NCBI GenBank assembly: GCA_017427715.1
Contig: JAFRSF010000005.1
Span: 1-39,193, forward strand
DNA: 39,193 nt
Reading direction: 5' to 3'
Source of the DNA: Alphaproteobacteria bacterium
GTDB lineage: Bacteria; Pseudomonadota; Alphaproteobacteria; Rs-D84
Shown here piece by piece: positions 1 to 39,193 of this stretch. The notes beneath the pieces were generated by a model. It was not told where the DNA came from, did no database searches, and saw only the letters and a program-made list of their open reading frames with translations. Every line of letters starts with the position of its first letter. Positions within the stretch are counted from its first letter, which is position 1. The position numbers and the translations under genes are program-made.

Positions 1-25
1 AAAAAAAAAAAACAGAAAAAAGTAT

Positions 26-54
26 TTGTACAAAAGCCAAAAATAGTGTATAAT
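26..54 (+). promoter_or_regulatory. Sigma-70-like promoter for the 658-residue protein gene
   Basis: TTGTAC (26-31) and a perfect TATAAT (49-54) are separated by 17 bases. The expected start of transcription near 61 gives a leader of about 35 bases containing the ribosome site AAAGGAG just before the ATG at 96. Confidence 0.65.
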
Positions 55-95
55 GGTATCCAAACATAAAACAAAATAAAGAAAGGAGTGTATTT

Positions 96-2072
96 ATGTC
101 AGAATCAAAAATAAAAGGATTTGCAAAAGGTATTGCAAAGGCAACAGGTAGAGTGGCAGGCGCCACATTACGTGGTACAGGTACAGCAATCGGTGGTATT
201 GCAAAAGGAATTGGAATCGTACTGGGTGAATTGGCTAACGAAGCAGAAAAATTGGCAGATAAACCAAAAGGTACAGCAAAAAAATTACACGATGCGGCAC
301 AATCCGTTATTAAAAACATGAAAGAATCAAAACTGGCTGCAAATGCTGGTAAATTAAAGACCGCTTTCCATGCGGGCAAACTTGCGCTTAGCGGGGTTGT
401 GACAGTTATGACAGAATCAATTGCTTTGCTTGACAATGTCCTGTTTGATAATGGTATTCTTAATACACTGGAAAAAAAGTTTGCAGAATTCAAAGGTGAT
501 ACTTCCAAATTCAAAAAATGGTTAAAAGAACACGATAGATTGGGTGCATACACAATTTATTATGGCACAATATGTATGGTATTCGCATTTTTATGGGAAG
601 CAGGCCTTGCCGACCAATTTGGCAAAGGAGACGAAACATTAACTAAAAAATCTCAAAAAATTATTAAAGACCTTAAAAAAGAAGTTGAAGATTCCGAAAT
701 TGGTAAAAAGATTATCGGCCCTTGGATGGAAGATAAAAAAGAAGAAACAAAACCAACTGTACAGAAAGAACCAGACCCGAATCAAAACTCTGGTAAAAAG
801 GTAGAAAAACAACCAACACGAACACCTGCTAAGGTATCTTCGCCATCGCTTGTAGATACCAGCGAATTATTTTTTGTACAAAACAGAGACATATATATCG
901 ATTTGGACTACATAAGAAACCTATGCAAAGGTAAAACATTAACAGAACAAACCAAAATCAAAATTGAAGCACTTGACAAGATTCATCAACATTCTGCATA
1001 TATGAAAAGATTCAGACCTTCTTTGATAAAATCAGAGGGCTTTGAACCATCTTTTTATTTATTAGGAGATGGACATATAAGCCAAGGTGCAGCAATGACT
1101 TGGGATTATCCTGTACTCCCAGGACAAGAGCCGGAATATTGGATGTATGTAAAAAAAGATGCACAAGCCAACCAAAACAGAGTATACAGAACAAAAACAT
1201 TATATAGATTCACACCACTTTTTGGTTTTGTAGCATCTATACGATCATATAACGATTATTGGCAACAAGTAAATATGTTTATGTCTGATCCAAAACAAAA
1301 CATATATCTGGTATTCGATTACCTATTAACACAAACAAAAGTTAGTTCTGTTCATATGGACGGAATGGTTGCTATTGACGTTACAGCATATCAGGATATG
1401 GCTTATGCAAAACAGACAATCAACAGATTGGTTGATAAAAAAGACAAGACGAAATTTACTACAGATGAAAACCAAATTAATGACGCTTTTTCAACAAAAA
1501 AATCGCAAACTTACAAGCAAAATAGACGTGCTAAAGATCGCGATACATATATGGGCAAAGAAATTACTTTGGATCTTACAGTCGGTCAACATTCTTCTAA
1601 ATCAATAGTTTACGCTAACCCACAAGCATTTTTAGATGCAAATGGATCTAATGGAAAAGATTTTAATATACAATTTGATAGATATATAAATACTGCCCAA
1701 AGAAGTGCATTCTTCAAATTGGTGTATCGTGTGGTATATCCAGACGATAAACATTTCGTAATGACAGACGATGAACTTCAATTGGTAACAAAGTTAAATA
1801 AAGATTACGGAGAAAAGTGGGCAAAAGATTTAGACAATGCTATCCAAAGCAGTAAAGGGATAAAACAAGCACTATATCGTGCACAAAGAGCAGCCATAAT
1901 TTATATGCTTGCACATCCAGAAGAAGTATATAACAACCCATTAAAAATAAAAAATATGTTACAGAATTGGCCCAAGAAAAAAGATTATTCTAAAGACACG
2001 TCACAGTTTGAAAATGTTGACCATTCAACAATGTTAGCGATGACCAACAATATGCGTGGGTTGGGAATGTAA
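96..2072 (+). CDS. Large lysine-rich protein of unknown function, possible degenerate lysozyme-like segment
   Basis: I do not recognise this 658-residue protein as a whole. Residues 1-60 are rich in Gly, Ala and Lys and look like an amphipathic or glycine-zipper region, with no clear signal peptide. A hydrophobic stretch at about 149-172 is the best membrane segment and is followed by a charged Lys/Glu linker (about 195-245). In the middle, residues 309-331 (LIKSEGF, then Tyr321, Gly324 and Ser329) resemble the catalytic start of GH24 phage-type lysozymes: a Glu (E314) and a hydroxyl residue 15 positions later are present, but the usual Asp is displaced. The rest (to 658) is mixed alpha/beta with many Tyr and Lys. 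It has its own promoter, a strong AAAGGAG site and a terminator, so it appears monocistronic. A membrane-linked wall enzyme is a guess. Confidence 0.85.
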   Translation: MSESKIKGFAKGIAKATGRVAGATLRGTGTAIGGIAKGIGIVLGELANEAEKLADKPKGTAKKLHDAAQSVIKNMKESKLAANAGKLKTAFHAGKLALSGVVTVMTESIALLDNVLFDNGILNTLEKKFAEFKGDTSKFKKWLKEHDRLGAYTIYYGTICMVFAFLWEAGLADQFGKGDETLTKKSQKIIKDLKKEVEDSEIGKKIIGPWMEDKKEETKPTVQKEPDPNQNSGKKVEKQPTRTPAKVSSPSLVDTSELFFVQNRDIYIDLDYIRNLCKGKTLTEQTKIKIEALDKIHQHSAYMKRFRPSLIKSEGFEPSFYLLGDGHISQGAAMTWDYPVLPGQEPEYWMYVKKDAQANQNRVYRTKTLYRFTPLFGFVASIRSYNDYWQQVNMFMSDPKQNIYLVFDYLLTQTKVSSVHMDGMVAIDVTAYQDMAYAKQTINRLVDKKDKTKFTTDENQINDAFSTKKSQTYKQNRRAKDRDTYMGKEITLDLTVGQHSSKSIVYANPQAFLDANGSNGKDFNIQFDRYINTAQRSAFFKLVYRVVYPDDKHFVMTDDELQLVTKLNKDYGEKWAKDLDNAIQSSKGIKQALYRAQRAAIIYMLAHPEEVYNNPLKIKNMLQNWPKKKDYSKDTSQFENVDHSTMLAMTNNMRGLGM

Positions 2073-2083
2073 TAGATAACCAG

Positions 2084-2112
2084 AAAAAACCCATCGTTAA
2101 GATGGGTTTTTT
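2084..2112. terminator. Bidirectional intrinsic terminator
   Basis: CCCATC (2090-2095) pairs with GATGGG (2101-2106) around a five-base loop. A-run upstream and T6 downstream make it usable from both strands, which fits the convergent genes on either side. Confidence 0.85.
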
Positions 2113-2122
2113 GTTTGTTCTG

Positions 2123-2872
2123 TTATTTCATTGATTGCATATATTCAACCATATAATCAAACATTGTATGCATAAAAATGCCGTAATATCTGCGTCTGTC
2201 CAGCGATTTATTTAATTTTGCAAACCCCCATCTGACATCAACCCAATATGTGTCTTCCCAATCTATGACAGCAGTCACATTAAAATCGTCATCTAATAAA
2301 AAATTTGTTGCCAAATCTGCATGCATCCAACCACGAAACTCTGTTGCTGGTTCGTCTGGATTGGGTTTAAATTTCTTTAATTCTGCCGGGTCAGATTGTT
2401 GAATAACACATACCATATGTGCCAATTGTTGTGCAATTTTTTTACGGTTATCCATACTGATTTTATTCGGATTAAAATCTGTGATTTGTTTACCAGACAC
2501 GTATTCAAATTTGCGAATTATTACACCATTCCAATTTATTAATTCCAGTTTTGGTATGTATATTGGCGATATTTTTCTTAATGCATCAACAACATGTTTT
2601 TCCATCACAGAAACACGTTTAACAAAATCCCTGTCACGTGATGCAAAAGGAAATTTAAACACATATTTTTTATCAAGAATCAATACTACGTTTTTATAAC
2701 CACGACCGTATGCAGTTCTGATTTTACATTTTTTACCTTTGGCATAATTGTTTTTAACAAATCTTTTGTATTTAATGATTTCTGGGTGAATTATAGCCAT
2801 GCTGATTTTATTACAAAAATTCAATACTGGTGAAAAAAAACTTTCCAACGCAATGAAAATCTTTTTAAACAT
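2123..2872 (-). CDS. APH/choline-kinase-like phosphotransferase
   Basis: This 249-residue protein has the C-lobe signature of the aminoglycoside phosphotransferase-like kinase fold: the catalytic-loop HADL with H184 and D186, N190, and the metal-binding IDWE with D204. The N-lobe carries a glycine-containing turn near 55-60 and a KFPF beta strand (K73) that could hold ATP. Members of this fold phosphorylate small hydroxylated substrates such as choline, sugars or antibiotics; the substrate cannot be read here. In most members the Asn lies seven residues after the His, while here it is six. A promoter (TTGACT, TACACT) and an AAGGA ribosome site precede the ATG at 2872. Nothing around it suggests drug resistance; a housekeeping small-molecule or lipopolysaccharide kinase is as likely. 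Confidence 0.8.
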   Translation of the reverse strand: MFKKIFIALESFFSPVLNFCNKISMAIIHPEIIKYKRFVKNNYAKGKKCKIRTAYGRGYKNVVLILDKKYVFKFPFASRDRDFVKRVSVMEKHVVDALRKISPIYIPKLELINWNGVIIRKFEYVSGKQITDFNPNKISMDNRKKIAQQLAHMVCVIQQSDPAELKKFKPNPDEPATEFRGWMHADLATNFLLDDDFNVTAVIDWEDTYWVDVRWGFAKLNKSLDRRRYYGIFMHTMFDYMVEYMQSMK

Positions 2873-2906
2873 TGTTTTTATTCCTTGATTTATTTCTATG
2901 CGTTGT

Positions 2907-2935
2907 AGTGTAGTGTCAATCTAACACAAAGTCAA
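2907..2935 (-). promoter_or_regulatory. Promoter of the APH-like kinase
   Basis: On the minus strand TTGACT (2935-2930) and TACACT (2912-2907) are 17 bases apart. Together they sit about 35 bases before the start codon of the kinase gene. Confidence 0.5.
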
Positions 2936-2954
2936 AAGTTTTTACAATTTGGTA

Positions 2955-3623
2955 TTAAATGCTGATTTCGTCACCATACGTCAACAGATAATTGGAACCA
3001 CACCGCAAAACCAATGCGCCCTTTTCATTTAACCCGATTAACAACGCAGTTTTTCCCTGATATTTTATTTTTTGATTTATTCCGATGGCCATTTCCATCC
3101 AACGTTCACGAACAATCGAAAAATCTGTATCACGCCATTTTTCTAATTTCTTTATCAAAACACCCAAAACTTCCTGCACAGAAACATTGACACAATCTGC
3201 CATTTTCGCGGTTTTATATTCTAGCGATGTTGGACAATGTTTTATATTTATACCAATACCAATAATAACAAAACTTAATGAATATTCAATTAAAATACCG
3301 CTGATTTTTTTACCGTCTATTAAAATATCGTTTGGCCATTTAATTTGTGGTTTCAACCCAAAAGATATCAGTGTTTCAGCAACCGCAACTGCAACTGCAT
3401 AAGACAATTTTGGGTCACGTTCATCAGATATTTTGTAAATAAAACTGACGTATAAATTACCAGATTTTGAAATCCATGTTCTGTTATACCTGCCCCGACC
3501 ATTTGTCTGTATTTCTGCGATAATAATGGTTTTATTGGTTGCTTCGTGTCGGACAACTAAATCATGCGCCAAATCTTGGGTACTGGTCAAAGTATCAAAA
3601 GATAATAATTTATACGCGTCCAA
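2955..3623 (-). CDS. birA: Biotin--[acetyl-CoA carboxylase] ligase
   Basis: The enzyme activates biotin with ATP and attaches it to the carrier lysine of biotin-dependent carboxylases in the cytoplasm. The adenylate-binding loop GRGRYNRTW, the KWPNDIL motif with its catalytic Lys, and the following GKKISGILIE are all present, and the protein ends with the small C-terminal SH3-like domain. At 222 residues it is the short, monofunctional form without the N-terminal DNA-binding domain of E. coli BirA. It overlaps the end of the upstream winged-helix gene by 14 bases in another frame, which suggests translational coupling. Confidence 0.95.
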   Translation of the reverse strand: MDAYKLLSFDTLTSTQDLAHDLVVRHEATNKTIIIAEIQTNGRGRYNRTWISKSGNLYVSFIYKISDERDPKLSYAVAVAVAETLISFGLKPQIKWPNDILIDGKKISGILIEYSLSFVIIGIGINIKHCPTSLEYKTAKMADCVNVSVQEVLGVLIKKLEKWRDTDFSIVRERWMEMAIGINQKIKYQGKTALLIGLNEKGALVLRCGSNYLLTYGDEISI

Positions 3624-4029
3624 TTTTGTATTTTCCGTTTATATTTTCAATAATGTTATGTCCATATATTTTTCGTAACTGATAAATCGCTGTTTCCACT
3701 GCGTGCGTGGTTATATCTGGCGATATTCCCAATGCGATTTTCAAATCATGCATATTTGTATTCGGATTTTTATGCAAAAACACAATTAAACGATGTTGCA
3801 GATTTGATAATTTTACATCGCCTCCGAAAATATGACGAATAATATCAGAATTATCAACTTTGCTTAAAATAATATTTTGCAAATCCATAACCGATATAGG
3901 TGTATCAATTTGCAATTCATCAAAAACAACATCCGCCAATTTTGCAGAATCAACCATTACCGCGCCCAAATCAGACAAAATCTGATTCCAATACGTGTCT
4001 GATGTATATATTTTTATATCACTTAGCAT
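3610..4029 (-). CDS. Winged-helix DNA-binding protein, OmpR-type C-terminal domain with degenerate receiver
   Basis: Residues from about 70 to 137 fit the OmpR/PhoB winged helix: a helix start QHRLIVFLHKNP, a recognition helix around HAVETAIYQLRKIYG, and a terminal hairpin ENINGKYKIG. The N-terminal 60 residues resemble a shortened receiver domain but lack a convincing phosphorylation Asp and the usual five-strand length, so control by phosphorylation is doubtful. The gene overlaps birA by 14 bases and heads a two-gene operon. A promoter ends only six bases before the ATG and no ribosome site is visible, so the message is probably leaderless. Its target is unknown; regulation of biotin genes would be speculation based only on position. 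Confidence 0.75.
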   Translation of the reverse strand: MLSDIKIYTSDTYWNQILSDLGAVMVDSAKLADVVFDELQIDTPISVMDLQNIILSKVDNSDIIRHIFGGDVKLSNLQHRLIVFLHKNPNTNMHDLKIALGISPDITTHAVETAIYQLRKIYGHNIIENINGKYKIGRV

Positions 4030-4035
4030 ACTTTA

Positions 4036-4064
4036 ACAATAGCCAAAAAAATAGCCCAGCGCAA
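4036..4064 (-). promoter_or_regulatory. Promoter of the winged-helix/birA operon, probably leaderless
   Basis: Minus-strand TTGCGC (4064-4059) and TATTGT (4041-4036) are spaced by 17 bases. The ATG follows the -10 box after six bases, so transcription should begin at or next to the start codon. Confidence 0.5.
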
Positions 4065-4078
4065 GAAGTTATTGATTG

Positions 4079-4645
4079 TTAATTTTGGATAGAGTTATAT
4101 AATGCCGCACGAAACTTTGCCACGTTTTTTAAATAACCTGCGCATCTCTGAGAACAACCACCATCATAAGTAACACAATCATTTAAACTAGAATACGGTT
4201 CTATGGCATGCCATCTGGATATAAATGGATAAGTTATTTTACACCAACAGTATCGTCCATTACGTTCGTTTCCTATAACATCTTTTCCATTATCTATTAA
4301 CACACCATTATTATCTGTATACGCTTGATAATATCCAAGATTAATACTTAAACATGCCGCAATCCCTTTGATTGTTCCATACGGGAAAGGGTCAGAAAAC
4401 GTCATATATGTTGAATTATATGAAAAATTAGAATCATAAGTACTCCAACTGTTAGAACCAATATTGGAATCTAAAACAATCGCAACCGCGTCATTTTCAA
4501 CACATGCATCAAGCGCAAATGATGTATACGGAACAATAGTGAATAACAAAAATACCAGACAACATTTTAGTTGTTTGTATGTACACATGCAGATTTCAGC
4601 AGATTTCGGCACTTTCAGCATCCCTATTCGTTGCAATGTTATCAT
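4079..4645 (-). CDS. Small secreted cysteine-rich protein of unknown function
   Basis: I do not recognise a family. A hydrophobic export signal ends in SFA before the sequence LDACVEN, so the mature protein is about 143 residues and extracytoplasmic. It contains paired cysteines (CWC, and a C-terminal CSQRC) that probably form disulfides, plus many Tyr, Asn and Ser. The start is uncertain: the ATG at 4645 has only a weak AGGT ahead of it and a possible TATACT box lies almost on it, while an internal Met at residue 20 (4588) would give a signal peptide of more normal length. The gene runs toward the winged-helix/birA operon from its own upstream region. It belongs in style to the other exported Cys-rich proteins in the window, at 14103, 19443 and 35163. 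Confidence 0.7.
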   Translation of the reverse strand: MITLQRIGMLKVPKSAEICMCTYKQLKCCLVFLLFTIVPYTSFALDACVENDAVAIVLDSNIGSNSWSTYDSNFSYNSTYMTFSDPFPYGTIKGIAACLSINLGYYQAYTDNNGVLIDNGKDVIGNERNGRYCWCKITYPFISRWHAIEPYSSLNDCVTYDGGCSQRCAGYLKNVAKFRAALYNSIQN

Positions 4646-4678
4646 TAAGTATACCTAAATTCAATAAATAAAAATCGT

Positions 4679-4707
4679 TTGACAATTAGGTGTTTGAAAT
4701 ATAAACT
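4679..4707 (+). promoter_or_regulatory. Promoter of tRNA-Ser
   Basis: A perfect TTGACA (4679-4684) and TAAACT (4702-4707) lie 17 bases apart, ending 19 bases before the mature tRNA. Confidence 0.6.
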
Positions 4708-4726
4708 ATAACACGCAAACAGTTTC

Positions 4727-4816
4727 GGATGGTTGGCAGAGCGGTCGAATGCGACGGTCTTGAAAACCGCTGACGGGGCAACTCGTCCGGGGGTTCGAAT
4801 CCCTCACCATCCGCCA
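4727..4816 (+). tRNA. tRNA-Ser (anticodon TGA)
   Basis: The acceptor arm GGATGGT pairs with ACCATCC, followed by discriminator G and an encoded CCA (4814-4816). The anticodon loop is CTTGAAA with TGA at 4761-4763, and the long variable arm expected of a class II tRNA is present. The T-arm GGGGGTTCGAATCCC is canonical. Confidence 0.97.
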
Positions 4817-4837
4817 TTTTTTTACAAGGAGAGATAA

Positions 4838-5101
4838 ATGGCTGAAAATTTATTTCCTTTTCCAGAAAATTTCAATATGTATGCGATTTTGGATCATTGT
4901 CGGGAAATTCAAGTTTTAACCGATCAACAAAGAATCTTAAAGGCAACCGCACATGCCACTAAAAAAGATTTTGATTTGCTGGCGGAAAAATTAAACGGGG
5001 AAATGGCGGATTTATATTTATTTTTGGAAAACTACTTTATGAATCGGAAAGATATTGTAAAAGTTCGTCGCGAAAAAGTAAGAAAATTCAACAAAAAGTA
5101 A
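4838..5101 (+). CDS. Small helical cytoplasmic protein of unknown function
   Basis: This 87-residue protein has an excellent ribosome site (AAGGAGAG) and starts 21 bases after the CCA of tRNA-Ser, so it may share that transcript, although a T7 run directly after the tRNA could end it. The sequence is mostly predicted helix with an acidic to neutral body and a strongly basic C-terminus (KVRREKVRKFNKK). There is no signal peptide and no membrane segment. I cannot assign it to a family; the basic tail could bind nucleic acid or simply aid solubility. Confidence 0.7.
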   Translation: MAENLFPFPENFNMYAILDHCREIQVLTDQQRILKATAHATKKDFDLLAEKLNGEMADLYLFLENYFMNRKDIVKVRREKVRKFNKK

Positions 5102-5361
5102 AACTTGCGTATTTAGGTACGGGAAAGTTTGCAACAGAATTATAGTTCGCCAGAAAAAAACATCCCGTTGTAATTCCACTTTTCTTCAATTTTGCCCGAG
5201 TGAATACTTACCATCTCTCATAAAAACTAAACACACGAAACGGAGGTTTGAACCACAGCAAAAAAGCAAAACAAGCCGGTCAGTTTCAGGAGATTTTTAT
5301 GCATTGACACTGTATAAAATGGCGTCACTGCATTTGCCAACAGCAATTAAATCAATACTTT
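5102..5361. other. Gap of 260 bases with a possible decayed reading frame
   Basis: No intact gene is seen. The frame directly after the 87-residue gene reads KLAYLGTGKFATEL before a stop, which faintly resembles the start of methionyl-tRNA formyltransferase-like folds, then continues open for another 24 codons. It may be the remnant of a lost gene; the resemblance is short and weak. Confidence 0.2.
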
Positions 5362-5874
5362 TTATTTGCTTTTTGCCATCATGTCTACATAAGCATAAAC
5401 CATTTGTAAACCTGGCAGTATGGAAGGAATAAAAATTCCTTGGTTAAGCATATCTTTAATTTCATTACGAGAAACCCATTTTACAGATTGTACTTCGTCT
5501 TGCTGCAATTTTAAATCATTTAAATTAGCATCTGAATGAACCAACCATACATCTACAAAATCTTTTGGTCTTTTAAAAGTACCTATGAACACCGAGTTAT
5601 TTAAATCTGGTTTTATTCCTAATTCTTCGACAGATTCACGAATACAACATTGCCAACTATCTTCACCACTTTGTGCGCCACCACCAGTTTGTCCCCACAT
5701 GTTTGGAAACTTTCTTGCAGATGCAACACGTTGTTGCAATAAAAATTGACCTCTTTGATTCATAATCCACACATGTACAGATAATTTATTAAAACCTTCT
5801 GGTATCGGCAATTTTCTATCGGCTTTTGCAACAATTTGGCGCGCATTATTATAAATATCTATTATTTCAGACAT
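5362..5874 (-). CDS. Nudix hydrolase
   Basis: A complete Nudix box lies at residues 65-87: G65, five residues, E71, seven residues, then RE (79-80) and EE (83-84) followed by LG. The family hydrolyses nucleoside diphosphates linked to another moiety, using Mg2+ held by the REXXEE helix. The N-terminal part, with QFLLQQR and KFPNMWGQTGGG, is of the isopentenyl-diphosphate-isomerase-like or YfcD-like type, so the substrate could be a modified nucleotide or a prenyl diphosphate; isomerase function itself is not supported. Length (170 residues) is typical. A CAAGGAG ribosome site and a promoter precede the ATG, and the gene stands alone, divergent from the GNAT gene. Confidence 0.9.
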   Translation of the reverse strand: MSEIIDIYNNARQIVAKADRKLPIPEGFNKLSVHVWIMNQRGQFLLQQRVASARKFPNMWGQTGGGAQSGEDSWQCCIRESVEELGIKPDLNNSVFIGTFKRPKDFVDVWLVHSDANLNDLKLQQDEVQSVKWVSRNEIKDMLNQGIFIPSILPGLQMVYAYVDMMAKSK

Positions 5875-5894
5875 TATTTATACTCCTTGCAGGA

Positions 5895-5922
5895 ATGATA
5901 CATTAAAACTTATTTAATTCAA
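5895..5922 (-). promoter_or_regulatory. Promoter of the Nudix gene
   Basis: Minus-strand TTGAAT (5922-5917) and TATCAT (5900-5895) are 16 bases apart, upstream of the CAAGGAG ribosome site. Confidence 0.45.
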
Positions 5923-5969
5923 TGTTTATTTAATAGTGCGTTCTGGTATAGTAAAAATCATCCCAATAC

Positions 5970-5998
5970 TTGACAAAACGATATTTATGTATTATATA
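5970..5998 (+). promoter_or_regulatory. Promoter of the first GNAT gene
   Basis: Consensus TTGACA (5970-5975) and TATATA (5993-5998) with a 17-base spacer. This leaves a short leader before the ATG at 6022. Confidence 0.65.
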
Positions 5999-6021
5999 TT
6001 ACACAGATAGAGAGGCGTACA

Positions 6022-6588
6022 ATGTCAGTTGAATTAAAAAAACTAGATTTTACAACGTTTGCCAAAAATGCTGGCGAGATGTATACTTTGTTAGAAGAAA
6101 ATCGCACCAGATTGGTTCCTTGGTTTTGGTGGGCAAACGAAAAAGTGACCCCAACAAAATTTCGCTTTTATGTTTTTATGGCATTGTATCTAGCAGATAC
6201 AAAACGTAAAAATATTGCACATAAATTAAACTCTGCCAAGACATACGATGAACAATTTTTTGTTTATGACGAAAGTGGCAAAATTGGTGGTATGGTCGGA
6301 CTTGACAACGTAAATATCAAAAACAAAAACGCAGAAATTTGGGGGCTTGCCTTTAAAGGGCAAACACAAACTATTCAATCTGTAAAGATATTAGAAGATT
6401 ATTGCATAAACACATTAAATCTGAATTCTATTTATGGCAAAGTTCAATCTACAAATAGAGCATGCAGATTATTTTGGGAAAAATATGGTTATGATGCAAA
6501 AACACTAGATAGCAACGTTCAAGTATCAAAACATAACCCAAATATTGCAGATATATACATTTATACAAAAAATCTAATCAGATACTAA
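6022..6588 (+). CDS. GNAT-family N-acetyltransferase, RimJ/RimL type
   Basis: The 188-residue sequence follows the pattern of RimJ/RimL acetyltransferases: an N-terminal NRTRLVPWFWW-like stretch, a central strand with GKIGGMVGLDNVN, the NAEIWGLAFKG beta strand, and the C-terminal LNSIYGKVQSTNRACRLFWEKYGY that closes the acetyl-CoA fold (N-x-x-x-x-R-x-F-x-K-x-G-Y). Such enzymes acetylate protein N-termini or small amines. The acetyl-CoA P-loop (Q/RxxGxG/A) is poorly conserved here, reading KGQTQTIQS. A GAGAGG ribosome site precedes the ATG. It converges on a second GNAT gene with only nine bases between the stops, but the two proteins are not close copies. Confidence 0.85.
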   Translation: MSVELKKLDFTTFAKNAGEMYTLLEENRTRLVPWFWWANEKVTPTKFRFYVFMALYLADTKRKNIAHKLNSAKTYDEQFFVYDESGKIGGMVGLDNVNIKNKNAEIWGLAFKGQTQTIQSVKILEDYCINTLNLNSIYGKVQSTNRACRLFWEKYGYDAKTLDSNVQVSKHNPNIADIYIYTKNLIRY

Positions 6589-6597
6589 AATGTTATT

Positions 6598-7188
6598 TTA
6601 CTTTCTTTGATTGTTTTTCTCTTTCATATAATCTGAATACAATTTAGACCACTGCATTAAATCATGATACTTACCATTCATAAATACGGCCTGTCTAGAA
6701 ATACCGTCCAAGATTAGCCCGGTATTTTCAGCTAGTTTGGCAGATTTTTTGTTTTCAACAAGATTTACACGCATAATTTTATTAACCTTTAATTTGTTAA
6801 ACGCTACATCTTCTATGACACGATAAGATTCTGTGGCAAAGCCATGTTTACGGGCAGCAAATACCAACCAAACAGTATTTAATTTCAATGTGTTCGCTTC
6901 TTTATAAAAAGATATTTTGCGAACACCTATGAATTGATTATCATGAAACATATAAAATACACACGCATCACTTTTTTCACTTTCCGAATGATATTGCATC
7001 ATCTTTAACGTATCTGCGACAGATGTTGGCAATATTTTAGGCATCTTCATCAAAGGTTCGTATTTATAATCATCTGGATTTTCATTTTTTAACGCATCGT
7101 ATATCATCTTTGCGTTTTGCTTATTAGGTTCCAAATGTTTTAATACTAATCTTTCAGACCGTAAATTTCTTGTAAAATATTTTATCAT
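6598..7188 (-). CDS. GNAT-family N-acetyltransferase
   Basis: The 196-residue protein begins YFTRNLRSERLVLKHLEPN, the typical opening of RimJ/RimL-like acetyltransferases, and ends with NKIMRVNLVENKKSAKLAENTGL, the N-x-x-S-x-K/R-x-x-E-x-x-G closing motif. Acetyl-CoA donor use is expected; the acceptor is unknown. Its ATG begins one base after the lgt stop codon, so it is the second gene of an lgt operon, and its ribosome site (ACAGG) lies inside the end of lgt. The pairing with lgt is probably only transcriptional. Confidence 0.85.
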   Translation of the reverse strand: MIKYFTRNLRSERLVLKHLEPNKQNAKMIYDALKNENPDDYKYEPLMKMPKILPTSVADTLKMMQYHSESEKSDACVFYMFHDNQFIGVRKISFYKEANTLKLNTVWLVFAARKHGFATESYRVIEDVAFNKLKVNKIMRVNLVENKKSAKLAENTGLILDGISRQAVFMNGKYHDLMQWSKLYSDYMKEKNNQRK

Positions 7189-7189
7189 A

Positions 7190-8020
7190 TTATACCTGTG
7201 GTTTATGTTTTTGTACTGCGATTATAAAAACAATTATACCGATTATCACCATTACACCTGATAACAATTGTCCCATCGTTAAACCCCACGAAGTCAGAAA
7301 TCCAATTTGCGCATCAGGTTGTCTGAATTGTTCACAGAATATTCTAAATATTCCATAAAATATACACAACGCACCACTGATTGCACCAGGACGATGTCGC
7401 AGATTTGTTTTTTTATAAAGCAACCATAAAATTAAAAATAATACTATACCTTCTAACCCTGCTTCGTACAAAGGACTGGGGTGACGTGGATATTCTGGAC
7501 CACCTTTGAATATCACACCAAATGGCATGGTTGTTTCACGCCCCATAACTTCCATATTTATAAAATTTGCTATACGTCCCAATCCTAATCCAATAGGCGC
7601 AACGACTGCCAATAAATCCAACACACGCAAAGAATTACGAACAATTGATTTATCTGGAAAACTTTGCTTTCTAACAAATAACAATGTTGCAATAATCACA
7701 CCCAAAAGTCCACCATGGAAACTCATCCCACCATGCCAAATCGCCAAGATTTCCAATGGGTTATGCAGAAAAAATGGAAAATTATAAAACAAAACATAAC
7801 CCAATCGTCCCCCAAATATAATTCCAAATACCAAAAAAGTTAACAAATCATCCAACTGTTTTTTTGTTAAACATATTTCTGAATCATCTTTGCGTGTCAA
7901 TGTTTTCAACAACCAAAAACCCAACACGAACCCCAAAACATAAGCCAACGCATACCAACGAATTGGTACACCAAAAACCGAAAAAGCCACAGGTGATATA
8001 GGATTTATAATAATAGCCAT
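7190..8020 (-). CDS. lgt: Prolipoprotein diacylglyceryl transferase
   Basis: Lgt moves diacylglycerol from phosphatidylglycerol to the lipobox cysteine of prolipoproteins, the first step of lipoprotein maturation in the inner membrane. The Lgt signature GRIANFINMEVMGRET, the essential SFHGG loop and several membrane helices are visible. I place the start at the ATG at 8020 (276 residues), which has AAAGGAAG at good spacing; an upstream ATG at 8092 in the same frame would add 24 charged residues and lacks a ribosome site. The likely lipoproteins at 20621 and 22408 are candidate substrates in this window. Confidence 0.95.
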   Translation of the reverse strand: MAIIINPISPVAFSVFGVPIRWYALAYVLGFVLGFWLLKTLTRKDDSEICLTKKQLDDLLTFLVFGIIFGGRLGYVLFYNFPFFLHNPLEILAIWHGGMSFHGGLLGVIIATLLFVRKQSFPDKSIVRNSLRVLDLLAVVAPIGLGLGRIANFINMEVMGRETTMPFGVIFKGGPEYPRHPSPLYEAGLEGIVLFLILWLLYKKTNLRHRPGAISGALCIFYGIFRIFCEQFRQPDAQIGFLTSWGLTMGQLLSGVMVIIGIIVFIIAVQKHKPQV

Positions 8021-8166
8021 AGTAATTACTTCCTTTGAATATTTACTAAAATACTTTATCAAATTGTGTTTTTTTTCAACCAAAAAATGCAATTTGTTTA
8101 ATCTTGAATTATTTAATAGTTTGTATTATATTTCTTTCTGAACATAAATAATCAAAGGAGAAAGTT

Positions 8167-8862
8167 ATGGTCGTTCATAAATCTGTTTCCAAAATTGGTG
8201 GTATAGAATTATATTTTAAACGCATATTTGGTTTAATGGCTGGGGCGGTTGGTTTAACTGCATTAACAACGTTTTTGATGGTTGCATCAGGTTTAGTGTT
8301 TAAATTAATTCATGATGGTGGGTTGTCTGCTGCATATTACATTATAGCATTTGGTGGATTAGCCGTTTCTATTTGGACCCAGGTACGTGTATTTTCTATG
8401 AAACCGTCTAGTGCGGCATGGTTGTTATTTTTGTATTCAATTATGATGGGTGTTGTAATTTCCCCAATGATTTTAGTATCCAGCCCGATTTCAATTTTAC
8501 TAGCAATCGTATTAGCGGCATTGATGTTTGGTTGTATGTCTTTGTTCGGATATAAAACTGTTAAAGATTTATCTTTTTTGGGTATGTTTTTATTCTTGGG
8601 AATGATAGGTTTAATATTGGTCGGTATTGTTTCTATATTTATCCCATTAGGGGCAACATTTAACACAATTGTTTGCTTGATAGGCGTATTAGTATTTGCT
8701 TTGTTTGCAGCATACGATATGCAGACATTGAAAAATGCGTATACTGTTCTAGGTGACGGTAAACAAAAAGACCAATTGGCTGTATTGGGTGCATTGCATA
8801 TGTATATATCTTTTGTTGCTTTGTTCCAGTACATCTTGGGTTTATTGAACAGCAGAGATTAA
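8167..8862 (+). CDS. BAX inhibitor-1/YccA family membrane protein
   Basis: The 231-residue protein is almost entirely hydrophobic with about seven membrane helices, and it has the family's features: an N-terminal KTYxLM-like stretch (here YFKRIFGLMAGAVGLTALTT), a central YSIMMGVVISPM, and a C-terminal FALFAAYDMQTLK with conserved Asp followed by HMYISFVALFQYILGLL. Bacterial members resemble YccA/YbhL and the calcium-leak channel BsYetJ; YccA modulates FtsH proteolysis. AAAGGAG stands eight bases before the ATG. The ferredoxin gene follows after 25 bases and may be co-transcribed. Confidence 0.93.
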   Translation: MVVHKSVSKIGGIELYFKRIFGLMAGAVGLTALTTFLMVASGLVFKLIHDGGLSAAYYIIAFGGLAVSIWTQVRVFSMKPSSAAWLLFLYSIMMGVVISPMILVSSPISILLAIVLAALMFGCMSLFGYKTVKDLSFLGMFLFLGMIGLILVGIVSIFIPLGATFNTIVCLIGVLVFALFAAYDMQTLKNAYTVLGDGKQKDQLAVLGALHMYISFVALFQYILGLLNSRD

Positions 8863-8887
8863 AATATTTAAATCAAAAGGATATAAA

Positions 8888-9067
8888 ATGGCTTATAAAA
8901 TTGATACAAATAAATGTGCTGGTTGTCATACTTGTGCTGGGGTTTGCCCTGCAATGGCAATATCTGGTGACAATGCTGGCAAATGTGTAATTGATAAAAA
9001 TAAATGCATGGGATGCGGAACTTGCGCAGCAGTATGTCCTGTTTCTGCAATTAAACCAGATTTATAA
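8888..9067 (+). CDS. 2[4Fe-4S] ferredoxin, 59 residues
   Basis: The short frame encodes two classic Cys-x2-Cys-x2-Cys-x3-Cys-Pro clusters: C10, C13, C16, C20-P21 and C40, C43, C46, C50-P51. Each cysteine set binds a [4Fe-4S] cluster, with the last cysteine of one motif completing the other cluster. The protein is a clostridial-type low-potential electron carrier in the cytoplasm and is common in anaerobes. An extra cysteine, C33, lies between the motifs. AAAAGGAT precedes the ATG. A longer antisense frame covers the same bases and is not a gene. The electron partner is not encoded nearby. Confidence 0.95.
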   Translation: MAYKIDTNKCAGCHTCAGVCPAMAISGDNAGKCVIDKNKCMGCGTCAAVCPVSAIKPDL

Positions 9068-9068
9068 G

Positions 9069-9096
9069 TTGCAAACAAACAAAAACGTTCTAAAAT
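9069..9096 (+). promoter_or_regulatory. Promoter of glycyl-tRNA synthetase
   Basis: TTGCAA (9069-9074) and TAAAAT (9091-9096) are separated by 16 bases, just after the ferredoxin stop codon. Confidence 0.5.
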
Positions 9097-9130
9097 ATCG
9101 GCAATTATAAATTATAGAGGTAAACAAAAA

Positions 9131-10495
9131 ATGCCAGCAAAAACAATAAATGATATAATCGCACTTTGCAAAAGGCGTGGTTTTATTTTCACTGGTTCTG
9201 AAATATATGGCGGTCTGGGCGGTGCGTATGATTACGGTCCATATGGTGTTGAAATGATGCGTAACATCAGAAATGCTTGGTGGAATGCCATGGTTTATTC
9301 CAGAAACGACATAGAAGGTTTGGATGCTTCTGTAATAACCAATCGTTTAATGTGGAAATATTCTGGCCACGAAGGCAGTTTTTCGGATCCATTGGTCGAG
9401 TGCAAAAAATGCGGTGCTCGTATGCGTCAAGATAAAATGAAAGACCCAACAAAATGCGATAATTGTGGCAGCACTGAAATTACAGAACCACGTGCGTATC
9501 AATTAATGATGGGATTATCCATTGGTGCAACAAATGATGGTGAAATCAATGCTTATTTACGTCCTGAAACTGCGACCACAACGTATGTTAATTTCAAAAA
9601 TGTATTAGATGCTAAACCACATAAATTGCCTTTTGGAATTGCACAGATTGGTAAATCTTTCCGTAACGAAATATCTCCGCGTGGGTTTGTATTTCGTATG
9701 CGTGAATTTGAACAGGCAGAAATGCAATATTTTGTAAACCCAAATGAAGACGAAAAATATTTCGAATATTGGAAAAAAACACGTATGGACTGGTGGGAAA
9801 AAGTATTGGGAATCCCAGCCAGCAAATTACGTTTTCAACCGCATGAAAAATTGGCACATTATGCCAAAGCCGCTGGTGATATCGAATATGATTTTCCAGA
9901 CGGTGGTTTCGACGAAGTAGAAGGCATTCACAATCGTCAAGATTTTGATTTAGGTTCACACACTAAATCACAAAATGAATTCAAATTGTCTGCAAAAGTA
10001 ATGGAAAACAAGGATTCTACGACCAAGTTATCCTATTCAGACGCACAAACTGGCGAGAATTTTATTCCATATGTAATTGAAACAGCAATGGGGACAAATC
10101 GTGCTATGTTGGTTGCCATGTTAGAAGCATACGAAGACGAAGATTTAGGCGATGGTAAAACACGCACGGTATTAAAATTAAAACCTTGGTTATCTCCTGT
10201 CAAGGCAGCCGTAATCCCGTTAGTTCGCAATGTTCCTGAAATTGTAGATTTATCAAATAAAATTGTTGATGATTTACGTAAATTGGGTATTGGCAGAATA
10301 GAATTAGAAAACTCTGGCAATATTGGTAAAAATTATCGCCGTCACGATGAAATCGGAACACCAGTATGTATAACAATTGACCATCAAAGTTTAGAAGATG
10401 GTACGGTCACATTACGTCATCGTGATACAATGGAACAAGAGCGTATAAAAAAAGAAGATGTTGTAAAACGCGTTCTTGAAATTGTGAATCAATAA
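9131..10495 (+). CDS. glyS: Glycyl-tRNA synthetase, single-chain dimeric type
   Basis: This class II synthetase charges tRNA-Gly. It is the alpha2 form related to eukaryotic, archaeal and Firmicutes enzymes (454 residues), not the alpha2beta2 GlyQ/GlyS form usual in proteobacteria. Visible are the opening RRGFIFTGSEIYGG, a four-Cys zinc site (C91, C94, C109, C112), motif 2 (FRNEISPRGFVFRMREFEQ), motif 3 with the arginine of GTNRAMLVAML, and the C-terminal anticodon-binding domain. A GAGG ribosome site lies about ten bases ahead of the ATG. It is transcribed alone and ended by a hairpin terminator. Confidence 0.97.
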   Translation: MPAKTINDIIALCKRRGFIFTGSEIYGGLGGAYDYGPYGVEMMRNIRNAWWNAMVYSRNDIEGLDASVITNRLMWKYSGHEGSFSDPLVECKKCGARMRQDKMKDPTKCDNCGSTEITEPRAYQLMMGLSIGATNDGEINAYLRPETATTTYVNFKNVLDAKPHKLPFGIAQIGKSFRNEISPRGFVFRMREFEQAEMQYFVNPNEDEKYFEYWKKTRMDWWEKVLGIPASKLRFQPHEKLAHYAKAAGDIEYDFPDGGFDEVEGIHNRQDFDLGSHTKSQNEFKLSAKVMENKDSTTKLSYSDAQTGENFIPYVIETAMGTNRAMLVAMLEAYEDEDLGDGKTRTVLKLKPWLSPVKAAVIPLVRNVPEIVDLSNKIVDDLRKLGIGRIELENSGNIGKNYRRHDEIGTPVCITIDHQSLEDGTVTLRHRDTMEQERIKKEDVVKRVLEIVNQ

Positions 10496-10500
10496 AATAA

Positions 10501-10529
10501 AAAATGCTGAATTAAATTCAGCATTTTTT
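10501..10529. terminator. Bidirectional intrinsic terminator after glyS
   Basis: AATGCTGAAT (10503-10512) and ATTCAGCATT (10516-10525) form a 10-base-pair stem with a three-base loop, flanked by A and T runs. It overlaps the 3' end of the convergent gene by two bases. Confidence 0.85.
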
Positions 10530-11055
10530 ATTCCCTAATTCTTTCAAGTTCTTGTTCTTTTTCTTTTGCATGTTGCAGTGTGTTATCTTTGATAACATCT
10601 TTAACATTATGTTTAACATCTTGTCTGTATACAGGTGCAACCAGTATATTTTTAATTATATCCATACCAGTTTGTATTTTTGTATGCGCAGATTGTTCCA
10701 TCTCTGTATATTTATTTTGCGGATATTGAATAAATTCATACGCATGAATACTTGATGCAAGATTGCGCAAAGTACGATTTCGAAAATCAAACACAGCATA
10801 ACGCAAATAATCAATAATGTACCCTTGCCCTTTTATATCAAAAATCTGTTCAACTAATTTATCCATTGCAATTTTCCATGCATCTGACAAAGTGACTTTC
10901 TTCATCCATTCCAATAAAGACAATCCAGAAAACATTTCACTAAATGCAAAATTAACTTGTGCTTTGTCAACATCACTAATGATGTGTTTAGCGGCAAAAT
11001 CTTCTGTATTTTCGCCTGATACTTTTGCCATAACTTGATCTAAATCAAAACTCAT
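10528..11055 (-). CDS. Uncharacterised helical protein (second gene of a pair)
   Basis: I do not recognise this 175-residue protein. It lacks a signal peptide or membrane segment and is predicted to be mostly helical, with aromatic clusters in the middle (EFIQYPQNKY) and a highly charged coiled C-terminus (AKEKEQELERIRE). It starts two bases after the stop codon of the upstream gene, so the two are almost certainly one operon and may act together. The start codon is in a ribosome-site-poor context (the upstream gene ends in GGTAAATA), consistent with translational coupling. Confidence 0.7.
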   Translation of the reverse strand: MSFDLDQVMAKVSGENTEDFAAKHIISDVDKAQVNFAFSEMFSGLSLLEWMKKVTLSDAWKIAMDKLVEQIFDIKGQGYIIDYLRYAVFDFRNRTLRNLASSIHAYEFIQYPQNKYTEMEQSAHTKIQTGMDIIKNILVAPVYRQDVKHNVKDVIKDNTLQHAKEKEQELERIRE

Positions 11056-11057
11056 AA

Positions 11058-11525
11058 TTATTTACCTTTGTTTCTTTCTATCATATTAGCAAACAATTGC
11101 ATCAAATGTTGTTTATTAATATTTACCTGTGTATTGCTTTGCTGTGTAATCGGATATTTTCTATAAATATTATTGAAAGCAACCAAACTTGATTTCAATT
11201 CAGAATCTGCCATGTTTTTCCAACGTTTTGCTACAACAGCATCATCAAAAACATTGTTTGAAAAACTGTTTTTCATTATATATTCAGACATATTTTTGCG
11301 GTTTTCAGAATCCAGTTTTTTCAAATATTCATTCATTGGATGATTTTGTTTGGTCTTTGCACGAATAAAAGAAGACATTTGTTCCAACGCTTTTTGCTGT
11401 GCCATACCGACAGTCCCACCACTACAATAATTTATTGTTGCCAAAGAATTGTACATCTTCACAAACGCGTGTCTGATTTCAACCAAATCTTTTTCATTTA
11501 TATTGACACCCATCTGCTGTTCCAT
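11058..11525 (-). CDS. Uncharacterised helical protein (first gene of a pair)
   Basis: The family is not recognised. I choose the ATG at 11525 (155 residues) because AAAGGAG stands six bases before it; an in-frame start at 11612 would place 29 residues over the promoter. The sequence is charged and helical, with repeated Lys/Asn/Met and no export signal. One notable stretch, INYCSGGTVGMAQQKALEQM, has a single Cys followed by glycines. It is followed after two bases by another unknown gene. Confidence 0.7.
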   Translation of the reverse strand: MEQQMGVNINEKDLVEIRHAFVKMYNSLATINYCSGGTVGMAQQKALEQMSSFIRAKTKQNHPMNEYLKKLDSENRKNMSEYIMKNSFSNNVFDDAVVAKRWKNMADSELKSSLVAFNNIYRKYPITQQSNTQVNINKQHLMQLFANMIERNKGK

Positions 11526-11570
11526 GGCATGCTCCTTTGTTTTTTTAACTCTCTGCACCCCACTGTTTTT

Positions 11571-11600
11571 ATTATATAGTTTTTGACTTACATATTTCAA
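11571..11600 (-). promoter_or_regulatory. Promoter of the uncharacterised gene pair
   Basis: Minus-strand TTGAAA (11600-11595) and TATAAT (11576-11571) are 18 bases apart, about 45 bases before the chosen ATG at 11525. Confidence 0.6.
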
Positions 11601-11654
11601 GGTATATGTCAAGATAATTTATTTTTTGACTTATTTCATATTCTATATAACAAT

Positions 11655-11771
11655 ATGCCTGTTATATCGCAAAGCATACTATTGCCAAGAATGGGTGGTA
11701 TGGATATGACACCAATCTTGCCAATAATGGGGGTTGGTTATTTCATCAAACAACAAAGGAGTATTCGATGA
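11655..11771 (+). pseudogene. Short frame resembling the C-terminus of YggT, overlapping the next gene by ATGA
   Basis: The 38-codon frame contains SILLPRMGGMDMTPILPIMG, which closely matches the conserved C-terminal signature of YggT-family membrane proteins (Leu-Pro, then Gly-Gly-x-Asp-x-Ser/Thr-Pro and a hydrophobic helix). The N-terminal helix of a normal YggT (about 90 or more residues) is missing. No ribosome site precedes the ATG, and the stop overlaps the barrel gene's start as ATGA. It may be a decayed yggT tail now serving as leader, or a very small coupled protein. Confidence 0.35.
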
Positions 11772-12760
11772 AAAAAACTTTGAAAGGTTTGATTGCAGCA
11801 ACAGCATCTGTTATTTCAACTGGTGCATTGGCATCAAACTTAGAAAATCCACTTTACATGCCATTGGAAGGTGAATTTTATTCTAAAACAGGTATCGGTA
11901 TTATGTACAAAGAAACAGACCATACTGCTGCTTTGGTTGCAAAAGGTGCAGATGGAAAAACAGAATTTCCAGTATGGCGTTTCACAGAAGATTTTGGATA
12001 TGGTATCACAGATCGTCTGGACATACATGGCCGTTTAGGTTACACAAAAGACGGTGATATCAATCGCAAAGGTATGCATCGTGGTCGCATCGGTATGACA
12101 TATCGTGCAATGACCCAAGATGACACTTTTGTTCTTGATTTATATGCTGATGCATATATGTCTGGTGTCACACCAATGAAGGGTATATACAAAACAGATG
12201 GTTTTACATATAAAAACTATTCCAACGGTCGTTGGGGTGTAATCGGTGGTGCCAGATTTGGTAAAACATGGGATGATTTCACATTGGGCGCACATGTTGA
12301 ATTGTTGCAAACATTTGGAAATCACAATAACAAAATTAAAATTGAACACTCTGGTTTGTTAGCTAATGGGTTTGCAGATGAAATCAGTGTTGATTTGAAA
12401 TCTACACGTGAAGTAACCGCAGGATTGGATACATTGTATCAATTTAATGCAGTTTGGTCTTCGGGTTTTGGATTTGAATATGTTCAACATTCTGATAATG
12501 GTGTCAAAAGTATACACACAGAATTGCCTAATTTAACTGCTATGGGCAAAGGTATTGCCGATAAGTTGGTTAAAACCTTGGATGATATGGATGACGGTTG
12601 GGATGAGTTCATCTTGAAAGCAAGTGTTTCATACCAAATGACAGATGCAGTTCAATTGACTGTGTTTGGTGAATATACATTTGATGATTCACATACTCAA
12701 TCTCAGAATGGAACAGATGTCAAAGCAGAATTGGGTGTTCGTTTGAACGCAAGATTCTAA
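11768..12760 (+). CDS. Outer-membrane beta-barrel protein
   Basis: A classic signal peptide (MKKTLKGLIAATASVISTGALA) ends at about residue 22. The mature protein of about 308 residues shows repeated amphipathic strands with alternating aromatic residues and Gly turns (DRLDIHGRLGYTKDGD, FVLDLYADAYMSG, ELGVRLNARF), and it ends in Phe as required for recognition by the BAM complex. A short helix-like insert near 255-275 (GKGIADKLVKTLDDMDDG) interrupts the pattern. Specific cargo is not readable. AAAGGAG precedes the ATG at good spacing, and a strong terminator follows, so it is expressed as its own unit. Confidence 0.85.
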   Translation: MKKTLKGLIAATASVISTGALASNLENPLYMPLEGEFYSKTGIGIMYKETDHTAALVAKGADGKTEFPVWRFTEDFGYGITDRLDIHGRLGYTKDGDINRKGMHRGRIGMTYRAMTQDDTFVLDLYADAYMSGVTPMKGIYKTDGFTYKNYSNGRWGVIGGARFGKTWDDFTLGAHVELLQTFGNHNNKIKIEHSGLLANGFADEISVDLKSTREVTAGLDTLYQFNAVWSSGFGFEYVQHSDNGVKSIHTELPNLTAMGKGIADKLVKTLDDMDDGWDEFILKASVSYQMTDAVQLTVFGEYTFDDSHTQSQNGTDVKAELGVRLNARF

Positions 12761-12791
12761 TCTGAAACATAAAAAATAATTTATATTGGAC

Positions 12792-12824
12792 AATTTGCAC
12801 ACCGTTTTGGTGTGCAATTTTTAT
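12792..12824 (+). terminator. Intrinsic terminator after the barrel gene
   Basis: TTGCACACC (12795-12803) pairs with GGTGTGCAA (12809-12817) around GTTTT, followed by a T-rich tract. Confidence 0.9.
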
Positions 12825-12869
12825 TTTTTATATAATTTGTATTTTTTACGCTTTTTTTGAACATCAATT

Positions 12870-12880
12870 TATGATATAAT
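12870..12880 (+). promoter_or_regulatory. Extended -10 promoter of the second barrel gene
   Basis: TATGATATAAT carries an extended -10 element with perfect TATAAT (12875-12880). A recognisable -35 is lacking. The same 11 bases occur before another outer-membrane gene at 26482. Confidence 0.6.
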
Positions 12881-12904
12881 GTCAATCAAAGGAAAGCATT
12901 TTAA

Positions 12905-14065
12905 ATGGGAAAGGTCAGATTTATCGCGCTTTTGACAGGAATTATGTCGTCATTGCCGTTTGTGGCGAATGCTGCGTATCCTGTGTATAATCCACAACAA
13001 TTGGCTCGTCAAGGTTATGTTGTTAATCCACAATATGTAAATAATGGTATGCCTGTTAGGGCTACAACGCAATTTAATAGGCAACGTACAAATATTATGC
13101 CAAATCAATTGGCAGCAGCATCTGCTGTGAATGGACGTCCGATGATGAATATTGCTGCAACAAATCCAAATCGTATAACTGGGGCTTTGCCACGTGTTGG
13201 GTCTTCTGCTACGAATGCGGGCCGTCAATATTATCAATCGGCCGATTATGAAAGATTGGCAGAAAGCGGTTTATATATCGGTCTGTCTGCTGGGTACAGC
13301 ACAATGGTATCCGGTTCTATGTCTGCAGATTATGCTGGGGCCAAGGATGCATTTTTGGCGCCTGGTTCGTTCCGTGCTTCTGATATACAACACGATACTA
13401 TGATTCCACTTCAGATTTCTGTGGGTGCAGCGATTAACACTGATGTTCGTGTAGATTTTTCTTATCTGCGTTATTCGGGCGCTTCGTATGCATCTAATGT
13501 TCAAACGTCAACTGGTGATGGATTTGCCGATGCAACGGTCAGTGGTGGCGCAATCACGTCAAATGCAACAATGTTAAATGTATATTATAATATTGATGCT
13601 TTCACTGGTTATTTGGCTGGTGGGTCTTTGCGTCCGTATATTGGTGCAGGTGTTGGGTTATCACTGAATACTATTGCTGATTATGTTGTGTTTGACAACC
13701 ATTTTTATGATGAAACTGGCGGTTTAGGACCGGGTAGTGTTCAAGCAGGATTTTTAACTGCTGTATCTGATATTTATGGGTATCACAATGGTGGAACAAT
13801 GGAACAGTTTGCCTTTGGTCTGGAAGCCGGTGTCACAACAGATATGAAAGATGGACTGAAAGTTGATTTCTTTATCAGATACGCCAATTTGGGTAAAGTT
13901 AAAACATCTGGTTCTGTGGTTGTATCCCAAACAGAATGGTTAAGTGACGGTGCTGGTGATGAATACGAAGCACCATACGACAGTGTTTTCCACTATACAA
14001 ATTGGTCTGAAAGTGGCAGATTATCCAATATTGATGTGGGTGTAAGATTAAGATTAGAATTTTAA
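12905..14065 (+). CDS. Opacity-type outer-membrane beta-barrel with disordered N-terminal extension
   Basis: The signal peptide ends in FVANA (about residue 23). Residues 24-110 are low in charge and rich in Asn, Gln, Pro and Tyr, a probable disordered or surface-associated segment. From about residue 122 the sequence becomes an eight- to ten-strand barrel of the opacity/surface-antigen type (LYIGLSAGYSTMVSG, PLQISVGAAINTDVRVDFSYLRY, GYLAGGSLRPYIGAGVGLSLN) and finishes VGVRLRLEF with the terminal Phe. Such proteins in host-associated alphaproteobacteria are abundant surface antigens; ligand unknown. AAAGGAAAG serves as ribosome site. The glycine-zipper gene begins 37 bases downstream and is probably in the same operon. 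Confidence 0.87.
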   Translation: MGKVRFIALLTGIMSSLPFVANAAYPVYNPQQLARQGYVVNPQYVNNGMPVRATTQFNRQRTNIMPNQLAAASAVNGRPMMNIAATNPNRITGALPRVGSSATNAGRQYYQSADYERLAESGLYIGLSAGYSTMVSGSMSADYAGAKDAFLAPGSFRASDIQHDTMIPLQISVGAAINTDVRVDFSYLRYSGASYASNVQTSTGDGFADATVSGGAITSNATMLNVYYNIDAFTGYLAGGSLRPYIGAGVGLSLNTIADYVVFDNHFYDETGGLGPGSVQAGFLTAVSDIYGYHNGGTMEQFAFGLEAGVTTDMKDGLKVDFFIRYANLGKVKTSGSVVVSQTEWLSDGAGDEYEAPYDSVFHYTNWSESGRLSNIDVGVRLRLEF

Positions 14066-14102
14066 AAAAATGTCAGATATAACATCAGTAAAGGCGACAA
14101 AT

Positions 14103-15866
14103 ATGAAAAATAAAATATGTGACATATCTTTGTTTTCTGCCATATTGGCATGTGTCACCACTGTGACAGGTGATGCATTTTGCGCACAAAATACTGGTTG
14201 GGCCGATGCGCGTGCACAACAATCTTATGCTGGGGCTTATAACCAAGTTGCCACCATGCAACAACAACAAGCATATATAGAATTACAAGATATCCCTGTC
14301 GTTCAGACCGCCAGTGTCACTACTGATTTACCAATTGAAGTAGAAGATAAAAAAATAAAAGAAAAAATATTAAACAATGACCCAAATGCCCCCACTGCAG
14401 ATGAATTAGAAAGGTGTGCAATGACTGATATTCGCGGTGTTTTCAAATGGGGTGTTCCTCAATCTGGAATACATAGAAGTTTGAAACCCCAGTGCATTGC
14501 AGTGGTTGATTTAATTACAGAAGACGAAAATGGGAAAAAAGTGGTTCTAGCAACAACAACTGTGGCTGCCGGAGATGCAATAAGATGTAACATTGATGAA
14601 TTCCCAGAAGATGGCTATTCCTCTGAATTGGCGAATATTGAATTACCTGCTGATAATCCACCAACAATGAAAGATGTTGAAAAGGTTATGGATAAAGAGC
14701 AGAAACAAAACGCAGGTTTCAAAATCGCAGCTGCGGCGATTGTTGGGGGTTTGGCTGGGAATATACTGGGACCCAAAAAGGCCGGCGATGAAAAGTTATT
14801 GGGAACCGATAAAAAACAATTGGGTACAACTGCTTTGGGTGCAGGTGTTGCAGCGGGCTTGATGGCGGCCAGTAGTTATTCTGGCAAGGTTGCTGGCGAT
14901 ACAATAAAATCCACTGCTATTAATGCAACGGCGGGTATGATGGCTGGAAATATGGCAGCGGGTATGATGGGTTCGAACAGTGTTTTGGCAACCATGCGCT
15001 GCACAGTTGATGAAGGAAATGGTAAAACGTCAGAAAAAGATTGTGTTGCTGGTCGATATCAGATACGAGCAGCAGCGCTGAGCAATAGCAAAACAATAGA
15101 CGAAACAAGTGTAACATTAGAGTATTATACAAATATGAATCAAGCCGAAGTGTATGAATGCCAGTTGAGCGGTGACGCTATATCCAAATGCGATAGATTC
15201 AATACACCAATTGTTGATGTTATTCTTGAAGGAAGCAACAACACATTTTTACAAAACATAACAGATTGGAATAATTTAAAACAATATGCAAAATGCTATG
15301 CGGATAATGTAATAAAGGGATGCGAAGGCGTTCAAAGTGACCAAAGATTTTACAAAATCAAAAGCGCAAGTACCACAACTGGTACTTCACAGGCAGGATA
15401 TGCCGTATTTGACAATTTACCCAATAAAATGTTCGGGTACAAAGTATCTGATTTTGAAAAATTGAAAACCAATCCTAAAATTGAATATTATAAAAGAAAT
15501 ACAAGCAGTGGGCTTGCATACGAAAAAGTTACCACAGAAGGAACAAATTCCATTAGAAAAGATGATATTGTATTTACACCATCTGCACGCAGTGCGCAAG
15601 ATGGTTCTATTATTGATTTATCAAACGAAGCACGTGCAAAATCTACAATGATTGGTGCCGCCGCTGGTGGTGCGTTGGGTGGTTTTACTGGCTATCAAGG
15701 CGCACAAAGTGAAATCACAGAACGCTATTTGTCTGCGCTGTATGAATACGAAGGTTCATTATCAAATTTCGTGTGTGTGACAGGTGCTCGTTTCCTGTAT
15801 GAATATAATGGGCTGGCTGTTGTTCCACAAATGCCGAGTACAACTAGTTCGACAGAATCCCAATAA
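14103..15866 (+). CDS. Secreted protein with glycine-zipper segments and many cysteines
   Basis: I select the ATG at 14103 (587 residues), which has AAGGCG seven bases ahead and begins directly with a signal peptide ending in AFCA (about residue 28); an earlier in-frame ATG at 14070 has no ribosome site. Two separate Gly/Ala-rich stretches, at about residues 208-300 (AAAAIVGGLAGNILG, GAGVAAGLMAASS, AGMMAGNMAAGMMG) and 515-535 (GAAAGGALGGFTGYQG), look like glycine-zipper membrane hairpins as found in SlyB/YcfJ-type envelope proteins. Between and around them are cysteine-containing beta regions. No family is certain. It follows the barrel gene closely, so an envelope-associated role is likely. 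Confidence 0.8.
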   Translation: MKNKICDISLFSAILACVTTVTGDAFCAQNTGWADARAQQSYAGAYNQVATMQQQQAYIELQDIPVVQTASVTTDLPIEVEDKKIKEKILNNDPNAPTADELERCAMTDIRGVFKWGVPQSGIHRSLKPQCIAVVDLITEDENGKKVVLATTTVAAGDAIRCNIDEFPEDGYSSELANIELPADNPPTMKDVEKVMDKEQKQNAGFKIAAAAIVGGLAGNILGPKKAGDEKLLGTDKKQLGTTALGAGVAAGLMAASSYSGKVAGDTIKSTAINATAGMMAGNMAAGMMGSNSVLATMRCTVDEGNGKTSEKDCVAGRYQIRAAALSNSKTIDETSVTLEYYTNMNQAEVYECQLSGDAISKCDRFNTPIVDVILEGSNNTFLQNITDWNNLKQYAKCYADNVIKGCEGVQSDQRFYKIKSASTTTGTSQAGYAVFDNLPNKMFGYKVSDFEKLKTNPKIEYYKRNTSSGLAYEKVTTEGTNSIRKDDIVFTPSARSAQDGSIIDLSNEARAKSTMIGAAAGGALGGFTGYQGAQSEITERYLSALYEYEGSLSNFVCVTGARFLYEYNGLAVVPQMPSTTSSTESQ

Positions 15867-15889
15867 TAATAAAACTAATTCCAGAGTAT

Positions 15890-16030
15890 TGTCATTACGA
15901 GCGTAGCGTGGGAATCTAGGTGCATCAGTGTTCAGCGCAACGCGCTGACTTTGTTATTTACAATTGTCGGCTTTGCCGAACATTTATTAACCTGGATGCT
16001 CACGCTCGTTATCACTCGCTCAGCATGACA
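15890..16030. repeat. Structured dispersed repeat element with inverted ends
   Basis: This 141-base element is richer in GC than its surroundings. Its ends mirror each other: TGTCAT (15890) with ATGACA (16025), and ATCTAGGT (15914-15921) with ACCTGGAT (15990-15997). Inside are two hairpins: TCAGCGC/GCGCTGA (15932-15948, three-base loop) and TCGGC/GCCGA (15967-15979). Its right 35 bases (15996-16030) recur exactly, in reverse complement, at 20461-20495. This is the behaviour of a small non-autonomous repeat such as a REP- or MITE-like unit; no transposase is seen. The remaining bases to 16103 hold nothing else I can name. Confidence 0.75.
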
Positions 16031-16103
16031 TAGTCAGATAGATTGTCTCATCTTGGTTTCATGCCGTGGACGGGGAACTGGTATCATAATAAACCAAATG
16101 TCA

Positions 16104-17348
16104 TTATTTGTGTTTGTATGCTAACACAAATGGCACCATTTTATTCATATATTCTTGTGGTATTTTTGACAAAGGTATCAACAGTGAATTATTTTGTCCT
16201 GCTGATAATTTCGGTAATTTTTCGCCGTTCTTAGCATTTATTATTTCATCCAAAACAACAGATAATTTATCTGGGGTACGTGGCAATATAAAATGAATTG
16301 TATCACCTGCTTTGATTTCATTACGTAATTCCAATGTGATATATTCATTATCAACCTTTGTTATTACACCAGCTGCATGCCAATCTGATACAGAACGTGT
16401 TCTGTCGTAATCATGCGCATCACTGGGCAATACTCCGTCAAAGAATGCCTTTGTATATCCACGTGATTCCAATACGTTTAAATCATCCATAAATGATTTC
16501 GGATCAAAATGTTTTGGGTCTGCAGCATACGCATCCAGCGCATTTCTATACGCACGCACCACAGAACCAACATAATATTCACTGCGATTACGTCCTTCAA
16601 TTTTCAAAGAATCGGGACCAGATTCTATCACTTCTTTAAGAACTGGCATTAAACATAAATCTTTTGAATTCATGATATATGCACCACGGTTATCTTCTTC
16701 GATTGGCATTTCTATACCAGTGTCATGTTCACGTAAAATTACATCGTATTTCCATCTGCACAATTGGGCGCACGCTCCACGATTAGATGGTCGCCCAGTG
16801 ATAAAATTCGACAGCAAACACCGTCCAGAATAAGACATACACATCGCACCATGAACAAATATTTCAAGACCTATGTCTGGACATTGTTGACGAATGGATT
16901 TAAATTCGTTATGTGATACTTCGCGTGCAAGTACACATTGAACTGCACCCGCGTGTTGCCAAAACTTTACAGTAGATGCCGAACATATATTTGCCTGGGT
17001 TGATACATGAATTGGGATATCTGGGTGATTTTCACGAACCCACATCATGATACCGGGGTCAGACACAATTAATGCATCTGGTCGCAAGTAATTTAAAATA
17101 TCTGATACACGTGGCATATTTTCATAATCTCTGTCGTGTGCAAATAAATTAAATGCCAAATATACTTTTTTGCCATGTTCATGTGCAAAATCTATACCCG
17201 CCTTTACTTCATCCACAGTGATTTTTGCGCGCGCCCGCATAGAAAACCCAGGCAGACCTGCATAAATTGCATCTGCACCGTACAAAATAGCCGTTTTAAA
17301 CGCGTCCAATGTGCCGCCGGGTGCTAAAAGTTCTGGTATTTTTACCAT
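16104..17348 (-). CDS. trhP: U32 family tRNA hydroxylation protein TrhP (YegQ)
   Basis: TrhP is needed for prephenate-dependent formation of 5-hydroxyuridine at tRNA position 34. The sequence follows E. coli YegQ closely: PELLAPGGTLDAFKTAILYGADAIYAG, the DALIVSDPG strand, HVSTQAN, the EIFVHGAMCMSYSGRCLLS signature, a second Cys pair in CAQLCRW, and YIMNSKDL with the SLKIEGR motif. The four conserved cysteines probably hold a metal centre. At 414 residues it is somewhat shorter than the 453 of E. coli, with a compressed central loop. CAGGAAAT precedes the ATG, and a TATAAT box lies upstream. Confidence 0.93.
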   Translation of the reverse strand: MVKIPELLAPGGTLDAFKTAILYGADAIYAGLPGFSMRARAKITVDEVKAGIDFAHEHGKKVYLAFNLFAHDRDYENMPRVSDILNYLRPDALIVSDPGIMMWVRENHPDIPIHVSTQANICSASTVKFWQHAGAVQCVLAREVSHNEFKSIRQQCPDIGLEIFVHGAMCMSYSGRCLLSNFITGRPSNRGACAQLCRWKYDVILREHDTGIEMPIEEDNRGAYIMNSKDLCLMPVLKEVIESGPDSLKIEGRNRSEYYVGSVVRAYRNALDAYAADPKHFDPKSFMDDLNVLESRGYTKAFFDGVLPSDAHDYDRTRSVSDWHAAGVITKVDNEYITLELRNEIKAGDTIHFILPRTPDKLSVVLDEIINAKNGEKLPKLSAGQNNSLLIPLSKIPQEYMNKMVPFVLAYKHK

Positions 17349-17431
17349 TTTTATTTCCTGTTGTTTTTTATCAAATTATACTATATTTTTCATCTGTTTT
17401 TAATAAAAGCAAGTTTTTTATCATTTTTTAC

Positions 17432-17460
17432 TTGAAATATTTATCAAATGTATATATTAT
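17432..17460 (+). promoter_or_regulatory. Promoter of tRNA-Thr
   Basis: TTGAAA (17432-17437) and TATTAT (17455-17460) have a 17-base spacer, ending 12 bases before the tRNA. Confidence 0.6.
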
Positions 17461-17472
17461 ATGGCTTGCATT

Positions 17473-17548
17473 GCCGGTTTAGCTCAGCTGGTAGAGCGGC
17501 TGATTTGTAATCAGTAGGTCGTTGGTTCAAGTCCGACAACCGGCACCA
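17473..17548 (+). tRNA. tRNA-Thr (anticodon TGT)
   Basis: The 76-base gene has acceptor GCCGGTT paired with AACCGGC, a D-arm with AGCTCAGCTGGTAGAGC, anticodon loop TTTGTAA with TGT at 17506-17508, T-arm with GGTTCAAGTCC, discriminator A, and an encoded CCA. Confidence 0.97.
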
Positions 17549-17556
17549 TACGAATT

Positions 17557-17585
17557 AAAACCCCGTATTTATTACGGGGTTTGTT
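17557..17585. terminator. Terminator shared by tRNA-Thr and the convergent gene
   Basis: CCCCGTA (17561-17567) pairs with TACGGGG (17573-17579) around TTTAT and is flanked by AAAA and TTTG. The stop codon of the minus-strand gene lies within it. Confidence 0.85.
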
Positions 17586-17928
17586 TTGTATCCTTGGTTT
17601 TCTGGTTATGTTCCAGTATTTTTTTTATACCAAATGCTATGGTTGCCATTATTAAACGCTGAATTTCCTTTGGAATTATATCTGATTTTGTTTGCGTTTC
17701 ACATTTGCATTTGTCTGGGCAGAATATTCCAGAAACATTTGGTATCCACCATATTATTAACCACAAAAAAACTGGCACCATTATGCACAGCATAAAATAT
17801 TTAAATGTACCCATTAAACAAAAATTAATATTAAAAACTGCATTACAATAATTTGGTATCTGCAACACAGTTATCATAATAAATTCGTATAATAATAATC
17901 CTGTGATAATGATTTTTGTTTTTTGCAT
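17572..17928 (-). CDS. Small two-helix membrane protein of unknown function
   Basis: The 118-residue protein has a hydrophobic N-terminal helix (about 6-22) and a second longer one (about 42-66: FKYFMLCIMVPVFLWLIIWW), followed by a CPDKCKCE cysteine cluster and a basic amphipathic tail. The CxxxCxC group could bind metal or be oxidised, depending on topology. No family is recognised. No good ribosome site is visible before the ATG, and -10-like TATATA/TATGAT boxes lie within ten bases of it, so a leaderless or very short leader transcript is possible. The gene is well separated from cvpA. Confidence 0.6.
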   Translation of the reverse strand: MQKTKIIITGLLLYEFIMITVLQIPNYCNAVFNINFCLMGTFKYFMLCIMVPVFLWLIIWWIPNVSGIFCPDKCKCETQTKSDIIPKEIQRLIMATIAFGIKKILEHNQKTKDTKQTP

Positions 17929-18006
17929 ATTTTTATCATATATACGAACAACAAATCATACAACAAGATGTTTTTCCCAACAAAAAAAGGTCACAAATGT
18001 GACCCA

Positions 18007-18738
18007 TTATTCTGATTTTTTATTTTCGTTTTTTTCGTGATGCGTTTGAATTGCGTTTGCCACAGATTCTATTTGTAACAACTGATTTTCCAACGCAGCA
18101 CGTTCAGATGATTTATATCCTGTTTCTTCTGTAGATTTATTAGCAGCATTTTTGGCATTATTTTTCACCACGGGGTTTATCAGATTATTATAGATTTTTT
18201 TGGCTTCTGTTGCATCAGTCATGTCGCGTTGCAACAATTTATTATTACCAAAGAAAAACCATTCATCTAATTTAACAGCAGTTAATTGCATAACAGGACG
18301 GGTACGCGCATCAGCAACCCAATGTGGCAACACATGTGTATCTGAATAATACCACAATGCCCCCCAATACACAAACCCCATAACAACGACACTGCGAATT
18401 ATACCGAATATAATACCCAATGTTCTGTCAGTCACAGATAAAACACTGCCCTGCACTTTTTCACGTAATTTTTGATTGATAAAACCAACAATTACCAAAA
18501 TGACAAAAAATACAATAAAATAAGATGCAACCAATGTTCCAACCGTTGAACCAGATAAATCAAACCAATTCTGTAATAATTTATCCAAATATGGTGATAC
18601 AAAACGCGCCGTTATTGCAGCCGCAATCCAAGACATTGTGGCAATAGTTTCATAAATACCACCACGAATAGTTGCCCAGATTGTTGAAACAATCACAACC
18701 AGAACATAAACATAATCCATTATCGTTAAATCAAACAT
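18007..18738 (-). CDS. cvpA: CvpA family inner-membrane protein
   Basis: CvpA proteins are four-helix inner-membrane proteins first tied to colicin V production and now to envelope stress tolerance. The N-terminal half shows the family pattern MDYVYVLVVIVSTIWATIRGGIYETIATMSWI, then VSPYLDKLL, VGTLVASYFIVFFVILVIVGFI and DRTLGIIFGIIRSVVVMGFVY, the last holding the conserved DR..G..FG..RG-like loop. The C-terminal 90 residues are a charged cytoplasmic or periplasmic extension. Its ATG comes immediately after the stop of a frame that extends the upstream thioredoxin-like gene, which argues for coupled translation. Confidence 0.92.
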   Translation of the reverse strand: MFDLTIMDYVYVLVVIVSTIWATIRGGIYETIATMSWIAAAITARFVSPYLDKLLQNWFDLSGSTVGTLVASYFIVFFVILVIVGFINQKLREKVQGSVLSVTDRTLGIIFGIIRSVVVMGFVYWGALWYYSDTHVLPHWVADARTRPVMQLTAVKLDEWFFFGNNKLLQRDMTDATEAKKIYNNLINPVVKNNAKNAANKSTEETGYKSSERAALENQLLQIESVANAIQTHHEKNENKKSE

Positions 18739-18857
18739 TTATTGTGCCTGCTTTTTCTTTTTGAATATCACCACAAATACCCCCGCCAATAACACGAACA
18801 AAAGCCCAAATAATAATATGTTTGTCGTGTCAGTGGCGTGTTTATTTATTTTTTTTT
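18739..18857 (-). other. Frameshifted membrane-anchor tail of the thioredoxin-like gene
   Basis: The upstream gene ends GKKK-stop on a run of nine A (18857-18849). Reading one base back from the run opens a frame of 36 residues: a short polar linker (INKHATDTTN), a 19-residue hydrophobic helix (ILLFGLLFVLLAGVFVVIF) and a basic KKKK stop-transfer. It has no start codon of its own, and its TAA abuts the cvpA ATG. The in-frame heptamer A AAA AAA is a known slippery type. This is best explained as a tail added by -1 ribosomal or transcriptional slippage, or as a sequencing or real one-base deletion that broke a longer gene. The fused product would have 189 residues. Confidence 0.65.
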
Positions 18858-19307
18858 ACCTTCTTGAAAAACAATAGACGTTTTTCTTGATGCATGCGCT
18901 TTGACGAAAGCATCTTTGTCAGAAGCCATTTTTTCTTGGTTTGATTTAGCAGATTGTTTTTGCGTATCGGTCAAATCAATTTCAATTGCATCACGCAAGT
19001 CCTTTTGCATAAAATCTGCATAGCCCTGGAAACATTTTTCACCGACCACAATCACTGGTACACCGCCACTTTTGTATCCACATTTTTGAATGGTATCAAC
19101 AAACTCTTGCCGATTATCTGCGACAGTAACATTGATTTCTGTGACTTTCAGACCATCATATTCATATATCAAAGTATTTTCAATAAATTCACGAGCATGA
19201 TGACAATGTGGACACGTTGGCGAATGAAAGATTTTTATATCCGCTGCATTAGCAGTTGCCATAACAACACATCCACAAATTACAGATGCAGTTTTTAATA
19301 ATTTCAT
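18846..19307 (-). CDS. Exported thioredoxin/glutaredoxin-like protein
   Basis: A signal peptide ends in ATANA (residue 21) and is followed at once by a thioredoxin fold: first strand IKIFHSP, the redox motif C32-P33-H34-C35, and the cis-proline in GGVPVIVVGE (P84) followed by a further cysteine (C92). CPHC is the DsbA-type active site, but the fold is glutaredoxin-sized (about 80 residues), with a charged helical tail to 153. It should act on disulfides or thiols in the periplasm. As written, the protein ends GKKK; a frameshift would add a membrane anchor. An AAAGGAGAA ribosome site precedes the ATG, and cvpA is downstream in the same operon. The many secreted Cys-rich proteins here are plausible clients. 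Confidence 0.9.
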   Translation of the reverse strand: MKLLKTASVICGCVVMATANAADIKIFHSPTCPHCHHAREFIENTLIYEYDGLKVTEINVTVADNRQEFVDTIQKCGYKSGGVPVIVVGEKCFQGYADFMQKDLRDAIEIDLTDTQKQSAKSNQEKMASDKDAFVKAHASRKTSIVFQEGKKK

Positions 19308-19347
19308 TGTTTGTTCTCCTTTGCTTTTATTTTTTACATCTGACGAG

Positions 19348-19377
19348 ATTATAGAAACATCACAGGTATAAATGCAA
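19348..19377 (-). promoter_or_regulatory. Promoter of the thioredoxin-cvpA operon
   Basis: Minus-strand TTGCAT (19377-19372) and TATAAT (19353-19348) are 18 bases apart, about 40 bases before the ATG. Confidence 0.6.
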
Positions 19378-19395
19378 GCGATTTTTATTTTTTTC

Positions 19396-19424
19396 TTGCA
19401 GATAAATATAATAACAGATAAAAT
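19396..19424 (+). promoter_or_regulatory. Promoter of the secreted Cys-rich gene at 19443
   Basis: TTGCAG (19396-19401) and TAAAAT (19419-19424) have a 17-base spacer. The leader is very short, with GAAAGGAAC as ribosome site. Confidence 0.55.
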
Positions 19425-19442
19425 ATTTGCGAAAGGAACAGA

Positions 19443-20159
19443 ATGAATTTTTATAAAAAAATCTTTATCGCTTTGCTGGGATTAATAATGATAACACCGC
19501 GGTTCGCCAACGGGGAAGATGAGATTTGTGCAGAAGGACAATACATTTATAAATGTAAATTTGAATTTCCTGCTTTTCCGGCCTTATCTGCACAACTATC
19601 TGAAGTTGAAATAAACCCTAAATATATTTTTGTTTTTTTAGCTTTGGCTACGTATGATTTATATAATGTCGGGTATTTATGTTGGGATTTTGAAGAACCA
19701 AAAAACAATTGGGATAATCTTAGAAAATTATTTAACCCGCGTGACAATGACACAGAAATGAATTGTTATACGATAATGGCCGATGACTGGCAGAAATTGT
19801 GGTATAATGTTTTGGTTCTAATTCAATCAAACACACCACCCCAAGGTAGCTTTAAGGTACAACTTACCAAGGAACAGTATACAGGAGCTGGTGAATGGTT
19901 AAAACAAGCATGTATGGTCAGTAGTGTAGAAGGTAATATTACAACCTGGTGCCAACAATGTCCCAATAATGATGCTCAAAGCAAAGGCGCGTATGCCACA
20001 ACGGGTGGTGTGTATCAATGGACAGTATTTTCTACGCTTGCGGATTGTTATACAGGCACTGGTGAAAATAATACTGTCACTGATATCACTGGTGAGTTTT
20101 ATTATGATAATACCAGTACCGACCCCACCAAAAATGCCTGTTATTATTCTGGGGATTGA
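19443..20159 (+). CDS. Secreted cysteine-containing protein of unknown function
   Basis: The 238-residue product starts with a good signal peptide (cleavage after about residue 24, FANG). The mature part has about ten cysteines, including CAEGQYIYKC near the N-terminus and CQQCPN toward the C-terminus, and is rich in Trp, Tyr and Asp, like a folded extracellular or periplasmic domain. No catalytic motif or family is recognised. The CxxCP and late Asp-Cys-Tyr layout recalls the other exported Cys-rich proteins in this window but not closely enough to call them homologous. It stands alone, divergent from the thioredoxin operon that could help fold it. Confidence 0.75.
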   Translation: MNFYKKIFIALLGLIMITPRFANGEDEICAEGQYIYKCKFEFPAFPALSAQLSEVEINPKYIFVFLALATYDLYNVGYLCWDFEEPKNNWDNLRKLFNPRDNDTEMNCYTIMADDWQKLWYNVLVLIQSNTPPQGSFKVQLTKEQYTGAGEWLKQACMVSSVEGNITTWCQQCPNNDAQSKGAYATTGGVYQWTVFSTLADCYTGTGENNTVTDITGEFYYDNTSTDPTKNACYYSGD

Positions 20160-20199
20160 TTATTTTATCTTTTATATTCATTCTGGAATCATACTTATA

Positions 20200-20500
20200 T
20201 TCCCCACCCATGGCGGGGTGGATTGTGACGCAGTCACAAGACGGGGCGGGTAATCTGGATTATTCGTTTACTTGAACGTCTGGCACAATGTTTTGTTCAA
20301 GTATTTCTTATGTGTATACACACCGGAATACCCCCTTCGCCACTTCGTGGCACTTCCCCCGTGGGGCAGAATTAAACCTCCCTCCCGTCCTGCGGACGTA
20401 CCGCCCCCAAGGGGAGAATTAATAATTCCCGTCATGGCGGTCAAACAGCCCTGTGGACCGTGTCATGCTGAGCGAGTGATAACGAGCGTGAGCATGACAC
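20200..20500. repeat. Cluster of GC-rich hairpins, including a copy of the dispersed repeat
   Basis: The 428-base gap between genes contains a series of perfect hairpins in an otherwise AT-rich genome: CCACCC/GGGTGG (20204-20221), TTGTGAC/GTCACAA (20223-20239), TACTTGAAC/GTTCAAGTA (20269-20303), GCCAC/GTGGC (20339-20351), CCCC/GGGG (20357-20366), CGTCC/GGACG (20386-20398) and CCCC/GGGG (20405-20414). At 20461-20499 follows TGTCATGCT ... AGCATGACA, whose first 35 bases are the exact reverse complement of 15996-16030. The pattern is that of nested dispersed repeats inserted into one another; no coding frame with support is present. Confidence 0.75.
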
Positions 20501-20556
20501 AGTGCCACAGTTGTGAACCATTATCAGCAAAGAACGGTGGGGTGAATATTTTTTTC

Positions 20557-20584
20557 TTGCAATATACACAAAATTGATTATAGT
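20557..20584 (+). promoter_or_regulatory. Promoter of repeat lipoprotein A
   Basis: TTGCAA (20557-20562) and TATAGT (20579-20584) are 16 bases apart. The same promoter, with TACAGT, precedes the mirror-image paralog. Confidence 0.5.
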
Positions 20585-20719
20585 ACATTGTATATAGCAA
20601 AAAAAACAAAAGGATTAGTCATGAAATTATTGACACGCAAATATAAATACGCGACCAAGTATGCAACCAATTTATTATTGGGTGTGTTATGTGCATATTC
20701 TGTTTGTGCATGTGATAAT
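20557..20719 (+). repeat. Left arm of an inverted duplication (promoter and first 33 codons)
   Basis: This stretch matches 22310-22472 on the opposite strand with only scattered differences. It covers promoter, leader, ribosome site, signal peptide and lipobox of the two lipoprotein genes. Confidence 0.85.
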
Positions 20720-21505
20720 GTCAAACAAATTACACCAAATGATACACAACCCGATAATGAACGTCCTGATAATGGTCAATACGAACCCAATCCCACCGAC
20801 ACAGATCAGGACAAACAAAATAATCAAGAACATCAGGGAACCCCAGATAATCAATGGGAACAACCAGATGAAAATCACAACGAAAACCCCGATAACCAGT
20901 GGGAACAACCGGATGAAAATCATAACGAAAACCCGGATAACCAATGGGAACAGCCGGACCAAGACCACAACGAAAACCCGGATAACCAATGGGAACAGCC
21001 AGACCAAGACCACAACGAAAACCCGAATGACCAAGACAATCAATGGGAACAGCCAGATGAAAATCATCAAGAAACCCCAGATGAACAGAATAATGAGGGT
21101 AAATGTGATCCAGGTTACGTTTGGAGTGATTTTGATGTACAACCTGTACTGTCTGAGTATGGTTTTGTTGACAAACAGTGTGTAGCATGTAATTCTATAC
21201 CAGATTTGGCTCAGGCCCTTGAAAATGGAAACCGCTATTGTCCAGGAGGTGATGATTTGAAAGGTAAAAGAGTTTTTTGGGAACAAATATCAAAATGTCC
21301 ACAATACACTTACGTAAATGCCGATTATTCCGATTGTGTATGTACATATGGTGTCCCACCACCAGGGAAAACTTGTGCTGATCTTGTCAACGGAACAAAA
21401 AAACCGTTGATAATTAGCCCAAAGGTTAATGTTATATCAAATCACAGAAATGTGAACAGACCAATGTTGATGCGTACAAAAATCCGTAAAGCAAAAATAA
21501 GATAG
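20621..21505 (+). CDS. Repeat-containing probable lipoprotein A
   Basis: I start at the ATG at 20621 (294 residues), preceded by AAAGGATTAG. The N-terminus is basic then hydrophobic and ends VCAC, a plausible lipobox with Cys31 as the lipidated residue, so Lgt may process it. After an Asn/Asp/Pro-rich spacer come five tandem units of 15 residues, each built on DNQWEQPD (residues 76-153), and then a C-terminal domain with about ten cysteines (CDPGYVW, CVAC, YCPGG, CPQYTYVN, CVCTYG) and a basic tail. A surface-exposed stalk carrying a small disulfide-rich head fits this layout. A paralog (lipoprotein B) lies opposite and convergent. Function is unknown. Confidence 0.85.
   Translation: MKLLTRKYKYATKYATNLLLGVLCAYSVCACDNVKQITPNDTQPDNERPDNGQYEPNPTDTDQDKQNNQEHQGTPDNQWEQPDENHNENPDNQWEQPDENHNENPDNQWEQPDQDHNENPDNQWEQPDQDHNENPNDQDNQWEQPDENHQETPDEQNNEGKCDPGYVWSDFDVQPVLSEYGFVDKQCVACNSIPDLAQALENGNRYCPGGDDLKGKRVFWEQISKCPQYTYVNADYSDCVCTYGVPPPGKTCADLVNGTKKPLIISPKVNVISNHRNVNRPMLMRTKIRKAKIR
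20846..21079 (+). repeat. Five 45-base tandem repeats in lipoprotein A
   Basis: Units start at 20846, 20891, 20936, 20981 and 21035. The fourth has three extra codons (NDQ). Each encodes DNQWEQPD followed by ENHNENP or QDHNENP variants. Confidence 0.9.
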
Positions 21506-21527
21506 ATAGTATTTTTGTTTGGTTAAC

Positions 21528-21565
21528 TATATCAAGGTTCTCTCAATCGAGAGAACCTTGATATA
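21528..21565. terminator. Perfect 17-base-pair hairpin between the convergent lipoprotein genes
   Basis: 21528-21544 is perfectly complementary to 21549-21565 with loop AATC. It lies 23 bases after one stop and 22 before the other. Neither side has a strong T tract, so it may act as RNA 3' end protection or a Rho-linked stop rather than a classic intrinsic terminator. Confidence 0.6.
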
Positions 21566-21586
21566 ATTCATACAACAAAATTCGAT

Positions 21587-22408
21587 TTATCTTGTTTTAT
21601 GACCACGTATTTTTGTCTTTAACAGATTCTGGCGATTTACTTTTCTGTGGTCCCGTATGATATTGATTTTTGGGCTAATTATCAACGGTTTTTTTGTTCC
21701 GTTGACAAGATCAGCACAAGTTTTCCCTGGTGGTGGGACACCATATGTACAATCACAACCAGACAAATCGCTATTTACATATGTATAGTCCGGACATTTT
21801 TCTACTTGACGTTGAATTGATTTATGTTTCAAATCAGATATATATCCGCCTGGACAGTAGTAATTAGTGTCATACATATACTTGATTGCCCAATTCACTG
21901 AGATGCATGGCGCACATTGATTATTATAATCTTTTCCGTCATTGATACCATACTCAATGCTTGTACTCAACCACGGATCTATATTATAATCAACCCACAC
22001 ATAACCAGGATCACATTTACCCTCATCATTCTGTTCATCTGGTTTTTCCTGATGATTTTCATCCGGTTGTTCCCACTGGTTATCTTGATCATTTGGAGTT
22101 TCATTATGGTCTTGGTCCGGCTGTTCCCATTGGTTATCTGGGTTTTCATTGTGGTTTTCGTCCGGTTGTTCCCATTGATTATCTGGGGTTCCCTGATGTT
22201 CTTGATTATCTTGTTTGTCCTGATCTGTGTCTGTGGGATTGGGTTCGTATTGACTGCTGTCAGGACGTTCATTATCGGGTTGTCTACCGTTCGGATTGAT
22301 TCTTTGTATATTATCGCATGCACAAACAGAATATGCACATAACACACCCAATAACAAATTGGTTGCGTACTTGGTCGCGTATTTATATTTGCGTGTCAAT
22401 AATTTCAT
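21587..22408 (-). CDS. Repeat-containing probable lipoprotein B
   Basis: The paralog of lipoprotein A in mirror orientation (273 residues, start at 22408 with AAAGGATTAG). The first 33 residues are identical to A and include the same VCAC lipobox. Only three repeat units are present (residues 76-123) against five in A, exactly two 15-residue units fewer. The C-terminal domain has diverged between conserved cysteines (WLSTSIEYGINDGKDYNNQC against VLSEYGFVDKQC), whereas CTYGVPPPGKTCADLVNG and the following segment are the same. So ends are conserved and the middle is variable, as expected for an adhesin-like or antigenically varied surface protein; that role is inference. Confidence 0.85.
   Translation of the reverse strand: MKLLTRKYKYATKYATNLLLGVLCAYSVCACDNIQRINPNGRQPDNERPDSSQYEPNPTDTDQDKQDNQEHQGTPDNQWEQPDENHNENPDNQWEQPDQDHNETPNDQDNQWEQPDENHQEKPDEQNDEGKCDPGYVWVDYNIDPWLSTSIEYGINDGKDYNNQCAPCISVNWAIKYMYDTNYYCPGGYISDLKHKSIQRQVEKCPDYTYVNSDLSGCDCTYGVPPPGKTCADLVNGTKKPLIISPKINIIRDHRKVNRQNLLKTKIRGHKTR
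22040..22183 (-). repeat. Three tandem repeats in lipoprotein B
   Basis: Units read on the minus strand begin at 22183, 22138 (18 codons, with the same NDQ insert as the fourth unit of A) and 22084. The matching insert shows that the arrays share one origin and differ by loss or gain of two internal units. Confidence 0.9.
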
Positions 22409-22472
22409 GACTAATCCTTTTGTTTTTTTTGCTATATACAATGTACTGTAATCAATTTTGTGTATATTGCAA
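22310..22472 (-). repeat. Right arm of the inverted duplication
   Basis: Near-identical reverse complement of 20557-20719. It includes the promoter TTGCAA (22472-22467), 16 bases, TACAGT (22450-22445). Confidence 0.85.
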
Positions 22473-22516
22473 ATAAAAACTACCCAGATGATTCCAATAT
22501 GACTTATTCGATAACT

Positions 22517-22837
22517 TTAATGTGATAATAAATGCAAAATAATACTGATTACAAACAATACTGTGATAATAGATAAAATTATTTTCTGTTTTTTATGCGC
22601 GTTCTTGTCCCCACATTCAGAACATGGACAATCCCGCAACACCAATACCCACGACAAACACAACATTACCGCAGAAAACACAAACAGCCATGGTTCCAAA
22701 GATTCTGGTATAAAATATGCATGCGATATTTCTGGCGCAAATAACCCAATCAAAGATAATACTATCGGTAATACACAACAAAATAAATGTGGTAATATGG
22801 ATGCTATGACACCTATCTTAATCGCTTTGTTTTTCAT
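22517..22837 (-). CDS. Small membrane protein, MerC/MerT-like
   Basis: I start at the ATG at 22837 (106 residues; AAAGGAT upstream). A longer frame beginning at 22882 runs into the tRNA-Arg gene and is not used. There are three probable membrane helices. The first carries HLFCCVLPIVLSLIGL, similar to the Cys-Cys pair in the first helix of mercury-transport proteins MerT and MerC, and a polar loop has CPCSEC, a further set of thiols. Transport or sensing of a soft metal is possible, but no mer operon partner is present. It begins 15 bases after the tRNA 3' end and may share its transcript. Confidence 0.75.
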   Translation of the reverse strand: MKNKAIKIGVIASILPHLFCCVLPIVLSLIGLFAPEISHAYFIPESLEPWLFVFSAVMLCLSWVLVLRDCPCSECGDKNAHKKQKIILSIITVLFVISIILHLLSH

Positions 22838-22852
22838 TTTGTTTATCCTTTG

Positions 22853-22928
22853 TGGCGTCCCCAGCAGAATTCGAATCTGCATCTAATCCTTAGGAGGGAT
22901 TTGTTCTATCCTGTTGAACTATGGGGAC
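22853..22928 (-). tRNA. tRNA-Arg (anticodon CCT)
   Basis: The 76-base gene reads on the minus strand with acceptor GTCCCCA pairing to TGGGGAC, discriminator G and encoded CCA (22855-22853). The anticodon loop is CTCCTAA, with CCT complementary to 22882-22884, decoding AGG. The T-arm has GATTCGAATT. Confidence 0.95.
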
Positions 22929-22939
22929 AGATTGCACCA

Positions 22940-22967
22940 ATTTTACACCTATAAAAAAATAAATCAA
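22940..22967 (-). promoter_or_regulatory. Promoter of tRNA-Arg
   Basis: Minus-strand TTGATT (22967-22962) and TAAAAT (22945-22940) are 16 bases apart, ending 11 bases before the tRNA. Confidence 0.5.
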
Positions 22968-22977
22968 TATTTAGTAT

Positions 22978-23005
22978 TTGCAATATTCAAAAGCGTGATT
23001 ATAAT
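22978..23005 (+). promoter_or_regulatory. Promoter of ihfA
   Basis: TTGCAA (22978-22983) and perfect TATAAT (23000-23005) have a 16-base spacer. Confidence 0.6.
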
Positions 23006-23053
23006 ACTGTCTGTAAAAAACGCATAAATAAACAAAACAGTAGGTGAATTATT

Positions 23054-23353
23054 ATGGCAACTATAACACGGGTTGATTTAGCAAATGTATTACGCAATCG
23101 TTTTGGATTGACTAATGCTGATTCTTATAAAATGATTGATATTATTTTTGATGAAATCGAACAATCTTTGGTTCATGGTGAAGATGTCAAAATTACAGGA
23201 TTTGGCACTTTTAAAATATTATCTAAATCTGCACGTATTGGTCGTAATCCCAAAACAGGTGTGCCGGCTGTGATATCAGCGCGCAAAGTTGCAACATTTC
23301 ATCCCAGCACGACTTTTAGAAAAACTGTTGCTGGTACTAATACAAAAAAATAA
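23054..23353 (+). CDS. ihfA: Integration host factor, alpha-type subunit
   Basis: The 99-residue protein is a DNABII-family DNA-bending protein. The sequence follows IHF alpha: an N-terminal helix pair (ITRVDLANVLRNRFGLTNADS), VKITGFGTFKIL, the beta-arm GRNPKTGVPAVISARKVATFHPS with the intercalating proline, and a short basic tail. The alpha assignment over HU rests on the FGLTNADSYKMIDIIFDEIEQSL helix and the R-V-like ARKVATF. IHF bends specific sites and shapes the nucleoid. The partner beta gene is not in the window. GTAGGTG is the likely ribosome site. Confidence 0.88.
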   Translation: MATITRVDLANVLRNRFGLTNADSYKMIDIIFDEIEQSLVHGEDVKITGFGTFKILSKSARIGRNPKTGVPAVISARKVATFHPSTTFRKTVAGTNTKK

Positions 23354-23379
23354 AAAAATCGCCATTATGGCGATTTTTT
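23352..23379. terminator. Bidirectional terminator between ihfA and the M13 peptidase
   Basis: AAAAAATCGCC pairs with GGCGATTTTTT around ATTAT (23364-23368). A and T runs on both sides serve both strands. Confidence 0.9.
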
Positions 23380-23380
23380 A

Positions 23381-25363
23381 TTACCACAATTTTACCCGTT
23401 TTTCAGGTGCAACGTACAATTTATCTTTGTCGCTTATGCCAAATGCATCATACCACGCGTCAACGTGTGGTAAAATACCATTGACACGCCATCTGGACAA
23501 AGAATGAACGTCTGTCTTTGTTCTGCGTAAAATTTCTTCGTCACGAATATTGCCCGCTTCTGTCATAGCATACGCAACAAAAAACCTTTGGTCTGGGGTC
23601 AACCCTATCGCAGTTTCTGATTTTTCGCCAAAGTTTTTATATGCAGTGAATGCAATTGTTAAACCGCCATAATCAGCCAAATTTTCACCCAGTGTAAAAT
23701 CCCCATTTGCATGCGTATTAGGTGCAACAATTATATTATCAAAGAAATCACGCATTATACCTGCACGTTGTTCAAAACCTTTGGTGTCAGCATCTTGCCA
23801 CCAATCTTGCATATTGCCATCTTGGTCAAAATGACGTCCCTGGTCATCAAAACCATGTGTCATTTCATGACCAATCACAGACCCAATTGCACCATAATTA
23901 AACGCATCATCTGAATCCATATCAAAAAATGGATACTGTAAAATACCTGCTGGAAAACAGATTTCATTTGCAGACGGGTCATAATATGCGTTCACTTCAT
24001 GTGCGTTCATATACCAAATTGTAGAATCTTTTTCTTTGCCGACTTTGTTTAACCAAAACGCATCTTCAAATGCAGCAACGCGCATCATATTTGCATACAA
24101 AGAATCATCTTTGATTTCAAGTGCTGAATAATTGCGCCATTTATCTGGATATCCGATTTTTGCTTTGAATGTATGCAATTTATCCAGCGCACGTTTTTTA
24201 GTTGTGTCACTCATCCAATTCAAATCTGTAATACGCATTTCATATGCACGTTGCAGATTTTTAACCAAATCTTGCATACGTTTTTTTGCGGATTCTGGAA
24301 AATATTTTTTAACATATAAATGTCCGATTTCTTCACCCAAAGAACCGTTCAACATAGCAACAGCCCTTTTCCAACGTGGTTTTTGTTCTTTTTGACCTGA
24401 TAATACACGATTATAAAAATCAAACGCTATGTCATAAGTTTTATCGTCTAAAAATGATATTGCAGAATTAACTATTCTAAATTTCAAATATGTTTTGATT
24501 AAATTTAAATCCGTGTCGTGCATAATTGCAACAGATTCTTTGATTGGTTCAATTTGCGCAATATTTATATATTCGGGTTTAACGCCGCGTGATTGAAAAT
24601 AACCATCCCAATCGAAACCTGTAATTTCGCTTTTTAATTCTGTCACAGATTTTTTATGATAGTTTTTCAATGGGTCACGCAATAATTCTTTTTTGAAAAA
24701 CGACTTTGCCATGCGTTCTTCCAAAGCATACAGTTTATCTGTATCAACAGGTATTCCAAAATTATCCATTTGCGTTTTGATATAGTGTTTATATTTCATG
24801 CGCACTTCTTTGGATTTCGCATCATCATCAAAATAATAATCACGCGATAGACCTGTTCCGCCCTGACCTATGTTAAACAAATAATGTTCACTGTCTTTTT
24901 CATCTAATGCGACACCATCATCCCAAAAAGCAGATGAAAAAGTATGCATTTTTCCCAAATATTTTGGTAGTTGATCAATTGATGTAATTGCATCTATTTC
25001 TTCAAGATACGGTTTTACAGGCGCTGTTTTATTCGCATTTAATTTTTCTGCATTCATCGCAATTTTATACAACATGCCGATTTTACCATCGTCATTTTCT
25101 GCAATTTCACGAACACGTTCCAAATTAGTATTTGCCAGCACATTAAAAGAACCATACACAGTATAATCATCTGGTATTGGATTGTTCGTTCGCCAACCCA
25201 ATGTTGCAAAATCATAGAAATCATCACCTGGATTTATCGTTGTTTCCATATTTTCTGGTTTAATACCAATTTGCATTACTTTCTCCTTTGTTAAAAACAT
25301 TGCAACCATCGCCATAATTGCAACAGCACATATTCCGATTATATTCAACAATTTATTTTTCAT
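23381..25363 (-). CDS. pepO: M13 family zinc metallopeptidase (neprilysin-like, PepO)
   Basis: The 660-residue protein has the zinc motif HEMTH (H499, E500, H503), the downstream third-ligand motif ENLADYGG with Glu and Asp, and the substrate motif NAYYDPSANEICFPAGIL. An N-terminal hydrophobic helix (residues 5-24) anchors or exports it, so it should cleave oligopeptides in the periplasm. The N-terminal half has the typical M13 helical domain (NPGDDFYDFATLGWRTNNPIPDD). The C-terminus reads PEKRVKLW: the Trp is kept, while the Cys of the usual CxxW ending is replaced by Val. The start overlaps the hemW stop as ATGA, so the two genes are coupled. Confidence 0.96.
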   Translation of the reverse strand: MKNKLLNIIGICAVAIMAMVAMFLTKEKVMQIGIKPENMETTINPGDDFYDFATLGWRTNNPIPDDYTVYGSFNVLANTNLERVREIAENDDGKIGMLYKIAMNAEKLNANKTAPVKPYLEEIDAITSIDQLPKYLGKMHTFSSAFWDDGVALDEKDSEHYLFNIGQGGTGLSRDYYFDDDAKSKEVRMKYKHYIKTQMDNFGIPVDTDKLYALEERMAKSFFKKELLRDPLKNYHKKSVTELKSEITGFDWDGYFQSRGVKPEYINIAQIEPIKESVAIMHDTDLNLIKTYLKFRIVNSAISFLDDKTYDIAFDFYNRVLSGQKEQKPRWKRAVAMLNGSLGEEIGHLYVKKYFPESAKKRMQDLVKNLQRAYEMRITDLNWMSDTTKKRALDKLHTFKAKIGYPDKWRNYSALEIKDDSLYANMMRVAAFEDAFWLNKVGKEKDSTIWYMNAHEVNAYYDPSANEICFPAGILQYPFFDMDSDDAFNYGAIGSVIGHEMTHGFDDQGRHFDQDGNMQDWWQDADTKGFEQRAGIMRDFFDNIIVAPNTHANGDFTLGENLADYGGLTIAFTAYKNFGEKSETAIGLTPDQRFFVAYAMTEAGNIRDEEILRRTKTDVHSLSRWRVNGILPHVDAWYDAFGISDKDKLYVAPEKRVKLW

Positions 25364-26415
25364 TTTATTAAATCCAACATTATATTGTCTAACATCAACA
25401 TACCGCTATTGGTGGCACGTAAATAATTATCTGACTGAATAATTAAATCATCATGATTTTTAATCCAATCAAAATTAATTTGTTTTGCAATACCATCAGA
25501 TAACATTACACCTTTGCAGGTTCGCATGCCAGTAATAATTTTTTCAATATTTCGTGTATCATCACTTATTTTTTCAAAACGTTTGAAATCACCCATTGTA
25601 TCATACCAAACACCATCTATGAATGGACGACCAGCCGCCCCACGTCCAACACCAATATATGCTTCACCATTCCATATGTTTTCATTATGTTTGCAATGTT
25701 CTGTATCAACAGCATAATTAGAAACTTCGTATTTTGGTAATGTTAATTTGTCAGATATTGTCATATACATTTGCGCCATCGTTTCATTGTTCGGCATCTG
25801 TAAATTCATTTTACCCAAAGGTGTATTTTTTTCAATTGTCAATTCATACATTGAAACATGTTTTAACCCTAATTTATTTACAGCATCACACAAATCTGAT
25901 ACAGATTTAACATTTTGATTTGGCAGACCATAAATAAAATCAGCAGATACACGCAATCCCATATTTTGCGCACTGGTTAATAATTTAACCGCATCTGAAA
26001 CACTATGTTTACGTCCCAAAAACTGTAATTCATCGTCATTTAAAGATTGAACACCAACAGACAACCTGTTCATACCTGCAGATTGAAAACCGATTAATTT
26101 ATCTGTATTCAATGTTCCGGGATTAGATTCCAAAGTTATTTCACAATCTGTATCAACGTTAAAATTGGTATTTATGCAATCTAGAATCGCGGCAAATGTT
26201 TTTACCGGCATCAAAGATGGTGTTCCCCCACCCAAAAATATTGTTGGTACAGAAACGCGACCCAGTTTTTCTGCCCAAAAACATAATTCTGATGTAATGT
26301 CGTCTGTGTATTTTTGCCAATCTGGCGATGAACACGCAAACGAATAAAAAGCACAATAATTGCATTTAGACATACAAAAAGGGACATGTATATAAATATT
26401 ATGCGGACAATTCAT
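25360..26415 (-). CDS. hemW: Radical SAM protein HemW (heme chaperone)
   Basis: HemW binds heme and a [4Fe-4S] cluster and delivers heme to respiratory proteins; it is often annotated as oxygen-independent coproporphyrinogen oxidase. The radical SAM cysteines are C14, C18 and C21 (CMSKCNYC, with the IYIHVPF lead). FLGGGTPSL, ESNPGT, RLSVGVQS, and DFIYGLPNQ follow, then HNENIWNGEAYIGVGRGAAG. I use the ATG at 26415 (351 residues) because the upstream ATG at 26424 lies inside the -10 box; no ribosome site is seen, so translation is probably leaderless. At about 350 residues it is slightly shorter than typical HemW. Confidence 0.92.
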   Translation of the reverse strand: MNCPHNIYIHVPFCMSKCNYCAFYSFACSSPDWQKYTDDITSELCFWAEKLGRVSVPTIFLGGGTPSLMPVKTFAAILDCINTNFNVDTDCEITLESNPGTLNTDKLIGFQSAGMNRLSVGVQSLNDDELQFLGRKHSVSDAVKLLTSAQNMGLRVSADFIYGLPNQNVKSVSDLCDAVNKLGLKHVSMYELTIEKNTPLGKMNLQMPNNETMAQMYMTISDKLTLPKYEVSNYAVDTEHCKHNENIWNGEAYIGVGRGAAGRPFIDGVWYDTMGDFKRFEKISDDTRNIEKIITGMRTCKGVMLSDGIAKQINFDWIKNHDDLIIQSDNYLRATNSGMLMLDNIMLDLIK

Positions 26416-26422
26416 AGTGAAC

Positions 26423-26450
26423 ATATTAAAACATCAAAAATTAAATTCAA
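26423..26450 (-). promoter_or_regulatory. Promoter of hemW-pepO, probably leaderless
   Basis: Minus-strand TTGAAT (26450-26445) and TAATAT (26428-26423) have a 16-base spacer. Seven bases separate the -10 box from the ATG at 26415. Confidence 0.5.
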
Positions 26451-26464
26451 TATAAACAAATGCT

Positions 26465-26492
26465 TTGTTTGAAAATTATTTTATGATATAAT
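26465..26492 (+). promoter_or_regulatory. Promoter of the outer-membrane gene at 26511
   Basis: TTGTTT (26465-26470) and TATAAT (26487-26492) are 16 bases apart. The -10 is extended as TATGATATAAT, identical to that at 12870. Confidence 0.65.
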
Positions 26493-26510
26493 GAGATATA
26501 CGAAAGGAAT

Positions 26511-27980
26511 ATGAAAGCGAAATTTTTGGCTTTTTTAGGCATTATTGTGACGCCTTTGTGTGGATTTGCATCTAACGAAGGGGTGCCAACGTATTACAAT
26601 AAATCTACTGCTACGAATGCCAATCGTAATGCGTACGGTAAATATCAAAAATACGGATACACCAAATATGTCGGCAATTCAGGTTCAAAACAGGTTGTAT
26701 CGTCTAATACTTATTCTTACAAAGTTCCGAATCAGCAAAATAATTATTATAACGGTGCTATGACACCAAACGGGGTTGCGACACCTATATCCGATTACAA
26801 AACAACTTTGTACGCTAATTATACCAGACGATTCGCTGATTTTGAATTTGCAACTGGTGTTAATTCCGTTTTGGAATGGGATGATATGATTTTTAATGAA
26901 ATCAATGTTGGGCTGAAACATGTGTTTGACATACACGGTTTTGATTTATTGGCATATGGTCACTATTCTTATGGAAAATTGGCTGACGGTGGTCTGTCTA
27001 TGGATTACGATTTGGAACCATACGATTATGCATATCCAACAGACGGTATTTTTACTATTTCTATGGGTGGACAAAGTGGTGATACTAACAAATTAAAGTT
27101 GGGAATCGGGGCGCATCATATTTGGGATGTAAACGGATGGAAAATAACACCACACATCGGTTATGAAATATTCAAACATAATCTTGAAATGGACAACCAT
27201 TTGTATCCAAATCCTGGCGTGTTTTTGCCTTTGATGACCAGTTCTGGGGATTATGTGTTTGGGGATACCGCGGGTAATTATTATATTTTCCCACAAACGG
27301 CGGTTCCTGCAGATGACAGCGGATTATATCAGATTTGTATGAGTCCTGAAGATATAAAAATTGTTTATGCTGGGGCAGCTGGCGCCACAGGAACGTATAT
27401 TGGAAACACATTGATAACCCAAGATTGGAATGACAGTTTGGGGACTTTGCCTTGGGGTGTTGGTGCGGGCGATTGTGTTGTGGTCGGTGGTGATGGTGTT
27501 GTGAAAGTTGACGGAACAACGCACATTTATAATACAACTTGGTCTGGATTTTATTTAGGGTTGGAAGTTGAAAAACAAATGACGTTAGTAGATAAATTAC
27601 GTTTTTATGTCCAGGTCAGCATGCCAAAATATTCATCTGAAGGAATATGGCCGAATCGTGATGACTGGCAACAAAACCCTAGTTTCTTGGATGAAGGAAC
27701 AAATGGCGCATTTGCATACGAAGCAGAAATGGAATATTCGTATCAGATATCTGACCGGTTGCAATTATCTTTGAAAGCCAGCACAGATTATTTCCATATC
27801 GGTTCAATTCCTGGGGAATTGTATGTTGCAAAACAAAGTTATTATATTGAAGATGTTGATAATCCTGGTAATTGGATTATCCAAACAGATGAAGCATATA
27901 CCGAATATGTCGCTGAATCTTTAAAGAAAGCAACATGGCAATCTTTTGGGTTACATCTGGGCGTTAAATATTCTTTCTAG
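26511..27980 (+). CDS. Outer-membrane beta-barrel protein
   Basis: The 489-residue protein has a signal peptide ending in CGFA (about residue 20), then a Tyr/Asn/Lys-rich unstructured segment to about residue 95, then a barrel. Strands are visible as TTLYANYTRRFADFEFATGVN, DLLAYGHYSYGKLAD, KLGIGAHHIWDVNGWKITPHIGYE, FYLGLEVEKQMTLVDKLRFYVQVSM and SFGLHLGVKYSF, the last ending in Phe. An insert around residues 225-335 contains four to five Cys and acidic loops likely exposed outside. The autotransporter-like fold is possible but unproven. AAAGGAAT precedes the ATG; the transglycosylase gene begins six bases after its stop, in the same operon. Confidence 0.83.
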   Translation: MKAKFLAFLGIIVTPLCGFASNEGVPTYYNKSTATNANRNAYGKYQKYGYTKYVGNSGSKQVVSSNTYSYKVPNQQNNYYNGAMTPNGVATPISDYKTTLYANYTRRFADFEFATGVNSVLEWDDMIFNEINVGLKHVFDIHGFDLLAYGHYSYGKLADGGLSMDYDLEPYDYAYPTDGIFTISMGGQSGDTNKLKLGIGAHHIWDVNGWKITPHIGYEIFKHNLEMDNHLYPNPGVFLPLMTSSGDYVFGDTAGNYYIFPQTAVPADDSGLYQICMSPEDIKIVYAGAAGATGTYIGNTLITQDWNDSLGTLPWGVGAGDCVVVGGDGVVKVDGTTHIYNTTWSGFYLGLEVEKQMTLVDKLRFYVQVSMPKYSSEGIWPNRDDWQQNPSFLDEGTNGAFAYEAEMEYSYQISDRLQLSLKASTDYFHIGSIPGELYVAKQSYYIEDVDNPGNWIIQTDEAYTEYVAESLKKATWQSFGLHLGVKYSF

Positions 27981-27986
27981 AAAACG

Positions 27987-29057
27987 ATGTGGGCAATTAT
28001 GAAATATAAATTACCTGGATTTTGTGGTTTGTTGTTATTGTGCAATGTTTGCCTGGGTTCTGCATTTGCAGAACGTGGCGCATTTGATTTTGAACGTTGG
28101 GACAATATGTTAAATGATATCAGAACAAAAGCAACCGCACAAAACATTAGTAAATCTGTTATTGATGAAACATTGAAAAATCCTGTGTTTATTCCGGGTA
28201 TCGTGAAGTCCGATAAAAATCAATCTGAATTTACTTTAACTTTGGAACAATATCTTGACCGCACAGTCAGCACAGACAGAATCATTCAAGGTCGCAAGAA
28301 AAAAGCAGAATACCCAACACTGCTTCATCGTGTAGAACAAAAATACAATGTACCCAACAATGTTATTTTGGCTTTCTGGGGTATGGAATCTAATTATGGC
28401 AAAGTCAAATCGAAACATAACTTGACAAATGCTTTCTTTACGTTGATTTACGAAGGCAGACGTGCAGATTTTTTCACAAAACAGTTATTGGCTTTGATGA
28501 AAATTGCTGATAAAAATAAATTATCAATCAATAATATTCATGGCAGTTGGGCTGGCGCAATGGGACATTTTCAATTTATTCCGACAACGTTGGCTCAATA
28601 TGGTGTTGATGGAAACAATGATAAATCTGTAGATGTTATAAACAGCGTTGGCGATGCAATGTACAGTGCTGCAAATTATTTGCAAAAATTGGGTTGGAAT
28701 GCAAACGAAAAAATTGTTAGAAAGGTTATTGTGCCTGCTGATTTTGATAGAACAGTGTTAAACGGAGATACAAAAAAAACTGTGTCTGAATGGGCGCAAA
28801 TGGGGGTTACTAATCCAGATGGGTCTGCTTTGATTGTCTCAGATATGCTTGCCGGTTTGGTTGCAGACACCAAAGAAATTGCAAAACGTGATTTATATCA
28901 ACCGTACAGAACCGAAGATAACCCAGATGTAGATATTGCACCAGCACCGGTTATAGTCGCATATTTAACATATCCAAATTTTTATAGAATAAAAAAGTGG
29001 AATAATTCTTCTTGGTATGCAATTGCAATCGCCGAATTATCTGAAAAATTAAAATAA
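27987..29057 (+). CDS. mltB: Lytic murein transglycosylase, MltB family
   Basis: MltB-type enzymes cleave the MurNAc-GlcNAc bond of peptidoglycan to 1,6-anhydro products. The catalytic Glu is E134 in AFWGMESNYG, preceded by LLHRVEQKYNVPNNVILA. The NIHGSWAGAMGHFQFIPTTL substrate stretch and the SVGDAMYSAANYLQKLGW helix complete the SLT_2 domain. A signal peptide ends LGSAFA (about residue 28); it has Cys residues before cleavage but no canonical lipobox, so this may be the soluble form. Ribosome sites are weak for both candidate starts (27987, and the Met five codons in at 27999). It follows the barrel gene by six bases. Confidence 0.93.
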   Translation: MWAIMKYKLPGFCGLLLLCNVCLGSAFAERGAFDFERWDNMLNDIRTKATAQNISKSVIDETLKNPVFIPGIVKSDKNQSEFTLTLEQYLDRTVSTDRIIQGRKKKAEYPTLLHRVEQKYNVPNNVILAFWGMESNYGKVKSKHNLTNAFFTLIYEGRRADFFTKQLLALMKIADKNKLSINNIHGSWAGAMGHFQFIPTTLAQYGVDGNNDKSVDVINSVGDAMYSAANYLQKLGWNANEKIVRKVIVPADFDRTVLNGDTKKTVSEWAQMGVTNPDGSALIVSDMLAGLVADTKEIAKRDLYQPYRTEDNPDVDIAPAPVIVAYLTYPNFYRIKKWNNSSWYAIAIAELSEKLK

Positions 29058-29087
29058 AAAAACAAAAATCAAAAATAAATAAAAAGA

Positions 29088-29116
29088 TTGCTTATGCTTT
29101 ATTTCTTTGGTACTAT
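29088..29116 (+). promoter_or_regulatory. Promoter of the ols-proS genes
   Basis: TTGCTT (29088-29093) and TACTAT (29111-29116) are 17 bases apart, about 30 bases before the ATG at 29147. Confidence 0.5.
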
Positions 29117-29146
29117 TGGCTCATACTTTGATAAAGGAAATATATT

Positions 29147-30103
29147 ATGGCAATAAAGGTTCGTGACTTTGAAGTACGATTAACAAGAACAAAAGAAGAA
29201 CGCAAACAGGTTCGCCAGTTGCGCTATGAAGTGTTTTGTTTGGAAGAAAATGCAACCCCAACAGAAGAACAAAGAAATCTGGGTGAAGAGTATGATGCAT
29301 ATGATACGTATGCTGATTATATGGCTGTATTTCATAACAATCAAATCGTTGGTACATACAGAATTATTGACCGCGCCGCTGCCGAAAAAATGGGTGGCTT
29401 TTACACGGAAACAGAATTTAATCTATCTAAGATTAAAAAAGTAACCGGCAATATTGCTGAAATGTCACGCGCATGTGTAAAAAAAGAATATCGTGAAAAT
29501 GGTTTGGTTATTCGTTTGTTATGGGCTGGTTTGTGCGAATATGTTATAAAACGAAAAGTAGCCATTTTGTTTGGTGTACCTTCATTCGTGGGAAATAATC
29601 CTGCTCAGTCCGCCCAGGCATTGTCTTATTTATATTACAATCATCTGTCACCTTTGCATTTGCGTGCAACAGTGCTGAAAGAAAATCTAGAACCAGGTGT
29701 AAATCCAGGTATGACCCAAATGAATATTTTACCACGTGCTTTTGTTGATGAAGTGGAAGCAAAAAAACAAATGACACCTTTGGTCAAGGGTTATTTACGT
29801 TTAGGCGCAACATTTGGTCGTGGCGTTTTTATTGATAAAAGTTTTGGAACATACGATGTTTTTGTATTGGTGCAAACCAAGAACATTGATAAAAACTTTC
29901 AAAAACATTTTACAGGTTCAGAAAACTCTTTTGATGAATTTGGTGTTAAGATGGGGCCTTTGTCTGTGTTGGGCAAAATTATAATGTCACCTTTCACAGG
30001 TACTGCAAAATTAATTCGCGCTTTTGGTGAATTATTTATGCGCGAAGACGCAGACGATGTTGAATATATCGATAAAGATAATTCAGAAACAATAGAAGAA
30101 TAA
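29147..30103 (+). CDS. olsB: L-ornithine N(alpha)-acyltransferase (OlsB)
   Basis: OlsB transfers a 3-hydroxyacyl chain from acyl-ACP to the alpha-amino group of ornithine, giving lyso-ornithine lipid. The sequence has the family's GNAT-like opening (EVRLTRTKEERKQVRQLRYEVFCLEE), the D-x-x-D/E-H-like YDAYDTYADYMAV, GTYRIIDR, and EMSRACVKKEYRENGLVIRLLWAGL, then VPSFVGNNPA. It is 318 residues, with a C-terminal extension of about 60 residues that is rich in acidic residues. An AAAGGAAAT ribosome site precedes the ATG. The neighbouring acyltransferase three bases downstream supports the assignment. Confidence 0.92.
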   Translation: MAIKVRDFEVRLTRTKEERKQVRQLRYEVFCLEENATPTEEQRNLGEEYDAYDTYADYMAVFHNNQIVGTYRIIDRAAAEKMGGFYTETEFNLSKIKKVTGNIAEMSRACVKKEYRENGLVIRLLWAGLCEYVIKRKVAILFGVPSFVGNNPAQSAQALSYLYYNHLSPLHLRATVLKENLEPGVNPGMTQMNILPRAFVDEVEAKKQMTPLVKGYLRLGATFGRGVFIDKSFGTYDVFVLVQTKNIDKNFQKHFTGSENSFDEFGVKMGPLSVLGKIIMSPFTGTAKLIRAFGELFMREDADDVEYIDKDNSETIEE

Positions 30104-30105
30104 GT

Positions 30106-30915
30106 ATGAAAATCCGCAAACAGAATATTTTTAATACAACTTGGGCGATTATAAAATTCATAATATGGTGGATATTAGTGTTTGTTTGTGCGTTTGTGTT
30201 GTTATTTATCCCAACAGGCAAATGTTCTGTTAAATTATTGCAGATTTTTATGCAGATTTTTGCTTTTATGACAGGTGTAAAATTTCGTATTCGTGGAGAA
30301 CTGACAACAAAACGTCCATTGCTCTGCGTTTGTAATCATATTTCTGTTTTTGAATTTGCATCTATGCCGATTGCTTTTGGTGCTTCGTTCTTTGGTAAAA
30401 AAGAAATATCAGAATGGCCTTTGGTTGGCTGGATTGCAAAAAAATTTGGTGTTATATTTATTGACAGACGCCCATCACATGCGGTTGAAGCACTAGATGC
30501 TATAAAAACAGAAATGTCAAAGGTTGATTATCCTATGTTCATTTTTCCAGAAGGAACAACCACAAACGGTGCCTATGTAAAACAATTCAAAAGTTCACTG
30601 TTTGATATCGTTGAAAAAACAGGTATAACTGTTCAACCTGTGGTGATTCATTATCGTTTAAAAGATGGAACAAAAATTTCTGATGAAGATATGGCAAATC
30701 ATTTTGCATATTTTTGTAATTGTAAAATGGATATGGGACCATTATGTTGTCGTGAACGTAGTGCTTTCATGCAGATTTTTCATATCATGGTTTTGGGTGG
30801 ATTTTTAGTAGAAGTAGATGTATTACCCATTCCCGATTTATCGGGTATGGACAGAAAACAAATGGCAGAGACACTCCATAACATAGTGTCAAATGAATAT
30901 ATGAAAAATAAATAA
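30106..30915 (+). CDS. olsA: 1-acyl-glycerol-3-phosphate acyltransferase-like protein (OlsA-type)
   Basis: PlsC/OlsA enzymes add the second acyl chain; as the direct partner of olsB, this one most likely makes ornithine lipid from lyso-ornithine lipid. An N-terminal membrane helix (about 11-38) is followed by CNHISVFE, the acyltransferase block I motif, where the usual HX4D aspartate is Glu, then FGKKEISEWPLVGWIAKKFGVIFIDRR and FIFPEGTTTNG, with the expected catalytic and binding blocks. Length (269) is normal. Start codon two bases after the olsB stop implies coupling. It could also serve phosphatidic acid synthesis. Confidence 0.88.
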   Translation: MKIRKQNIFNTTWAIIKFIIWWILVFVCAFVLLFIPTGKCSVKLLQIFMQIFAFMTGVKFRIRGELTTKRPLLCVCNHISVFEFASMPIAFGASFFGKKEISEWPLVGWIAKKFGVIFIDRRPSHAVEALDAIKTEMSKVDYPMFIFPEGTTTNGAYVKQFKSSLFDIVEKTGITVQPVVIHYRLKDGTKISDEDMANHFAYFCNCKMDMGPLCCRERSAFMQIFHIMVLGGFLVEVDVLPIPDLSGMDRKQMAETLHNIVSNEYMKNK

Positions 30916-30941
30916 TTATTAAAATAAAAAGAGTTATAAAA

Positions 30942-32231
30942 ATGAAAATAGAACAATTATGTGTAAAAAGATTATATGGTGATGTTGCAGGTGCAACAAC
31001 CCGCGGACATAAAATCGCTATTAAAGGCGGATATATTTACCAAACTTTCCAAGGAGGATATACACTGACTCCTTTGGGATGGAGTGTTGTTCACAAAATT
31101 GAGAACATTATTCGCAAAGAAATGGATACTGTCGAAGGTCAAGAAATACTAATGCCTGTTGTTTGCAGTGCTGATTTATGGCGCGAAACCGGTCGTTATG
31201 ATTCAATGGACAGTGTTATTGCTAAATTCAAAGGTTCATCTGGCGCGGATTATTTAATTTGCCCGACACACGAAGAAGTAGTAACAGATTATGCGCGCTC
31301 TGTGTTGACTTCGTATCGTCAGTTACCTTTTATGCTGTATCAAATTCAAACAAAGTTTCGCAACGAATTACGTGTGCGCGCAGGTTTAATCAGAACACGT
31401 GAGTTTATCATGAAAGATGGATATTCTTTCCATGAAACTCAGGGAGATTTAGAAAAATACTATAAACGTTGCTTTGATGCCTATTACAGATTATTCAAAC
31501 GTTGCGGGTTAAAAAATGTTACAGATGTATTATCTAATACAGGTGATATGGGTGGAAAACTGGCACACGAATTTCAATTGATAAATGAAATGGGCGAAGA
31601 TACTTTGTATATTTGTGATTGTGGTTTTCGTGCAAACAAAGAACTGGAAGAACACGCATCTGATATTACAAAATGTCCAAAATGTGGCAAAGAGTTACAG
31701 AAAATTCGTGGTATTGAAATTGGTAATATTTTCCAACTGGGTAAAAAATATACTGAATCAATGCATATGACATATACCGATGCAAATGGCGAAGAAAAGA
31801 CACCTATTATGGGTTGCTATGGTATCGGTGTCACACGCGTGATGGCTGCAATTATGGAAGAAAGCGCGGACGAAAACGGTCCAATTTGGAATATGGAAAC
31901 CGCGCCTTTTGCTGTGGAAGTTATTGGATTATCTGACAAAGAAGGAAAAACGTTACCATTGGCTGAAAAAATCTATAATGATTTGCACGCAAATGGAATA
32001 GAAGTTTTATTAGATAATCGCGATAATCGCGCTGGTGAAAAGTTTGCTGATGCAGATTTAATTGCTGCACCAATTCGTTTGATTGTTTCAACAAAAAATC
32101 TTGAACAAAATCAAATAGAAATTAAATACCGTGTTAATGATTATGATTCAACCACATTACCAAATGCGATTGATATAAATAATTATCTTGAGATAATTCA
32201 AGATTTAATCAAAAAACTTAGTCACAATTAA
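30942..32231 (+). CDS. proS: Prolyl-tRNA synthetase, short alphaproteobacterial type
   Basis: ProRS charges tRNA-Pro. Class II motifs are clear: motif 1 region GYIYQTFQGGYTLTPLGW, motif 2 FRNELRVRAGLIRTREFIMKDGYSFH, and motif 3 GCYGIGVTRVMAAIMEE. The protein has 429 residues because the editing insertion (INS) domain of the longer E. coli form is missing, as in many alphaproteobacteria. Between motifs 2 and 3 there is a small CDC ... CPKC four-cysteine segment, probably structural zinc. The C-terminal anticodon domain is standard (LADKIY-like, LLDNRDNRAGEKFADADLI). It follows olsA by 26 bases and ends at a strong terminator. Confidence 0.97.
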   Translation: MKIEQLCVKRLYGDVAGATTRGHKIAIKGGYIYQTFQGGYTLTPLGWSVVHKIENIIRKEMDTVEGQEILMPVVCSADLWRETGRYDSMDSVIAKFKGSSGADYLICPTHEEVVTDYARSVLTSYRQLPFMLYQIQTKFRNELRVRAGLIRTREFIMKDGYSFHETQGDLEKYYKRCFDAYYRLFKRCGLKNVTDVLSNTGDMGGKLAHEFQLINEMGEDTLYICDCGFRANKELEEHASDITKCPKCGKELQKIRGIEIGNIFQLGKKYTESMHMTYTDANGEEKTPIMGCYGIGVTRVMAAIMEESADENGPIWNMETAPFAVEVIGLSDKEGKTLPLAEKIYNDLHANGIEVLLDNRDNRAGEKFADADLIAAPIRLIVSTKNLEQNQIEIKYRVNDYDSTTLPNAIDINNYLEIIQDLIKKLSHN

Positions 32232-32256
32232 AAATCGCCCTTTTGGGCGATTTTTT
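32231..32256. terminator. Bidirectional terminator after proS
   Basis: ATCGCCC (32234-32240) pairs with GGGCGAT (32245-32251) around TTTT, flanked by A and T tracts. Confidence 0.9.
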
Positions 32257-33004
32257 AATCTTCGCATGCCAACAAAATATTTTTTGTTAATGCAGTTTCT
32301 GTTGCACTGCGTGAATTTAATATAACACTATTTTTTGCACCCATTATAAAACATGCTGCAATCCACGTTCCAAGAACTGTTACCGATTTAAATATTGCAT
32401 TTCCTGTGTTGATATTATCAACAACAATTATGTCTGCTGATTTGCCGGTTAAATGTTTTTCGTTACGAACATTTAAATCGAGCGCAACATCCAATTGTTC
32501 TATGCGCAATGTATTTTCTGGAAATTCATTTACATGTGTGGCATACCAAGAATGTAATAACGGTGATATTTTTGTATTTGTATCCCCACCCGCAGATATA
32601 AGCGATATAAACGGCGCATGGCCTTTGTCAAAAGATTTATGATACAACGAAACAGCATTCTGTATAATATGTGTTAACTGATTTTCATCAGGCGTTGGTA
32701 TACATGCTGCATCAGTTAAAATAAATGGATTATGTTTCCCAGATTTATCAAAAAATATTCCACAATGTGTTAAAAAAAACTTTTCACCATTATTTAATTT
32801 TTTATTAATAGCAATTATTTGACGCAAAAAATCATCAGAATGAATATCACATTTCATCAATATTGTATCACCATCTATATTTGGCATTTCATTGCTATCT
32901 GAAAAACGTTCCCAGCCAATTATATCAGTGTTTTCATGCATAGCATTTTCGATTGCATTTTTATATTTATCACTAACATCACCAAAACATAAAATTTTTT
33001 TCAT
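32255..33004 (-). CDS. Phosphate acyltransferase-like protein (Pta/Ptb fold), shortened
   Basis: The C-terminal half matches phosphate acetyl/butyryltransferases: SADIIVVDNINTGNAIFKSVT, then FIMGAKNSVILNSRSATETALTKN, where the Asn-x-Gly-Asn-x-x-x-Lys-Ser core and the Ser-Arg-Ser motif hold phosphate and CoA in the active enzymes. The N-terminal 130 residues are less recognisable, and the total of 249 is shorter than the 300-330 usual for Ptb and Pta, so activity is uncertain. I use the ATG at 33004, with AAAGGAT seven bases ahead, not a TTG one codon earlier. No acetate kinase gene is adjacent. Confidence 0.75.
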   Translation of the reverse strand: MKKILCFGDVSDKYKNAIENAMHENTDIIGWERFSDSNEMPNIDGDTILMKCDIHSDDFLRQIIAINKKLNNGEKFFLTHCGIFFDKSGKHNPFILTDAACIPTPDENQLTHIIQNAVSLYHKSFDKGHAPFISLISAGGDTNTKISPLLHSWYATHVNEFPENTLRIEQLDVALDLNVRNEKHLTGKSADIIVVDNINTGNAIFKSVTVLGTWIAACFIMGAKNSVILNSRSATETALTKNILLACED

Positions 33005-33070
33005 CAATCTATCCTTTGTATACGCTTAGGCATCTTAGCAAAATATAAATGTTTTTATCAAATGTTTTTT

Positions 33071-33081
33071 TATGGTATAAT
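33071..33081 (+). promoter_or_regulatory. Extended -10 promoter of ldh
   Basis: TATGGTATAAT contains an extended element and perfect TATAAT (33076-33081); the -35 is weak. Confidence 0.6.
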
Positions 33082-33109
33082 TACGGAGAACATAATCAGG
33101 AGAGAATCA

Positions 33110-34039
33110 ATGAAAATTGCAATTATTGGTGTGGGGTCTGTTGGATCAGCGGTTGCAACTGCTGTACAAAATACTGGATTAGCGCAAGAAATTGTTTTAT
33201 TTGACCGTGATGGTATTCGTGCCAGAGCTGCCGCAGAAGATTTGGGACACGCATCTGCTTTTTCTTTTGACATCAAAATCAGTGCAGTTAGTACATATCG
33301 TTCAATTCGTGGTTCAGAAATTGTTATCATTGCGGCTGGTGCAAATCAAAAACCGGGCGAAACACGTAATGATTTATTGCACAGAAACGCAGATGTAATT
33401 TCTGATATCATTCCAAAAGTTATGGAAAATATTGATGCAAAAAATGTTAAAATTATTGTATTAACAAATCCTTTGGATGTTATGGTTATGTTAGCACAAA
33501 AATTATCGCGATTGCCCGCAAATCGTGTCATTGGAACAGGTACAATGCTGGATTCTGCACGCTTTAAAATTATATTATCAAGACAATTGGGGATATCTAC
33601 ACGATCAATAACTTCGTATGTATTGGGTGAACACGGGGATTCTTCTGTGATAAATTGGTCTGCTGTAAATATTGGTGGAATTGCATTAGATGATTTTTGT
33701 AAACAAGCAAAAATATCCCTGCCCCAGACAACCCGCAAAACAATTGAACACCGTGTCAGAAATGCTGCATACGAAATTATCAAAGGACGTGGCGCAACAT
33801 GGGACGGCATAGGTGCCGCAGTCGCAGATTTATTGTATGCAATTGTAAACGATGAAAAACGTATATTAACTGTTTCAACAGTTGACGGTATAGGCAAAAA
33901 TGCCGTTGCTATGTCTTTGCCACGTGTTATTGGCAACAAAGGAGTGATTATGAATTTGCGTTCCAAAACAACTGTAGACGAATCAAACGAATTACGCAAA
34001 AGCGCCAAGGTTATTCGTAAAAACTTTGATTTATTGTAA
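33110..34039 (+). CDS. ldh: L-lactate dehydrogenase
   Basis: LDH reduces pyruvate to lactate with NADH, regenerating NAD in fermentation. The Rossmann start IAIIGVGSVGSAVA, the specificity loop AGANQKPGETR (Gln, as in LDH, where malate dehydrogenase has Arg), TNPLDVM, GTGTMLDSARFK, and the catalytic His in GEHGDSS are all present. I use the ATG at 33110 (309 residues), preceded by CAGGAGAG; an upstream in-frame ATG at 33062 lies over the promoter. It is typical of a fermentative lifestyle. A hairpin immediately downstream may end the transcript or control the next gene. Confidence 0.95.
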   Translation: MKIAIIGVGSVGSAVATAVQNTGLAQEIVLFDRDGIRARAAAEDLGHASAFSFDIKISAVSTYRSIRGSEIVIIAAGANQKPGETRNDLLHRNADVISDIIPKVMENIDAKNVKIIVLTNPLDVMVMLAQKLSRLPANRVIGTGTMLDSARFKIILSRQLGISTRSITSYVLGEHGDSSVINWSAVNIGGIALDDFCKQAKISLPQTTRKTIEHRVRNAAYEIIKGRGATWDGIGAAVADLLYAIVNDEKRILTVSTVDGIGKNAVAMSLPRVIGNKGVIMNLRSKTTVDESNELRKSAKVIRKNFDLL

Positions 34040-34069
34040 AAGAAATCAATCTTATGGAATAAAAAAGAC

Positions 34070-34110
34070 CCCCTGATATTATGTTAGGCAAACAATATCA
34101 GGGGATTTTT
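34070..34110 (+). terminator. Hairpin at the ldh 3' end that also encloses the next gene's ribosome site
   Basis: CCCCTGATATT (34070-34080) pairs with AATATCAGGGG (34094-34104) in a perfect 11-base-pair stem, followed by ATTTTT. It looks like an intrinsic terminator. The AGGGG of its right arm is also the only ribosome site for the ATG at 34111, so when transcribed the site is sequestered. Confidence 0.8.
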
Positions 34111-34416
34111 ATGCCGATTCAAGATATCACTTTTGAAAAATCAGATGACGGTTGCCATATTTATGCGCTGTGTCATGGTAAAATAATCGGCAGCATATTT
34201 TTTGTAAAAATCGGTGATGATAAAATTATGATTTCAGAGTCAGAAATAGAACCTGATTATAAAAATGAAAACATAGAATTATATTTAACAGAACAAATTA
34301 TAAATATGGCTCGTACACAACATCGAAAAGTTATAACTATATGTCCATATATCTTGGAAATATTCAAAAATCATCCGGAATTTGACGATGTTAGATTGTT
34401 GAATAACGGATTATAA
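34111..34416 (+). CDS. Small GNAT acetyltransferase (YjdJ-like)
   Basis: This 101-residue protein resembles the short single-domain GNAT group (YjdJ/GTLF3-like): ITFEKSDDGCHIYALCHGKIIGSIFFVK, a central ISESEIEPDYKNENIELYLTEQIINMARTQHRKV, then CPYILEIFKNHPEFDDV, where other members have a conserved Cys-Pro-x-x and His-Pro-x-Tyr/Phe. The glycine-rich acetyl-CoA loop is degenerate (YKNENIE). I use the ATG at 34111 instead of one at 34081, which lies in the loop of the upstream hairpin and has no ribosome site. Confidence 0.75.
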   Translation: MPIQDITFEKSDDGCHIYALCHGKIIGSIFFVKIGDDKIMISESEIEPDYKNENIELYLTEQIINMARTQHRKVITICPYILEIFKNHPEFDDVRLLNNGL

Positions 34417-34451
34417 AAAAAGCACCGCCACAAGATAGCATCTTGTGGCGG
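34415..34451 (-). terminator. Terminator of the minus-strand gene at 34486
   Basis: CCGCCACAAGAT (34425-34436) and ATCTTGTGGCGG (34440-34451) form a perfect 12-base-pair stem with a three-base loop. On the minus strand it is followed by TGC and T7 (34421-34415). A second small hairpin, TTCCGT/ACGGAA, lies at 34463-34477. Confidence 0.88.
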
Positions 34452-34485
34452 GACCCCCTTCCTTCCGTTAGACGGAAACTGTTGT

Positions 34486-34821
34486 TTATGCAGCCATACG
34501 GTTTGTTGATTTTGATTCCGTATTTTGAGCATCCATAATTTTCTTTGCCTCTGCAAAAACCATTTCTTTGACACGCAAAGCCAAAACTGACGTTTCCAAA
34601 CTTTCAGCTGCGACATCAAAATTATCAGTTCTGATTTGCAATGAAACATAGGCACCAATTAATGCAGGACGTGATAAATCTTCAATTGAACGTGGTGCAT
34701 TGTTTTTGCCAATATGTAATTCATCACTAAGTGACACAATCTGACGATCTGCATTAACCCATACTGTCGTGGTCAGAACTTTATTCAGGGCAATCATTAT
34801 TTCTTTGATATTTTTTGGCAT
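34486..34821 (-). CDS. Small helical protein of unknown function
   Basis: The 111-residue protein has a very strong ribosome site (AAGGGGGG) and a strong terminator, so it is probably well expressed. The body is helical with a hydrophobic core (IMIALNKVLTTTVWVNADRQIVSL, AALIGAYVSLQ), followed by a long charged helix and a Ser/Thr/Asn tail. There are no cysteines, no signal peptide and no family that I recognise. It is transcribed alone, opposite to the small GNAT gene. Confidence 0.75.
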   Translation of the reverse strand: MPKNIKEIMIALNKVLTTTVWVNADRQIVSLSDELHIGKNNAPRSIEDLSRPALIGAYVSLQIRTDNFDVAAESLETSVLALRVKEMVFAEAKKIMDAQNTESKSTNRMAA

Positions 34822-35162
34822 GTGGTTTCCCCCCTTTCGTTAGTTGTTTTTTAGAAAAAACCCTATTTTTTGTATTTACTGGTGTATTTACAAATTTTAT
34901 TTTTAGATTTTTTCTTGTTTTTGTTTTTTGCCAGATTTCCGGTTTTATTCAGATTTCTGCCGTTCTAATTTGTTTTCTCCTTGTCTATACAAACATCTTA
35001 GAACAAAAACGAATCGCTGGTCAAGTATAAAATGAAAGGTTTTTCGATTTATTTAAAAAAACGCAGATTTGTAATGCAAAAAATCACCACTAAATCAATT
35101 TTTTCTGCTTGTAAAAATATGGCTGCTGTGATAAAATTGTATTCATAAGGAAGGATTTACCA
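34822..35162. other. Gap of 341 bases between divergent genes
   Basis: T-rich sequence with no supported gene: a 71-codon plus-strand frame (34815-35030) has no ribosome site and reads as Phe-rich translation of T runs. The gap contains the upstream regions of both flanking genes and the promoter at 35109-35137. Confidence 0.6.
35109..35137 (+). promoter_or_regulatory. Promoter of the 848-residue secreted protein
   Basis: TTGTAA (35109-35114) and TAAAAT (35132-35137) are 17 bases apart, with TGTGA before the -10 as an extended element. Confidence 0.6.
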
Positions 35163-37709
35163 GTGAAAAGATTTATTGCTGTGTTAAGTGGATTGTTGGT
35201 GTTACCTGCTTTTGCAGAGGTCGCACCTGTGTATTACGATGAAATTGTGGAATATACTGATGACATGTTAAATGAATCAGATGTTCAAAACGATGAAGTT
35301 GAACAGGAAAAAACGGTCACACAACAACCGAAAATTATTCAACGCAATGTCGCAGGACGTTCCGTTTCACGTGTGACATCGGCTGGTAATAATACTGCTT
35401 CACGTACAAACACAACAACACGTGCGGTTGCCGCATCGCCCAGAACGGCACAACAAACATCACGCGGCACGGTTTCAAGAACAGCAAAGACGCAAAATGC
35501 GACCCCCACAAGAACAGCGGTTGTATCGCGTTCACGTGCGAACACATCACGCACAGCAACAGTATCCGCCCGTAACAGCACTTCCAACAAAGCGACTGTG
35601 GCACGTGTCAGTGCAACAGGTGATGTAATTCCTGGGGTTAGAAATGTTAGCACAAACGTTTCTAAAACTTTGACTGATTCTGGTGATCCTCTATATATTT
35701 CAAGCACGGCGCGCGTTGGGGTTAACCGTCGTTCTGCTTCACGTAATGCCACATTGGGTACCGGTACACCTGTGATTACCAGCGAAGATATTTCTGATAC
35801 AACTTCTACATTGACTAATTTGGCGGAACTGACCGATTATTGCAAGGCACAATATGCGCAATGTATGGATAATTACTGTAATGTTTTAGATGAAAATCAA
35901 GGCAGATGTTCTTGTTCTGCAAACATCAAAACATACGAAAAAACAGAACAATCTTTGGCGGCGATAACTGAAAGTTTCCAAGATGTTGTTCAAAAAATTA
36001 AATATATTGGATTGACAACTGCCCAGATAGAAGCATTGTTTGCAGAAACAGAGGCCGAATTGGCAATGAAATCTAATTCTGATACGTCAACATTGAAAAA
36101 CAGTTTGGATGCAATTAAGAAAAAAATTGTTGATGTGTCGGCTGGTAAAACATCTACTGGTTTAACAGATGGTTTATCATTTGATATGTCTGGATTGTTG
36201 GATACTGATTTTTCTGGGACATTTGATTTAAATTCATTTTTGGGTACATCCAAAGTGAACAGTCAACGTGGAACAGCTTTGTTCAATACGGCAACACAAC
36301 GTTGCAGAACTGCTGTATTGAATTCTTGCGTGAACCAGGGTATTGATGCAAACGTAATTACTAATTCCTATGATTTGGCGATTGATAAGCAATGCGTTGA
36401 ATACGAACACAGTTTGAACGAAGCGAACACAGAAATGCGAAACAATGTCAGAAATGCCCAAAACATTTTACAACAGGCGCGTTTATTGCTGGCACAACAA
36501 AAAAATGCGTATGATTTACGTGGCTGTGTTGCTGCATTGGATGAATGTATGCAAGACGAATATGTTTGCGGTGATGATTACGAATTATGTCTGGATCCAA
36601 CTGGCAAATATTTGGCCAAAGGTGCAGTTGTAAAGGGTGGCACACCTGGTGTTGCAGGTGGTTCAGCCAGAAATCAAACGGATATAAATCCGACTAATAT
36701 GAGTAAATGGGTATCATGTGGTATGTACGGCTTGTATTCCGTATGGGATTATGGTGATGCTACTAATACTACCTGCATTTGCTCTACAACGGGTTGTACA
36801 GGTGATAGCAATGCATGGGGAAACGGAACAGGTGAAAACTTGAATGAATATGTTAACAAGAAAGTTGATGCCTGGAAAAGTAATTACGATTATAAAAAAT
36901 GGGGTTCATCGGATCAAAAGGATATGGCAACATTTTTATTACGGCGTATTGGATATATAGATACCAAAGAAGATAAATCTTATGGTATGTGTGCAAACGT
37001 TATGAAACAATGTCAAGATTACACGTTTGACAGTCAGCAATCTAATAAAAAATATTTGCCTGATAATGAAGTTGTTCGTCAATATCTGGTTTTGGCATCA
37101 ACCAAAATTAAGTTAAAACAAGACGAAATATTGTCAGATTATGCTGAAACATGTTGGACTGATGTATATTCATGTTTATCAACAAATAATTATGATGAAG
37201 AAAACCCGACCAATGTGGCATCCAGAACGGCTGTAAATGCATGTCGTGGTGATGTTGCTACCTGTATGTCTGTGACAGGATTTCAACCTGCTGATAATGA
37301 TTCTTTGACTTTGGCTGCCATGACGGACTGGGTTGCTGCTAAACTGATTTCTTGCGCTGAAGGTGAATATTTGTCTTGGTCGAATAATGATACCCCAGAA
37401 TCCGCACCAGGGATTAGCACGGGCAGTACCACCCCGCGCATATTGAAAAATGTCCAATGTAAAACCTGCCCATGGGCGATTTGTGCAGGGGTTGATGATG
37501 CTAATTATACAGCATATACTGCGTGTAGTACTACGGCAACAACTGTTGGTTCTGACACCGTATTTGCTATCAGGTTGAAATCCAGTGGTGGTCAGGTAAC
37601 ACAGTGTTCTTGCCCAGATGGTTTTCATGAAGTTATATCCAGTAGCGAAAATACATGTCCTTACGAAGATTGCGAAGAAGATTTTAAATGTGAACCAGAC
37701 GATGAGTAA
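35163..37709 (+). CDS. Large secreted cysteine-rich protein of unknown function
   Basis: The 848-residue protein starts with GTG, behind AAGGAAGG. A signal peptide ends PAFA (about residue 18). Residues 60-200 are low-complexity Thr/Ser/Arg/Asn/Ala, probably a flexible basic linker. From about 225 come many cysteines (about 32 in all), beginning DYCKAQYAQCMDNYCNVL and GRCSC, then a helical part (residues 255-430), and C-terminal modules with CICSTTGC, CKTCPWAIC, CSCPDGF and CPYEDCEE. The Cys spacing is irregular, so it is not a simple repeat family. It is exported and must form many disulfides. I know no family. It is expressed alone and no terminator is evident. Confidence 0.85.
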   Translation: MKRFIAVLSGLLVLPAFAEVAPVYYDEIVEYTDDMLNESDVQNDEVEQEKTVTQQPKIIQRNVAGRSVSRVTSAGNNTASRTNTTTRAVAASPRTAQQTSRGTVSRTAKTQNATPTRTAVVSRSRANTSRTATVSARNSTSNKATVARVSATGDVIPGVRNVSTNVSKTLTDSGDPLYISSTARVGVNRRSASRNATLGTGTPVITSEDISDTTSTLTNLAELTDYCKAQYAQCMDNYCNVLDENQGRCSCSANIKTYEKTEQSLAAITESFQDVVQKIKYIGLTTAQIEALFAETEAELAMKSNSDTSTLKNSLDAIKKKIVDVSAGKTSTGLTDGLSFDMSGLLDTDFSGTFDLNSFLGTSKVNSQRGTALFNTATQRCRTAVLNSCVNQGIDANVITNSYDLAIDKQCVEYEHSLNEANTEMRNNVRNAQNILQQARLLLAQQKNAYDLRGCVAALDECMQDEYVCGDDYELCLDPTGKYLAKGAVVKGGTPGVAGGSARNQTDINPTNMSKWVSCGMYGLYSVWDYGDATNTTCICSTTGCTGDSNAWGNGTGENLNEYVNKKVDAWKSNYDYKKWGSSDQKDMATFLLRRIGYIDTKEDKSYGMCANVMKQCQDYTFDSQQSNKKYLPDNEVVRQYLVLASTKIKLKQDEILSDYAETCWTDVYSCLSTNNYDEENPTNVASRTAVNACRGDVATCMSVTGFQPADNDSLTLAAMTDWVAAKLISCAEGEYLSWSNNDTPESAPGISTGSTTPRILKNVQCKTCPWAICAGVDDANYTAYTACSTTATTVGSDTVFAIRLKSSGGQVTQCSCPDGFHEVISSSENTCPYEDCEEDFKCEPDDE

Positions 37710-37769
37710 CCTGAACGAACATCCGGTACTTTCTGGTATGCTAATGCAAAAAACACGAAGAAACTATAA

Positions 37770-37825
37770 GTTTTTGTAATATAATACAAAAAAAACTTGC
37801 TAATTTGATGTTTTTGTAATACAAT
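37770..37825 (+). repeat. Two direct repeats before the DUF4143 gene
   Basis: GTTTTTGTAATATAAT (37770-37785) and GTTTTTGTAATACAAT (37810-37825) differ by one base and start 40 bases apart. The second includes the -10 box, so the pair may be an operator or a duplicated promoter. Confidence 0.6.
37797..37825 (+). promoter_or_regulatory. Promoter of the DUF4143 ATPase
   Basis: TTGCTA (37797-37802) and TACAAT (37820-37825) have a 17-base spacer. Confidence 0.55.
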
Positions 37826-37854
37826 GTCGTTGTACATAGCAAGGTGAAACAAAC

Positions 37855-39102
37855 ATGAAATTAATAGAACGTCCGTTGTATATGAAAAAATTGTATACCT
37901 GGAAAGACAAGCATATGGTCAAAATATTGACTGGTGTTCGGCGTTGTGGTAAATCAACTTTGTTTCAAATGTTTAAGAATGAATTGCGTGCAAGTGGTAT
38001 ACCAGACAATCGCATAATAACTTTGAATATGGAAGACCCACATAATTCAGACCTGTTAGATTGGCACAAATTGTACGATTATATAGATGCCAAGTTAATC
38101 AAAGGGCAAAAAAATTATGTTTTCATAGATGAAATACAAACTGTGAAAGATTTTCAGCGTGCGGCAGATGGTTTATTCATAAACGAAAATGTTGATTTAT
38201 ATTTGACTGGTTCAAATTCGCATTTTCAATCTGGTGAATGGGCAACCATGTTAACTGGTCGATACATAGAAATACACGTATTACCCCTGTCATTCAAAGA
38301 ATATGTTTCTGCATACCCATTTGTTGCAACCAAAGAAACAATGTATCAAAAATATCTAGAAACCACGGGGTTTCCGGCTGTTTTAACCATGCATGATGAC
38401 AAAGATTTTGATAAAATGGCTGTCCGTGACTATGTGAATGCTATATATAATACGATTGTTTTAAAAGATGTTGCTGAAAACAAAAAAATACGCGATATAA
38501 GTCGTCTGGATCGTATTTTACGTTTTATGGCCGACCAAGCCGGTAATACAACATCCATAAAAAGAATATCTGATATTTTAACCAGTGATGGTCTGCCCAT
38601 AGAATCGCATACTGTGGAATCATATTTGGATGCTTTTCTGGATAGTTATTTGTTGTACAAAGTAAAACGTTATGATATCAAAGGTGCAAACATACTGCGA
38701 ACTATGGATAAATATTATATGGTTGATGTAGGTTTTTTGCGTGTGATGATGGATAAACGACCACTGTCGGATTTTGGGCATTTATTAGAAAATGTTGTTT
38801 ATCTAGAACTGTTACGTCGTGGATACAAAGTTTATATCGGTAAATCAGATGTATTTGATTCGAAACAATCTAAGATGGTCAGCAAAGAGATAGATTTTGT
38901 TGCCATTGGTCCAAATGGTCCAGAATATTATCAGGTTGCAGAAACTGTAAAGGACAAAGATACATTTGAACGTGAAATCGGTGCATTGGATGGTATACGC
39001 GACCATAACCCAAAATATCTGTTGACGACAGATGCTGTTCCTGAAACTAATTACAAAGGAATTCAACAAATAAATGTATTTGATTGGTTGTTAAAAGATT
39101 AA
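37855..39102 (+). CDS. AAA-type ATPase with DUF4143 C-terminal domain
   Basis: The 415-residue protein has Walker A GVRRCGKST (residues 27-35), Walker B VFIDE (89-93), and a sensor-like DLYLTGSN. The second half is the DUF4143 domain: a winged-helix part (ISRLDRILRFMADQAGN, TVESYLDAFLDSYLL) and a C-terminal segment resembling a restriction-endonuclease-like fold (ENVVYLELLRRGYKVY ... EIDFVA ... YYQVAETV). In that fold the usual E-x-K catalytic lysine is not present here, so nuclease activity is doubtful. Such ATPases occur in many copies in gut bacteria and archaea; their role is unsettled. CAAGGTG precedes the ATG. Confidence 0.92.
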   Translation: MKLIERPLYMKKLYTWKDKHMVKILTGVRRCGKSTLFQMFKNELRASGIPDNRIITLNMEDPHNSDLLDWHKLYDYIDAKLIKGQKNYVFIDEIQTVKDFQRAADGLFINENVDLYLTGSNSHFQSGEWATMLTGRYIEIHVLPLSFKEYVSAYPFVATKETMYQKYLETTGFPAVLTMHDDKDFDKMAVRDYVNAIYNTIVLKDVAENKKIRDISRLDRILRFMADQAGNTTSIKRISDILTSDGLPIESHTVESYLDAFLDSYLLYKVKRYDIKGANILRTMDKYYMVDVGFLRVMMDKRPLSDFGHLLENVVYLELLRRGYKVYIGKSDVFDSKQSKMVSKEIDFVAIGPNGPEYYQVAETVKDKDTFEREIGALDGIRDHNPKYLLTTDAVPETNYKGIQQINVFDWLLKD

Positions 39103-39193
39103 ATATCGCATATTTTTATGTATCTGTACGCAATTTTTATAATGATGTACATGCCATAGATTCGGGCAGTACCATCCCACGCCAATTAACAAA
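39103..39193. other. Window end, no feature
   Basis: The last 91 bases are AT-rich after the ATPase stop. I see no terminator or start of a further gene. Confidence 0.5.

Follow-up and report, generated by a model that had tools for sequence, protein, structure and literature searches.

Only a few tested genes in bacteria are known to use programmed transcriptional slippage. In the dnaX gene of Thermus thermophilus (tau/gamma), a run of nine adenines (A9) lies within a single open reading frame, mRNAs of variable A length are made, stop codons follow shortly behind the run in both other frames, and long and short products result (PMC1088944, PMC5009743). The tssM1 gene of Citrobacter rodentium undergoes transcriptional frameshifting at an A11 run ahead of a stop codon, where slippage restores a C-terminal part of the protein; Western blotting, a reporter and mass spectrometry all revealed the two length variants of this envelope protein (PMC4256274). 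Homopolymer slippage also gives rise to extended or truncated products from Shigella mxiE, spa13, spa33 and mxiA (PMC5009743), and IS elements use transcriptional slippage as well (PMC5009743, PMC1088944). Finally, in the reduced genomes of Buchnera and Blochmannia, polymerase slippage partly corrects out-of-frame genes at poly-A (PMC5009743).

A glutaredoxin-like gene of Ca. Enterousia, a genus with reduced genomes in the order Rs-D84 (PMC12306168), carries a junction that resembles these systems in part. Based on comparative sequence analysis, we propose, with a probability of about three in four (0.74), that this single gene gives both a soluble and a membrane-anchored glutaredoxin through RNA-polymerase slippage at a conserved run of A, and that either form can be the one templated in the DNA. 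Unlike dnaX, which encodes a cytoplasmic polymerase subunit, templates the long form and loses a C-terminal domain by slippage with no membrane anchor, the glutaredoxin-like gene templates a form that varies between species. Compared with tssM1, a prematurely interrupted gene whose run lies 28 nt before the stop, the glutaredoxin junction is conserved family-wide, has its stop immediately behind the run, and offers a single anchor helix as the alternative part. The Shigella examples are type III secretion genes that encode unrelated proteins and have no anchor switch. In Buchnera and Blochmannia damaged genes are rescued in genomes rich in long A runs, whereas Enterousia keeps one run, otherwise avoids A9 in coding sequence (CDS), and places a stop right behind it. 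The class of mechanism is already known; what appear to be new are this use of it, in which slippage would decide whether a redox protein carries a membrane anchor, and its evolutionary pattern, in which the junction is conserved throughout a family and the slippage site is kept while the templated frame varies. Our literature search returned no slippage case involving a glutaredoxin, Rs-D84 or soluble and anchored forms, a weak negative in that subscription papers lay mostly outside the search.

The window analyzed here is a stretch of 39,193 nt from a genome of 1.01 Mb. Its glutaredoxin-like gene occupies positions 18846..19307 of the minus strand, as do all features of the junction, and its templated form is an exported protein of 153 aa ending in GKKK-stop. 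A probable Sec signal peptide (MKLLKTASVICGCVVMATANA, 19245..19307) was judged by inspection, its basic, hydrophobic and AxA pattern being kept in relatives, and a CPHC redox active site (19203..19214) is invariant in the alignments. The first-pass annotation had described a periplasmic thioredoxin-like protein; an exported redox protein it is, but the Glutaredoxin profile fits better than thioredoxin (PF00462; in a Pfam profile search it scores 28.9 bits, above the curated cut-off of 22.9). The predicted fold (pLDDT 86) is a glutaredoxin with a helical C-terminal extension, and the best solved-structure matches are glutaredoxins (top PDB 3ic4, E=3.4e-5). The protein thus shares with the PF00462 family its domain, CPHC/CxxC site and predicted fold, and differs in being exported, in the helical C-terminal extension and in an optional membrane anchor.

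At the 3′ end the minus strand reads GGT AAA AAA AAA TAA, in which the A9 run (18849..18857) is followed at offset 0 by the TAA that closes the templated frame (18846..18848) and at offset +4 by a second TAA in the third frame (18842..18844), so that both non-tail frames are closed at once. The frame one base back (ATA AAT AAA CAC ... AAA AAG AAA AAG CAG GCA CAA TAA) is stop-free from 18849 until its own TAA at 18739 and encodes an out-of-frame tail of 36 residues plus stop (18739..18849), INKHATDTTN-ILLFGLLFVLLAGVFVVIF-KKKKQAQ. This tail consists of a linker, a 19-residue hydrophobic helix (ILLFGLLFVLLAGVFVVIF, 18763..18819) and KKKK; the helix is called transmembrane from hydropathy, with a Kyte-Doolittle 17-residue maximum of 3.15. 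The tail TAA stands directly before the ATG, at 18738, of cvpA (Colicin V production protein family, 18007..18738; PF02674, E=1.5e-22), which is the conserved downstream neighbor in nearly all relatives. Re-reading the sequence reproduced exactly the features first recorded here, the GKKK-stop on nine A, the 36-residue frame one base back and the stop abutting cvpA. Two other identities for the tail were rejected: it is not a separate small membrane gene, having no in-frame start before the helix and being fused in homologs, and it is not a CTERM-type sorting signal, as three anchored relatives gave no match to any NCBIfam CTERM model. Elsewhere in the window, positions 1-12 at the contig start are an A12 run, a homopolymer at which the assembly may have broken. 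Two similar lipoprotein-like genes at 20588-21505 (+) and 21587-22441 (-) form a convergent, inverted pair with a shared N-terminus and repeats of the DNQWEQPDENHNENP type.

The gene was found in 57 of 58 other sampled genomes of the genus. Together, the sampled genomes and a second public-genome set gave 105 non-redundant loci of these gut Alphaproteobacteria, all from metagenome-assembled genomes (MAGs) and related to one another, such that counts over them are phylogenetically non-independent. As the first-pass annotation had suggested looking for, the tail is present in frame in homologs: it is found in 104 of the 105 loci and is fused in frame in 84, while in 11 it stands in the frame relation of the window (m1) and in nine in the third frame (p1). 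The 20 out-of-frame loci take in the window and two sister species. One locus (L059, G014) is the sole genus member found without tail or run, and its C-terminus is a low-complexity extension of the PAEKPVEKPAES type. Background rates were taken from 343 kb of control CDS in sampled stretches of the genus, two of the 20 control stretches (L078, L080) being masked as N.

The length of the run is held within narrow limits. Before the tail it is A9 in 51 loci, A10 in 40, A12 in one, A7 in one and A5 or shorter in 11; runs of A6, A8 or A11 do not occur among the 105 loci. Thus 92 of 105 reach the length at which homopolymers become slippage-prone (9 A or more in most bacteria), and selection against slippage usually becomes visible at A/T runs of nine (PMC1088944). 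The control CDS hold 162 A7 and 28 A8 runs and, apart from the glutaredoxin-like gene, no A9 or longer run inside a credible gene; an A16 in the control set sits in a doubtful ORF at a terminator. The window's genome has some 30 tracts of A9 or more, of which the few that touch ORFs sit at ORF starts or outside, and none except that in the glutaredoxin-like gene falls in a gene body away from the start. The choice of residues does not account for the run, since the motif [EQ]KK[NSTIRK] is coded as A9-A10 in 53 of 53 cases in the linker versus 0 of 10 elsewhere (matched control). A synonymous-codon model gives each fused locus a mean probability of 0.38 of a run of at least nine given those residues; the product over the 73 fused loci, about 1e-35, is overstated because the loci are related. 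The recurrence of run and tail over the genus is far more than chance would give. Judging by run lengths and codon choice, the A-run at this junction is under selection. Such a device is not essential, because 11 loci have an in-frame tail without a run and one has no tail. A single locus (L006, G046) has an out-of-frame tail with only A7 (GAA AAA AAG ATT AAA TGA); it may have lost slippage recently or may slip at a shorter site.

The stop behind the run is as regular as the run itself. In 83 of the 92 loci with A9 or more, a stop in a non-tail frame begins 0-1 nt behind the run. The corresponding figure is 10.7% after A6-A8 in ordinary CDS, and the encoded residues, given the codon use of the genus, would lead one to expect 27%. 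The probability becomes absurdly small if every locus is counted as independent; reducing the data to only 22 independent lineages (20 of 22 assumed) still leaves a probability of about 4e-10. Members of the window's clade usually close both non-tail frames together, in a TAANTRA arrangement with offsets 0 and 4 that the window shares with many of its clade relatives; in Thermus dnaX both non-coding frames are likewise stopped close behind the run (PMC5009743). As far as these comparisons of sequence can tell, the position of the stop is under selection.

We hypothesize that RNA polymerase slips on the A9 run, so that some mRNA gains an extra A or undergoes another length change, and that each mRNA variant would then be translated normally. 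Unslipped mRNA of the window would yield the soluble periplasmic glutaredoxin with its GKKK end, and mRNA with one A more (or two fewer) the same protein with a C-terminal inner-membrane anchor, its periplasmic domain outside and KKKK in the cytoplasm according to the positive-inside rule. Most relatives would do the reverse, templating the anchored form and reaching an immediate stop, and with it the soluble form, upon gain of one A; because most relatives template the anchored form, the window is the reversed configuration. Selection would hold the run at 9-10 and the stops just behind it, so that both forms are made whichever is templated.

The direction of the shift bears on which machine slips. 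Among the 73 fused loci, one additional A leads to a stop no more than 8 nt further on in 67 and no more than 1 nt further on in 52, compared with 18 and 13 for the loss of one A, a contrast partly confounded with phylogeny in that the immediate stops after loss of one A fall mostly in the window's clade. One additional A gives the anchored form in all 11 m1 loci; in the p1 loci with A10 (n=8), the anchored form needs the loss of one A or the gain of two. Single-base insertions prevail when RNA polymerase transcribes A/T homopolymers (PMC5574713). From these stop and anchor counts, most loci fit a single-base insertion, and fit a −1 shift by the ribosome just as well. In programmed −1 ribosomal frameshifting, the ribosome would slip back on the lysine codons of A_AAA_AAA into the tail (window) or onto the stop (fused relatives); this reaches the same frame as one added A and so fits 67 of 73 fused and 11 of 11 m1 loci. 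The heptamer occurs in most loci with the direction that such a shift would need, and ribosomes are known to slide on poly-A lysine stretches (PMC4363877). Several observations nevertheless make a ribosomal shift an unlikely reading, if the best placed of the alternatives. First, the eight p1 loci, whose tails are under selection, require the opposite direction. Second, Shine-Dalgarno-like sequences upstream of the run are at background (6 of 92 versus 7.3%), and downstream folding is near random, with no enrichment of a stem-loop stimulator. Third, a ribosomal site requires 6-7 A, which is below the sharp limit of nine. Finally, A8 is absent from this junction, though it is commoner than A9 elsewhere in CDS. 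RNA polymerase is preferred over the ribosome because both directions are used, the threshold lies at nine, and neither Shine-Dalgarno-like nor stem-loop stimulators accompany the site. The original suggestion of slippage at A AAA AAA thus appears sound as to the run, with the polymerase a better fit than the ribosomal machinery.

To follow the templated form across the genus, a tree of the glutaredoxin core and CvpA was built from 104 rows; it is a quick tree in which many branches are weak. On it A9 and A10 interchange at least 21 times, losses or gains of the run number at least six, and the frame state changes at least nine times, so that the templated form, soluble or anchored, has switched at least that often. 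In one locus (L058, G013) an apparent indel lies upstream of the run and not in it, leaving the tail out of frame and the run still A9, as if frame changes were tolerated when the run can correct them. Species that lack the run still have an in-frame anchor; of the two forms, the anchored one thus seems to be the one that is retained.

The same switching would be expected of phase variation at the DNA level, in which the tract changes between A9 and A10 at replication and different cells make different forms. The numerous changes on the tree agree with this, and poly-A/T tracts can phase-vary (PMC3711429), yet near-identical genomes from different MAGs show one state (L033, L133 and L150 are all A9 and out of frame), whole species clades have one state in common, and none of the distinct close pairs, only about ten in number, differs in run length. 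Nor is there the spread to A8 and A11 of a freely mutating tract, and in most fused loci a clean stop lies only in the direction of one added A. We regard phase variation as improbable, and more so than a ribosomal shift.

The out-of-frame tails themselves evolve as protein. Synonymous and nonsynonymous divergence in the tail are 0.30/0.02 for L033/L142, 0.37/0.08 for L033/L130, 0.55/0.10 for L130/L142, 0.48/0.05 for L011/L018 and 0.52/0.14 for L096/L107. In the window's clade the values are 0.81/0.31 for L002/L116 and 0.83/0.40 and 0.66/0.28 for the other pairs, the two sister species of the window being divergent (tail pN 0.28-0.40). The synonymous excess shrinks or reverses in most other-frame readings of the tails. 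Out-of-frame tails are, on this evidence of codon substitution, under purifying selection at the protein level. Since the tail frame evolves as protein across the clades that share the out-of-frame state, a dead remnant is very unlikely, and a pseudogene tail was ruled out on this ground. The window (L002) groups with L116 and L119 in a single clade (SH-aLRT 99), every member of which has A9 and an out-of-frame tail. Homopolymers are prone to error and mutation, and run-less species do make one form only, but a simple frameshift mutation, pseudogene or assembly error that leaves one product, either the soluble form (as in the window) or the anchored one, can be set aside as most improbable given an out-of-frame junction common to independent assemblies and sister species, tails that are open, hydrophobic and under purifying selection, and 92 loci that retain A9-A12 despite its avoidance elsewhere. 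The one-base error or deletion that the first-pass annotation had offered as the trivial alternative consequently fails as a general explanation: the same A9 junction, out of frame, recurs in sister species and in MAGs assembled independently. Its principal idea, that slippage lets one gene encode both a soluble and an anchored product, is by contrast favored by the fusion of the tail in relatives, the shared out-of-frame state and the selection on the tail. From these patterns we infer that the RNA polymerase is what slips, that both proteins are made, and that they work at separate sites, the soluble form in the periplasm and the anchored form at the membrane.

The design is not confined to the genus. 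Elsewhere in the family, three loci from other genera (L219, L225 and L241) are arranged likewise (A9 or A10, with one added A leading to AAC TAG or AAA TGA), and four others carry the anchor but no run. G068 (L207/L214), which belongs to a different family of the order, has an A10 through which its glutaredoxin continues in frame into a multi-helix domain; the NPC and CS-GLP motifs of this domain suggest a resemblance to CcdA/DsbD. Its relative G063 (L204/L216) also has A10, with TAG just behind it in the template frame, and the multi-helix domain intact in the frame reached by one added A, stop-free over some 260 residues. G060 encodes a glutaredoxin/multi-helix fusion without a run, the multi-helix part of which has no Pfam match. 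The A10 of G063 and G068 probably marks another slippage junction of this type, which suggests that slippage joining a glutaredoxin to a membrane partner is either ancestral or was invented twice. Glutaredoxin homologs in families f2, f4 and f5 of the order lack the slippage run and tail. An A8 in G062 was rejected as a slippage site; it lies within the glutaredoxin domain, and the membrane ORF looks like an overlapping gene in its own right.

The window's genome encodes a DsbA-like protein and has no Pfam match to DsbB, DsbD or VKOR. It is plausible, as speculation, that having two forms lets the protein serve free substrates as well as membrane partners.

These observations describe a junction of about 15 bases kept over roughly a hundred species, with a measurable outcome, the location of a redox protein. 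They also supply sequence criteria for such sites (a run confined to 9-10, a stop 0-1 nt behind it, and a tail selected in the other frame) and some 100 natural variants, losses included, as a series for testing slippage, its direction and run length. Gene callers will mark such genes as truncated in about one-fifth of species. For the family as a whole, we lean toward a selected RNA-polymerase slippage switch that would set the ratio of free to membrane-held redox protein, with the site conserved and the templated frame not.
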